Shown here: positions 1 to 37,943 of the stretch, piece by piece | Position numbering within the stretch: position 1 is the stretch's first letter | Layout of the letters: each line of letters starts with the position of its first letter | NCBI GenBank assembly: GCA_022822085.1 | Contig: JAJECK010000013.1 | Span: 1 to 37,943 of the forward strand | Length of the DNA stretch: 37,943 nucleotides | Direction: 5' to 3' | From: Candidatus Poribacteria bacterium | GTDB taxonomy: Bacteria; Poribacteria; WGA-4E; WGA-3G | The notes under the pieces: model-generated | The model's input: the letters and a program-made list of their open reading frames with translations, nothing else | Told to the model about the DNA's origin: nothing | Database searches by the model: none | Position numbers and translations under genes: made by a program

Positions 1-2
1 TG

Positions 3-98
3 ACGGTGCTTTGGCGAGGGTGGCAAAGGTTGAATGATATTTCTGATGCCTTTGCCATCCTCAATACCTCACAAGAAGAGGGAGTAACCAACAAATGA
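3..98 (+). pseudogene. Possible C-terminal tail of a transposase-like protein (runs off the left edge)
   Basis: An open frame enters from the left edge and ends at TGA 96-98, giving 31 residues that begin TVLWRGWQRLNDISDAF. The W-x-G-W-x-x-L-x-x-I pattern resembles the C-terminal tail of IS4-type DDE transposases, in which a conserved Trp-rich segment closes the protein. The last codons overlap an ATG at 95, but that second frame stops after 12 codons and is not a gene. The rest of the gene is outside the window, so neither its integrity nor its family can be tested here. A chance open frame is a real alternative. Confidence 0.3.
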
Positions 99-160
99 AT
101 CTTATAGAATTATTCGAAAAAACTTATGGGTAATAGTAAGCTGTACGAGGCAGGTGTCCT

Positions 161-220
161 CCATCGCTGGCGAGGTTTCCTAACCTCGCCATATTGCCGA
201 AATATTTTCTTAATCTTCAT
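161..220 (+). repeat. Dispersed 60-bp palindromic repeat, copy 1
   Basis: The core at 169-190 is a perfect 9-bp stem (GGCGAGGTT / AACCTCGCC) around TCCT. It is followed by an A/T-rich tail ending TTTTCTTAATCTTCAT. The reverse complement of 7862-7921 matches this 60-bp stretch at almost every position, and further copies lie at 23425-23476 and 33440-33495. This is a repeat family, not a one-off hairpin. Confidence 0.8.
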
Positions 221-235
221 TAGGGACGGTATGTT

Positions 236-290
236 TATAGAAAACGTTTGCCCACGGTGTCTTTAGTCCCGTCCGGACGATATGTTTATA
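236..290 (+). repeat. Short dispersed repeats shared with 7167-7197 and 7521-7540
   Basis: Two adjoining short repeats are present. Bases 236-255 (TATAGAAAACGTTTGCCCAC) recur at 7521-7540 with one difference. Bases 260-290 recur at 7167-7197 with one difference (C to T). In the second place the two modules are 300 bp apart and in the opposite order, so they behave as separable units. Confidence 0.65.
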
Positions 291-425
291 ATTTAAACCC
301 AATAGCTGTGAATAAAAACAATTAGTTAACTAACACAAGTCGTTATAATAATACGATAAAATAGAGGTTAAAACCCCTCCCACATGAAAAAAAGACAGAA
401 TTTTGCATTTTTTTGTAAATTTTAC

Positions 426-455
426 TTGACAAACATCCATATTATGTTGTATAAT
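426..455 (+). promoter_or_regulatory. Strong sigma70-type promoter for a short transcription unit
   Basis: The -35 TTGACA (426-431) and -10 TATAAT (450-455) both match consensus and are separated by 18 bp. Transcription would begin near 462. The next long gene on this strand starts at 1352, beyond two terminator-like hairpins at 711-780. The promoter therefore appears to serve the short unit between. Confidence 0.6.
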
Positions 456-559
456 ATATAAACACATCATTTTAGACATGTATAGTTTCTTACTTATGTG
501 ATGGTTATTGACATATAAATGATGTTAATGTCAATGTTATTCGAATGTGGAGACTTGAG

Positions 560-688
560 ATGAAACAGCGACATGTGAACACCGTAATTCAGTTTCAGAA
601 AATGTCCGCGTCGGACGTTCATGACGTTTCTATGCTCCATTTTAACTATAAGTTAACCCCCCCCCCCCCCCCACTTCACATTCGTTAA
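560..688 (+). CDS. Candidate 42-residue small protein ending in a poly-Pro stretch
   Basis: The ATG at 560 sits 7 nt after a GGAG (549-552), about 100 nt downstream of the consensus promoter at 426-455. The predicted product starts MKQRHVNTVIQFQKMSAS and ends in a run of five prolines encoded by a 16-C tract (657-672), then LHIR and stop. No family is recognised. Losing one C would extend the reading frame through the terminator region to a stop near 846, giving about 95 residues, so slippage in the tract would change the product. It may equally be a chance ORF inside a small RNA. Evidence for translation is only the SD spacing. Confidence 0.3.
   Translation: MKQRHVNTVIQFQKMSASDVHDVSMLHFNYKLTPPPPPLHIR
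657..672. repeat. Homopolymeric tract of 16 cytosines
   Basis: Sixteen consecutive C residues lie in otherwise A/T-rich intergenic DNA. Tracts this long are prone to replication slippage and to sequencing error, so the length given here may not be exact. Confidence 0.9.
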
Positions 689-710
689 TTTTATCATATT
701 ACAAGGTCTT

Positions 711-740
711 ATCGCAGGAATTTTATGCTGCGATATTTTT
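711..740 (+). terminator. Rho-independent terminator of the short unit
   Basis: ATCGCAG (711-717) pairs perfectly with CTGCGAT (728-734) across a 10-nt loop and is followed by ATTTTT. Confidence 0.6.
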
Positions 741-742
741 GT

Positions 743-780
743 GCCCGCACGATATATTTCATCGCGGGCTTTTGTTGTTG
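743..780 (+). terminator. Second, GC-rich terminator-like hairpin
   Basis: GCCCGC (743-748) pairs with GCGGGC (764-769), followed immediately by TTTTGTTGTTG. It directly follows the first hairpin, so the two act as a tandem stop for the unit started at about 462. Confidence 0.6.
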
Positions 781-1131
781 CAACACACATTTTGGGGACA
801 AGTGATGCAACTTTTTTGTTTGAAAATAACAGAAGAACATGGTAATAATGTTACGTCAAGTCTCGTGCTATCCTACATTCCCCAGCTCTTTTTTCGTATC
901 TTGACATTTATTGTGAAGTTATGGACCCTTGTCTATATTGAATTCTTCAATTTTTGTGATCTGATTGAACCCTGGAATTAATTCAATCTAAGTCAAAAAA
1001 TATGGCAATTTGGGCATAGAAATTGCCATAAACTCAGTATTCAGGCACTGCGGAATATGGGTTTGAACATTTTGCTACAATGAATAAAGTCGTTAAAAAT
1101 TCACGATTCGTGTAGATTACGTCAAAGGTGC

Positions 1132-1299
1132 TTAAATAGTGCCCCGACAGTGTGAACACCACTGCAGATGCGTCCTACTGCCATAGGACAAGTCCGACAG
1201 GTTGGTTTCTATCATAGCATAGGTTAATGCTTGTGTCCAGAGACCAGCAACCTCTACAGGGATTTCACGATCTCGCGAACCTATCTTGTAGTCTGTCAA
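1132..1299 (-). CDS. Weak candidate: 55-residue hypothetical protein
   Basis: A minus-strand frame starts at TTG (1299-1297) and reads MTDYKIGSRDREIPVEVAG... to a stop at 1132. An AAAGAG lies about 10 nt upstream. The composition is protein-like (balanced charge, two Cys spaced CxxC near the end), but I recognise no family, the start is TTG, and it may be a fragment or chance. The upstream ATG at about 1317 is in a different frame and stops after 17 codons, so if this was once a longer gene it is frameshifted. Confidence 0.2.
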   Translation of the reverse strand: MTDYKIGSRDREIPVEVAGLWTQALTYAMIETNLSDLSYGSRTHLQWCSHCRGTI

Positions 1300-1311
1300 A
1301 ACAAATAAACT

Positions 1312-1339
1312 CTTTCATGATATAACTTTCATGATATAA
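1312..1339 (+). repeat. Perfect 14-bp tandem duplication just upstream of a ribosome binding site
   Basis: CTTTCATGATATAA occurs twice, head to tail (1312-1325 and 1326-1339). It is followed at once by AGGAGG (1341-1346) and, 5 nt later, the ATG at 1352. Each copy carries a -10-like TATAAT/TATAAC, so the duplication doubles a possible promoter element. Confidence 0.7.
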
Positions 1340-1351
1340 TAGGAGGCATAA

Positions 1352-1654
1352 ATGAGACAGCACTACAAAGTCCGTTTCAAACGCTATCATCGTTATATCC
1401 GCTATTTTGTTATCGGTTTCATCTTCGCTGCGTTGGTGTTTGGCAGTGTGGCTATGAAAGCAACACTGCCAGATACCCCCGCTGAGCCGTGTGAACCGTA
1501 TTGGGAAGGGTGTGATCCTTCAGAAATAGAAAGGTGTGATCCCGGCACTCCCAAAGTTCGACGTTCTTGTGATGGGCGTGTCTATTCTTATCCCATCTAT
1601 ATCCACCCGTGTCCCAAATCCAGGATCCCTTGCCCGTTAGAGAAAGAGGGGTAA
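1352..1654 (+). CDS. Small Cys-rich single-pass membrane or secreted protein
   Basis: No family is recognised in this 100-residue product. It has a strongly basic N-terminus (MRQHYKVRFKRYHRYIRY), one hydrophobic segment at about residues 19-37, then an acidic and proline-rich exported part with six cysteines, several in a repeating pattern (CEPYWEGCDP, ERCDPGTP). The cysteines suggest disulfides outside the cytoplasm. A consensus AGGAGG lies 5 nt before the ATG, so the start is secure. It is the first of three co-oriented genes (gaps of 82 and 4 nt), all with export signals, and may encode an accessory envelope component of that operon. This role is inferred only from position. Confidence 0.7.
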   Translation: MRQHYKVRFKRYHRYIRYFVIGFIFAALVFGSVAMKATLPDTPAEPCEPYWEGCDPSEIERCDPGTPKVRRSCDGRVYSYPIYIHPCPKSRIPCPLEKEG

Positions 1655-1736
1655 GGAGAACCAACCGAAGCGGCATGCTGATCCCATGTCGCTTTTCAAT
1701 AAACTTTGCATTTCGCGAAAGAAAGGAGACAATAAC

Positions 1737-3476
1737 ATGTCGATCATGAAGTATACCCGCAAATACTTGCTATACAGTCTGCTGGCACTTGTAGTTATTT
1801 GTGGTGTGAGTGTTTTGATTCATCATCACCGCACTTCAGAAGACCCCGCGGCTGTTGTGAGTTCTGTCCCCGATGCCCCAATTCCCATCCCCCAACTGAG
1901 CTCCAAGCGATCTGCGTCTGGTGGACATATTCATGCGGATGGGAGTTTCCATGCGGAATCCTCGCCCCCCAGCATCGGAAATAGTAATCGGTCTGTGCCG
2001 AGACAGGGCACCCCGACACGACGTATCCCGCGGCAAAATGCGGCGAACCGAAGCAGTCTCGGCTGGATAACATGGAAATATGGTTGGACCAGTAGAGATG
2101 TCAGGTCGTATTCCCCCTATCGTCCTGATTGGACACCCCTCCCAGAGGACATAATGTACAATTCTTTGGGCTTGCTGACGAATGAGCAGCACGCACGCGA
2201 AGTGTTACAAAAAGAGGTATTGGAAAACCCAGAGATGAAAAGCAAAGTTAAATTGTATGACTATGTAGATTTTCTCGGTAGATCGAAAGGTTTGTCGGAT
2301 CCGGTGTCTGTCTTACTTGACAAGAAGGGGAATCCGCTGCCCCCGTTCACTGAATCGGAATTTGCGGAAGAAGAGCTGCGTAGGCTTGTTGGGGATCGCG
2401 ATCTGGAAGCGGCGGCACAGTTTTTGGAACAACATGGACACTATAATGAGTTGCTGGTCTCACGGCTCAGCGATGAGCGGGCTTTTGACTATCTCTATGC
2501 GATCTCAGGTCCGAATGGTTCGCGTGTTCCGGATGGTTCGGTACGTATGTATGCGGAGCGTGTTGTTGCGTCGGATCCTGCTCATCTGAAAGCGCGTCTG
2601 TATTTGGCAGACACGGGTTCCGATTTTGCGTCTCGGTTAGATCAATATGAATCGATTCTTGTAGATTATCCGGGGTCTGCACATGCGTGGATAGAAGCGG
2701 GGAATGTCCTTGCGAATTTAAGAAGGCCTTTCCAAGCCCTTGCGTTCCTTCAGCAGGGTCATGAATTGGGTGCGCGGCAGGGCCATTCTGCTGCAGCTTT
2801 TGCGTATGGGCAGCTGGGTGACTACAAGATGGCGTGGGTCTCTCTGCGGAAGGCACTGCAGGTTTCTGATAAAAGCAGCCACACAGCGTTTGGAATAGCA
2901 AAGTCTTTGAAAGCGATAGAGTCGGGTGTGCCGCGTGTGAAGCCGTTACCTGTCCATCAGTTAGATATTTCAGAAAAAGCTTCGCTGCCGCTCCCCTTTC
3001 CTTCTGATGCCGATTTTGCTTTTGACGTGCCGCCCTCAGAAAGCGAAGTGCCGTTTCTGCTTGACAAGGATTTGTCTGATGAAGATGCCGCCTTTCGAAG
3101 TGCTCAAGCCGAGGCGCGTGCTGCCGCCGAGGCGTCGCGTCGCGAAGATATAGAAATGCTGCGTCAGATGTCTCTGCAGGAATTAGATGAGTTTATAGAG
3201 TGGGCAGAGGGGCTGATGCGGGAGGAGGCATCGCAAGGGCAGACGACCGACTTTCTCGCGAAAGAGCTGGCAGCCCATCTCACGGGGAAACCCGCCCAGT
3301 TTAGTGCAAAACGGATTGTGCGAGCGAATGAACTGATCAAACGTCACGGCTACGAAGAAGGGCTGAGTCGTCTCATAAAAGATGATCCTGAAATCGCTAT
3401 CCAGATTCAAGCTTTACGTAACCAAGAACCGATACCAGAAATCAAACCTATGAAAAACCCTATGAAAAAGGAGTAG
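1737..3476 (+). CDS. Membrane-anchored TPR-like protein of unknown function
   Basis: The frame opens at 1686, but the ATG at 1737 follows AAAGGAG at about 9 nt and is preferred, giving 579 residues. Residues 10-27 form an N-terminal transmembrane anchor (LLYSLLALVVICGVSVLI). A Ser/Pro-rich linker with a GGHIHADGSFHAE motif follows. The middle third holds helical TPR-like repeats, such as the segment with YLADTGSDFASRLDQYESIL and the one with AYGQLGDYKMAWVSLRKAL. Next come a proline-rich stretch and a charged Ala/Glu-rich coiled-coil region near the C-terminus. The topology suggests a periplasmic scaffold facing outward. Only 4 nt separate it from the secreted protease downstream, so translational coupling is likely. 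No enzyme motif is visible. Codon choice looks more GC-rich than that of genes after position 8000. Confidence 0.8.
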   Translation: MSIMKYTRKYLLYSLLALVVICGVSVLIHHHRTSEDPAAVVSSVPDAPIPIPQLSSKRSASGGHIHADGSFHAESSPPSIGNSNRSVPRQGTPTRRIPRQNAANRSSLGWITWKYGWTSRDVRSYSPYRPDWTPLPEDIMYNSLGLLTNEQHAREVLQKEVLENPEMKSKVKLYDYVDFLGRSKGLSDPVSVLLDKKGNPLPPFTESEFAEEELRRLVGDRDLEAAAQFLEQHGHYNELLVSRLSDERAFDYLYAISGPNGSRVPDGSVRMYAERVVASDPAHLKARLYLADTGSDFASRLDQYESILVDYPGSAHAWIEAGNVLANLRRPFQALAFLQQGHELGARQGHSAAAFAYGQLGDYKMAWVSLRKALQVSDKSSHTAFGIAKSLKAIESGVPRVKPLPVHQLDISEKASLPLPFPSDADFAFDVPPSESEVPFLLDKDLSDEDAAFRSAQAEARAAAEASRREDIEMLRQMSLQELDEFIEWAEGLMREEASQGQTTDFLAKELAAHLTGKPAQFSAKRIVRANELIKRHGYEEGLSRLIKDDPEIAIQIQALRNQEPIPEIKPMKNPMKKE

Positions 3477-3480
3477 ACCT

Positions 3481-5859
3481 ATGACACGCTTTTCTCATTT
3501 GACTTCCCTGTTTCTTTTATTTTTCTCTCTGCTATGTATTCCTGCGCTGAGTGCTGCCCTTACTGTCAGCATCTCCGAAGTGGATCCGATGTGGATCCCC
3601 GAAGCTTCTACCAAAACGGTTCCCTCTGTTGCTTGGGCAACTGTTACCATTAGCGATATAGACCCAAACAGGGATCAATACAAAGTGGTACAAATCACGC
3701 TCAATAAAGTGACGACCAATACAGGTATCTGTTGTAACAGCACGGACCAAGATATAACAGACACAGATTTGGCAGCTGTCTATAAGAGCGGCAAAGACCT
3801 CATCTTTAGAGACAAGGAGAATTCGTCTTGGAAAGTGGAGAACAACCGGACGCTCCGCTACCAGATCCCGAGTGCAAATACGCCGAGCACGGTTACCTTG
3901 TCCGTGGGGGTGCTGTCTTTAGATTATGGTGGCTACGGTGAGTTGGTCGGCGCGCTTTACAAAGTCAAAGGATTGTTTGGCAAAGCCGCGTTTGAATTTG
4001 GCAAGGGTAGCAATAAAAAGAAATATACGTTACAAACAGAATTTTCAGACGACGACGACGTTATCCAGGTTCCGAGAGACAAGAACGAAAATAAGATCGC
4101 GGATAGTTGGAGAAGCGACTATTACTCGCCAGCATACGCGCTGACAGGCGACACAAGACTACTGAGAGATTTTGACAACAAAGAGGATAAAGACGAATCG
4201 ATTGACAAGACATACAAAGGCGATCATCTCACCGCCTTCGAAGAGTATCGAGGGTTTATAGTATATTCTTCGAACAAACCCACTTCAGGGCGCCAAAAAG
4301 TCAAGCATACTCGGACATCTCCCGATGTCAAAGACATGTTCGTTGTCAATGAAGACAGTGCCACAAATCTATACGGCACCGGCACCGCACCGTCACAAAT
4401 CTCACCGCACCTGCTCCCATCCTCCCGTGTGCGTGCGAGTGGATGGATCAACTTCAATGAGCCTAACGGATTCCTCGCTTATTCTGTCAAAGTTATGTCG
4501 AACAGCATTGCTGATCCAGGCGAAAATCCGACTTATGGCTTGGCGGATTTGGGTCCACCTGCCTCTGAACATAATGCAATTATCTATACCGGCACAATAA
4601 AATATCATGAAGATGGCGCACATGTGGGTGATGTCATCCGTAAAACCATCGGGCATGAGCTGGCACATGCCGCGCATCTGGAGCATTGTCCGAAAGCGGA
4701 TGTCAAAGATGCCAACGGCAAAGACAAAGGCTGGGATAAAAAGTGTTTGATGTGGCCGGCTCATGTTTCCTCACAAAATGAGTTTGCGTCCCATCACGAT
4801 GTGGATTATGCTCTTGCCAAACCTGTGCAGGCCCCACAAACCCCTGTGGAGTTGGACGCACAAGGGAGCCCGTTACCGAAAAAAGGGATACTCGTTCCAT
4901 CTAATGGGTCTTACACCGCGGAGGCGGGGGATAGTCACACTGCAAACTTCACTGCCCCATCTGCTTATAGTTCGGTGTATTGGTATGTCAAAACCCCTTC
5001 GGATACTTCGGCTTATGGCACAACGCAGGAGATAGATGTGGGGAATGGCAGCACCACCACTGCGGATTTTACTTACACCTTCCCCAGTGGTGTTTCTGGC
5101 ACCTATCAAATCATGGCGTATGTGTATGGGTCTGATAGTAGTGTGTATGAGGAGAAATATACAGTGTCTGTCACCGCACCGAGCAGTAGCACTACTCCGA
5201 CCCCAACGACACCGTCTCTGAGTTATTCGTTAGTGTCTTCTGATGGTGTGTATACTGCGGAAGCGGGGACGGGTCATGAGGCGAACTTCACCACAAATCA
5301 GGCGTATAGTTCTGTCTATTGGTATGTGAAATCACCGAGTCAGACGGGGTTAGGGACGAATGTAGAGACGGACACTGGTGATAGTAGCACGACGACCACG
5401 GCGCAGCTCAGTTATTCGTTTCCGAGTGGTACCAGTGGGGATTATGTGATTACGGCTTATGTGTATCCGCCGGCATCGGGCAGTGTATATCAAACGAGTT
5501 ATACGGTGTCTGTCACGACCCCTTCTCCTACGAATACGGGGGGCAGTAGTGGTGGCACCCTATTAGGCACCCTTGGTAGTGGCACCACCACAACGGTCGC
5601 AGCGGGGGAAACGGCGTATATAGGCTACCTCACACAAGGCGGAGACTGCTATAACACGATAATATGGCATGTCACACCACCAGGTGGCAGTGAGGTTTTT
5701 GGCGATTACATTTATGGATATGGGACTGTCAACCAAGCCAATATTCAATACACACTTCCTACCGATGCGACTGCAGGGACGTGGGTATTCAGATTGGAGG
5801 TCTCTCTCTATCCGAGTGGTTGGTATGAAGATACATTTACCATCACCGTTACAGATTAA
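3481..5859 (+). CDS. Secreted metzincin-like metalloprotease with three Ig-like repeats
   Basis: Residues 1-25 are a signal peptide (hydrophobic LFLLFFSLLCIPALSA). Around residues 200-260 there is a Ca2+-binding-like segment (DKNENKIADSW ... GDHLTAFEEYRGF), reminiscent of thrombospondin type 3 repeats. The catalytic signature is H392-E-L-A-H396-A-A-H-L-E-H402, a HExxHxxxxxH zinc site. CLMWP with Met424 lies 22 residues later and resembles a metzincin Met-turn. The usual metzincin Gly between the second and third His is replaced by His399. The C-terminal half carries two closely similar Ig-like repeats (each with TAEAG..H.ANF and SSVYWYVK, ending YTVSV) plus a diverged third ending TITVTD. SD AAGGAG lies 7 nt upstream. 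It is last in its operon and is followed by a terminator. The likely role is surface or extracellular proteolysis or adhesion; the substrate is unknown. Confidence 0.8.
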   Translation: MTRFSHLTSLFLLFFSLLCIPALSAALTVSISEVDPMWIPEASTKTVPSVAWATVTISDIDPNRDQYKVVQITLNKVTTNTGICCNSTDQDITDTDLAAVYKSGKDLIFRDKENSSWKVENNRTLRYQIPSANTPSTVTLSVGVLSLDYGGYGELVGALYKVKGLFGKAAFEFGKGSNKKKYTLQTEFSDDDDVIQVPRDKNENKIADSWRSDYYSPAYALTGDTRLLRDFDNKEDKDESIDKTYKGDHLTAFEEYRGFIVYSSNKPTSGRQKVKHTRTSPDVKDMFVVNEDSATNLYGTGTAPSQISPHLLPSSRVRASGWINFNEPNGFLAYSVKVMSNSIADPGENPTYGLADLGPPASEHNAIIYTGTIKYHEDGAHVGDVIRKTIGHELAHAAHLEHCPKADVKDANGKDKGWDKKCLMWPAHVSSQNEFASHHDVDYALAKPVQAPQTPVELDAQGSPLPKKGILVPSNGSYTAEAGDSHTANFTAPSAYSSVYWYVKTPSDTSAYGTTQEIDVGNGSTTTADFTYTFPSGVSGTYQIMAYVYGSDSSVYEEKYTVSVTAPSSSTTPTPTTPSLSYSLVSSDGVYTAEAGTGHEANFTTNQAYSSVYWYVKSPSQTGLGTNVETDTGDSSTTTTAQLSYSFPSGTSGDYVITAYVYPPASGSVYQTSYTVSVTTPSPTNTGGSSGGTLLGTLGSGTTTTVAAGETAYIGYLTQGGDCYNTIIWHVTPPGGSEVFGDYIYGYGTVNQANIQYTLPTDATAGTWVFRLEVSLYPSGWYEDTFTITVTD

Positions 5860-5880
5860 CAATACAGGAACTTCAATAAC

Positions 5881-5913
5881 AGGCAGGTATCCGAAAGGGG
5901 CCCTGCCTTTTTT
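5881..5913 (+). terminator. Rho-independent terminator of the three-gene operon
   Basis: AGGCAGG (5881-5887) pairs with CCTGCCT (5902-5908), and the stem runs into six T. It lies 22 nt after the stop of the metzincin gene. Confidence 0.75.
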
Positions 5914-6513
5914 ATTTCGGACCTATCTATTTCTCTCCGAGACTTTCTTTCATACCTCTATTGATACACCTTTACACGTAGGCGAGGGTGTCTAATCCTT
6001 CTGCTTCCAGGCATTGTTGAAATGTCTCATCTTCGTAATATTTGAGTATTGTGGTGAAAACCTTTTTGACGACTCTTGCGGCTTGGAGTTTCCTGTGTCT
6101 GAAACGCAATCTAATACCGTTTCTAAATAATAATGTCTCATTGCTAATTGGAAGAACCCCCTAAGTCCTCTTATCAGTGGGACTTTAAGGAAGTTTCCTT
6201 TATGACAGTTTCTTAAATAGAAATGGTATAAGTGTTCAGCGAAGTCGCGAGCATTGTTATAGGTTATATTTGGTATTGAGAATCGTATAGAGTTATATTG
6301 TAGCTCTGTTCTATTATATTTGATTTTCACTCTAATTTGAGGTGTGTTATGCAGAAATTTGCCCTAATCATGAGGTAGAACGCCAAAGATTTTGTCAGAA
6401 TTCTTATTTTGGGCCTTGTTTTGTGTATATCCTACACTCCGCACTTGTTTTTATTCATTTTTATATTTTCAGCTTAAACCCGTATCACACAAGGATTCGT
6501 ACACAATAAGTGA
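5914..6513. other. Repeat-rich intergenic stretch without a convincing gene
   Basis: A minus-strand open frame (5992-6330) exists, but part of its translation (PLIRGLRGFF) is just the reading of a degraded copy of the 32752-32882 repeat (about 6157-6200). I do not call it a gene. The remainder is A/T-rich and holds the element at 6114-6230. Confidence 0.6.
6114..6230. mobile_element. MITE-like element, 117 bp, with ends shared with 17342-17489 and 28537-28684
   Basis: The left end ATACCGTTTCTA (6115 onward) and the right end TAGAAATGGTAT (6218-6229) form an 11/12 terminal inverted repeat. The same ends bound the two elements at about 17342 and 28537. The inside differs: it carries a degraded 'CCCCCTAAG...CTTATCAG' arm typical of another family (32752-32882) instead of the GTCGGGT palindrome. 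Confidence 0.5.
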
Positions 6514-6531
6514 GATTTTGAATTCTATACT

Positions 6532-7128
6532 TTGAGACAAGTTCTAATTTTTTTAACCTTTATTGTCATCATAATCTTTGGACAGCATCATTACATAAAT
6601 ATAGCGTGTGTTGTTATAATCGGTGTTATTTTTATACTTGACGCAGTAGACGGTATTGTAGCTCGAAAACAGAATCAGACCTCTACATTCGGTGCTGTCT
6701 TCGACATTGCTGCTGACAGAGTTATAGAAAACGTATTCTGGATTTACTTTGCAACCAGAGGACTTGTCCATGTCTGGATGCCGGTTGCCGTGGTTACGCG
6801 CGGGTTTCTGATCGACGGTGTCCGCAGCATGGCACTAACAGATGGAAAAACACCCTTTGAAATGATGTCTATACCTTGGACGCGCGTGTTGACAAGCTCT
6901 CGCATTTCACGTCTGTTTTCCGGTTTTTCTAAGGCACTTGCATTCCTCTGTCTTGCTACTATGGCTTTACTTCAAAACGCTTCCCTCAACGAGGCATTCC
7001 TCAATATTTTTTCAGCAACATCCACAACAATTGCCACTATTGCTGTTGCAATCTGTCTGATTCGAGGATTTCCTGTGCTTATTGATGGGTGGAAGTATAT
7101 CAAGCAGGACGGACGCATCTCCTCTTAA
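6532..7128 (+). CDS. CDP-alcohol phosphatidyltransferase family protein
   Basis: This 198-residue integral membrane enzyme would transfer a phosphatidyl group from CDP-diacylglycerol, or a related CDP-alcohol, to an alcohol acceptor in phospholipid synthesis. The family signature is complete: D37-xx-D40-G41-xx-A44-R45-x8-G54-xxx-D58-xxx-D62. The acidic residues bind the metal and are the catalytic aspartates. Hydrophobic helices lie at about residues 4-16, 22-36, 64-78, 135-148 and 160-178. The acceptor cannot be named from the sequence. The only in-frame start after the upstream stop at 6511 is a TTG at 6532, and the first helix begins at once. The usual N-terminal 'PN-x-LT-x-xR' segment is missing, so the gene may be 5'-truncated or use a poor start. 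It stands alone between two repeat-rich gaps. Confidence 0.75.
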   Translation: MRQVLIFLTFIVIIIFGQHHYINIACVVIIGVIFILDAVDGIVARKQNQTSTFGAVFDIAADRVIENVFWIYFATRGLVHVWMPVAVVTRGFLIDGVRSMALTDGKTPFEMMSIPWTRVLTSSRISRLFSGFSKALAFLCLATMALLQNASLNEAFLNIFSATSTTIATIAVAICLIRGFPVLIDGWKYIKQDGRISS

Positions 7129-7237
7129 ATCCCCTTGAATGAAGATAAAAAAATATTTCGGTTCTTTCTTTAGTCCCGTCTGGACGATATGTTTATACAG
7201 TATATCTCATAAATCATAATAGGACACCTTCATCGTA

Positions 7238-7259
7238 GGGGCGAGGTTACCTCGTCCCC
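7238..7259. repeat. Palindrome GGGGCGAGG-TTA-CCTCGTCCCC
   Basis: A 9-10 bp stem (one G:T-type pair) with a 3-4 nt loop. The same design recurs at 7434-7454 (GGGACGAGGT-A-ACCTCGTCCC, perfect 10-bp stem). The two share the GAGG..CCTCGTCCC core. Confidence 0.7.
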
Positions 7260-7288
7260 ATAAGCGTCAATTTAGCGGAGATTTAAAG

Positions 7289-7402
7289 GTAGCAGGCACA
7301 CTCCGTGTGCCGTCCACAAGCGAAAAGATCACGGCACACGGCGTCCGCGGAATACTTTCTGAGAACTGTTATCGTGAACGGCACACGGAGTGTGCCTACT
7401 AC
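7289..7402. repeat. 29-bp inverted repeat spanning 114 bp
   Basis: The arms 7289-7317 and 7374-7402 are complementary at 27 of 29 positions. Each arm itself contains the palindrome GGCACACTCCGTGTGCC. The spacer carries another partial copy (ACGGCACACGGCGT). It has the structure of a MITE or a cruciform-forming element. Confidence 0.75.
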
Positions 7403-7433
7403 TTTGCGGACATATTCTTATATTGACACCTAT

Positions 7434-7454
7434 GGGACGAGGTAACCTCGTCCC
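7434..7454. repeat. Perfect 21-bp palindrome GGGACGAGGT-A-ACCTCGTCCC
   Basis: It has a ten-base-pair stem around a single central A and is a sibling of the hairpin at 7238-7259. Confidence 0.75.
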
Positions 7455-7588
7455 TATAAGAAAGGATTCTTCTAAACGGGCGAGGAGACCCCGCCCGGAC
7501 AAGTGATTTATGAGATACGCTATAGAAAACGTTTGTCCACTGACTGTACAAAAATGATTATTTCTTATTGTAGAGGCGGGTCCCGGGG

Positions 7589-7605
7589 AATGCCAAAAAG
7601 GCATT
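7589..7605. repeat. AATGCC-AAAAA-GGCATT hairpin, related to 26898-26952
   Basis: It is preceded by CCCGGGG, as at 26925-26929. It shares the GGGGAATGCC...GGCATT design with the tandem hairpins 19 kb away. Confidence 0.55.
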
Positions 7606-7636
7606 GGTCCCTTTGATTTGGCGTGCCGTTCTTTAT

Positions 7637-7696
7637 GTTGTTGGAGGGTTTCCAACCCGGACTTGAGTTGTTGTAGAGGTTTCTAACCCAGACTTA
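7637..7696 (+). repeat. 30-bp imperfect tandem repeat
   Basis: Units 7637-7666 and 7667-7696 share GTTGTTG..AG.GTTTC.AACCC.GACTT and differ at a few positions. They are directly adjacent. Confidence 0.7.
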
Positions 7697-7785
7697 GCAA
7701 CATGACCGCATGAACATAAGAAATTTATCGCTTCTCTTTGACAAAATCTTGTTCTGCCAAATTGATTTCTGCAGAAAATAAAAGT

Positions 7786-7814
7786 TTGACATCATCAATC
7801 AGATACGGTATTAT
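7786..7814 (+). promoter_or_regulatory. Promoter reading towards the PhyH-type dioxygenase gene
   Basis: TTGACA (7786-7791), a 17-bp spacer and TATTAT (7809-7814). Transcription from about 7821 would give a leader of about 275 nt that includes the palindromic repeat at 7862-7921. Confidence 0.45.
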
Positions 7815-7861
7815 ATCAACATAAGACGAATTTAGATCAATCACGACAACATTAATAGATT

Positions 7862-7921
7862 ATGAAGATTAAGAAAATAAATCGGTAATTTGGCGAGGTT
7901 AGGAAACCTCGCCAGCGATGG
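7862..7921 (-). repeat. Dispersed 60-bp palindromic repeat, copy 2 (inverted)
   Basis: The core GGCGAGGTTAGGAAACCTCGCC is at 7892-7913 with the A/T-rich tail on the left. It is the reverse complement of the copy at 161-220. It would lie in the transcribed leader of the gene at 8097. Confidence 0.8.
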
Positions 7922-8096
7922 ATTATACCAAATTAACTGGATTTATCTTGTTTTATTGACATTAGGTGCGGTTAGGAAACCGCACCTACCGAGACGAATC
8001 GCGTTAATTTGGTATTACACCCGCCTCGTACGGATAGAAAGGACCGAATTAATAAATTAATCTTCATAATCTTTTCTTAAGAGAGGGAATTCCTCA

Positions 8097-8915
8097 ATGC
8101 CGATTAAGGATGCATTACCGGATCTCAACAGAGAATTAAAGTTCTTTCCAATTGAAAACGAAAATCCATCAACTTTATCAAAGGAACAGGTCAAACACTT
8201 TAATGAAAATGGCTTCATCTCACCATTAGATGTATATTCTGATGGCGAAATATCGCAACACCGTGAATATTTCAACAAACTGATGGAAAAAGTCTTAGCG
8301 GATGGTGGAAACAGTTATTCCATTAACGGATGGCATACGCGTTGTGCTGAAATACACGATCTTATCACAGAAGACAGAATACTGGATTATGTCCAAGACC
8401 TACTTGGCGAAAATCTTATCTGTTGGGGTACGCATTACTTCTGTAAAATGCCCGGAGAGGAAAAACAGGTAAGTTGGCATCAGGATGCATCTTATTGGCC
8501 CCTATCACCGAGTAAAACCGTAACCGTCTGGCTTGCGATTGATGATGCAGCTGTTGAAAACGGCGCGATGTCAGTCATCCCAAAATCACATCTGCACGGA
8601 CAGATTGAATTTGAACGGAGTACACCTGAAGAAAAGAACGTACTCGGTCAGACGGTCATTCAACCGGAACAATATGGTGATTCACCCTTCCCATTTGAGA
8701 TGAAAGCAGGTCAGATGTCATTACATTCAGACCTGTTATTGCATGGATCCGAACCGAACACATCTGATCGTAGAAGGTGTGGGCTGACAATGCGTTTTGT
8801 GCCGCCGGAAGTGCATGCAGCAAACAATTGGAACCAACGCGCAATAATCGCAAGAGGAAGCGACCCCAACGGGCACTGGGTTCATAATCCCCGACCTGAT
8901 GATGACATACTATAG
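8097..8915 (+). CDS. Phytanoyl-CoA dioxygenase (PhyH) family Fe(II)/2-oxoglutarate oxygenase
   Basis: This 272-residue cytoplasmic protein has the double-stranded beta-helix iron site in order: H128-x-D130 in SWHQDASYWPL, then H216 in LLLHGSEPNTSD, with R227, 11 residues later, as the expected 2-oxoglutarate ligand. TVTVWLAIDD and NGAMSVIPKSH (about 142-164) are classic PhyH strand motifs. It would hydroxylate an unidentified small molecule using O2 and 2-oxoglutarate. The family is broad and the substrate cannot be read from sequence. GAGGGA lies about 8 nt before the ATG. The next gene, an Npt-like transporter, starts 55 nt later on the same strand and may be co-transcribed. Confidence 0.85.
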   Translation: MPIKDALPDLNRELKFFPIENENPSTLSKEQVKHFNENGFISPLDVYSDGEISQHREYFNKLMEKVLADGGNSYSINGWHTRCAEIHDLITEDRILDYVQDLLGENLICWGTHYFCKMPGEEKQVSWHQDASYWPLSPSKTVTVWLAIDDAAVENGAMSVIPKSHLHGQIEFERSTPEEKNVLGQTVIQPEQYGDSPFPFEMKAGQMSLHSDLLLHGSEPNTSDRRRCGLTMRFVPPEVHAANNWNQRAIIARGSDPNGHWVHNPRPDDDIL

Positions 8916-8970
8916 GTATCGTACAATAGAAATCTCCTAATTCAGTTCCACTACTTCTAAGAGTTCATTA

Positions 8971-10248
8971 ATGTTTTCAAAACGTATAATCTTTGCAGCA
9001 TTTGCCATCTCCTTCGCTGCCAGCTTTCTTCTCTGTGGTTATGAATTTATACGTGCAGTATCAACTTCTTTATTTATTGAAGCTTACTCCGCTGAAAATT
9101 TACCTGTTGTATGGGTTGCAATCTCACCCAGTCTCCTCCTGATACTCTACTTTTACGGACGTTTATTATCACGATATGGTGCATCCCGCACATTAGCGAT
9201 TACTTCATTCTTATCCGGGGCATTGATCTTCGCGTGCTATATTGCACTGATTTATAGGATAAAATTTGCATCCGCTATAATATATGTTTTCCGTGAAGCA
9301 TACATAGTCATCATCATTGAGCAATACTGGTCTTTTGTCAACAGCACCCTTACGGACAGACAGGCAAAAATTATCAACGGTCCATTCTGTGCAATTGCAT
9401 CATTAGGATCGGTTGCCGGAGGATTGCTTGTAGGACAGTTAGCAGAACCTTTGGGGACAAAACCGCTTCTGATGTTCGCTGCCGCTTCTCTTATACCTGC
9501 GGCAATATTGGGTGTTATCGCTTATACTATTGCAGGAGAACCAAAACCGTCTGTTGCTGAGGAAGACGGACGACGGGGGCATTTAGGTGTAAAAACATTG
9601 TTTAGTTCTAAATACCTTATTTATCTTGGAATACTGATCTTATGTACTCAAATGATTTCAACTGTTCTTGATGTCAGATTCAATCTGTTAGTTGAAAATG
9701 AAATTACCGGTACAGATGCAAGGACAGCGTATTATGGAAACTTTTATGCTGGACTTGGTGCTATTTCTGCGTTTCTGCAACTGGTTGTTGTTCCCTTTGC
9801 ACTCAGATATGTCTCACTTAAAATTATCCATACATGTATACCGATAGTACATCTATTGAATGGACTTGTGCTATCCCTAAAGCCTACACTACGAACAGGG
9901 GCAACTGCCTTTCTGTCATTCAAAGCACTTGATTATTCACTTTTTCGATCTGGAAAAGAACTGTTCTACATACCACTTACTTATGACGAACGGTATAGGG
10001 CAAAACAGATAATTGACTCATTCGGTTATCGATTTGGAAAAAGTGGCAGTGGCGGTGTTATTTCATTGATAAATTTTATATTAAAGATTTTTACACGTAC
10101 AGTAGAAACTATTCCTTATGTAGCCTATTCTATTACAGCAATGGTTGTATCTTGTGTCTGGGGTGGAATTGTTTTCAATATCACATCACAACATCAAAAG
10201 TTAGTCCAAGCAGATAAAAACCTTGACAATGAATCTTCTGTTGTGTAA
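8971..10248 (+). CDS. Npt1/Npt2 (NTT)-like nucleotide transporter or MFS-type carrier
   Basis: This 425-residue polytopic membrane protein has about 12 hydrophobic segments. Two stretches recall the ATP/ADP translocase (NTT) branch: FREAYIVIIIEQYWSFVNST followed by DRQAK (about 108-133) with a glycine-rich helix after it, and YIPLTYDERYRAKQ plus GYRFGKSGSG in the C-terminal half. In obligate intracellular bacteria this family exchanges host ATP for ADP. Shorter free-living relatives are of uncertain substrate, so ATP transport is not claimed here. It lies 55 nt after the dioxygenase gene. A promoter for the next gene overlaps its stop codon. Confidence 0.65.
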   Translation: MFSKRIIFAAFAISFAASFLLCGYEFIRAVSTSLFIEAYSAENLPVVWVAISPSLLLILYFYGRLLSRYGASRTLAITSFLSGALIFACYIALIYRIKFASAIIYVFREAYIVIIIEQYWSFVNSTLTDRQAKIINGPFCAIASLGSVAGGLLVGQLAEPLGTKPLLMFAAASLIPAAILGVIAYTIAGEPKPSVAEEDGRRGHLGVKTLFSSKYLIYLGILILCTQMISTVLDVRFNLLVENEITGTDARTAYYGNFYAGLGAISAFLQLVVVPFALRYVSLKIIHTCIPIVHLLNGLVLSLKPTLRTGATAFLSFKALDYSLFRSGKELFYIPLTYDERYRAKQIIDSFGYRFGKSGSGGVISLINFILKIFTRTVETIPYVAYSITAMVVSCVWGGIVFNITSQHQKLVQADKNLDNESSVV

Positions 10249-10251
10249 AAT
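10223..10251 (+). promoter_or_regulatory. Promoter for the lipoprotein gene at 10288
   Basis: TTGACA (10223-10228), 17 bp, TAAAAT (10246-10251). The -10 overlaps the stop codon of the transporter gene. The predicted start, about 10258, leaves a 30-nt leader with AAGGAGG at 10272-10278. Confidence 0.55.
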
Positions 10252-10287
10252 ATAATAAAGTCCCATGATAGAAGGAGGACATGGTTT

Positions 10288-11031
10288 ATGCGTTATTTCA
10301 TTCTGGGTAGATTGCGGGGACAATTTCTGAGTTCAAGTATACTCGTTATCGTTGGATTGCTGTTGGTCGGTTGTGCTATGACTCCACAGCCATCAGTGGA
10401 TGTTTTCATTGAAGCAATTGAAGGACAAGCAAATTCTAAAGTCCATCCTGAAACCGGGGCAATCACGATGCTCCAGAAAGGAGTCTCAGTTACCATTGAA
10501 CCACTTGATGAAGTAGAAATATATGCACTTACTGATGATCCACATATCAATCCTTATATTGTTGTTGGAAGGGGTAGCAATGTAGAACCCATCTATACAA
10601 TTTTTGAAGTCACAGTGCTGAATATTGATAGACCACGAGTTTTAGTTGAAGAATCAGCTACACTAATTGATAAAAATGGTGCGCAGTACGCAAACCTTCC
10701 CTATGCATATTTTAAAGATCTATACGACAACATAGATCAATCTCAATACAACACTACATCAAGTTATCCATATCATTACCCACGATATCGGTCATACTTA
10801 GATATGACCTCCTTAGAAGAAGGACATGCAGTTGTTGCCGCAAGTCTTTTTGAAAGTGCAAAACTATTCAGAGGGGCAAAGAAACGTGGACTTCTTATTT
10901 TTGAACACTTACACAATGAGACTACTGATATGAGAATTAGCATATCCGATGTTCGTATAGTTGACTCAGACGGTAAAGAAGAAAAATTAAAATTCAATTT
11001 TGATTTCAGACAGGTTGTGGTAGTGAATTAA
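10288..11031 (+). CDS. Predicted lipoprotein of unknown function
   Basis: The 247-residue product has a basic N-terminus, a hydrophobic stretch and a lipobox LLVGC with Cys29, so it should be lipid-anchored in the envelope. The mature part reads as an all-beta domain (alternating hydrophobic residues, few helices) with a Tyr/Ser/Pro-rich loop at about residues 150-170. No enzyme motif is visible. AAGGAGG sits 9 nt before the ATG at 10288. A competing ATG at 10281 is only 2 nt from the SD and in another frame, so 10288 is preferred. It has its own promoter and terminator and so looks like a single-gene unit. Confidence 0.75.
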   Translation: MRYFILGRLRGQFLSSSILVIVGLLLVGCAMTPQPSVDVFIEAIEGQANSKVHPETGAITMLQKGVSVTIEPLDEVEIYALTDDPHINPYIVVGRGSNVEPIYTIFEVTVLNIDRPRVLVEESATLIDKNGAQYANLPYAYFKDLYDNIDQSQYNTTSSYPYHYPRYRSYLDMTSLEEGHAVVAASLFESAKLFRGAKKRGLLIFEHLHNETTDMRISISDVRIVDSDGKEEKLKFNFDFRQVVVVN

Positions 11032-11050
11032 TCACAACCTTTGTTTTTGT
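11012..11050 (+). terminator. Terminator overlapping the end of the lipoprotein gene
   Basis: AGGTTGTG (11012-11019) pairs perfectly with CACAACCT (11033-11040), followed by TTGTTTTTGTT. The left arm lies inside the last codons of the gene. Confidence 0.7.
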
Positions 11051-11093
11051 TAGAAGAATACATATTTCTTATTCAATGAAGGGAGCATATAAA

Positions 11094-12338
11094 ATGAGAA
11101 ATTGGCTTATTGCATTATTGATAGTTGGACTTATATCCTTATGGGGATGTCAACCCTCAGACAAGAAAGCTGAGGTTACTACAGAAACTGAAGCTAATAC
11201 AGATGAAACTGAAGAAACGCAAGAATTAACAGAACAGGTAAAAGTTGCCGTTGCGGGCCCCTTTACTGGCACTGCCGCAGCATTCGGAGAGATGATTGAA
11301 CGCGGTGCTAAACTCAAGGCAAAGCAGATAAATGAAGCCGGTGGTATCAACGGTAGAAAACTCGTGCTAACATTTGGCGATGATGCGGGGACAGACAAAG
11401 AAGCGAAACTTGTTGCTACACGTTTTGCTACTGACAAAGAAATTCTCGCAGTAGTAGGACATTTTAATAGTTCATGTTCATTGGCTGGTAAAGATATCTA
11501 TAAAGCAAATGGAATCGTTGAATTATCACCCGGTTCAACAAATGTCAGTGTTTGTGAAGGAAGTGACTGGACATTTCGTAATCTATATAGAGACGATTTT
11601 CAAGGGACATTTATTGCAAGATATATCAAAAATATCTTAACCAAATATAAATCTGTTGCAGTTCTCTTTGATAATGATGATTACGGTAGAGGTTTAAGAG
11701 ATGCCTTTACAGCTGAAGCAAAAAATATAGACCTTGAGGTAGTCGCATCTGTGGCTTATGACCGTGAGAATACTGACTTTAGCACACAACTCACAAAAAT
11801 AAAAAGCAAAAAACCAGGTGTTATCTTTATTTCTGGTCTATATGAACAAGCAGCCTTAATCGTCAAACAAGCAAGAAAACTTGGAATTAGATCGCTATTC
11901 TTTGGTGCTGATGGTATTGATTCTCCTGATTTTCTTAAAAATGCTGGGATATCGGCAGAAGGCACCTATTTGACTACACCATTTACTTTTGGTGCTGGAG
12001 GAGAGGAAGCAGCCAAAGTCGCAACAGCATTTGAAGCAGAATTTGGTGTACCTCCAGATACTTGGGCAGCATTAACTTATGATGCTATGGGTATGATTGC
12101 CGAAGCAATCGAAAAAACCTATAATAAAGATGCTGCACTTGCAGAAAATAGAAAAGCAATACGTGATCATTTAGCATCCTTAGATACCCCAGAAGAAGGA
12201 TATAAGGGAATTACGGGTTTGACCTATTTTGATATAAATGGGGATACTGTAAATAAACCCGCTTATGTGAAAGTCGTAATAGATGGTAAGTATACTACCG
12301 CACCTAAACAAATGCCCAATATGGACGCATTTGAGTAA
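11094..12338 (+). CDS. livK: ABC-transporter substrate-binding lipoprotein, branched-chain amino-acid type (LivK-like)
   Basis: The frame opens at an ATG at 11076, but AAGGGAG (11079-11085) lies 8 nt before the ATG at 11094, which is preferred, giving 414 residues. A lipoprotein signal ends in LWGC, followed by an acidic Thr/Glu-rich linker. The binding fold begins at VKVAVAGPFTGTAAAFGEM and contains the conserved GGINGRKLVLTFGDDAG and VGHFNSSCSLAG motifs of the Peripla_BP_6 family. It would capture branched-chain amino acids or a similar small amide or acid outside the cytoplasmic membrane and pass it to the LivH/LivM pair that follows (gap 84 nt). The ligand is inferred from the family only. 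Confidence 0.9.
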   Translation: MRNWLIALLIVGLISLWGCQPSDKKAEVTTETEANTDETEETQELTEQVKVAVAGPFTGTAAAFGEMIERGAKLKAKQINEAGGINGRKLVLTFGDDAGTDKEAKLVATRFATDKEILAVVGHFNSSCSLAGKDIYKANGIVELSPGSTNVSVCEGSDWTFRNLYRDDFQGTFIARYIKNILTKYKSVAVLFDNDDYGRGLRDAFTAEAKNIDLEVVASVAYDRENTDFSTQLTKIKSKKPGVIFISGLYEQAALIVKQARKLGIRSLFFGADGIDSPDFLKNAGISAEGTYLTTPFTFGAGGEEAAKVATAFEAEFGVPPDTWAALTYDAMGMIAEAIEKTYNKDAALAENRKAIRDHLASLDTPEEGYKGITGLTYFDINGDTVNKPAYVKVVIDGKYTTAPKQMPNMDAFE

Positions 12339-12422
12339 TATCAACAAGTAAAATGGAAATCCGACATATACATAGAACTTGATATTACTAAATTTTTCCG
12401 ACACAATGTAGGAACATAGAAT

Positions 12423-13454
12423 ATGGAACAATTTTTTCAGCAGCTGATAAACGGTATTGTTCTTGGCGGGATTTATGCACTCATCGCGGTTGGATATACC
12501 ATGGTATATGGTATTATCCAACTAATTAATTTTGCACATGGTGAGATTTTTATGTTGGGTGCATACATTGCCTTCACTTTAGTCATGTTTTTCCCGATAC
12601 CACTCTGGGTGGCTATACTCGTTAGTATGCTGTTTTGTGCCGGTGTAGGTATGCTAATGGATGTTGTTGCATACAAACCTTTAAGAACTGCCCCCCGTCT
12701 ATCAGCACTCATTACTGCAATCGGTGTCTCAATCGGACTGCAAAATCTTGCACGCATGATCTGGGGCGCAAAACCACAATCCTTCTCTGAAGACACTTTA
12801 CCAAAATTTTTTCAACAGATCAACCCTTTAGTTGAACCAACTTCCTTCTTAAATATCTTTGGTGTATCATTTACCGAAAATGCCATTCAATTTTCTGAAG
12901 GGGTCTCCTTAGCCTACCTTGACCTTACAATCATTATACTCGCAATTGTCTTAATGGTTGGGTTGAATCGTTTAGTGTCTCTAACAAAAATTGGAAAAGC
13001 AATGCGTGCATGTGCTCAGAATCGTGTCGCAGCAAACTTGATGGGTATCAAAACCAATAGAGTCATCGCTATCACATTTGCTATCGGCTCAGCTTTAGGG
13101 GCAGTGGCAGGGGTCATGGTTGGTGTTCGTGAAAATATAAGTCCATTAATGGGATTTCACAAAGGTGTAGCTGCCTTTGCTGCTGCTGTGCTTGGCGGTA
13201 TTGGAAATATCACGGGTGCAATGATTGGTGGTCTACTCATGGGACTCGCTGAAGTGTTTGGGGCAGGATATATAGACTCATTTATTGAATTTGTTTGTAA
13301 TAATATAGGGCTCGGTCAATTCTATGAAGACGAGAAAATATCACATAGTTACGGATCCGGATATCGAGTAGCTATCTCATATATCGTAATGATAATTGTC
13401 ATTCTAATTCGTCCTACAGGACTCTTTGGAAAATCCTCTGCTCATCGCGCCTAA
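12423..13454 (+). CDS. livH: Branched-chain amino-acid ABC transporter permease (LivH-like)
   Basis: This 343-residue integral membrane permease opens with the characteristic LivH N-terminus (QLINGIVLGGIYALIAVGYT...LINFAHGEIFMLGAYIAF). The cytoplasmic coupling loop appears as GKAMRACAQNRVAANLMGI and the late GGIGNITGAMIGGLLMG helix pair is present, both diagnostic for the family. It forms the transmembrane channel with LivM. An insertion-like stretch near residues 285-320 (FVCNNIGLGQFYEDEKISH) is longer than usual before the last helix. AGGA lies about 9 nt upstream of the ATG. Confidence 0.92.
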   Translation: MEQFFQQLINGIVLGGIYALIAVGYTMVYGIIQLINFAHGEIFMLGAYIAFTLVMFFPIPLWVAILVSMLFCAGVGMLMDVVAYKPLRTAPRLSALITAIGVSIGLQNLARMIWGAKPQSFSEDTLPKFFQQINPLVEPTSFLNIFGVSFTENAIQFSEGVSLAYLDLTIIILAIVLMVGLNRLVSLTKIGKAMRACAQNRVAANLMGIKTNRVIAITFAIGSALGAVAGVMVGVRENISPLMGFHKGVAAFAAAVLGGIGNITGAMIGGLLMGLAEVFGAGYIDSFIEFVCNNIGLGQFYEDEKISHSYGSGYRVAISYIVMIIVILIRPTGLFGKSSAHRA

Positions 13455-13606
13455 TCTGATTATGGAGAAACAAGTCCTAATAATGACACTCTATAATATG
13501 ATAGACAAAGTTTGCTAATCTCGTAGATGCAATGTGTCTAATTATTTCTATAGTTGAACTTATGTTTTTAAAGGAACATCAATAGACAATCCAGTGGAAC
13601 AATGTG

Positions 13607-14671
13607 ATGCAAAATAATAAAACTCCTAAACAACAGAATACCGCACTGTTGAAAAATATAGTAAATTGGTTACAGACCTTATTTAGATCCAAAAATATTA
13701 TTTTCTGGATATTGATTTGTGCTTTTCCACTATTTACTTTTTTAACAGACGGTATATCAAGTATGTTTTCTATGTTGGGCATCAACCTAACATTACCATC
13801 GGGTGATTATATACTCTACATCGGTGTTCAAGTCTGTGTCTACATCCTACTGGCGATTGGGTTGAATATAGTTTGTGGATATACAGGATTACTTGAACTC
13901 GGTTACGTAGGTTTCTATCTCGTCGGTGGATACACCGCAGGACTCTTGATGAGACATGCAGGAGTTCCATATTGGTTGATATTACCGATAGCAGTTCTCA
14001 ACGGTGCGCTTTGGGGATTGATACGCGGAGCACCTACTTTGAAACTTACTGGAGACTATTTTGCTATTGTCACCTTCGGATTTGCTGAAGTACTCTTCAG
14101 AATCGTAAAAAATGAAATCTGGTTGATTCGGGACATCAACGGATTTGTAAAAGACATCCCACGCGCATCTGTTTTTGTATGGGAACTAAATCAAAATTGG
14201 CAACACTTTTATCACATTCTTATCCTAACAGGATTAGTAATCTTTGTGAGTTACAGATTAGAAAACTCGCGAATAGGTAGGGCATGGATCGCTATCAGAG
14301 AAGATGAACAAGCAGCTGCATCAATGGGAATCAATGTCAGTCGTTACAAATCTCTTGCATTTGCCATTAGTGCAGCCATCGGAGCACTTGGCGGTGCTTT
14401 CTTAGCACAATTCTGGGGGACGCTTAGCGCAAAAACCTTCGAATTCTGGGAATCAATTCTCATTTTATGTATGGTTATTTTGGGTGGAAAGGGTAGCATA
14501 AAAGGTTCCATCATAGGGGCAATTATAATAGGGTCTATGAGTGAAGTCTTACGTGAAATACTACTCAGATTCCCACCAGATTATGCTGGGGCACGTTACC
14601 TCATCTTTGGTATCATTTTAGTCCTGTTAATGCGATTCCGTCCAGCAGGTTTGATATTCAAGAGATCATAA
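13607..14671 (+). CDS. livM: Branched-chain amino-acid ABC transporter permease (LivM-like)
   Basis: The product has 354 residues from the ATG at 13607; a GTG immediately before it could also serve. After a soluble N-terminal stretch and one extra helix (about 34-50) comes the conserved LivM core: YILLAIGLNIVCGYTGLLEL, GYVGFYLVGGYTAG, LRGAPTLKL-type LIRGAPTLKLTGDYFAIVTF, the coupling segment AWIAIREDEQAAASMGIN, and GGAFLAQFWG. It pairs with LivH. The next gene downstream is convergent and starts only 8 bp away, so the cluster ends here with no ATP-binding subunits (LivG/LivF) in the window. Confidence 0.92.
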   Translation: MQNNKTPKQQNTALLKNIVNWLQTLFRSKNIIFWILICAFPLFTFLTDGISSMFSMLGINLTLPSGDYILYIGVQVCVYILLAIGLNIVCGYTGLLELGYVGFYLVGGYTAGLLMRHAGVPYWLILPIAVLNGALWGLIRGAPTLKLTGDYFAIVTFGFAEVLFRIVKNEIWLIRDINGFVKDIPRASVFVWELNQNWQHFYHILILTGLVIFVSYRLENSRIGRAWIAIREDEQAAASMGINVSRYKSLAFAISAAIGALGGAFLAQFWGTLSAKTFEFWESILILCMVILGGKGSIKGSIIGAIIIGSMSEVLREILLRFPPDYAGARYLIFGIILVLLMRFRPAGLIFKRS

Positions 14672-14679
14672 GTTATTTC

Positions 14680-15699
14680 TTAATCAAATCTCACCTTCAT
14701 TAATATCTCTAATAACATTTCTCCTAATATCAGAAGCAGTGCTATTCCAACAAACCACTGAAACCTATTGTGTAATTTGCCCTTTTTACGAACACTATAT
14801 TTCTGTTTTTCAAGTCTTGCCAAATCCTTTGCCAACTGTCCAACCCCTGTCGTTGCATGATAGTATTTACCTTTCCCTGCTTTAGCAATGTCTTGTAAAA
14901 TCTTTTCATCCAATGCAGTAAGCACAAGTTGGCCACTCACATCGCGTTTATACCCCTCACTTGCGACTATAAGCGGAATTGGAACGGATCTCTCTAAACT
15001 GCCAACACCAATACAATAGATGTGTATTCCTTTCTTATGGGCAATTTCTGCAGCAGCTTCTGCATTCTCTCCGTGATCTTCACCATCCGAAAAAAGCACC
15101 AGGACCTTTTGTCCACTAATATCAGAATCTAATGTTGACATATCAAGTTGATCTAAAATGAGTCGGTCCGTAGCAATCTCAATCGCATTTGCGATATTAG
15201 TGCCTCGATGAACAAGGGAATCTGGGGTCATCGCAGACAAGGTTTCTTTCAAATATCCTACATCCGTTGTTAAAGGACACACAGGCACACTCGCTTCTGC
15301 AAAGTAGAGTAGACCAATACGATCCCCTTCCAGCTGCTTCATTAGAGTGAACATGACATTCTTGGCACGTGTTAGTCTACGTAGAGAGTTGCCATCAGTT
15401 GCCAACATACTGGTTGAGATATCCAGAGCAAACATCACATCAAGGCTTTCGTCAACTGTTTCAGGTGCCGCACCCCACTGTGGTAATGCAATGGCAATTG
15501 CCACAAACATAAAACTCACAAATAGCAAGATGGCTTGAAGTAATTGACGTTTTAGGTGGGTCGGATTAACATTGACTTGGAAAAGCAGCATTGCCTTTCG
15601 TTTCATGCGTAATCCATAGATGAGCAACAGAATGATTAGAGGAAGAACTGCCCATAATAAAAAGAGGGAATCAGGATTACCAAAACGAAACCAATTCAT
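14680..15699 (-). CDS. BatA/BatB-like von Willebrand factor A domain membrane protein
   Basis: The 339-residue protein has the Bat layout: an N-terminal helix (about 12-28), a second helix (55-72), a VWA domain, and a C-terminal helix (about 317-333). The metal-ion-dependent adhesion site is complete: D93-x-S95-x-S97 in ALDISTSM, T167 in HRGTNIANAI, and D205 in LFSDGEDHG. Bat proteins sit in the cytoplasmic membrane with the VWA domain outside, usually in MoxR-BatABDE clusters linked to stress tolerance. None of the partner genes is here. Its gene starts 13 nt after the aminotransferase gene ends, so the two are probably co-transcribed. The C-terminus converges on livM with an 8-bp gap. Confidence 0.85.
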   Translation of the reverse strand: MNWFRFGNPDSLFLLWAVLPLIILLLIYGLRMKRKAMLLFQVNVNPTHLKRQLLQAILLFVSFMFVAIAIALPQWGAAPETVDESLDVMFALDISTSMLATDGNSLRRLTRAKNVMFTLMKQLEGDRIGLLYFAEASVPVCPLTTDVGYLKETLSAMTPDSLVHRGTNIANAIEIATDRLILDQLDMSTLDSDISGQKVLVLFSDGEDHGENAEAAAEIAHKKGIHIYCIGVGSLERSVPIPLIVASEGYKRDVSGQLVLTALDEKILQDIAKAGKGKYYHATTGVGQLAKDLARLEKQKYSVRKKGKLHNRFQWFVGIALLLILGEMLLEILMKVRFD

Positions 15700-15712
15700 G
15701 TTTCAATTTATA

Positions 15713-17140
15713 TTATATTTCTTTTTTTAATGTCCTTGCTAACATATCAGCATGGATAGATACCTTGCGAATTGCGTTAAGTATCTGTTCTGCTGCACCA
15801 TCTACAGGTTTTGTCAACAGAGGTAGGAAAATCAACTGTGAACACACTTTCTCAGTAACAGGCAAGTCTCCTTCTGAATATCCTTTGTAATCTCCACCCA
15901 TATTGGTTGGGCAAATTGAACCACGTCCATCAGTAAATATATCAAGTCCTTCAGAGAATAACGGAAGTGTATGTAACAGTGGATATGGATTACTATTCCT
16001 TGGTAAATCTTTTGATATCACAGGTACACCCTCACCCACAAGTAGCGGATACGGATTGTTATTTGCCAATACACCTTCCTTTCGCAAGGCTTCAGCAAAC
16101 ACAGGTGCTGGCAAACCGGACATCTCATCCTGAATATAGTGGATAGGAAATCCATAGAATGCTGCAGGTTCCGTACCCTCATATCTTGAGATAGGACAGA
16201 CACCAGCAATGTCATCTAAACCGTCTGTAATCTCTTGAATATAAGCACAACGATTTTCATTGAGTTCATCAAGTTTATCCAACTGTACCGTTGCAATGCC
16301 AATCGCCAAAGGGTGTGCGCGATATTTGACACCCAAACCCATAGGAGGAAGATGAGGGTATTTTAGAGCAGAAGGATCCAATTCAGGATCACCAACTCTA
16401 TTGATTGCACGATTAACCTGACCTAAAAGACATGCGCGTTCAAAAACGGTAATGTCATTTGTAGCAAGTACACCACCTTCACCTGCACTCAATGCTTTAT
16501 TTCCCTGCAAACTCCATGCACCTGCTTGTCCAATACTTCCGACAGGTTTTCCTTTATAAGATGCACCGTGTGCGTGTGAACAGTCCTCTATTATTGGTAC
16601 ACCTGTTTCCTGGCTAAGTGCCATCAAGGCATCCATATCACACACATTACCCCACAGATGCACAGCAACAATTGCTTTTGTTCGTGATGTAACTCTATTC
16701 CTAACATCATCAACATCTATCAACAATGTCGTAGGATCAACTTCACACAGGATGGGTTTTGCATTTAGCATCAATGCTGGCGTTATAGATGCCATCCAAG
16801 TATAAGTTGGACAGATTACCTCATCACCAGGTCCAACACCAAGGCCGAACATCGCACTGTGTAATGCAGCGGTTCCGTTGGTAAGACTCATCGCATATTG
16901 CGTCTGGTGTCGGTCACGCCATTTTCGCTCAAATTCCTGAACTGTCGTTGACCTACCTGACAATTCATTCCGCAATGTCATCTCGTGGACTTTCTGTGCC
17001 TCTACCTCAGTAATTTGTTTCCACTGATCGAGTTTAGGAAATGGCATCTCTTCAGATATAGGAAAAACAGGGGTGCCACCTAATATCGCAGGTAGGTCTA
17101 TTTTAGCATTTATTGTATCGGATATTTGTGTATTACTCAT
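15713..17140 (-). CDS. DegT/DnrJ/EryC1/StrS family PLP-dependent aminotransferase
   Basis: The open frame begins at 17209, but the first 23 residues are hydrophobic and unlike the family. The Met at 17140 (MSNTQISDT...) gives a 475-residue protein with a standard start. Fold type I features: SLTNGTAALHSAM (cofactor phosphate loop), VICPTYTWMAS, the aspartate that holds the pyridine nitrogen in IIEDCSHAHGA, and the Schiff-base lysine in GNKALSAGEGG (K215 in the short numbering). These enzymes usually install an amino group on a keto-sugar nucleotide or cyclitol. The sugar cannot be named, and no other sugar-nucleotide gene is adjacent. It is somewhat longer than typical family members (about 380-400 residues), with extra sequence around GVLANNNPYPLL. 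Confidence 0.9.
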   Translation of the reverse strand: MSNTQISDTINAKIDLPAILGGTPVFPISEEMPFPKLDQWKQITEVEAQKVHEMTLRNELSGRSTTVQEFERKWRDRHQTQYAMSLTNGTAALHSAMFGLGVGPGDEVICPTYTWMASITPALMLNAKPILCEVDPTTLLIDVDDVRNRVTSRTKAIVAVHLWGNVCDMDALMALSQETGVPIIEDCSHAHGASYKGKPVGSIGQAGAWSLQGNKALSAGEGGVLATNDITVFERACLLGQVNRAINRVGDPELDPSALKYPHLPPMGLGVKYRAHPLAIGIATVQLDKLDELNENRCAYIQEITDGLDDIAGVCPISRYEGTEPAAFYGFPIHYIQDEMSGLPAPVFAEALRKEGVLANNNPYPLLVGEGVPVISKDLPRNSNPYPLLHTLPLFSEGLDIFTDGRGSICPTNMGGDYKGYSEGDLPVTEKVCSQLIFLPLLTKPVDGAAEQILNAIRKVSIHADMLARTLKKEI

Positions 17141-17341
17141 AATATAATATGATTGTTGAGAAACACCAAGAAGGAAGAAAATCAATTTGAAGTAGTTATT
17201 GTAATTCAATACTAATTGTATTTGGGACTTACTTATGATATACTGACAAAAAGACTGTTTGAAAAGTAATAGAAGTCAGTTGTAACACATCCAAAACTGA
17301 AACATGATAACACGGTTCAAAGTTTCTGTCAATTCTATGTG

Positions 17342-17489
17342 ATACCATTTCTATTTTATAATGGACCCTTTTTCGTCTGTCGGGTAGAAGCACGAAACCC
17401 GACAGGTATTGATTGTGGCTATCCTGTCGGGTTTCGTGCCTCTACCCGACCTACGAAAGAATGGCACAAAAATAATTAGAATTGGTATG
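17342..17489. mobile_element. 148-bp MITE-like element with nested palindromes, copy 1
   Basis: The outer ends are ATACCATTTCTA and TAGAATTGGTA. Inside, arms 17379-17405 and 17424-17450 pair over 27 nt (GTCGGGTAGAAGCACGAAACC... with its complement, one mismatch). The element at 28537-28684 has the same ends, the same length within a few bases, and the same GTCGGGTTTCG...TCTACCCGAC(CTAC) arms. There is no ORF inside, so movement would need a transposase in trans. Confidence 0.7.
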
Positions 17490-17510
17490 AGATAAACACT
17501 TCACTATACT
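17482..17510 (+). promoter_or_regulatory. Promoter-like site overlapping the end of the MITE-like element
   Basis: TTGGTA (17482-17487), 17 bp, TATACT (17505-17510). The -35 lies within the element's right end (TAGAATTGGTA). Transcription from about 17517 would leave almost no leader before the TTG start at 17520. Confidence 0.35.
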
Positions 17511-17519
17511 GTAAAATTA

Positions 17520-18608
17520 TTGAAATTCCTCCAAACCATACTACATACTCTCAACCGCATACTCATTCAAATCCGACATCTACTTATTAAATGTTTGCCG
17601 CCGGTAATTGCTATCTGTGGGTTTTTTCTTTTATGTGGGATTGTGTTAATCCTTCGTGGACAGAACGCATTTGAATTTTACAAAACAATCTATCTCAGTG
17701 GGTTTTCCAGTTTTGATGAATTTGGTAGTGTCCTATTTAATGCCACACCCCTTATCTTTACGGGTCTTGCAGTTGCCATCGGATATAAAGCAGGATTATT
17801 TAATATTGGTTGTGAAGGACAACTCTTTGTTGCTGCGTTTACTGCTGCATGGGTCGGTATATACCTAAACCTACCTTCAATTTTACTGATACCAATCTGT
17901 ATATGTGCTGCGATGGTTGTTGGAGCAATTTGGGGAGGTATTCCAGGCCTATTAAAAGCAAAATTTGGTGCACACGAAGTTATCAACACTATAATGATGA
18001 ATTTCATCGCTTTGGCACTAACCAATTTCCTCGTTACAGCGGTATATAAAGAGCCAGATCAGATGATTCCTCATACATCTCAGATTCATGATACAGCTCA
18101 GTTACCGCGTTTGTCAGGAGTTATACGGTTCCTTCCAGAGAGTAACTATTTGAATATAAGTTTCTTAATCGCTTGTGTTTGTGTAGTTTGCTGTTACATT
18201 CTATTAAAACATACACGTTGGGGTTACGAGCTCAGATTAGTAGGAAATGCACCTGATGTTGCTGAATATGGAGGAATAAATCCGCGCGTGGTAACAGTGT
18301 GGGTGATGGCATTGAGCGGTGCTATCGCAGGATTGGCAGGTGTAGCTGATGTTATGGGATATCGGTACAGGTTCGCTGATAGTTTTTCATCCGGATGGGG
18401 ATTTACTGGTATCGCAGTTGCACTACTTGGTAGAAACCATCCATTTGGGGTCTTTGCTGCAGCAATCTTATTCGGTTTACTCAATAAAGTAGCATTGGAC
18501 ATTGAGTTGTTCATGAATGTACCTCGTGGTTTATTCCTTATAGGTCAAGGTTTACTCATTATTTGGGTAGTATGTCAGGAAGGTATTTCAAAGAGAATTA
18601 ACACATGA
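17520..18608 (+). CDS. BMP/simple-sugar-type ABC transporter permease (YufP-like)
   Basis: The 362-residue permease has about ten helices and belongs to the family that works with Bmp-type nucleoside/purine or sugar binding proteins. Conserved pieces are TPLIFTGLAVAIGYKAGLFN, GCEGQLFVAA, GGIPGLLKAKFGAHEVINTI with MMNFIA, and FTGIAVALLGRNHPFGV. The coupling loop reads RLVGNAPDVAEYGGI. The start is a TTG at 17520 with no clear SD. A promoter-like site ends 10 bp upstream, so a near-leaderless message is possible. It overlaps the next gene by 4 nt (ATGA), so the two subunits are translationally coupled. Neither the ATPase nor the binding protein is in the window. Confidence 0.88.
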   Translation: MKFLQTILHTLNRILIQIRHLLIKCLPPVIAICGFFLLCGIVLILRGQNAFEFYKTIYLSGFSSFDEFGSVLFNATPLIFTGLAVAIGYKAGLFNIGCEGQLFVAAFTAAWVGIYLNLPSILLIPICICAAMVVGAIWGGIPGLLKAKFGAHEVINTIMMNFIALALTNFLVTAVYKEPDQMIPHTSQIHDTAQLPRLSGVIRFLPESNYLNISFLIACVCVVCCYILLKHTRWGYELRLVGNAPDVAEYGGINPRVVTVWVMALSGAIAGLAGVADVMGYRYRFADSFSSGWGFTGIAVALLGRNHPFGVFAAAILFGLLNKVALDIELFMNVPRGLFLIGQGLLIIWVVCQEGISKRINT

Positions 18609-19447
18609 TACTTGATTTAATTCCAAGCACATTACGAATGACAACACCGATAGGCTACGCTGTTCTCGGTGGTATTTACTCTGAACGTTCAGGTATAATC
18701 AATCTCGCTCTTGAAGGTATAATGCTTATGGGGGCTTATGGATATGTCATAGGTGCTCATGCTTCAGGTTCAGCGTGGGTAGGTTTATCTGTTGGAATCG
18801 GTTTAGGTGTTATAATCGCCTTATTACATGCAGTTGCAACAATCACCTTTCACGCTGAACAAATAGTTACAGGAATTGCAATTAATCTTCTTGCGTTAGG
18901 CATAACAGAGTATCTCATTCCTACTACAGAAAGGGTTGCTGGCTTACCAGACATCGGTTTACCCTTCATCGGTTCCTATAGTATGCTTGTCCTGCTTTTA
19001 CCAATTCTGATGGTTGTGAGTCATGTCTTTATTTATTTCACACCTTGGGGATTACGTTTACGTGCAGCAGGAGAATCAACAGAGGCATTAAAAACGCTCA
19101 GTTTAAGTCGTGCAAAATGGCAATATGTAGGAGTAATCTTGAGTGGTATCTTTGCTGGAATAGGAGGTTGTTTTCTTGTTTCCGATGTACACTACTTTAC
19201 AAAAGGCATAATCGGGGGAAGAGGGTATGTAGCATTAGCAGCTGTAATCTTCGGTAATTGGCGTCCACTTTACGGGGTGGCAGCATGTCTACTCTTCGGT
19301 TTTGCATCATCTTTGGATCTAATCGACTTATTGAGTATACCGGATCAACTATTAAGAATAATTCCACACATTTTAACGATGGTTGTTCTTGCAGGGCTTG
19401 TCGGAAGATCGCGTCCACCCGCTGCTTTGGGGAAGATGAAGTCATAA
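18605..19447 (+). CDS. BMP/simple-sugar-type ABC transporter permease (YufQ-like)
   Basis: This 280-residue second permease subunit has the family N-terminus (TPIGYAVLGGIYSERSGIIN with LALEGIMLMGAYGYVIG), HAEQIVTGIAINLLALGITEYL, the coupling loop LRAAGESTEALKTLSLS, and GRGYVALAAVIFGNWRPLYG near the end. It would form the heterodimeric channel with the preceding YufP-like protein, most plausibly for nucleosides, purines or a related metabolite. Its ATG lies inside the stop region of the upstream gene. It converges on the kinase gene with a 20-bp gap and no terminator is evident between them. Confidence 0.88.
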   Translation: MILDLIPSTLRMTTPIGYAVLGGIYSERSGIINLALEGIMLMGAYGYVIGAHASGSAWVGLSVGIGLGVIIALLHAVATITFHAEQIVTGIAINLLALGITEYLIPTTERVAGLPDIGLPFIGSYSMLVLLLPILMVVSHVFIYFTPWGLRLRAAGESTEALKTLSLSRAKWQYVGVILSGIFAGIGGCFLVSDVHYFTKGIIGGRGYVALAAVIFGNWRPLYGVAACLLFGFASSLDLIDLLSIPDQLLRIIPHILTMVVLAGLVGRSRPPAALGKMKS

Positions 19448-19467
19448 TTCGCTATCAAAGCATAACA

Positions 19468-21843
19468 TCAACTTGTCTCATCAGTCAATTCATAATAACC
19501 GGAATGTTTGGTGTAATAACCGTACGATTTTGCATGCTTTGGATTTATCATATTACACAGTACACCAATCCCCTTTGCAGGTAATACTTCCTTTAGGTGT
19601 TTTATCCCTGTTAATATATCAAACCGTTTGGTTTTTGTAATGTCAAACACATAAACAACTGCATCAACTACTGTAGCTAAAATTACTGGGTCTGCTACTG
19701 CACGTACTGGAGGAGAATCAATAATTATCACGTCATATTCAGATTTAGCTAATTCCAACAATTGTGTCATCATATCAGAATTCAGCAATTCAATCGGATT
19801 TGGTGGAACTGTGCCACCTGTAATAAGATGCAAATTGGTAATTCCTGTCTGCCTGACTGTGGAATGTAAGACTTCATAACCGTTTTCGTCATTTAAACTG
19901 ATAAGTGCTTCACTCAATCCTGGTTTACGTAGGTCACTGTGCGTAACAACGGAGTGGTCGTCTGAAGAATCTACTTCGTCTTGAGATGTAATCTGTAACA
20001 GTTGCTCAGATGGAAAGGTATTATGTTGTGAAGGTCTACGCATATCCGCATCTATTAGCAATACCTTATTCCCTTTTTGAACAAAAGTAGCAGCCAAGTT
20101 AGATGAAACAGTACTCTTCCCTTCCTCGCGGGTTGAACTTGTTACCAAGACAGTTTTCAGTTCCCCACCAAGGTTTAGGAAAGGAATCTTTGCCGCAATG
20201 ACCCGAAATGCCTCTGATGTTCTGGAGGTAGGTGCATCATTAACAATAAGGGGAATCCGATATGTACTACTTTTCTTAATAGTCGGTATTATACCGAGGA
20301 AATTGGGAGGTTCTGGAAGTGCATCTAACTGACGCACAGAATCTTCTAAACGCAGATATGTATCCTTGAAATAATTCTTGGCAATAGCAAATGTTAAACC
20401 CAAAAGTCCACCCAACATCGCCCCCAAAACCAAATTGATCTTCATCCGAGGTTTAATCGGTTCTTCCGATAAACGAGCTAGATCTAATACCTTAAGTGTT
20501 TCTGTTCGTGTTTCATCAATTATTTGTGATTCTCGTATTCTTGTTTCTAAAGCGACCAACTGTGTACTATATATTTCCACATCGCGTTTTCGTTTGAATA
20601 GATTAAGCTGTTGATCTGACCATCCACTGAGTTCATTTACATATTTATCTATTTGTGCTGTTACTGCTGCTTTTTGCTCTTTTAATCCTACAATAGATGC
20701 TTCTGTTTCATTTACTTTTTCAGTGAGAAGTTGATGAAGAGGATTGTACGATGTTGTAGTGCTTTTTATCTCACGCTCCTCATTCTTAAGTCGTTCTTTT
20801 GTTTCACTTATCTTTTCATCAAAAGCAGTGATTTCAGGATGTTTGACATCGCCGTATTTACCAATAAGTGCTTTCCGTTCAATTTCAAATTCGTTTAAAT
20901 CATCTTGTAGTTTTGAATAACTAGGATTCTTTGTCGTTGATTCGGATATTAGTTGTTCTTCAACATCAGCAAGTTCATCTCGATATGCTTCCAATCTCAA
21001 TTCTGCTCCAATCAAATGACTTGTTATTTCATTTTCCTTCAACTGCAACGATAATATTAACTGTGCCTGTGTGCCGCCTTCCACATTGATTGTGATTTCA
21101 GGATGAGACTTCTGAAACTCAAACAGCCCCTTCTCTGCAACATCCAATTGTTGTTTAGCTTCATTCAGCATTGTTTGAGGTAGCGGTTTTTCCCACCAAC
21201 GCATATTCTCTGCTTTTTCCGATTCCATAACAACTATCAACACTTCAGCAATTTTGTTACAAAGAAGTTGTGCATATTCTGGATTCCTATTCCTTACCTT
21301 CAGTGATATTACATTTCCATCTTGTGACTCTTCAACAGTTATTTTTTCATCAATAAGTGTTTTTACGAAATAGTCTCTCCACTCTTCATCAGTGAGATCA
21401 CCTTGTTCAGTTAGATTAGTATCTAATTTTATTTTTAATATGTTTGCAATCCATCTGACAGATCTGCCACGATGCACAGGGAGTGGTTTCAATTCCCCTG
21501 AAGCGATTAGTTGATCAACTGCAGGCGTGATAACTAAATCGCGAGATTGCATGAGGGTGGCATAAGTCCCTAACGAAGGTCCCTTAAGAATTCCAGCCAA
21601 CGGAAGTCCTGACAATATTGAAGGATGTCCCTGTTCATCAAGTATACGAACAGTCGTTTCCGATTGATAGACAGGTGGGGTGAAGTCTGTGACAAGAAAT
21701 GCACCTATAACACATAACAGAAAGATAGCGATAACACTCCACTTATTTCGCCAAAGAATCCAAAAGTAATCTAATATTCGTATTTCAGTTATTTCTTCAA
21801 GTTGTTTATCGGTAGTTTCTGGAATCGCATTCCTCATACTCAA
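19468..21843 (-). CDS. Wzc/ExoP-type bacterial tyrosine kinase fused to a chain-length (Wzz) domain
   Basis: The 791-residue inner-membrane protein controls polymerisation and export of capsule or exopolysaccharide. In order: cytoplasmic N-tail, TM1 (about 36-52), the Wzz periplasmic domain beginning PPVYQSETTVRIL, long coiled coils (about 225-450), the Pro-rich EEPIKPRMKIN before TM2 (about 470-488), then the BY-kinase domain. Kinase motifs are Walker A S569-STREEGKST (K576), Walker A' VLLIDADMRRP (594-604) and Walker B DVIIIDSPP (704-712). The tail has a tyrosine cluster (Y774, Y776, Y777, Y783, Y784) for autophosphorylation. About 20 acidic/Ser-rich residues (617-637) follow Walker A' where relatives are usually shorter. 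The Wza-like gene lies just upstream (gap 93 nt) in the same direction. Confidence 0.92.
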   Translation of the reverse strand: MSMRNAIPETTDKQLEEITEIRILDYFWILWRNKWSVIAIFLLCVIGAFLVTDFTPPVYQSETTVRILDEQGHPSILSGLPLAGILKGPSLGTYATLMQSRDLVITPAVDQLIASGELKPLPVHRGRSVRWIANILKIKLDTNLTEQGDLTDEEWRDYFVKTLIDEKITVEESQDGNVISLKVRNRNPEYAQLLCNKIAEVLIVVMESEKAENMRWWEKPLPQTMLNEAKQQLDVAEKGLFEFQKSHPEITINVEGGTQAQLILSLQLKENEITSHLIGAELRLEAYRDELADVEEQLISESTTKNPSYSKLQDDLNEFEIERKALIGKYGDVKHPEITAFDEKISETKERLKNEEREIKSTTTSYNPLHQLLTEKVNETEASIVGLKEQKAAVTAQIDKYVNELSGWSDQQLNLFKRKRDVEIYSTQLVALETRIRESQIIDETRTETLKVLDLARLSEEPIKPRMKINLVLGAMLGGLLGLTFAIAKNYFKDTYLRLEDSVRQLDALPEPPNFLGIIPTIKKSSTYRIPLIVNDAPTSRTSEAFRVIAAKIPFLNLGGELKTVLVTSSTREEGKSTVSSNLAATFVQKGNKVLLIDADMRRPSQHNTFPSEQLLQITSQDEVDSSDDHSVVTHSDLRKPGLSEALISLNDENGYEVLHSTVRQTGITNLHLITGGTVPPNPIELLNSDMMTQLLELAKSEYDVIIIDSPPVRAVADPVILATVVDAVVYVFDITKTKRFDILTGIKHLKEVLPAKGIGVLCNMINPKHAKSYGYYTKHSGYYELTDETS

Positions 21844-21936
21844 TGTCCTTAAATCTCATCTATACAATATAAAGTCGTGCTGAAAGAAGAGTGTGTCTTG
21901 TTTATCGCTTATATAACACATTGTCCGGTTAATATT

Positions 21937-23118
21937 CTATCTGTATCTGAGCCAAACACTAACAACTAAGTTTGTTAGTGAAGCGGCAAATGTCAATACA
22001 CGCCAATCTATACGGGTGCGTTCTAAAATTCGAAGTTGGTCATTTGGATAGAGTAAAACTTCCGATTGCACCAAATTATAGTTCAATTCCTCTTGCGTAC
22101 CATTTGCGCGAGTAAGAATACATTTCTTTGGATTGGCTTTTTCTTCATCCAAACCACCCGCCATTGCAACAGCATCTCTCAATAGAACCGGCTCAGTAAT
22201 TACGTATTGACTCGGCTTATCAACAGCACCGACAACGCTTATTTTTGCTTCTGCAAGCGGGACATACAAAGTATCTCCTGGTGCCATAGTCATTACCAGG
22301 TTCTCAGATGTAAGATCTACTGTAGTATTCCCATCTTTTGTTATGATCTCTGCACTTTTTAAATCTGCAAAGTCTGTTCTTGACCCTCCAGCAAGTTTTA
22401 GAGCTTGCGTAGCAGGAATCTCTTGATCTGTAATTGGGTAACTGCCCGGCACCATGACAGCACCAATCACTCGTATTCGACGCTGGGCATAAATTGATGG
22501 GACAATCACAACATCGTAATCTTTTAATGGAATATCAATAATCCCTGATTCCATCTGTTTTTCAAAATCAACTGTTTTGAACACTTTCCCATCACGCCAA
22601 ATAACAACCTTGGTAAGATCAGCTACTTCATTATTAACACCTGCAGCTGCTAATGCCTGTATCAGATATACTTGTCCCGTTTCAAACACATGTAAATTCC
22701 CACGCGGTCTTTGTGCAACTGCACCAAAGACCAAAATGTTACGCTTTGGCTGCATCAAAGTAACAAACACACGAGCACTCGGTAGTTTCGCAGAAAACCC
22801 TTTCTGCATCTGTTCCTGAAGTTCAGGTACAGTTAATTCTGTTGCTTTAATTAGTCCTATCAGTGGATATGAGATAAACCCATCAGGTTGGACAGGAACA
22901 GGAACACGGTCTTTGGTATATTCAGGATATCCCTCTACCGTAACAACAATGCTGTCACCTATTTGTAATTTATATGTAGATGTCTCAGGGTATTCGGGAC
23001 TTTTTGAAACGATATTTTCTTCAGGTGGATCTTCAGAAAATACTTGTGATGGGTTACAGAAATGACCGATTACAATTAGAAGGAGACAGAAAAAACGTAA
23101 ATACTTATACATCTTCAT
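21937..23118 (-). CDS. Wza-like polysaccharide export protein with SLBB domains
   Basis: This 393-residue protein has a signal peptide (about 1-28). Next comes the Poly_export domain (YKLQIGDSIVVTVEGYPEYT ... VQPDGFISYPLIGLIKATEL, about 48-125), then SLBB-type beta-grasp repeats recognisable by ILVFGAVAQRPRG, IRVIGAVMVPGSY and ISVVGAVDKPSQY. A single hydrophobic segment near the C-terminus (VLTFAASLTNLVVSVWL) is the expected helix for outer-membrane insertion. No proper lipobox is seen, unlike E. coli Wza. It would form the exit channel working with the Wzc-type kinase encoded 93 nt downstream. No glycosyltransferase or polymerase genes accompany the pair. Confidence 0.9.
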   Translation of the reverse strand: MKMYKYLRFFCLLLIVIGHFCNPSQVFSEDPPEENIVSKSPEYPETSTYKLQIGDSIVVTVEGYPEYTKDRVPVPVQPDGFISYPLIGLIKATELTVPELQEQMQKGFSAKLPSARVFVTLMQPKRNILVFGAVAQRPRGNLHVFETGQVYLIQALAAAGVNNEVADLTKVVIWRDGKVFKTVDFEKQMESGIIDIPLKDYDVVIVPSIYAQRRIRVIGAVMVPGSYPITDQEIPATQALKLAGGSRTDFADLKSAEIITKDGNTTVDLTSENLVMTMAPGDTLYVPLAEAKISVVGAVDKPSQYVITEPVLLRDAVAMAGGLDEEKANPKKCILTRANGTQEELNYNLVQSEVLLYPNDQLRILERTRIDWRVLTFAASLTNLVVSVWLRYR

Positions 23119-23507
23119 CTATTTTCAATATACCTTTTCTAAAACAATCATGAATTTCATCTTGACAGAATTTAGTTTTTTGATGTTTTTTATATGAAGA
23201 TTCTTCATTAATTATTAAAATAAATTTCTATATTGCATCTTGCATCTATACTTTCTTTATGATTCATATCAATTTCTAAATTTCCACAAAAAATACTCTT
23301 CTATTCTAACAGGATAGATGTAAAAATACAAGGAAAATAAGAGAAGGGGTGTGTAAGGATTTTGTACACTTCACATCAAATTGTGTTTCTTGTCAGTTAG
23401 GTTTCGTTCCTCAACCCAACCTTTGGCAAGGTTTCCTAACCTCGCCAAAGGACCGATTTATTTTCTTAATCTTCATTCAAGGGGAATGCGTAAGTCCTGA
23501 TTATAAT
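23119..23507. other. 389-bp gap with repeat remnants
   Basis: It is A/T-rich with no ORF. The right part (23395-23500) has a remnant of the GTTGGGTTTCGT..CTCAACCCAAC palindrome, a copy of the 60-bp repeat (23425-23476) and, abutting it, a lone end of the 32752-32882 element. Confidence 0.6.
23425..23500 (+). repeat. 60-bp repeat copy 3 fused to a solo end of the GTAAGTCCTG element
   Basis: GGCAAGGTTTCCTAACCTCGCC (one stem mismatch) with its TTTTCTTAATCTTCAT tail ends at 23476. It continues directly as TCAAGGGGAATGCGTAAGTCCTG, which matches the right end of the element at 32752-32882. A degraded form of the same junction (CCCCTTGAATGAAGAT...) lies at 7128-7160. Confidence 0.7.
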
Positions 23508-24614
23508 TCAATTGTCTATGTGCTGTAATCTTTTAAAGGGTACACCACCTTCTTGATACTGTAGCATTACACGGTCAATGAAGTCGTATTTATCAAGTGA
23601 GCAAGCCCGTAATTTATTTGGACGTGAAAGATAGAACGCAACACTTTCCGCCCAATCTTCATTTGGATTCTTGGCGTAGGCGTAGTCTGTAACAAATTCA
23701 TCACGATTTTTTGACTTCAGCCATCTGTTGTTATTATTCGGATCTTTATGCCATCCACCAAGAGATGACCATGCTGTTCTAAGTTTACCGTTGAGAGCAT
23801 ATTCCCATAGAAAATGTGCTTTCTCATGAATGATTATACGTTTGAACTCACTTTGATTTTTTATACGAAAAGTGCGCGCATCATACTCTATACAATCTGC
23901 AACAATCCAAGCAGAACCTGCATAAGGTGCCTGCTGACGACGTAGGAGATATTTCATACGAGGTATTTTATCTAATCCTCTTGGAAATAATTCATAAACT
24001 TTCATGAGTTTTATCAAGTCTTCGTTGGAGAATTCCGATACATGGACTTCACCAACATATTTTCGTAGTATTTGTGCTATCTTATTTGCTTCTGGTGTAT
24101 CTTTACGAACTATACTCAGTCCGTATAATTCTTTCAGGACCAATTCTATTACATCTCTGTCTGTACTATCTTTTAGTAGGAGTGTTGCAGCTTGTATATT
24201 TGACCAATCCTCCGTAATGAATTGGGCAATAATGTGTAATAGTCGTTTCTTCGTCTCCAATAAATCTTCAGATTCTTCATTTGCAAAAACATCACGATTC
24301 ACAGTGACAAGTTGTAAACTGTTGACAGTTTTTATCACGACATCATCTTGCATTTCTTCATCACTTATCACCCAAACTGAAGCCTTAAAAGTGTCATTCT
24401 GGTCATCAGCGTACTGATAGATAGTATCAAGTGTTGCTAACAAAATCTCTGGCTTTTTTCCAGTCCAATCAGAGTTTAAGCTGATTGAATATCTGTTTTT
24501 TAACGCTAATAAAGTTGTTTGATTCGGTCTATTAAACAGATTGACATGACAACCTGAGTGAATAATTACAAAAATTGAGAGTAATACAATAAACTTGAGA
24601 ATTTGCTTTTTCAT
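23508..24614 (-). CDS. Putative zinc metallopeptidase, exported (lipoprotein-like)
   Basis: This 368-residue protein has an N-terminal export signal with Cys22 in a weak lipobox (IIHSGC). The first 230 residues are helical and of unknown family. The C-terminal part has a zinc-peptidase arrangement: H263-E264-K-A-H267 in IIIHEKAHFLWEYA, then DYAYAKNPNEDWAESVAFYL (about 310-329), whose E-D-W-A-E is the pattern seen after the HExxH in several poorly studied secreted peptidase families. The third ligand would be E319 or E323. No catalytic claim beyond this motif is made. The gene has its own consensus promoter, which overlaps the end of the upstream membrane-protein gene. Confidence 0.7.
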   Translation of the reverse strand: MKKQILKFIVLLSIFVIIHSGCHVNLFNRPNQTTLLALKNRYSISLNSDWTGKKPEILLATLDTIYQYADDQNDTFKASVWVISDEEMQDDVVIKTVNSLQLVTVNRDVFANEESEDLLETKKRLLHIIAQFITEDWSNIQAATLLLKDSTDRDVIELVLKELYGLSIVRKDTPEANKIAQILRKYVGEVHVSEFSNEDLIKLMKVYELFPRGLDKIPRMKYLLRRQQAPYAGSAWIVADCIEYDARTFRIKNQSEFKRIIIHEKAHFLWEYALNGKLRTAWSSLGGWHKDPNNNNRWLKSKNRDEFVTDYAYAKNPNEDWAESVAFYLSRPNKLRACSLDKYDFIDRVMLQYQEGGVPFKRLQHIDN

Positions 24615-24659
24615 AATATATTTCTTACTTCCAATGCATATTAAATGTATTTCTAACGC

Positions 24660-24688
24660 ATTATATCCACGATTCTATTGGATGTCAA
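24660..24688 (-). promoter_or_regulatory. Consensus promoter for the putative peptidase gene
   Basis: On the minus strand, TTGACA (24688-24683), exactly 17 bp, TATAAT (24665-24660). Both hexamers are perfect. Initiation near 24653 leaves a 39-nt leader before the ATG at 24614. Confidence 0.65.
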
Positions 24689-24690
24689 AT

Positions 24691-26652
24691 TTATCTGTAA
24701 AATGAGTACACAGACACACCCCATATCAGGCGAATGATTACCCATGCACCCCCAACAATAAATTCACCCAAAATAAGTCCTAAAAAGAGAGGCATGACCC
24801 TATGATAGAGACGAATTCCACCAAATCGTAAGATAATATATTTTGCTGTCCAACTCACGAAAACCGAAAACCAAAGCCAGCCAAATGTCCACATACTGCT
24901 TGCAACTGCATAACCAGTTGGATGGAATGGGAAAGCGGGAAATCGTGTTCGCAGCCACCACAACAAACCGGTGAATAGGAATCCCACCCCCATGAAGGTA
25001 ACTGCGGGGATGTTTGTTTCACTTGGATAATAGAGCCAAGTCCGTAATCTATTATACCCACCGTTCCCTAAACCCGGATTCGCACCGATGTCATAAGAGA
25101 CAACCAGATATGACCAGAATGCAGCAAGAATGCCAAAGACAACTGCACACATCATTGCAATGACCATTCTTCCTGCTCTCATATTTGCTGCTTCAACAAG
25201 TTTAAATCCTTCTAATGTATGGGGCATCGGATGTGCGCGATACCCACGATTAAAGGCATAATAAAGTGACATCATCGTCAGACTCGACGGTGGAATGCGA
25301 CGTGACCCAAAAGAGTCAATAATAAACTGTCTCGGATTAGCAACGAACATCTCATGTGTTGGCGGTCCAACTTCCGCACGAACCCGAGTAATTCCAAGCG
25401 AGAGCAGATAATAAATGATAAAGTATAGGGCAATCATCCAAACAGCCATTCCACCATAACTTGAAAAGATAAAGAGGAATAGCACGCCTAATATTAATCC
25501 TACGGCTGCCCAACGATTACCAATTACTTCCTTTTTCTCTGTTGAAATATATTGATCTGTATTTTGTTTATTGAACCTAAAGATATCAATTATGTTTGTA
25601 AATATGAAATAGAAATGTTTGCGTCCACCATAAAGTGCAAAGCATGCAATGGCAAGATATGCTCCGACACCTTGTGGCCCGTCATAAGGAAAACCCGGCA
25701 ATATTTGTAGTCCCATTGCCCTACCTAATATCCGTTCACCTTTCCAAAACAGATAGAAAAACCAGAGCGAAAAGGACATCTCAAGAGGCATCAAAAAGGC
25801 AAGCCCCACACCAAAGGATAGAATATAGATGGGAGTCCATCCCATAGCATCCCAAGGTTTCTCGGTGAAATAAGCACCAAGATTTGCTTTGCGAACAGGT
25901 ATCTCGGGAAATGCAGGAAAGAATGCATGAATTCCGTTAATCAGATCAATACCTCCTGCGATTGCAAAACCTGCCCAAAACATTTTGTTTCTAAACAGTC
26001 TACCATCTGAATGTGTCATCTCAATCGGCAATCGAACAATTGGATATGTCAATCTTTCATGTTCAATCCACTGTTTGCGAATGAGCAGATCGATGCATAT
26101 CATCACCCATATTATCACAGATAACAACAGCGTCCACCACAGTATTGGTTCCCACCATGCAGACAGATACCTTTTTGAGTAGAATGTCGTGTCCCCGTCA
26201 TAGAAATCTTGCAGAACAGACATATTATCAAGCGTCATCCAGCTGGGTAGAAACCGCCAAAACAGTTGTTGCCATTCATTTTCTTGTGTTGCAAACCAGA
26301 AACCGTTTGGGATTACAGGCACAACGGTCTGCATCATATCATGACCAGCAATTGCTGATGATATTGACAAGATCACATAAATTGTTAGCAGTTCTCCTTG
26401 ACGAAGCGCATAACGAGGGATTACTATTTTGAGTAAGAAATTGAGACATGTCAACAATGTCAATGTAATTACAACATTATAGATCAGTGACATGGTTGTA
26501 GGCAAAGTACTCCAAAAACGGAGATGGTTCGCCATAATGAAATAAGAATTGGGTGGAATGAGGATAATGCCAATCAGAATTGACCGAAAGGTCACACCTG
26601 GATGTCTCTGTTGCCGTGGATTCTTATGTTGATGGTTGAATATATCTGTCAT
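24691..26652 (-). CDS. DUF6785/DUF6784-type polytopic membrane protein
   Basis: The 653-residue protein has about 14 hydrophobic segments and a short soluble N-terminus. Landmarks are PRYALRQGELLTIYVILSIS, WEPILWWTLLLS, the charged loop RKQWIEHERLTYPIVRLP with IEMT, GFPYDGPQGVGAYLAI, and LGITRVRAEVGPPTHEMFVA. This arrangement is typical of the large uncharacterised DUF6785 membrane family and distantly resembles OPT-type transporters. The substrate is unknown. The gene ends 2 nt from the promoter that serves the downstream peptidase gene, so the two are adjacent but separately promoted. Confidence 0.7.
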   Translation of the reverse strand: MTDIFNHQHKNPRQQRHPGVTFRSILIGIILIPPNSYFIMANHLRFWSTLPTTMSLIYNVVITLTLLTCLNFLLKIVIPRYALRQGELLTIYVILSISSAIAGHDMMQTVVPVIPNGFWFATQENEWQQLFWRFLPSWMTLDNMSVLQDFYDGDTTFYSKRYLSAWWEPILWWTLLLSVIIWVMICIDLLIRKQWIEHERLTYPIVRLPIEMTHSDGRLFRNKMFWAGFAIAGGIDLINGIHAFFPAFPEIPVRKANLGAYFTEKPWDAMGWTPIYILSFGVGLAFLMPLEMSFSLWFFYLFWKGERILGRAMGLQILPGFPYDGPQGVGAYLAIACFALYGGRKHFYFIFTNIIDIFRFNKQNTDQYISTEKKEVIGNRWAAVGLILGVLFLFIFSSYGGMAVWMIALYFIIYYLLSLGITRVRAEVGPPTHEMFVANPRQFIIDSFGSRRIPPSSLTMMSLYYAFNRGYRAHPMPHTLEGFKLVEAANMRAGRMVIAMMCAVVFGILAAFWSYLVVSYDIGANPGLGNGGYNRLRTWLYYPSETNIPAVTFMGVGFLFTGLLWWLRTRFPAFPFHPTGYAVASSMWTFGWLWFSVFVSWTAKYIILRFGGIRLYHRVMPLFLGLILGEFIVGGAWVIIRLIWGVSVYSFYR

Positions 26653-27044
26653 ATATCATTAGAATGTGTATATACTGTATCATTCACTTGAATGTGAAGA
26701 AGTCAATTGCATTCATAGTAAATGCCTTGTAGCACCAACATTGTCGTATTTGCTATCTAATGAGAAAATTCGGAGAGAGCAACTCTTGAAGTATATCGTA
26801 TACGTTTACGATATGGAATATCAGCGTATTTTAGTAAAATCGAAAATATGTCCACATTTCAATGAACAACAATCCCCTACACTCGCGCTGGCGAGGCGGG
26901 GAATGCCTAAATGGCATTCATACCCGGGGAATGACTAAATGTCATTCATACCGTTGATTTCTTGATTTCTTCCTAACCTCGCCAATGTCCAGGTAATTGT
27001 GGTTTTTACTATGAGAAAGTAAAAGAATGTTGTATTAGATTGGT
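26653..27044. other. 392-bp gap with tandem hairpins
   Basis: A plus-strand open frame (26666-26938) runs into the hairpin repeats and is not credible. The informative part is the pair of hairpins at 26898-26952. The rest is unremarkable A/T-rich sequence. Confidence 0.55.
26898..26952. repeat. Two tandem hairpin units with a compensatory stem change
   Basis: The units 26898-26924 and 26926-26952 share GGGGAATGNCTAAATGNCATTCATACC. Unit 1 has GAATGCC-TAAAT-GGCATTC and unit 2 GAATGAC-TAAAT-GTCATTC. The C-to-A change in one arm is matched by G-to-T in the other, so the stem is kept. Confidence 0.75.
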
Positions 27045-28373
27045 TTATTCTGACTCTGAGGCTAACACAAAACAGGTGAGTCGATCTTTACCACGAACAT
27101 AAAGACGGCCATCTGCTAATACAGGTGCTGCCCATGCAGGATAGCGAATCAACTGCTTTCCATTCTTGTCTGTTGGTACAGATTGAGATATAACTGCAAG
27201 TTTATCAGGAGTGCATTTCAATAACAGCAAACGTCCATACTCACCGAGATAGATGAAGTAATCATTTACCCAAAGCAAAGATGCGCGTTCGTTTACACGA
27301 CTACGCCACATAATTTTACCAGTTGTAAGTTCTACACAACGGAATTCTGCACCACCAGAATGTCTACCGCTACAACCATAGAGATATCCTTCATGATGAA
27401 TTGCAGAGTGCCAGTGCATCTCCATGGCTCTGTTTCGTGAGTTTGGTTCATCTTTCCAAACGATATTGTATCCGCCCGGTCGCACTTGAAGGACTGAACT
27501 TCCAATCCCATAAGACTCACTGATGAAAACAAGGTCATCAGCAACGACAGGAGAGGAGGCGTTTACAGATTCAACTTGATTATGTCGCCAGGGATAGTGA
27601 AAGTCAATTTTACCAGATTTCGGTTCAAATCCTACAAGTCCGCCACGTAAGAATGCGAACCCCCAGCGTCTTCCTTTGATATTAGCCAAGATCGGACTTG
27701 CATAACTTGTTAACTCATCAGCAATCTGGTATATCACTTCTCCTGTATACTTATTGAATGCTACAATACCATTACCGTTCGGTTTGGGATTACCTCTTGA
27801 TTCCCAAATATCCTTTGGCGTACCGGGTGGAGAACCCCCAATCTGTACGATAAGTAAATCACCTTCAACTGCAGGCGTAGATGCGACACCGAAGAAGTTA
27901 TCTACAACATTAAACTTTTTCACAGTGTCAACTTTCCATATCGGTTTTGCGTCTTGAATGCTGACACAATGTAGCATACCTTCCGCACCGAAAATATAGA
28001 CGCGATCATCATCAACAATAGGACAACTTCGTGGCCCGTTATTATAGCCATACATATCTTCATAATCGGTGGGGTATTCAAATCGCCAGAGTTCGTTTCC
28101 TGTTTCACTTTCTAAGCAAGATAGGCGTGCCATATCTCCGTGCCGAGTAAAAATGTACACTTTACCATTTGCTATTGATGGCGAACCGTAACTCGTTCCT
28201 ATTTCTCTCGTCCACAGAACCGGTGGACCTGTCTCTTCCCAAGGTGTGATATTTATCTTCTCTTGTGATTTGCCATTCCGCTCTGGACCAAGAAAGTCAT
28301 GCCAATCTAATGAATGTACTTCAGTATGGACAATTAGTGAAAGTAGGATTATTAGTTTAATTATGTATTTCAT
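27045..28373 (-). CDS. Exported PQQ-like beta-propeller protein
   Basis: The 442-residue protein has a signal peptide (about 1-21) and, directly after it, the LDWHDFLGPERNGKS motif common to exported PQQ-like repeat proteins of Planctomycetes-like bacteria. Propeller blades show as repeated W/Y plus G-x-V-Y-I-F strands (NGKVYIFTRHGDMARLSCLE, DDRVYIFGAEGMLHCV, DGRLYVRGKDRLTCF). There is no dehydrogenase catalytic signature and no haem-binding CxxCH, so I read it as a structural or assembly-type propeller (BamB-like fold) rather than a quinoprotein enzyme. Its partner is not evident. It is transcribed away from the membrane-protein gene at 28792. Confidence 0.8.
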   Translation of the reverse strand: MKYIIKLIILLSLIVHTEVHSLDWHDFLGPERNGKSQEKINITPWEETGPPVLWTREIGTSYGSPSIANGKVYIFTRHGDMARLSCLESETGNELWRFEYPTDYEDMYGYNNGPRSCPIVDDDRVYIFGAEGMLHCVSIQDAKPIWKVDTVKKFNVVDNFFGVASTPAVEGDLLIVQIGGSPPGTPKDIWESRGNPKPNGNGIVAFNKYTGEVIYQIADELTSYASPILANIKGRRWGFAFLRGGLVGFEPKSGKIDFHYPWRHNQVESVNASSPVVADDLVFISESYGIGSSVLQVRPGGYNIVWKDEPNSRNRAMEMHWHSAIHHEGYLYGCSGRHSGGAEFRCVELTTGKIMWRSRVNERASLLWVNDYFIYLGEYGRLLLLKCTPDKLAVISQSVPTDKNGKQLIRYPAWAAPVLADGRLYVRGKDRLTCFVLASESE

Positions 28374-28536
28374 ATAAACTTGATTATAGGTGTTTTTACT
28401 GTGCCTCGTTCAGTATGTTTGGATATTCAATATCATATCACACATACTTGTAACCCTAATATTATTGCTTCTCTCTATAATCATTATACCATTTTCCAAT
28501 CATATTAACGACTAATTTTCTGATCACTGTTTACTT

Positions 28537-28684
28537 TATACCATTTCTAATTGAAAAATTGTCATAATATATTGTAGGTCGGGTTGAGGAACGAAACCCG
28601 ACATGACGTATAAGAAGTCGGGTTTCGCTACCGCTTCTACCCGACCTACGAAATAATGTCCTGTTATCATATAGAAATGGTATT
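28537..28684. mobile_element. MITE-like element with nested palindromes, copy 2
   Basis: The ends TACCATTTCTA (28539 onward) and TAGAAATGGTA (28672-28682) are perfect 11-bp inverted repeats. The inner arms 28574-28602 and 28618-28650 pair as GTAGGTCGGGTTGAGGAACG.../...CTACCCGACCTAC with a few mismatches. It is the sibling of 17342-17489. Confidence 0.75.
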
Positions 28685-28690
28685 AGATAC

Positions 28691-28719
28691 TTGACAACAA
28701 AATCATAATTTTACATAAT
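28691..28719 (+). promoter_or_regulatory. Promoter for the membrane-protein gene at 28792
   Basis: TTGACA (28691-28696), 17 bp, CATAAT (28714-28719). It begins 7 bp after the end of the MITE-like element. The leader would be about 65 nt. Confidence 0.5.
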
Positions 28720-28791
28720 CTAATTACTGATACTGATAGTGTTCTACCTATTACTATTGATCTTATCTACATTGCATTCGGAGTCAATCAA

Positions 28792-30417
28792 ATGGATATT
28801 ACATCTATTCCATGGCAAATGATATTATTGTGTGGTCTTTCGCTCTGTGTTGGCTGGGGAATACGCGGTAACTTTGGACATGAATATGGTGCTGCCATTC
28901 CGGGCGCACTTGCTGCAATGGCAATCGTACTCCTATCAGGACGCGAAGATTGGTTGAGATATATCCATTTTTTTGCGTTATTCGGTGCGTTAGGATGGTC
29001 ATTCGGCGGTAGTATGTCATATATGATGGTCGTCGGTTATTCCCACTCTTCACACACTCCTACGGTACTATACGGATTTGCTAATCTATTTGCCATAGGT
29101 TTTTTATGGGCAGCACTCGGTGGGGCTGGAACCGCATTACCGGCATTTCTCACAGAAATAACCCAAGGTCAACCCAAGACTTTTTTACCTATTTTCATGG
29201 TTCCAATATGTGTTGTATTCATCGGATGGTCCCTCCAAGCAGTTATTGTGGATCTAATCTTTGCACCGAAACGCATGCAACGGCATGAAAGTCCACTTTA
29301 TTGGTATGACTCCGATTGGTTAGCCGCGCTTGTTGCAATTGTTGCTGCACTTATCGTCATCATTTATCGCGGACAAATTGACATTGCCACTTCTCTGATT
29401 CTCTATTTGGGTGTCGGTTGGTTTGTAGGATTTCTACTATTAGTAAATGTCCTGAAACTACGGATGACACCTCCGCGTGGTGATAATTGGGCAGGATGTG
29501 TCGGTATGGTTGTTGGTCTGTTAGCATACTGTTGGCAATTTAAACTGGGTGGCGTTGCTTTCGTAACTTTGATGTCTGGCTTCACAGGCGGTGTTGCATT
29601 TTCATTCGGACAACTACTGAAACAGATCGGTATAAAAACTGGGCTTCAAACAAACTGGCATAGTGTAATGGAACAATTACAGGGTCTACTATTTGGACTC
29701 GGTATTGCCCTAACGTTTGGATTGATTCTCAATCGCACACCACCGTTAGAAACCGAACCAACTTTCCCAAGATGGATGGAGATGTTTGCTGTATTTTGTA
29801 TCCTTATTGCATTAACATATCTGAATTACCGAAAAGCAGGTCAGACTTGGGTGGATTCCGTAGCTTCCTTGCCTGAACGGATGTTCGGTTTACCTGTCAT
29901 CGGTTGGTTTCGTCATTCACGCGGATGGATAGGTTGGTTTGAGCTGTTCTATATCGCGCTATCCATCATGTTAATTACAGTATTGGCAGTAAATCTACGA
30001 GAGCCAATTCCGTTTATATCAACACATTGGTTGGGAAAAGGACAACTACTATACCTCGTGTTTTTGTGGTGGATAGTCGTTATAAACTTTGAACGTGCAT
30101 TAGTCAACTTTAGTGCGGGCAGAATGATTACTGAAGGTGTAATCACACTGAATGCTGTAATTTGCACAATCATTGTTGCAATTGGTGCCAATGTAGTACC
30201 AAAACAGACAGGGAATGTGTTCTCATTCTCCGATTGGATTAAGACAGTGTCCATTTGGGGCATAGTAGTGATGATTGGAACATCGTTTGCATTCTGGGGA
30301 ATTAAACACTTACTCTATGGAAAACAACACGCGCCCGGAGCATCATTACATATCCGTTTTGGAGAGGCATCAAACGCACCTAAGGAGAAACCGAGGTCTG
30401 GAGAACCACATCCTTAA
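28792..30417 (+). CDS. Polytopic membrane protein of unknown function
   Basis: This 541-residue protein has about 13 hydrophobic helices. The first part is Gly-rich and distinctive: SLCVGWGIRGNFGHEYGAA, ALFGALGWSFGGSMSYMMVV, and FLWAALGGAGTALPAF. A basic loop with PPRGDNWAG lies mid-protein. The last 30 residues are soluble, charged and Pro-rich (APGASLHIRFGEASNAPKEK), probably cytoplasmic. I do not recognise the family. The repeated GWxxGG-type helices suggest a channel or carrier rather than an enzyme. It has its own promoter and converges on the Gfo/Idh gene with a 22-bp gap. Confidence 0.75.
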   Translation: MDITSIPWQMILLCGLSLCVGWGIRGNFGHEYGAAIPGALAAMAIVLLSGREDWLRYIHFFALFGALGWSFGGSMSYMMVVGYSHSSHTPTVLYGFANLFAIGFLWAALGGAGTALPAFLTEITQGQPKTFLPIFMVPICVVFIGWSLQAVIVDLIFAPKRMQRHESPLYWYDSDWLAALVAIVAALIVIIYRGQIDIATSLILYLGVGWFVGFLLLVNVLKLRMTPPRGDNWAGCVGMVVGLLAYCWQFKLGGVAFVTLMSGFTGGVAFSFGQLLKQIGIKTGLQTNWHSVMEQLQGLLFGLGIALTFGLILNRTPPLETEPTFPRWMEMFAVFCILIALTYLNYRKAGQTWVDSVASLPERMFGLPVIGWFRHSRGWIGWFELFYIALSIMLITVLAVNLREPIPFISTHWLGKGQLLYLVFLWWIVVINFERALVNFSAGRMITEGVITLNAVICTIIVAIGANVVPKQTGNVFSFSDWIKTVSIWGIVVMIGTSFAFWGIKHLLYGKQHAPGASLHIRFGEASNAPKEKPRSGEPHP

Positions 30418-30439
30418 TATTTACAAACGATGTATAAGA

Positions 30440-31498
30440 TCAATCTTCAATTTCAACTACCGTTCCACTTTCAGCTGACGCATAGATTGCATCCGTAATT
30501 TGCTGAACGACCAGAGCCTGCTCAAGACCGGTAATGGGTTGGCGATTTTCACGGATCGCTGCAGCAAAGTCGGTCAACGGATTGGCGTAATGTGGCCCCT
30601 CGGTGTCATCTGTATCGGCAAGAGGATTTGTAGAAACGCCTTCTTCTGTTGTGGTCTGACTATGTTGCACTTTCTCAGGATTTCCATCTCCCATGTTCAA
30701 CTTCAGTGCACCTTCAGAACCGATGATTTCCCAGTCAGAATGCGATGTTGCTGCCATGAATTCACCACGTTCAAGCGTAATCGCTGTTCCATCTTCACAA
30801 CGTACTAAAGCTAAATAATGTGTCTCTGCATCTGAACCCGGTGCAATATGCGATTCAAATAATGGTGGAACTGTCCACGTTTGTGCAAATACTGTTTTGG
30901 GTTTTAGTTTCCAACCCGTAATCCCAAGCAGGAAATCTATATCGTAACAACCCCAATTGACAAGGATACCACCGCCGTTCAGTGCTTTAGTTAAACGCCA
31001 GTCTGGACGTGGTGAATTGGGTTGTTTCCCGCATCCCCTTTTTGCACGACAGTGCACAGTCCGCAGTTCACCCAATCCACCGGATGTGATTAATTGCGTT
31101 GCAAGTCGTGCAGCTTTATTGAACCGGTTCCGTGATGAACAACAACCAGAGACTAACTCCCCTCGTGCATCAATAAGCTGATTGACTTCATCTGAATTCA
31201 TGGCAATCGGTTTTTCAATCAGGACATGTTTCCCTCTTTCAAAAGCCCGTAATGCGACTTCCGTTCGATATTGTGTCGGAAAAGCGAGTACGACTGCTTC
31301 AACGTTTTCATCGTCAAGTAGATCAACATCATTCGTATACATCTTAGGGGGATTAAAGCGTTCGGAAGCGCGTTCTCTGTACGATTCTATCATATCCGCC
31401 GCAGCGACCAACTCAATATGTGCTGTTTCTGACGCAATACTGAGATGTCTAATCCCGATCACTCCACAACCGATAACGCCTACTCTTACTGGATCCAT
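30440..31498 (-). CDS. Gfo/Idh/MocA family NAD(P)-dependent oxidoreductase
   Basis: The 352-residue protein has an N-terminal Rossmann domain with G10-C-G12-V-I-G15 (VIGCGVIGIRH) and the family lysine in HVLIEKPIAM (E95-K96-P97). The C-terminal alpha/beta domain contains GGGILVNWGCYDIDFLLG. In most relatives the G-x-H-x-x-D pattern here carries the catalytic His; this protein reads G-C-Y-D-I-D, with Tyr at that position. It would oxidise or reduce a sugar, inositol or sugar acid. The enolase-superfamily dehydratase gene lies 51 nt upstream in the same direction, so a joint sugar-acid pathway is likely. The exact substrate is not readable. Confidence 0.88.
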   Translation of the reverse strand: MDPVRVGVIGCGVIGIRHLSIASETAHIELVAAADMIESYRERASERFNPPKMYTNDVDLLDDENVEAVVLAFPTQYRTEVALRAFERGKHVLIEKPIAMNSDEVNQLIDARGELVSGCCSSRNRFNKAARLATQLITSGGLGELRTVHCRAKRGCGKQPNSPRPDWRLTKALNGGGILVNWGCYDIDFLLGITGWKLKPKTVFAQTWTVPPLFESHIAPGSDAETHYLALVRCEDGTAITLERGEFMAATSHSDWEIIGSEGALKLNMGDGNPEKVQHSQTTTEEGVSTNPLADTDDTEGPHYANPLTDFAAAIRENRQPITGLEQALVVQQITDAIYASAESGTVVEIED

Positions 31499-31549
31499 AC
31501 TTTCTCCATTCTGTGAATAAAATTTAGTTGCAATAATTTGTAATTAGAC

Positions 31550-32692
31550 TTAGATATAACCTGTAGATCCATCAGGACGGATAGGACAGGTTCTTTGCCA
31601 ATGTGCATATTCGTTATCTGTTACTGCATCTTCGTTAATCTCAACACCCAAACCAGGACTATCACGTAATTCCAAGTAACCATCCTTTGGCATATACGGT
31701 TCGTCAACCCAAGAATTCCAAGCACTATCAGTAGGGAGAAGATATTCAAGGATTTTGAAATTAGGCGTTGCTGCAGCGAAGTGAACATTGACTGCAGTTG
31801 CCAGAGGTCCCATAGGATTATGTGGTGCTATACTAACATAATGTGCCTCAGCAATCGCAGCGATTTTGCGCATCTCTAACAACCCGCCACACACACAAAC
31901 ATCAGGTTGTATGATGTCCGCCCCTTGTGCAGCGATAATATCAAGGAATTCAAACCGAGTGTATAAGGATTCTCCTGTTGCCAGTGGTACTTGCATCTGT
32001 GAACGAAGGCGGGACCATGCTGGAATATGCTCAGGCCGTAAAGGTTCTTCATAGAAATATGGATCATACGGAGCAAGTGCATTTGCCAATTGAAGTGCGC
32101 GTATCGGTTCAAAAATCTTTGCATGTGGGTCAAACGCGAACTCCCAATCATCAGGTGTATTCAATCTTATCTGTTCAAAATAGGTAGCAGCCGCATCACA
32201 GACCCTTCCCCATCTATCTGCATCTGGATTTAGTTGATATGGACTTGTTTTGAATGCAGTAAATCCCCATTCTTCATTGAGTTTACGTGCTTGATCTGCA
32301 GCTTCAATACCATCTCTCCCACCTATACCTCGATAGACGCGGATTCTGTCACGCGCATGTCCACCGAGTAGCATGTAAACTGGTAAACCTGCAGCTTTCC
32401 CACTGATGTCCCAAAGAGCATGATCAATCGCAGAGATGACTGCGAGTCCGGCACCACCGGGTGGAAAACGAAACTGCTGATGTAGTTTCAGCATAATATA
32501 TTCTATGCGACGCGGATCATCTCCTTGAATCATTTCAAAAATATAGTTCGCTATCGGTTCAACAGAGAGATCCGGTCCAGTAGAATATGCTTCACCCCAT
32601 CCGTATAGTCCTTCATCTGTTTCTACTTTGATGAGTCCCCTTGAACGGTTGCCGAAGTTTGCTATGAAGGTTTTAATTGCAGTAATTTTCAT
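31550..32692 (-). CDS. Enolase-superfamily sugar-acid dehydratase (galactonate-dehydratase-like)
   Basis: The frame opens at 32734, but the first 14 residues (MMKYYCNNDHRYII) are atypical. The ATG at 32692 begins the family-like MKITAIKTFIANFGNRSRGL, giving 380 residues. Short-numbering landmarks: D188-P-H190 in FAFDPHAKIF, E215 in FYEEPLRPE, E241 in ATGESLYTR as metal ligands, and H291 in SIAPHNPMGP as the catalytic base. This D-x-H / E / E / H layout is that of the D-galactonate and mannonate dehydratase branch of the mandelate racemase subgroup, which removes water from an aldonic acid to give the 2-keto-3-deoxy product. Which aldonate is used is not decidable here. It is followed by a Gfo/Idh gene. 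Confidence 0.88.
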   Translation of the reverse strand: MKITAIKTFIANFGNRSRGLIKVETDEGLYGWGEAYSTGPDLSVEPIANYIFEMIQGDDPRRIEYIMLKLHQQFRFPPGGAGLAVISAIDHALWDISGKAAGLPVYMLLGGHARDRIRVYRGIGGRDGIEAADQARKLNEEWGFTAFKTSPYQLNPDADRWGRVCDAAATYFEQIRLNTPDDWEFAFDPHAKIFEPIRALQLANALAPYDPYFYEEPLRPEHIPAWSRLRSQMQVPLATGESLYTRFEFLDIIAAQGADIIQPDVCVCGGLLEMRKIAAIAEAHYVSIAPHNPMGPLATAVNVHFAAATPNFKILEYLLPTDSAWNSWVDEPYMPKDGYLELRDSPGLGVEINEDAVTDNEYAHWQRTCPIRPDGSTGYI

Positions 32693-32746
32693 GATTATAT
32701 ACCTGTGGTCATTATTACAATAATATTTCATCATGTCAAGTTCAAA

Positions 32747-32887
32747 TCATTCAGGACTTACGCATTTTCTCTTAAAGTCCCCTTGATAAGGGGGATTTAG
32801 GGGGTTAGAAAGACTAAAAACACTGAAATATAGCACCATTTAACCCCCTAACCCCCTTATCAAGGGGAATGTGTAAGTCCTGTCATT
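32747..32887. mobile_element. 131-bp non-autonomous element with terminal inverted repeats and 5-bp target duplication
   Basis: The element (32752-32882) begins CAGGACTTACGCATTTTC and ends GAATGTGTAAGTCCTG. Its arms carry CCCCTTGATAAGGGGGATTT.GGGGGTTA and the inverse TAACCCCCTAACCCCCTTATCAAGGGG. TCATT stands immediately on both sides (32747-32751 and 32883-32887), as expected of a target-site duplication. No ORF lies inside. It inserted about 60 bp upstream of the dehydratase start. A lone end is seen at 23477-23499 and a degraded arm at 6157-6200. Confidence 0.8.
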
Positions 32888-33125
32888 GCTATTCACTATT
32901 CGGAATTTTGGGTGATTTTTTGCCACAACCGTTATTGTTTTTAGAATCACGGATGACTCAGATTTCGCGAAAAATGAATCCATTTCTAATAAAGAGTGTC
33001 TCAATATTAGATTATAGGTTAACACTGAGGTAAAGAATGTAAGAGACCGAATGTATTGTGCTTCTACAAACGTATTCTTTGTTAATGAGGAGTGATCAAT
33101 TAGGAACGGTATGACGATATAAACC

Positions 33126-33205
33126 ATTGTAGGGCGGGGTCTCTGTGCCTCCACGACATCGGATTTTCTCAACATTGGGCAGGCACAGAGACCCGACCCT
33201 ACAAT
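33126..33205. repeat. 25-bp inverted repeat (ATTGTAGGG..GGGTCTCTGTGCCT)
   Basis: The arms 33126-33150 and 33181-33205 match at 23 of 25 positions around a 30-nt spacer. Confidence 0.75.
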
Positions 33206-33439
33206 AACCTAATTATTTAGTTTTCGGTTTTTCTGCTGTATATTTCACATTTCAATATAACAACTTGTCCGTTGGGTTGAGGCACGAAACCCGATAGGCA
33301 TCAATTTAAGACATTTTGTCTCTTCGCAGGCGCGCTTTCGCCACGTCAGGGGTGTCTGAATCGGGATTATCGAATTGATAAAATCGCGGAACTCTTTTTG
33401 TACCGCAAACTTTTAGTTTGCGTTTTTGTTTCCCTCCTC

Positions 33440-33495
33440 TGCTGGCGAGGTTTCCTAACCTCGCCAAATTACCGATTTATTTTCTTAATCTTCAT
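33440..33495 (+). repeat. Dispersed 60-bp palindromic repeat, copy 4
   Basis: CTGGCGAGGTTTCCTAACCTCGCCAAATTACCGATTT... ends TTTTCTTAATCTTCAT. Over the shared length it is nearly identical to the inverted copy at 7862-7921. Confidence 0.8.
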
Positions 33496-33554
33496 AAAGT
33501 TTGTACTACATAATAACAGGTCAAACCTTATTATAGTACACACTAAATTGACAC

Positions 33555-33633
33555 CTATGGGTTGAGACACGAAACCCAACATGAATAACCCCCTATAATG
33601 CGTAAGATGTTGGATTTCGTGCCTCAACCTATG
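33555..33633. repeat. Inverted repeat of the GGGTTGAG.CACGAAACCC type
   Basis: The arms 33555-33582 and 33607-33633 pair with a few mismatches. The sequence is a diverged relative of the inner palindrome of the MITE-like elements at 17342 and 28537. Confidence 0.6.
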
Positions 33634-33781
33634 AATGTAAACATATTGTGTTGTTTTCATGAATTGGTTCTCCTGTTTTGTAAAGTTAATTTTGCCCTTC
33701 TTGTCAGTTTTCAATCACAACAGATTATTGATGGAGGATTGGATATGTTATCTTCCACCTCTCCATATTTTTAGATGAGCG

Positions 33782-34258
33782 TTACTTCCGTATCAACATC
33801 TTGCGTGTAGCAGAAAAATTACCTGCCTTGAGTGTGTAGAAGGACACACCACTTGCCACAGAAATTAGTTCTTCGCTTTCAAATCTGCCCAAATGGTAGT
33901 CAGTTTATCACGAGCAGAGACTAAACCTCTCAACCGAACAGTCGCTAACTGCTCGCGAACACCTGCATGCGATACATCCTCAATCCGATAATAGTAGACG
34001 GTATTCGGTTGAGCGATATCATCTGTCCATGTATACTCGTTGCGTTCCCCTGTTGTACCTGCACCTTGAATCATTGTTGCGTTGACGACCTTGAATTCAC
34101 CATCCTTTGTTTCGCTGCGGTAAATGTGTAGAAATACACACCACTTGCCACTCTTTCACCGAATGCATTTTTACCATCCCAATAGGCTGTACGGCTGCAA
34201 TTCTCATAGATACCCGTAGTTCAGATGTCCAAGTGCCAATGTCCTAACGACTACGCCA
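33782..34258 (-). pseudogene. Decayed C-terminal modules (FlgD-like Ig sorting domain) behind the protease gene
   Basis: Starting right after the stop of the gene at 34260, the minus strand reads NGVVVRTLALGHLN, then, after a frameshift near 34220, TTGIYENCSRTAYWDG and KNAFGERVASGVYFYT. A second frameshift (near 34120) leads to KDGEFKVVNATMIQGAG, then NTVYYYRIEDVSHAGV and RLRGLVSA, to a stop at 33865. A third piece reads SVASGVSFYTLKAGNFSATR and KMLIRK, ending at TAA 33784-33782. The WDGxNxxGxxVASGVYFY...ATRKMLIRK pattern is the FlgD-like Ig fold that often ends secreted proteins of this kind. Two near-identical 27-bp stretches encode the VASGV.FYT part (34125-34151 and 33833-33859, 25/27), so the locus may be a recombination scar between duplicated modules. 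Confidence 0.7.
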
Positions 34259-34259
34259 T

Positions 34260-36491
34260 TTAAGGTGCGGGAACACTTGTGTCGAATGCCCCAGCAACGA
34301 GAACGAGGTCTTGGATATTAACAAGTCCATCACCATTGACATCCGCATCATTCTGTCCTCTCTGTCCAAAATTTGAAGCGACTAACACCAGATCCTGGAT
34401 GTTTATTACACCGTCGGTATTCACATCAAGATGTTCAGGGAAAGTGTCGCTGGTAGCAGCGGATAATACTGTATATTTCGCGTCAGATGCAAACCCAAAA
34501 TAACCGGTAAAACCCAGACCTATTAAGCGATTATCAACTGCTACTAACAGAACGTTTCTGCCCTTTTCCAGCGTAACATCAAAAACGCTCTGGTAACCTC
34601 TGCAAGCACGTGCAACGAGTGCTTGATGAATCAGCTTCCCGTTAAGCCAAATCTTGACAGCATCATCACTACCTACAAACATTCTTGTTTGCTGTTGTTC
34701 AGGAGCCTCTAAGACGATTGAACCGTAGACGGTAACGGCACCTTTTTTCCATCCAAGGCTATCTATCATTTCATTTATGTTATTGGCACGATCAGAGATT
34801 TTGTATGATGTCCAGCGACTGTTGCCAACAGCCAGTCCCTCCTTTGCCCCGTTGGTTGCCACCTTTAATTCTGTCGTCTCACCGTTGCTTGCGATTGCCA
34901 AAAAATCTATATCCTCCTGGAGTGCTGCTACTGGTACTGTCACCCATAACCAGGGTCCTGTTATTTTTGGACCTCCTCTTGGGAATCCAGGATTCATGCC
35001 CCAAGAGATGACTGTATTTTCACTTAATCCATCTAAAGACGATATATCAGAGATCAAATTCGCTTCAAGGTCAAAATATATACAGTTGATTAATTCTGCA
35101 AGTGGAGATACATCCGAGATGTTATTGTAGCTTAGATATAAATGGGTTAGTTGTGTTAGTTCTGCCAGGGGAGATACATCCGAGATGTTATTGCGCTCAA
35201 GCAACAACTGCGTTAGTTGTGTTAGTTCTGCAAGTGGAGATATATCTGAGATGTTATTCTTTCCTGCAATCTGTAAAAACGTCAGTTTTGTAAGTTTTGA
35301 AAGCTTTGATAAATCTGAGATTATTCCATTACCACGAATTTGCAATGTCTTAAGAGCGTGAACATGCTCAAGACCTGTGAAGTCTATTATCTCAGTGGTA
35401 ATATGAAGCTCCAACAAAGGCAGCGTGTTGCGTTTTGTCAGCGGCACGTCGGGAGAAAGATCGAGGCGTTCCCGTACTAACGCATCTAAATTTCGGTCTG
35501 GTATGGAAAAAACTTTATCAATCGATAGTAAGAGATCGACATCAATCGGATAATTCGGTGATCTTACAATATTCCCATGCCCATCCATAACATTAAGTGC
35601 TACATACTCATGTTCCGGTGTCAAGGCAGTTGTGACAAATTCGACAGTGTGGTGTGTACCTCCATCTAATACTTTACAGTCGATTAAGCCAAAATTGCCA
35701 CTTAGTACCAACAATTGCACTTGATGTAGTCCGTCAAGATCGGATATTTCGAATCGAAGGCGAATAGCATTGCTGGAAGAAGAAACAGTCGGGTAAAATA
35801 CCTTAATATTGGTAGGTTTATTAGATGCAAGTAAAGGTCGATTAAAGGCATGGTGGGCATCCAGCCATTCAGCAGTGCAGAAAGACCCTATCATTGGATC
35901 AGTAGTGTATATGTCTACCCCAAGTTCTAAATTCTTGCGGTAATCATGCAGCAATCCAAAAGCGTGCCCGAGTTCATGAGCAGTTACAGCAATGCCGAAA
36001 TCCTCCTCAAGATGTTTTCCAAAAGGGATCAACGCCTGTCTTCCAAGAACATCCGCTTGTCCATATCTACCACTCCGACCATCAAGGTATTCGTTACTCA
36101 TATCTATTACAGTGAGATAGATATTCCTTGATAGATCAAAGCGCGGCTCAATTTCAAGCCAGACGTCCCATGTTGATGATAAACTACTATAATGTTTATC
36201 CGTGAACTGACCAATAACGTGATGTACTACTAAATCTCCGGACGCATCTGTTTCACACTGAAAGGTTTTTCTCTCAAAACCGTGGAATTCCATCATATCC
36301 GCGTAAAACTGCTGCACATCTTTCATTAACGTATCCAATTTAGCGTCTATGTCTGGTTGAGGTTCTACATCATTGGGAAGAAAGTAAATAAGACGGACTA
36401 TAGGACTCTCTTGCTGTTGTGCTTGAGCAAATTTTGGAATCCAAAAACTTAATAGGAAAACTAAGACAATAAACAAACTTCGGAATTTCAT
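34260..36491 (-). CDS. Secreted metalloprotease with LRR, carbohydrate-binding-like and dockerin domains
   Basis: The 743-residue protein has a signal peptide ending at about FAQA (24). Its metalloprotease domain carries H172-E-L-G-H176-AFGL-L-H182-D183, a full HExxHxxGxxHD metzincin site, with DPMIGSF (M200) a possible Met-turn. A beta-rich region spans about 225-330. Leucine-rich repeats at about 357-490 are internalin-like, 22 residues each (NNISDVSPLAELTQLTHLYL). Next is a region with ..MFVGSDDAVKIWLNGKLIH (about 603-622), typical of PA14/NPCBM-like ligand-binding modules. Two dockerin/EF-hand repeats close the protein (DVNTDGVINIQDLVLVASNF and DVNGDGLVNIQDLVLVAGAF). AAAGGAG lies 6-7 nt before the ATG. 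The usual C-terminal sorting module is missing and survives only as broken fragments downstream. The likely role is extracellular degradation of, or binding to, matrix material. Confidence 0.85.
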   Translation of the reverse strand: MKFRSLFIVLVFLLSFWIPKFAQAQQQESPIVRLIYFLPNDVEPQPDIDAKLDTLMKDVQQFYADMMEFHGFERKTFQCETDASGDLVVHHVIGQFTDKHYSSLSSTWDVWLEIEPRFDLSRNIYLTVIDMSNEYLDGRSGRYGQADVLGRQALIPFGKHLEEDFGIAVTAHELGHAFGLLHDYRKNLELGVDIYTTDPMIGSFCTAEWLDAHHAFNRPLLASNKPTNIKVFYPTVSSSSNAIRLRFEISDLDGLHQVQLLVLSGNFGLIDCKVLDGGTHHTVEFVTTALTPEHEYVALNVMDGHGNIVRSPNYPIDVDLLLSIDKVFSIPDRNLDALVRERLDLSPDVPLTKRNTLPLLELHITTEIIDFTGLEHVHALKTLQIRGNGIISDLSKLSKLTKLTFLQIAGKNNISDISPLAELTQLTQLLLERNNISDVSPLAELTQLTHLYLSYNNISDVSPLAELINCIYFDLEANLISDISSLDGLSENTVISWGMNPGFPRGGPKITGPWLWVTVPVAALQEDIDFLAIASNGETTELKVATNGAKEGLAVGNSRWTSYKISDRANNINEMIDSLGWKKGAVTVYGSIVLEAPEQQQTRMFVGSDDAVKIWLNGKLIHQALVARACRGYQSVFDVTLEKGRNVLLVAVDNRLIGLGFTGYFGFASDAKYTVLSAATSDTFPEHLDVNTDGVINIQDLVLVASNFGQRGQNDADVNGDGLVNIQDLVLVAGAFDTSVPAP
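35090..35275 (-). repeat. 66-bp in-frame tandem repeats encoding LRR units
   Basis: TTAGTTCTGC.AG.GGAGATA.ATC.GAGATGTTATT recurs about every 66 bp (three units, with only a few differences). Each repeat corresponds to one 22-residue leucine-rich repeat of the protease-LRR protein. The nucleotide identity suggests recent expansion. Confidence 0.75.
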
Positions 36492-36574
36492 AATTATCTC
36501 CTTTCTAAATAAATTATTGTAAAATCTATAATTACTTTCGGAATAAGTCGTTTTGGACTTGATAAATTTTCATT

Positions 36575-37383
36575 TTACCCGGACTCCATACTCTCTGTGA
36601 GAAACTTTGCAAAGATGTTCGTTCCTCTGTAGTTGTACTTGTAGCACGCCTCTGCAAGATACAGTGGCGTGTAACCTGTTGAGTAATGATGATGTGAGCC
36701 ATACCAGGCACGCTTGACAAAAGACCAGAACCCTTCCATTGTGTTGGTATGTATCCCATCAGCTTCCCACTGTTCACTCCGATTGATTGTTTCATGTTCC
36801 ATCTCTTTACCGATGGCGTTGTAACCTCTAAACTGGTCGGTATAGAGTTTAGCGTCTTCGGTATTGACAACTCTTTTTATGAACTCAGTGATTGTCTCAC
36901 CAGCAATATCCGAAACGAGTTCTGCTACGACTTTCCCACCACGTGCAACAGCACCAATAACAGCATCTTTCGCAGTGCCCCGTCCACGCGGACGGGGTTC
37001 ACCTTCTTCTTTGTCATAGTTTTTCTACTGCTGCCACCGATATAGGTTTCATCTGCTTCAACGATACCTTGTAGCAACACGTTATCCTTACCCATTTCAG
37101 CACGTATACACATCATCATGCGCCAAGCTGCCCTTTGTTTCAATCCTAAATCGCGTGCAAGCTAACAACTTGAGAGACTTTTCTTTGCGTTTGCCATCAA
37201 TGCGATCGCCAGAAACCATTTCTGAAGTGCTATCTTCGTTCCAGCAAACATTGTCCCGGCCGTAACCTTGAAAGTGCTATGACAATCGTGGCAATTCCAG
37301 CGTCCGATACGCCCTGTAGCCGTTTCATTGCGCTTATTGACGAACTCATAGCGAGTACGATTTAAGAATCGTTGAAAGTCACA
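36575..37383 (-). pseudogene. Broken IS1595-type transposase
   Basis: Read from the right, the frame gives RFLNRTRYEFVNKRN, WNCHDCHSTFKVTAGTMFAG (second half of a zinc ribbon; the first CxxC is lost), KIALQKWFLAIALMANAKKS, then an in-frame TAG at 37164-37162. It continues as LARDLGLKQRAAWRMM and EADETYIGG. A 1-nt deletion near 37017 shifts the frame to EGEPRPRGRGTAKDAVIGAV, LYTDQFRGYN, GIHTNTMEGFWSFVKRAWYG and a stop at 36575. The DDE-type motifs and the HTNxxEGFWSxxKR signature are those of the IS1595 family. With the N-terminus missing, a stop codon and a frameshift, it cannot encode an active transposase. Confidence 0.85.
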
Positions 37384-37384
37384 C

Positions 37385-37943
37385 GAAAGTTAATCATAGA
37401 ACCTGCTAAATATCGAAACCCTAAACGAGTTTCTTTGAGTTTATCGTAACTAAGGGCGAGTTTCCGGTAGGTGTCTTGCCAGCCGAATGTGCGCTCCACT
37501 TTAAATCTCTCTTTGTAGAGATTTTTCTTAAACCAACGGAACTTGCGAGCAATAGCAATAGGTTCTTTAGTGTTCCGTTGTTCGGATAGATCACTGGGGT
37601 CAGACCTTGTTCTTTGATAAGCTTGTGATTCACCTTGGAATCAAAACCAGCATCCAGCGTTAGAACGGAACTCTCAAGGTCCATGCCAATACGATTGCTG
37701 AAGGAGATGAATTCGGTCAATGCCTCGGGCAAAAGCGTTGTGTCATGGTGGTTCACTGATTTGAGGATTATTGGACCAATGATAAACCCTTTATTGTCCG
37801 TTATAGTCAACTCTTTTTCACCTTTTTGATGTTTATGACCCGAATACCCTAAATCGTCACCCCTTTTTTGGCAACGGTGTTTGAACCATCGCCATGCAAA
37901 CAAGAGGTGTCAAGTTGATCGCTTTCAAGAAGATGTTCAACAG
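37385..37943 (-). pseudogene. Broken IS4/IS5-type DDE transposase (runs off the right edge)
   Basis: From the right edge the frame reads LDTSCLHGDGSNTVAKK, shifts at an A6-G4 run (about 37854-37863), then GGDDLGYSGHKHQKGEKELT and SVLTLDAGFDSK. It shifts again near 37570 to EPIAIARKFRWFKKNLYKER and FKVERTFGWQDTYRKLALSY, ending SMINFRV near 37385. The Asp of HGDGS, the Asp of TLDAGF and the Glu of VERTFGW fit a DDE catalytic triad of the IS4/IS5 superfamily (DDE_Tnp_1 type). It abuts the truncated N-terminus of the IS1595-type remnant, so one element probably interrupted or recombined with the other. Confidence 0.75.

What the first reader, a model, noticed from the sequence alone, without database searches (positions are those of the whole stretch)
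32747..32887. 131-bp element with CAGGACTTAC ends and an intact 5-bp target duplication
The TIRs and the flanking TCATT repeats show a genuine transposition event by a non-autonomous element, close to the start of the dehydratase gene. The lone end at 23477-23499 and a degraded arm at 6157-6200 show earlier rounds.
Basis: seen in the sequence. Interest (0 to 1): 0.5.

Follow-up and report, generated by a model that had tools for sequence, protein, structure and literature searches.

The report
Small hitch-hiking transposon with near-universal ends
The window holds one copy of a 131-base non-coding mobile element that is scattered in dozens of copies through a Poribacteria genome and is most likely moved by a separate IS701-type transposase; its short ends recur almost unchanged in cyanobacteria, proteobacteria and archaea.

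Summary
Window 32752-32882 is a 131-bp element with CAGGACTTAC ends and an exact TCATT duplication. The own genome has 28 places at 88-100% identity and 12 at 76-83%, 8 of the latter with other ends. Of 27 parsed short elements with these ends, 25 have a perfect 5-bp duplication; shuffled flanks give about 1. Two other copies have MITE-less orthologous sites in relatives. The window's own empty site cannot be read, because the spacer has diverged.

The likely donor is an IS701-family transposase (NF049921) on about 1.09-kb elements with the same ends in relatives. The own assembly holds only fragments. So this is a MITE, a new member of a known kind.

Less expected: the 12-bp end AGGACTTACGCA is exact at both ends of 7 of 7 opened plasmid relatives and has one mismatch on one side in Methanosarcina. 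Short elements with these ends but unlike interiors occur in Poribacteria, cyanobacteria, Chloroflexi, Parabeggiatoa, a Parcubacterium and Methanosarcina; 57 of 82 carry a perfect 5-bp duplication.

The copy sits just upstream of a predicted, intact promoter of an enolase-superfamily gene.

The parts
32752..32882 (.). 131-bp MITE, non-coding, long imperfect hairpin
32747..32751 (.). left target duplication TCATT
32883..32887 (.). right target duplication TCATT
32752..32765 (+). left terminal inverted repeat CAGGACTTACGCAT
   Evidence: end matches the IS701-family elements
32869..32882 (-). right terminal inverted repeat (one C-to-T change relative to the family consensus)
32778..32868 (.). inner palindrome (CCCCTTGATAAGGGGGATTTAGGGGG ... 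TTAACCCCCTAACCCCCTTATCAAGGGG)
   Evidence: self antisense match; fold
32711..32739 (-). predicted sigma-70 promoter TTGACA-17-AATAAT (11 of 12), left intact by the insertion
   Evidence: the same TTGACA-N17-AATAAT read by eye in relative G010
31550..32692 (-). enolase-superfamily (MR_MLE) gene downstream of that promoter; start at 32692 inferred
23487..23499 (-). lone MITE end, interrupted after CCCCTTGA by another repeat
7105..7135 (+). degraded MITE end (2 mismatches), broken at the same place
   Evidence: inverted repeat I23
6157..6189 (.). core-arm-like stretch without element ends; probably part of another repeat family

Best explanation
It is a MITE: a non-coding passenger whose 13-bp ends are recognised in trans by an IS701-family DDE transposase (NCBIfam transpos_IS701_2). 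The transposase cuts at YAGGACTTACGCA / TGCGTAAGTCCTR, inserts the element into AT-rich, mostly intergenic DNA and leaves a 5-bp duplication. Shown: the ends, the copy number, the duplications, MITE-less orthologous sites at two other copies, and the same ends (with duplications where both flanks could be read, with a few exceptions) on transposase-coding elements of relatives. Inferred: that this transposase moves the MITE, that it acts by cut-and-paste, and that the element came to the window's site by it. In the present genome the partner survives only as fragments, so the family may be immobile now, unless an intact copy was lost in assembly.
For: Copies: 28 places at 88-100%; 39 of 59 genomes searched, own included, have a match. 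Perfect 5-bp duplications in 25 of 27 parsed elements, against a shuffled mean of 1.06 and maximum of 7 in 2000 shuffles. MITE-less sites: pstB-phoU in 15 of 15 relatives that match there (12 with one alignment across the junction, 3 with other palindromic repeats in the spacer), pheT-ubiE in 13 of 13 inspected of 17 that match (8 across the junction, 5 with longer spacers that hold no end of this element with up to 2 mismatches). Partner: IS elements of 1090-1092 bp with the same ends in relatives G004, G034, G010 and G023; the three transposases tested reach 373.5, 378.7 and 376 bits against a cut-off of 250. Duplications of 5 bp on the IS: 7 of 8 G034 copies read (L146-L151, L153) and both G010 copies whose two edges were printed (L154, L156). 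Truncated IS with the same end and the start of the transposase gene in the own genome: C11 and C90. In one-contig genome G010, neighbouring exact ends that face each other lie 122-167 bp apart in 17 cases; the next spacing is 1287 bp.
Against: No intact partner in the own assembly: 7 partial matches, 0 over the cut-off. Beyond about 13 bp the MITE shows no similarity by eye to the IS ends, so it is not a plain internal-deletion derivative. At the window's own site the empty target is not readable. Of the 27 parsed elements, 2 lack a perfect duplication: L058 has 4 of 5 and L070 has 1 of 5. One G034 IS copy (L152) fits 6 bp rather than 5, the G023 IS has no duplication, and the three G004 copies begin at contig edges, so theirs cannot be read. 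The right end of the G010 IS carries one mismatch. Of six plasmid IS read with both edges, two (Nodularia, A. baumannii) show no perfect 5-bp duplication.
Confidence: 0.93

Rival explanations
1. The element is a regulatory or transcription-terminating hairpin (RNA or DNA structure) whose spread is kept by selection rather than by transposition alone.
For: Very stable fold, z -11.4; places between genes, including between pstB and phoU and between pheT and ubiE.
Against: No Rfam family at gathering score; the three sub-threshold matches are microRNA precursor families far below their gathering scores, most likely hairpin noise. No terminator-like site was found in 32650-33100. Orthologous sites lack it. 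The 5-bp duplications are explained only by transposition.
Confidence: 0.05
2. A different transposase with similar ends, not the IS701_2 type, moved this family.
For: No intact IS701_2 gene in the own assembly; the interior is unrelated to the IS.
Against: Ends agree with IS701_2 elements in four relatives and in 7 of 7 opened plasmid relatives. The 5-bp duplication agrees in most Poribacteria copies where it could be read and in 4 of 6 plasmid elements read with both edges.
Confidence: 0.04
3. Gene conversion or segmental duplication, not transposition, spread the copies.
For: A few copies look recombined: the nested C76 copy and 112-bp hybrids. A separate IS701 right-end fragment repeats with identical flanks in three contigs.
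Against: 25 of 27 parsed elements have their own perfect duplication, mostly of different sequence.
Confidence: 0.01

Closest known systems
IS701-family insertion sequences of NCBIfam class NF049921, with ISPlag1 (Planktothrix; named by the record's annotation) as a close named relative
   Same: AGGACTTACGCA at both ends and a 5-bp duplication (TTCAA on both sides of ISPlag1). The ISPlag1 transposase is 53.6% identical to the G004 one.
   Different: The IS codes for the transposase and is 1.1-1.4 kb; the window element is 131 bp, codes for nothing and shares only the ends. ISPlag1 itself was not scanned against NF049921.
ISAba11 (Acinetobacter)
   Same: Called a member of the IS701 family in PMC7326120 (passages seen). 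PMC7760358 gives positions that make it 1101 bp (passages seen).
   Different: Its ends were not read here. The A. baumannii element read (L166, 1158 bp) has the ends but was not shown to be ISAba11.
Cyanobacterial MITEs such as Nezha
   Same: Cyanobacterial elements of 118-148 bp with these very ends were found here. Nezha is cited as a cyanobacterial MITE in the reference list of PMC10969869 (passages seen).
   Different: The Nezha sequence was not seen; whether it is one of these elements is a lead, not a test.

Membership tests
MITE | short, with terminal inverted repeats | tested here: met
   131 bp; outer 10 bp perfect, one mismatch at position 11
MITE | target-site duplication | tested here: met
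   TCATT; 25 of 27 parsed elements perfect
MITE | many dispersed copies | tested here: met
   28 places at 88-100% in the own genome, plus 12 at 76-83%, of which 8 have other ends
MITE | no transposase gene inside | tested here: met
   131 bp; no ORF of 100 aa or more lies inside it
MITE | ends shared with an autonomous element | tested here: met
   IS701_2 elements in relatives
MITE | mobilised in trans by that transposase | not testable with these tools
   needs an assay
partner: IS701 family | transposase over the curated cut-off of NF049921 | tested here: met
   3 of 3 proteins from G004, G034 and G010: 373.5, 378.7, 376.0 bits against 250
partner: IS701 family | intact copy in the window's own genome | tested here: not met
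   7 partial matches, 0 over the cut-off; the assembly has 158 contigs, so a collapsed copy could be missing

The most novel reading that the evidence does not exclude
The IS701_2 clade uses one practically frozen 12-bp end (AGGACTTACGCA) across bacteria and archaea while its transposases diverge to about a third identity. Many unrelated, often hairpin-like fillers between two such ends have become MITEs, so Poribacteria, cyanobacteria, Chloroflexi and Methanosarcina carry end-identical but interior-unlike MITEs. A transposase that enters from a foreign phylum could then wake the resident MITEs of its new host, including genomes like this one that keep the MITEs but show no intact enzyme.
Probability: 0.4. 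Interest if true: 0.55.

Novelty: new member of a known kind. Interest (0 to 1): 0.35.

Why it matters
It identifies the likely donor of a widespread repeat family in an uncultured, mostly sponge-associated phylum (habitat recalled and from the paper listing). It also gives a concrete case in which MITE ends, not interiors, are what is conserved across domains, so cross-phylum mobilisation can be tested at the bench with one transposase and several MITEs.

Tried and rejected
Viral contigs: no paired-end element of 116-146 bp or of 304-334 bp, and no stretch matching the peptide patterns of the transposase, so phage carriage has no support. Plasmids: no match to the 131-bp element at blastn sensitivity. 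Solved structures: one weak match (E 0.027) to an unrelated protein. Papers: the strings CAGGACTTACGCA (0 papers) and GGACTTACGCA (1 paper, a Vibrio efflux paper seen only in the listing), and Poribacteria with 'miniature inverted-repeat transposable' (0 papers); in these searches of the open-licence library neither the end nor the element was found described. The library lacks most subscription papers and ISfinder was not searchable. The test whether copies lie inside reading frames (25 copies) is informative only for the 8 with flanks of 575 bases or more, 0 of 8 of which lie in a frame of 100 aa or more; the short-flank loci could hardly have shown one. The search for a G000 IS by pairing exact ends gave only a 719-bp composite, in which no ORF of 60 aa or more was listed. 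The length range of 116-146 bp was set by my pattern, so lengths there are no evidence of a preferred size; the G010 list is free of that limit.

Full report
WHAT IS THERE. Window 32752-32882 is a 131-bp element. Its outer 10 bp are perfect inverted repeats and the single mismatch in the first 15 bp is at position 11. TCATT stands on both sides. As RNA the strand folds into one long hairpin at -71.6 kcal/mol, z -11.4 against shuffles.

THE FAMILY IN THIS GENOME. The window is the whole contig C143 of a 5.63-Mb, 158-contig assembly. A search with the 131 bp gives 28 places at 88-100% identity and 12 more at 76-83%; the other rows of the table are matches of the palindrome to its own other strand or part of a nested copy. 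Eight of the 12 diverged places have other ends and share only the core. The end CAGGACTTACGCA occurs 34 times forward and 37 times reverse, the reversed control 0 times. Not all 71 belong to this MITE: some are ends of other elements, and one lies inside a coding region (C69:15264). I looked at 42 loci with copies or related ends and parsed 27 short elements with both ends from 26 of them; the other 16 loci gave none because an end was changed, missing or cut by a contig edge, or the copy was already counted. Of the 27, 25 have a perfect 5-bp duplication, one has 4 of 5 and one 1 of 5. Dealing the right flanks out at random gives 1.06 on average and never more than 7 in 2000 trials. Of 22 elements aligned, 19 differ from the consensus at 1-7 columns and 3 at 9-15; the window copy differs at 5. 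Of the eight copies with long flanks, none lies inside a frame of 100 aa or more; two lie between pstB and its neighbours and one between pheT and ubiE, gene names being my reading of the protein sequences.

EMPTY SITES. At the window's own site the left flank was found in 13 of 18 genomes of the genus, own included. In the 11 relatives with a long match the alignment ends at window 32692-32714, before the insertion point; by eye GTCAAG still follows in 11 of 11. None shows an element end with up to one mismatch next to the site, but the TCATT site itself cannot be aligned. One of them (G012) has a lone one-mismatch end-like stretch about 230 bp away. For two other copies I joined the flanks. 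At pstB-phoU, 15 relatives match; 12 align across the junction without a MITE, and 3 (G004, G006, G013) match in two pieces with a longer spacer. At pheT-ubiE, 17 relatives match; 8 were inspected and align across the junction, 5 more match in pieces with longer spacers, and 4 were not inspected. The eight longer spacers hold other palindromic repeats by eye; none has a BLAST match to the MITE or an end with up to 2 mismatches. So the two copies are absent from all inspected relatives, and the same spacers have taken up different repeats elsewhere.

THE DONOR. Two truncated copies in the own genome begin with the same end and continue into the start of a transposase gene (C11, C90). A 43-residue piece of it matched in 23 of 59 genomes, own included. 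Relatives G004, G034, G010 and G023 carry elements of 1090-1092 bp with the same ends (the right end of the G010 one with one mismatch), with an open frame of 335-353 codons; the stop codon TAA lies inside the right end repeat. Of eight G034 copies, seven show a 5-bp duplication and one fits 6 bp; the G023 copy has none; the three G004 copies begin at contig edges and cannot be judged. Two G010 copies show 5 bp. The three proteins tested reach 373-379 bits with NCBIfam NF049921 (IS701 family, cut-off 250) and match Pfam DDE_Tnp_1 above its cut-off. The own assembly has 7 partial matches to that family, none over the cut-off. Past the end repeat the MITE shows no similarity to the IS by eye, so its filler did not obviously come from the IS. 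In one-contig genome G010, exact ends facing each other lie 122-167 bp apart in 17 cases and then not again until 1287 bp.

BEYOND PORIBACTERIA. tblastn found relatives of the transposase in 398 plasmid records, all under 60% identity. I opened 7 of the 30 listed (Paraburkholderia, Nodularia, Moraxella, Nostoc, Planktothrix ISPlag1, Gloeocapsopsis, A. baumannii); in 7 of 7 AGGACTTACGCA stands exactly at both ends. In 4 of the 6 that the script could parse, the flanks show a perfect 5-bp duplication; Nodularia and A. baumannii do not. In Methanosarcina, whose two transposases compared are 36% identical to the G004 one, the left end is exact and the right end has one mismatch; of five copies, three show 5 bp, one fits 6 bp and one 4 bp. 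Four cyanobacterial chromosomal copies (Calothrix, Anabaena) have exact ends. A 390-codon frame of bacterium 341R, 28-31% identical to the others, has no such ends in the range searched; for the Chloroflexi locus the script found no frame, so its ends were not judged. Of 82 elements with both flanks (one more, at a contig edge, was dropped), 57 have a perfect 5-bp duplication against 0.86 in shuffles. Their interiors differ; the core of the window element, by a simple string test, occurred in 8 of 28 Poribacteria elements and 0 of 55 others. Interiors fold better than shuffled sequence (z below -2) in 46 of 83 against 7 of 83 control stretches; 37 of 83 do not pass that mark, so a hairpin filler is common but not needed. 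Of 16 of these genomes searched for the transposase family, 10 have a match and 5 a match over the cut-off, so some host genomes lack a visible enzyme, as here.

EFFECT ON THE NEIGHBOUR. The gene beside the insertion (31550-32692, minus strand; start inferred) is an enolase-superfamily MR_MLE protein. A good sigma-70-type promoter match (TTGACA, 17 bp, AATAAT) lies at 32739-32711, and the same arrangement can be read in G010. The scan expects 1.6 such sites by chance in this stretch and found 2, so the case rests on its quality, its position and its presence in G010. Twelve bases separate the MITE from the -35 box, so the core promoter is intact; any effect on activator binding is open.

VERDICT. 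A MITE moved by an IS701-family enzyme: a new member of a known kind. The nearly frozen ends across domains are the part a specialist may not expect; whether this is already on file in ISfinder could not be checked.

Noticed in passing
window 1-140; G000 contigs C33, C53, C62, C67, C84, C85, C116 and others: A second insertion sequence with CTTACTATTACCCATAAGT ends sits near contig edges in 18 of 18 places (9 of each end, within 240 bases of an edge) and breaks the assembly. The window starts inside its end and shares the 9-bp duplication CTGTACGAG with the end of C33, so C33 probably precedes the window. A copy in G034 has a frame that matches an IS4-family transposase (Tn5-like N-terminal domain); the frame looks split.
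   Followed up: partly
G000 L106, L116, L117, L119 and L113, L114, L115, L118: 4 of 9 ends of each type of that IS4 element lie in the palindrome CTTGATAAG of MITE-like cores, so the MITE stem looks like an insertion hot spot. In relative G017, 6 of 16 ends lie after TGTAGGG, apparently also in repeats.
   Followed up: partly
window 7105-7153 and 23462-23499; G000 C5:41552-42270 and C139:55037: MITE ends that break after CCCCTTGA into another repeat (ATGAAGATTAA...). In C5 this makes a 719-bp element with both ends but no matching 5-bp duplication. How that repeat inserts is not explained.
   Followed up: partly
G000 L060-L064, L066, L068, L069: A second short-element class with the same core but other ends (GGACAGACGCA-like inside TTTGATA...TATCAAA), as if cores and ends were exchanged.
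   Followed up: no
L387-L394 (pstB-phoU and pheT-ubiE spacers of relatives): In 8 of 8 longer spacers of relatives a different palindromic repeat stands where G000 has the MITE; conserved gene spacers seem to take up one hairpin repeat or another.
   Followed up: partly
G000 C145, C122, C56, C104: Right-end fragments of a G010-type IS701 element; in C145, C122 and C56 the same 12-bp flank CTTTATATATCT precedes the end, which suggests a duplicated segment.
   Followed up: no
window 35090-35287 within 34260-36491: Imperfect 66-bp tandem repeats in a gene with leucine-rich repeats and a dockerin domain.
   Followed up: no
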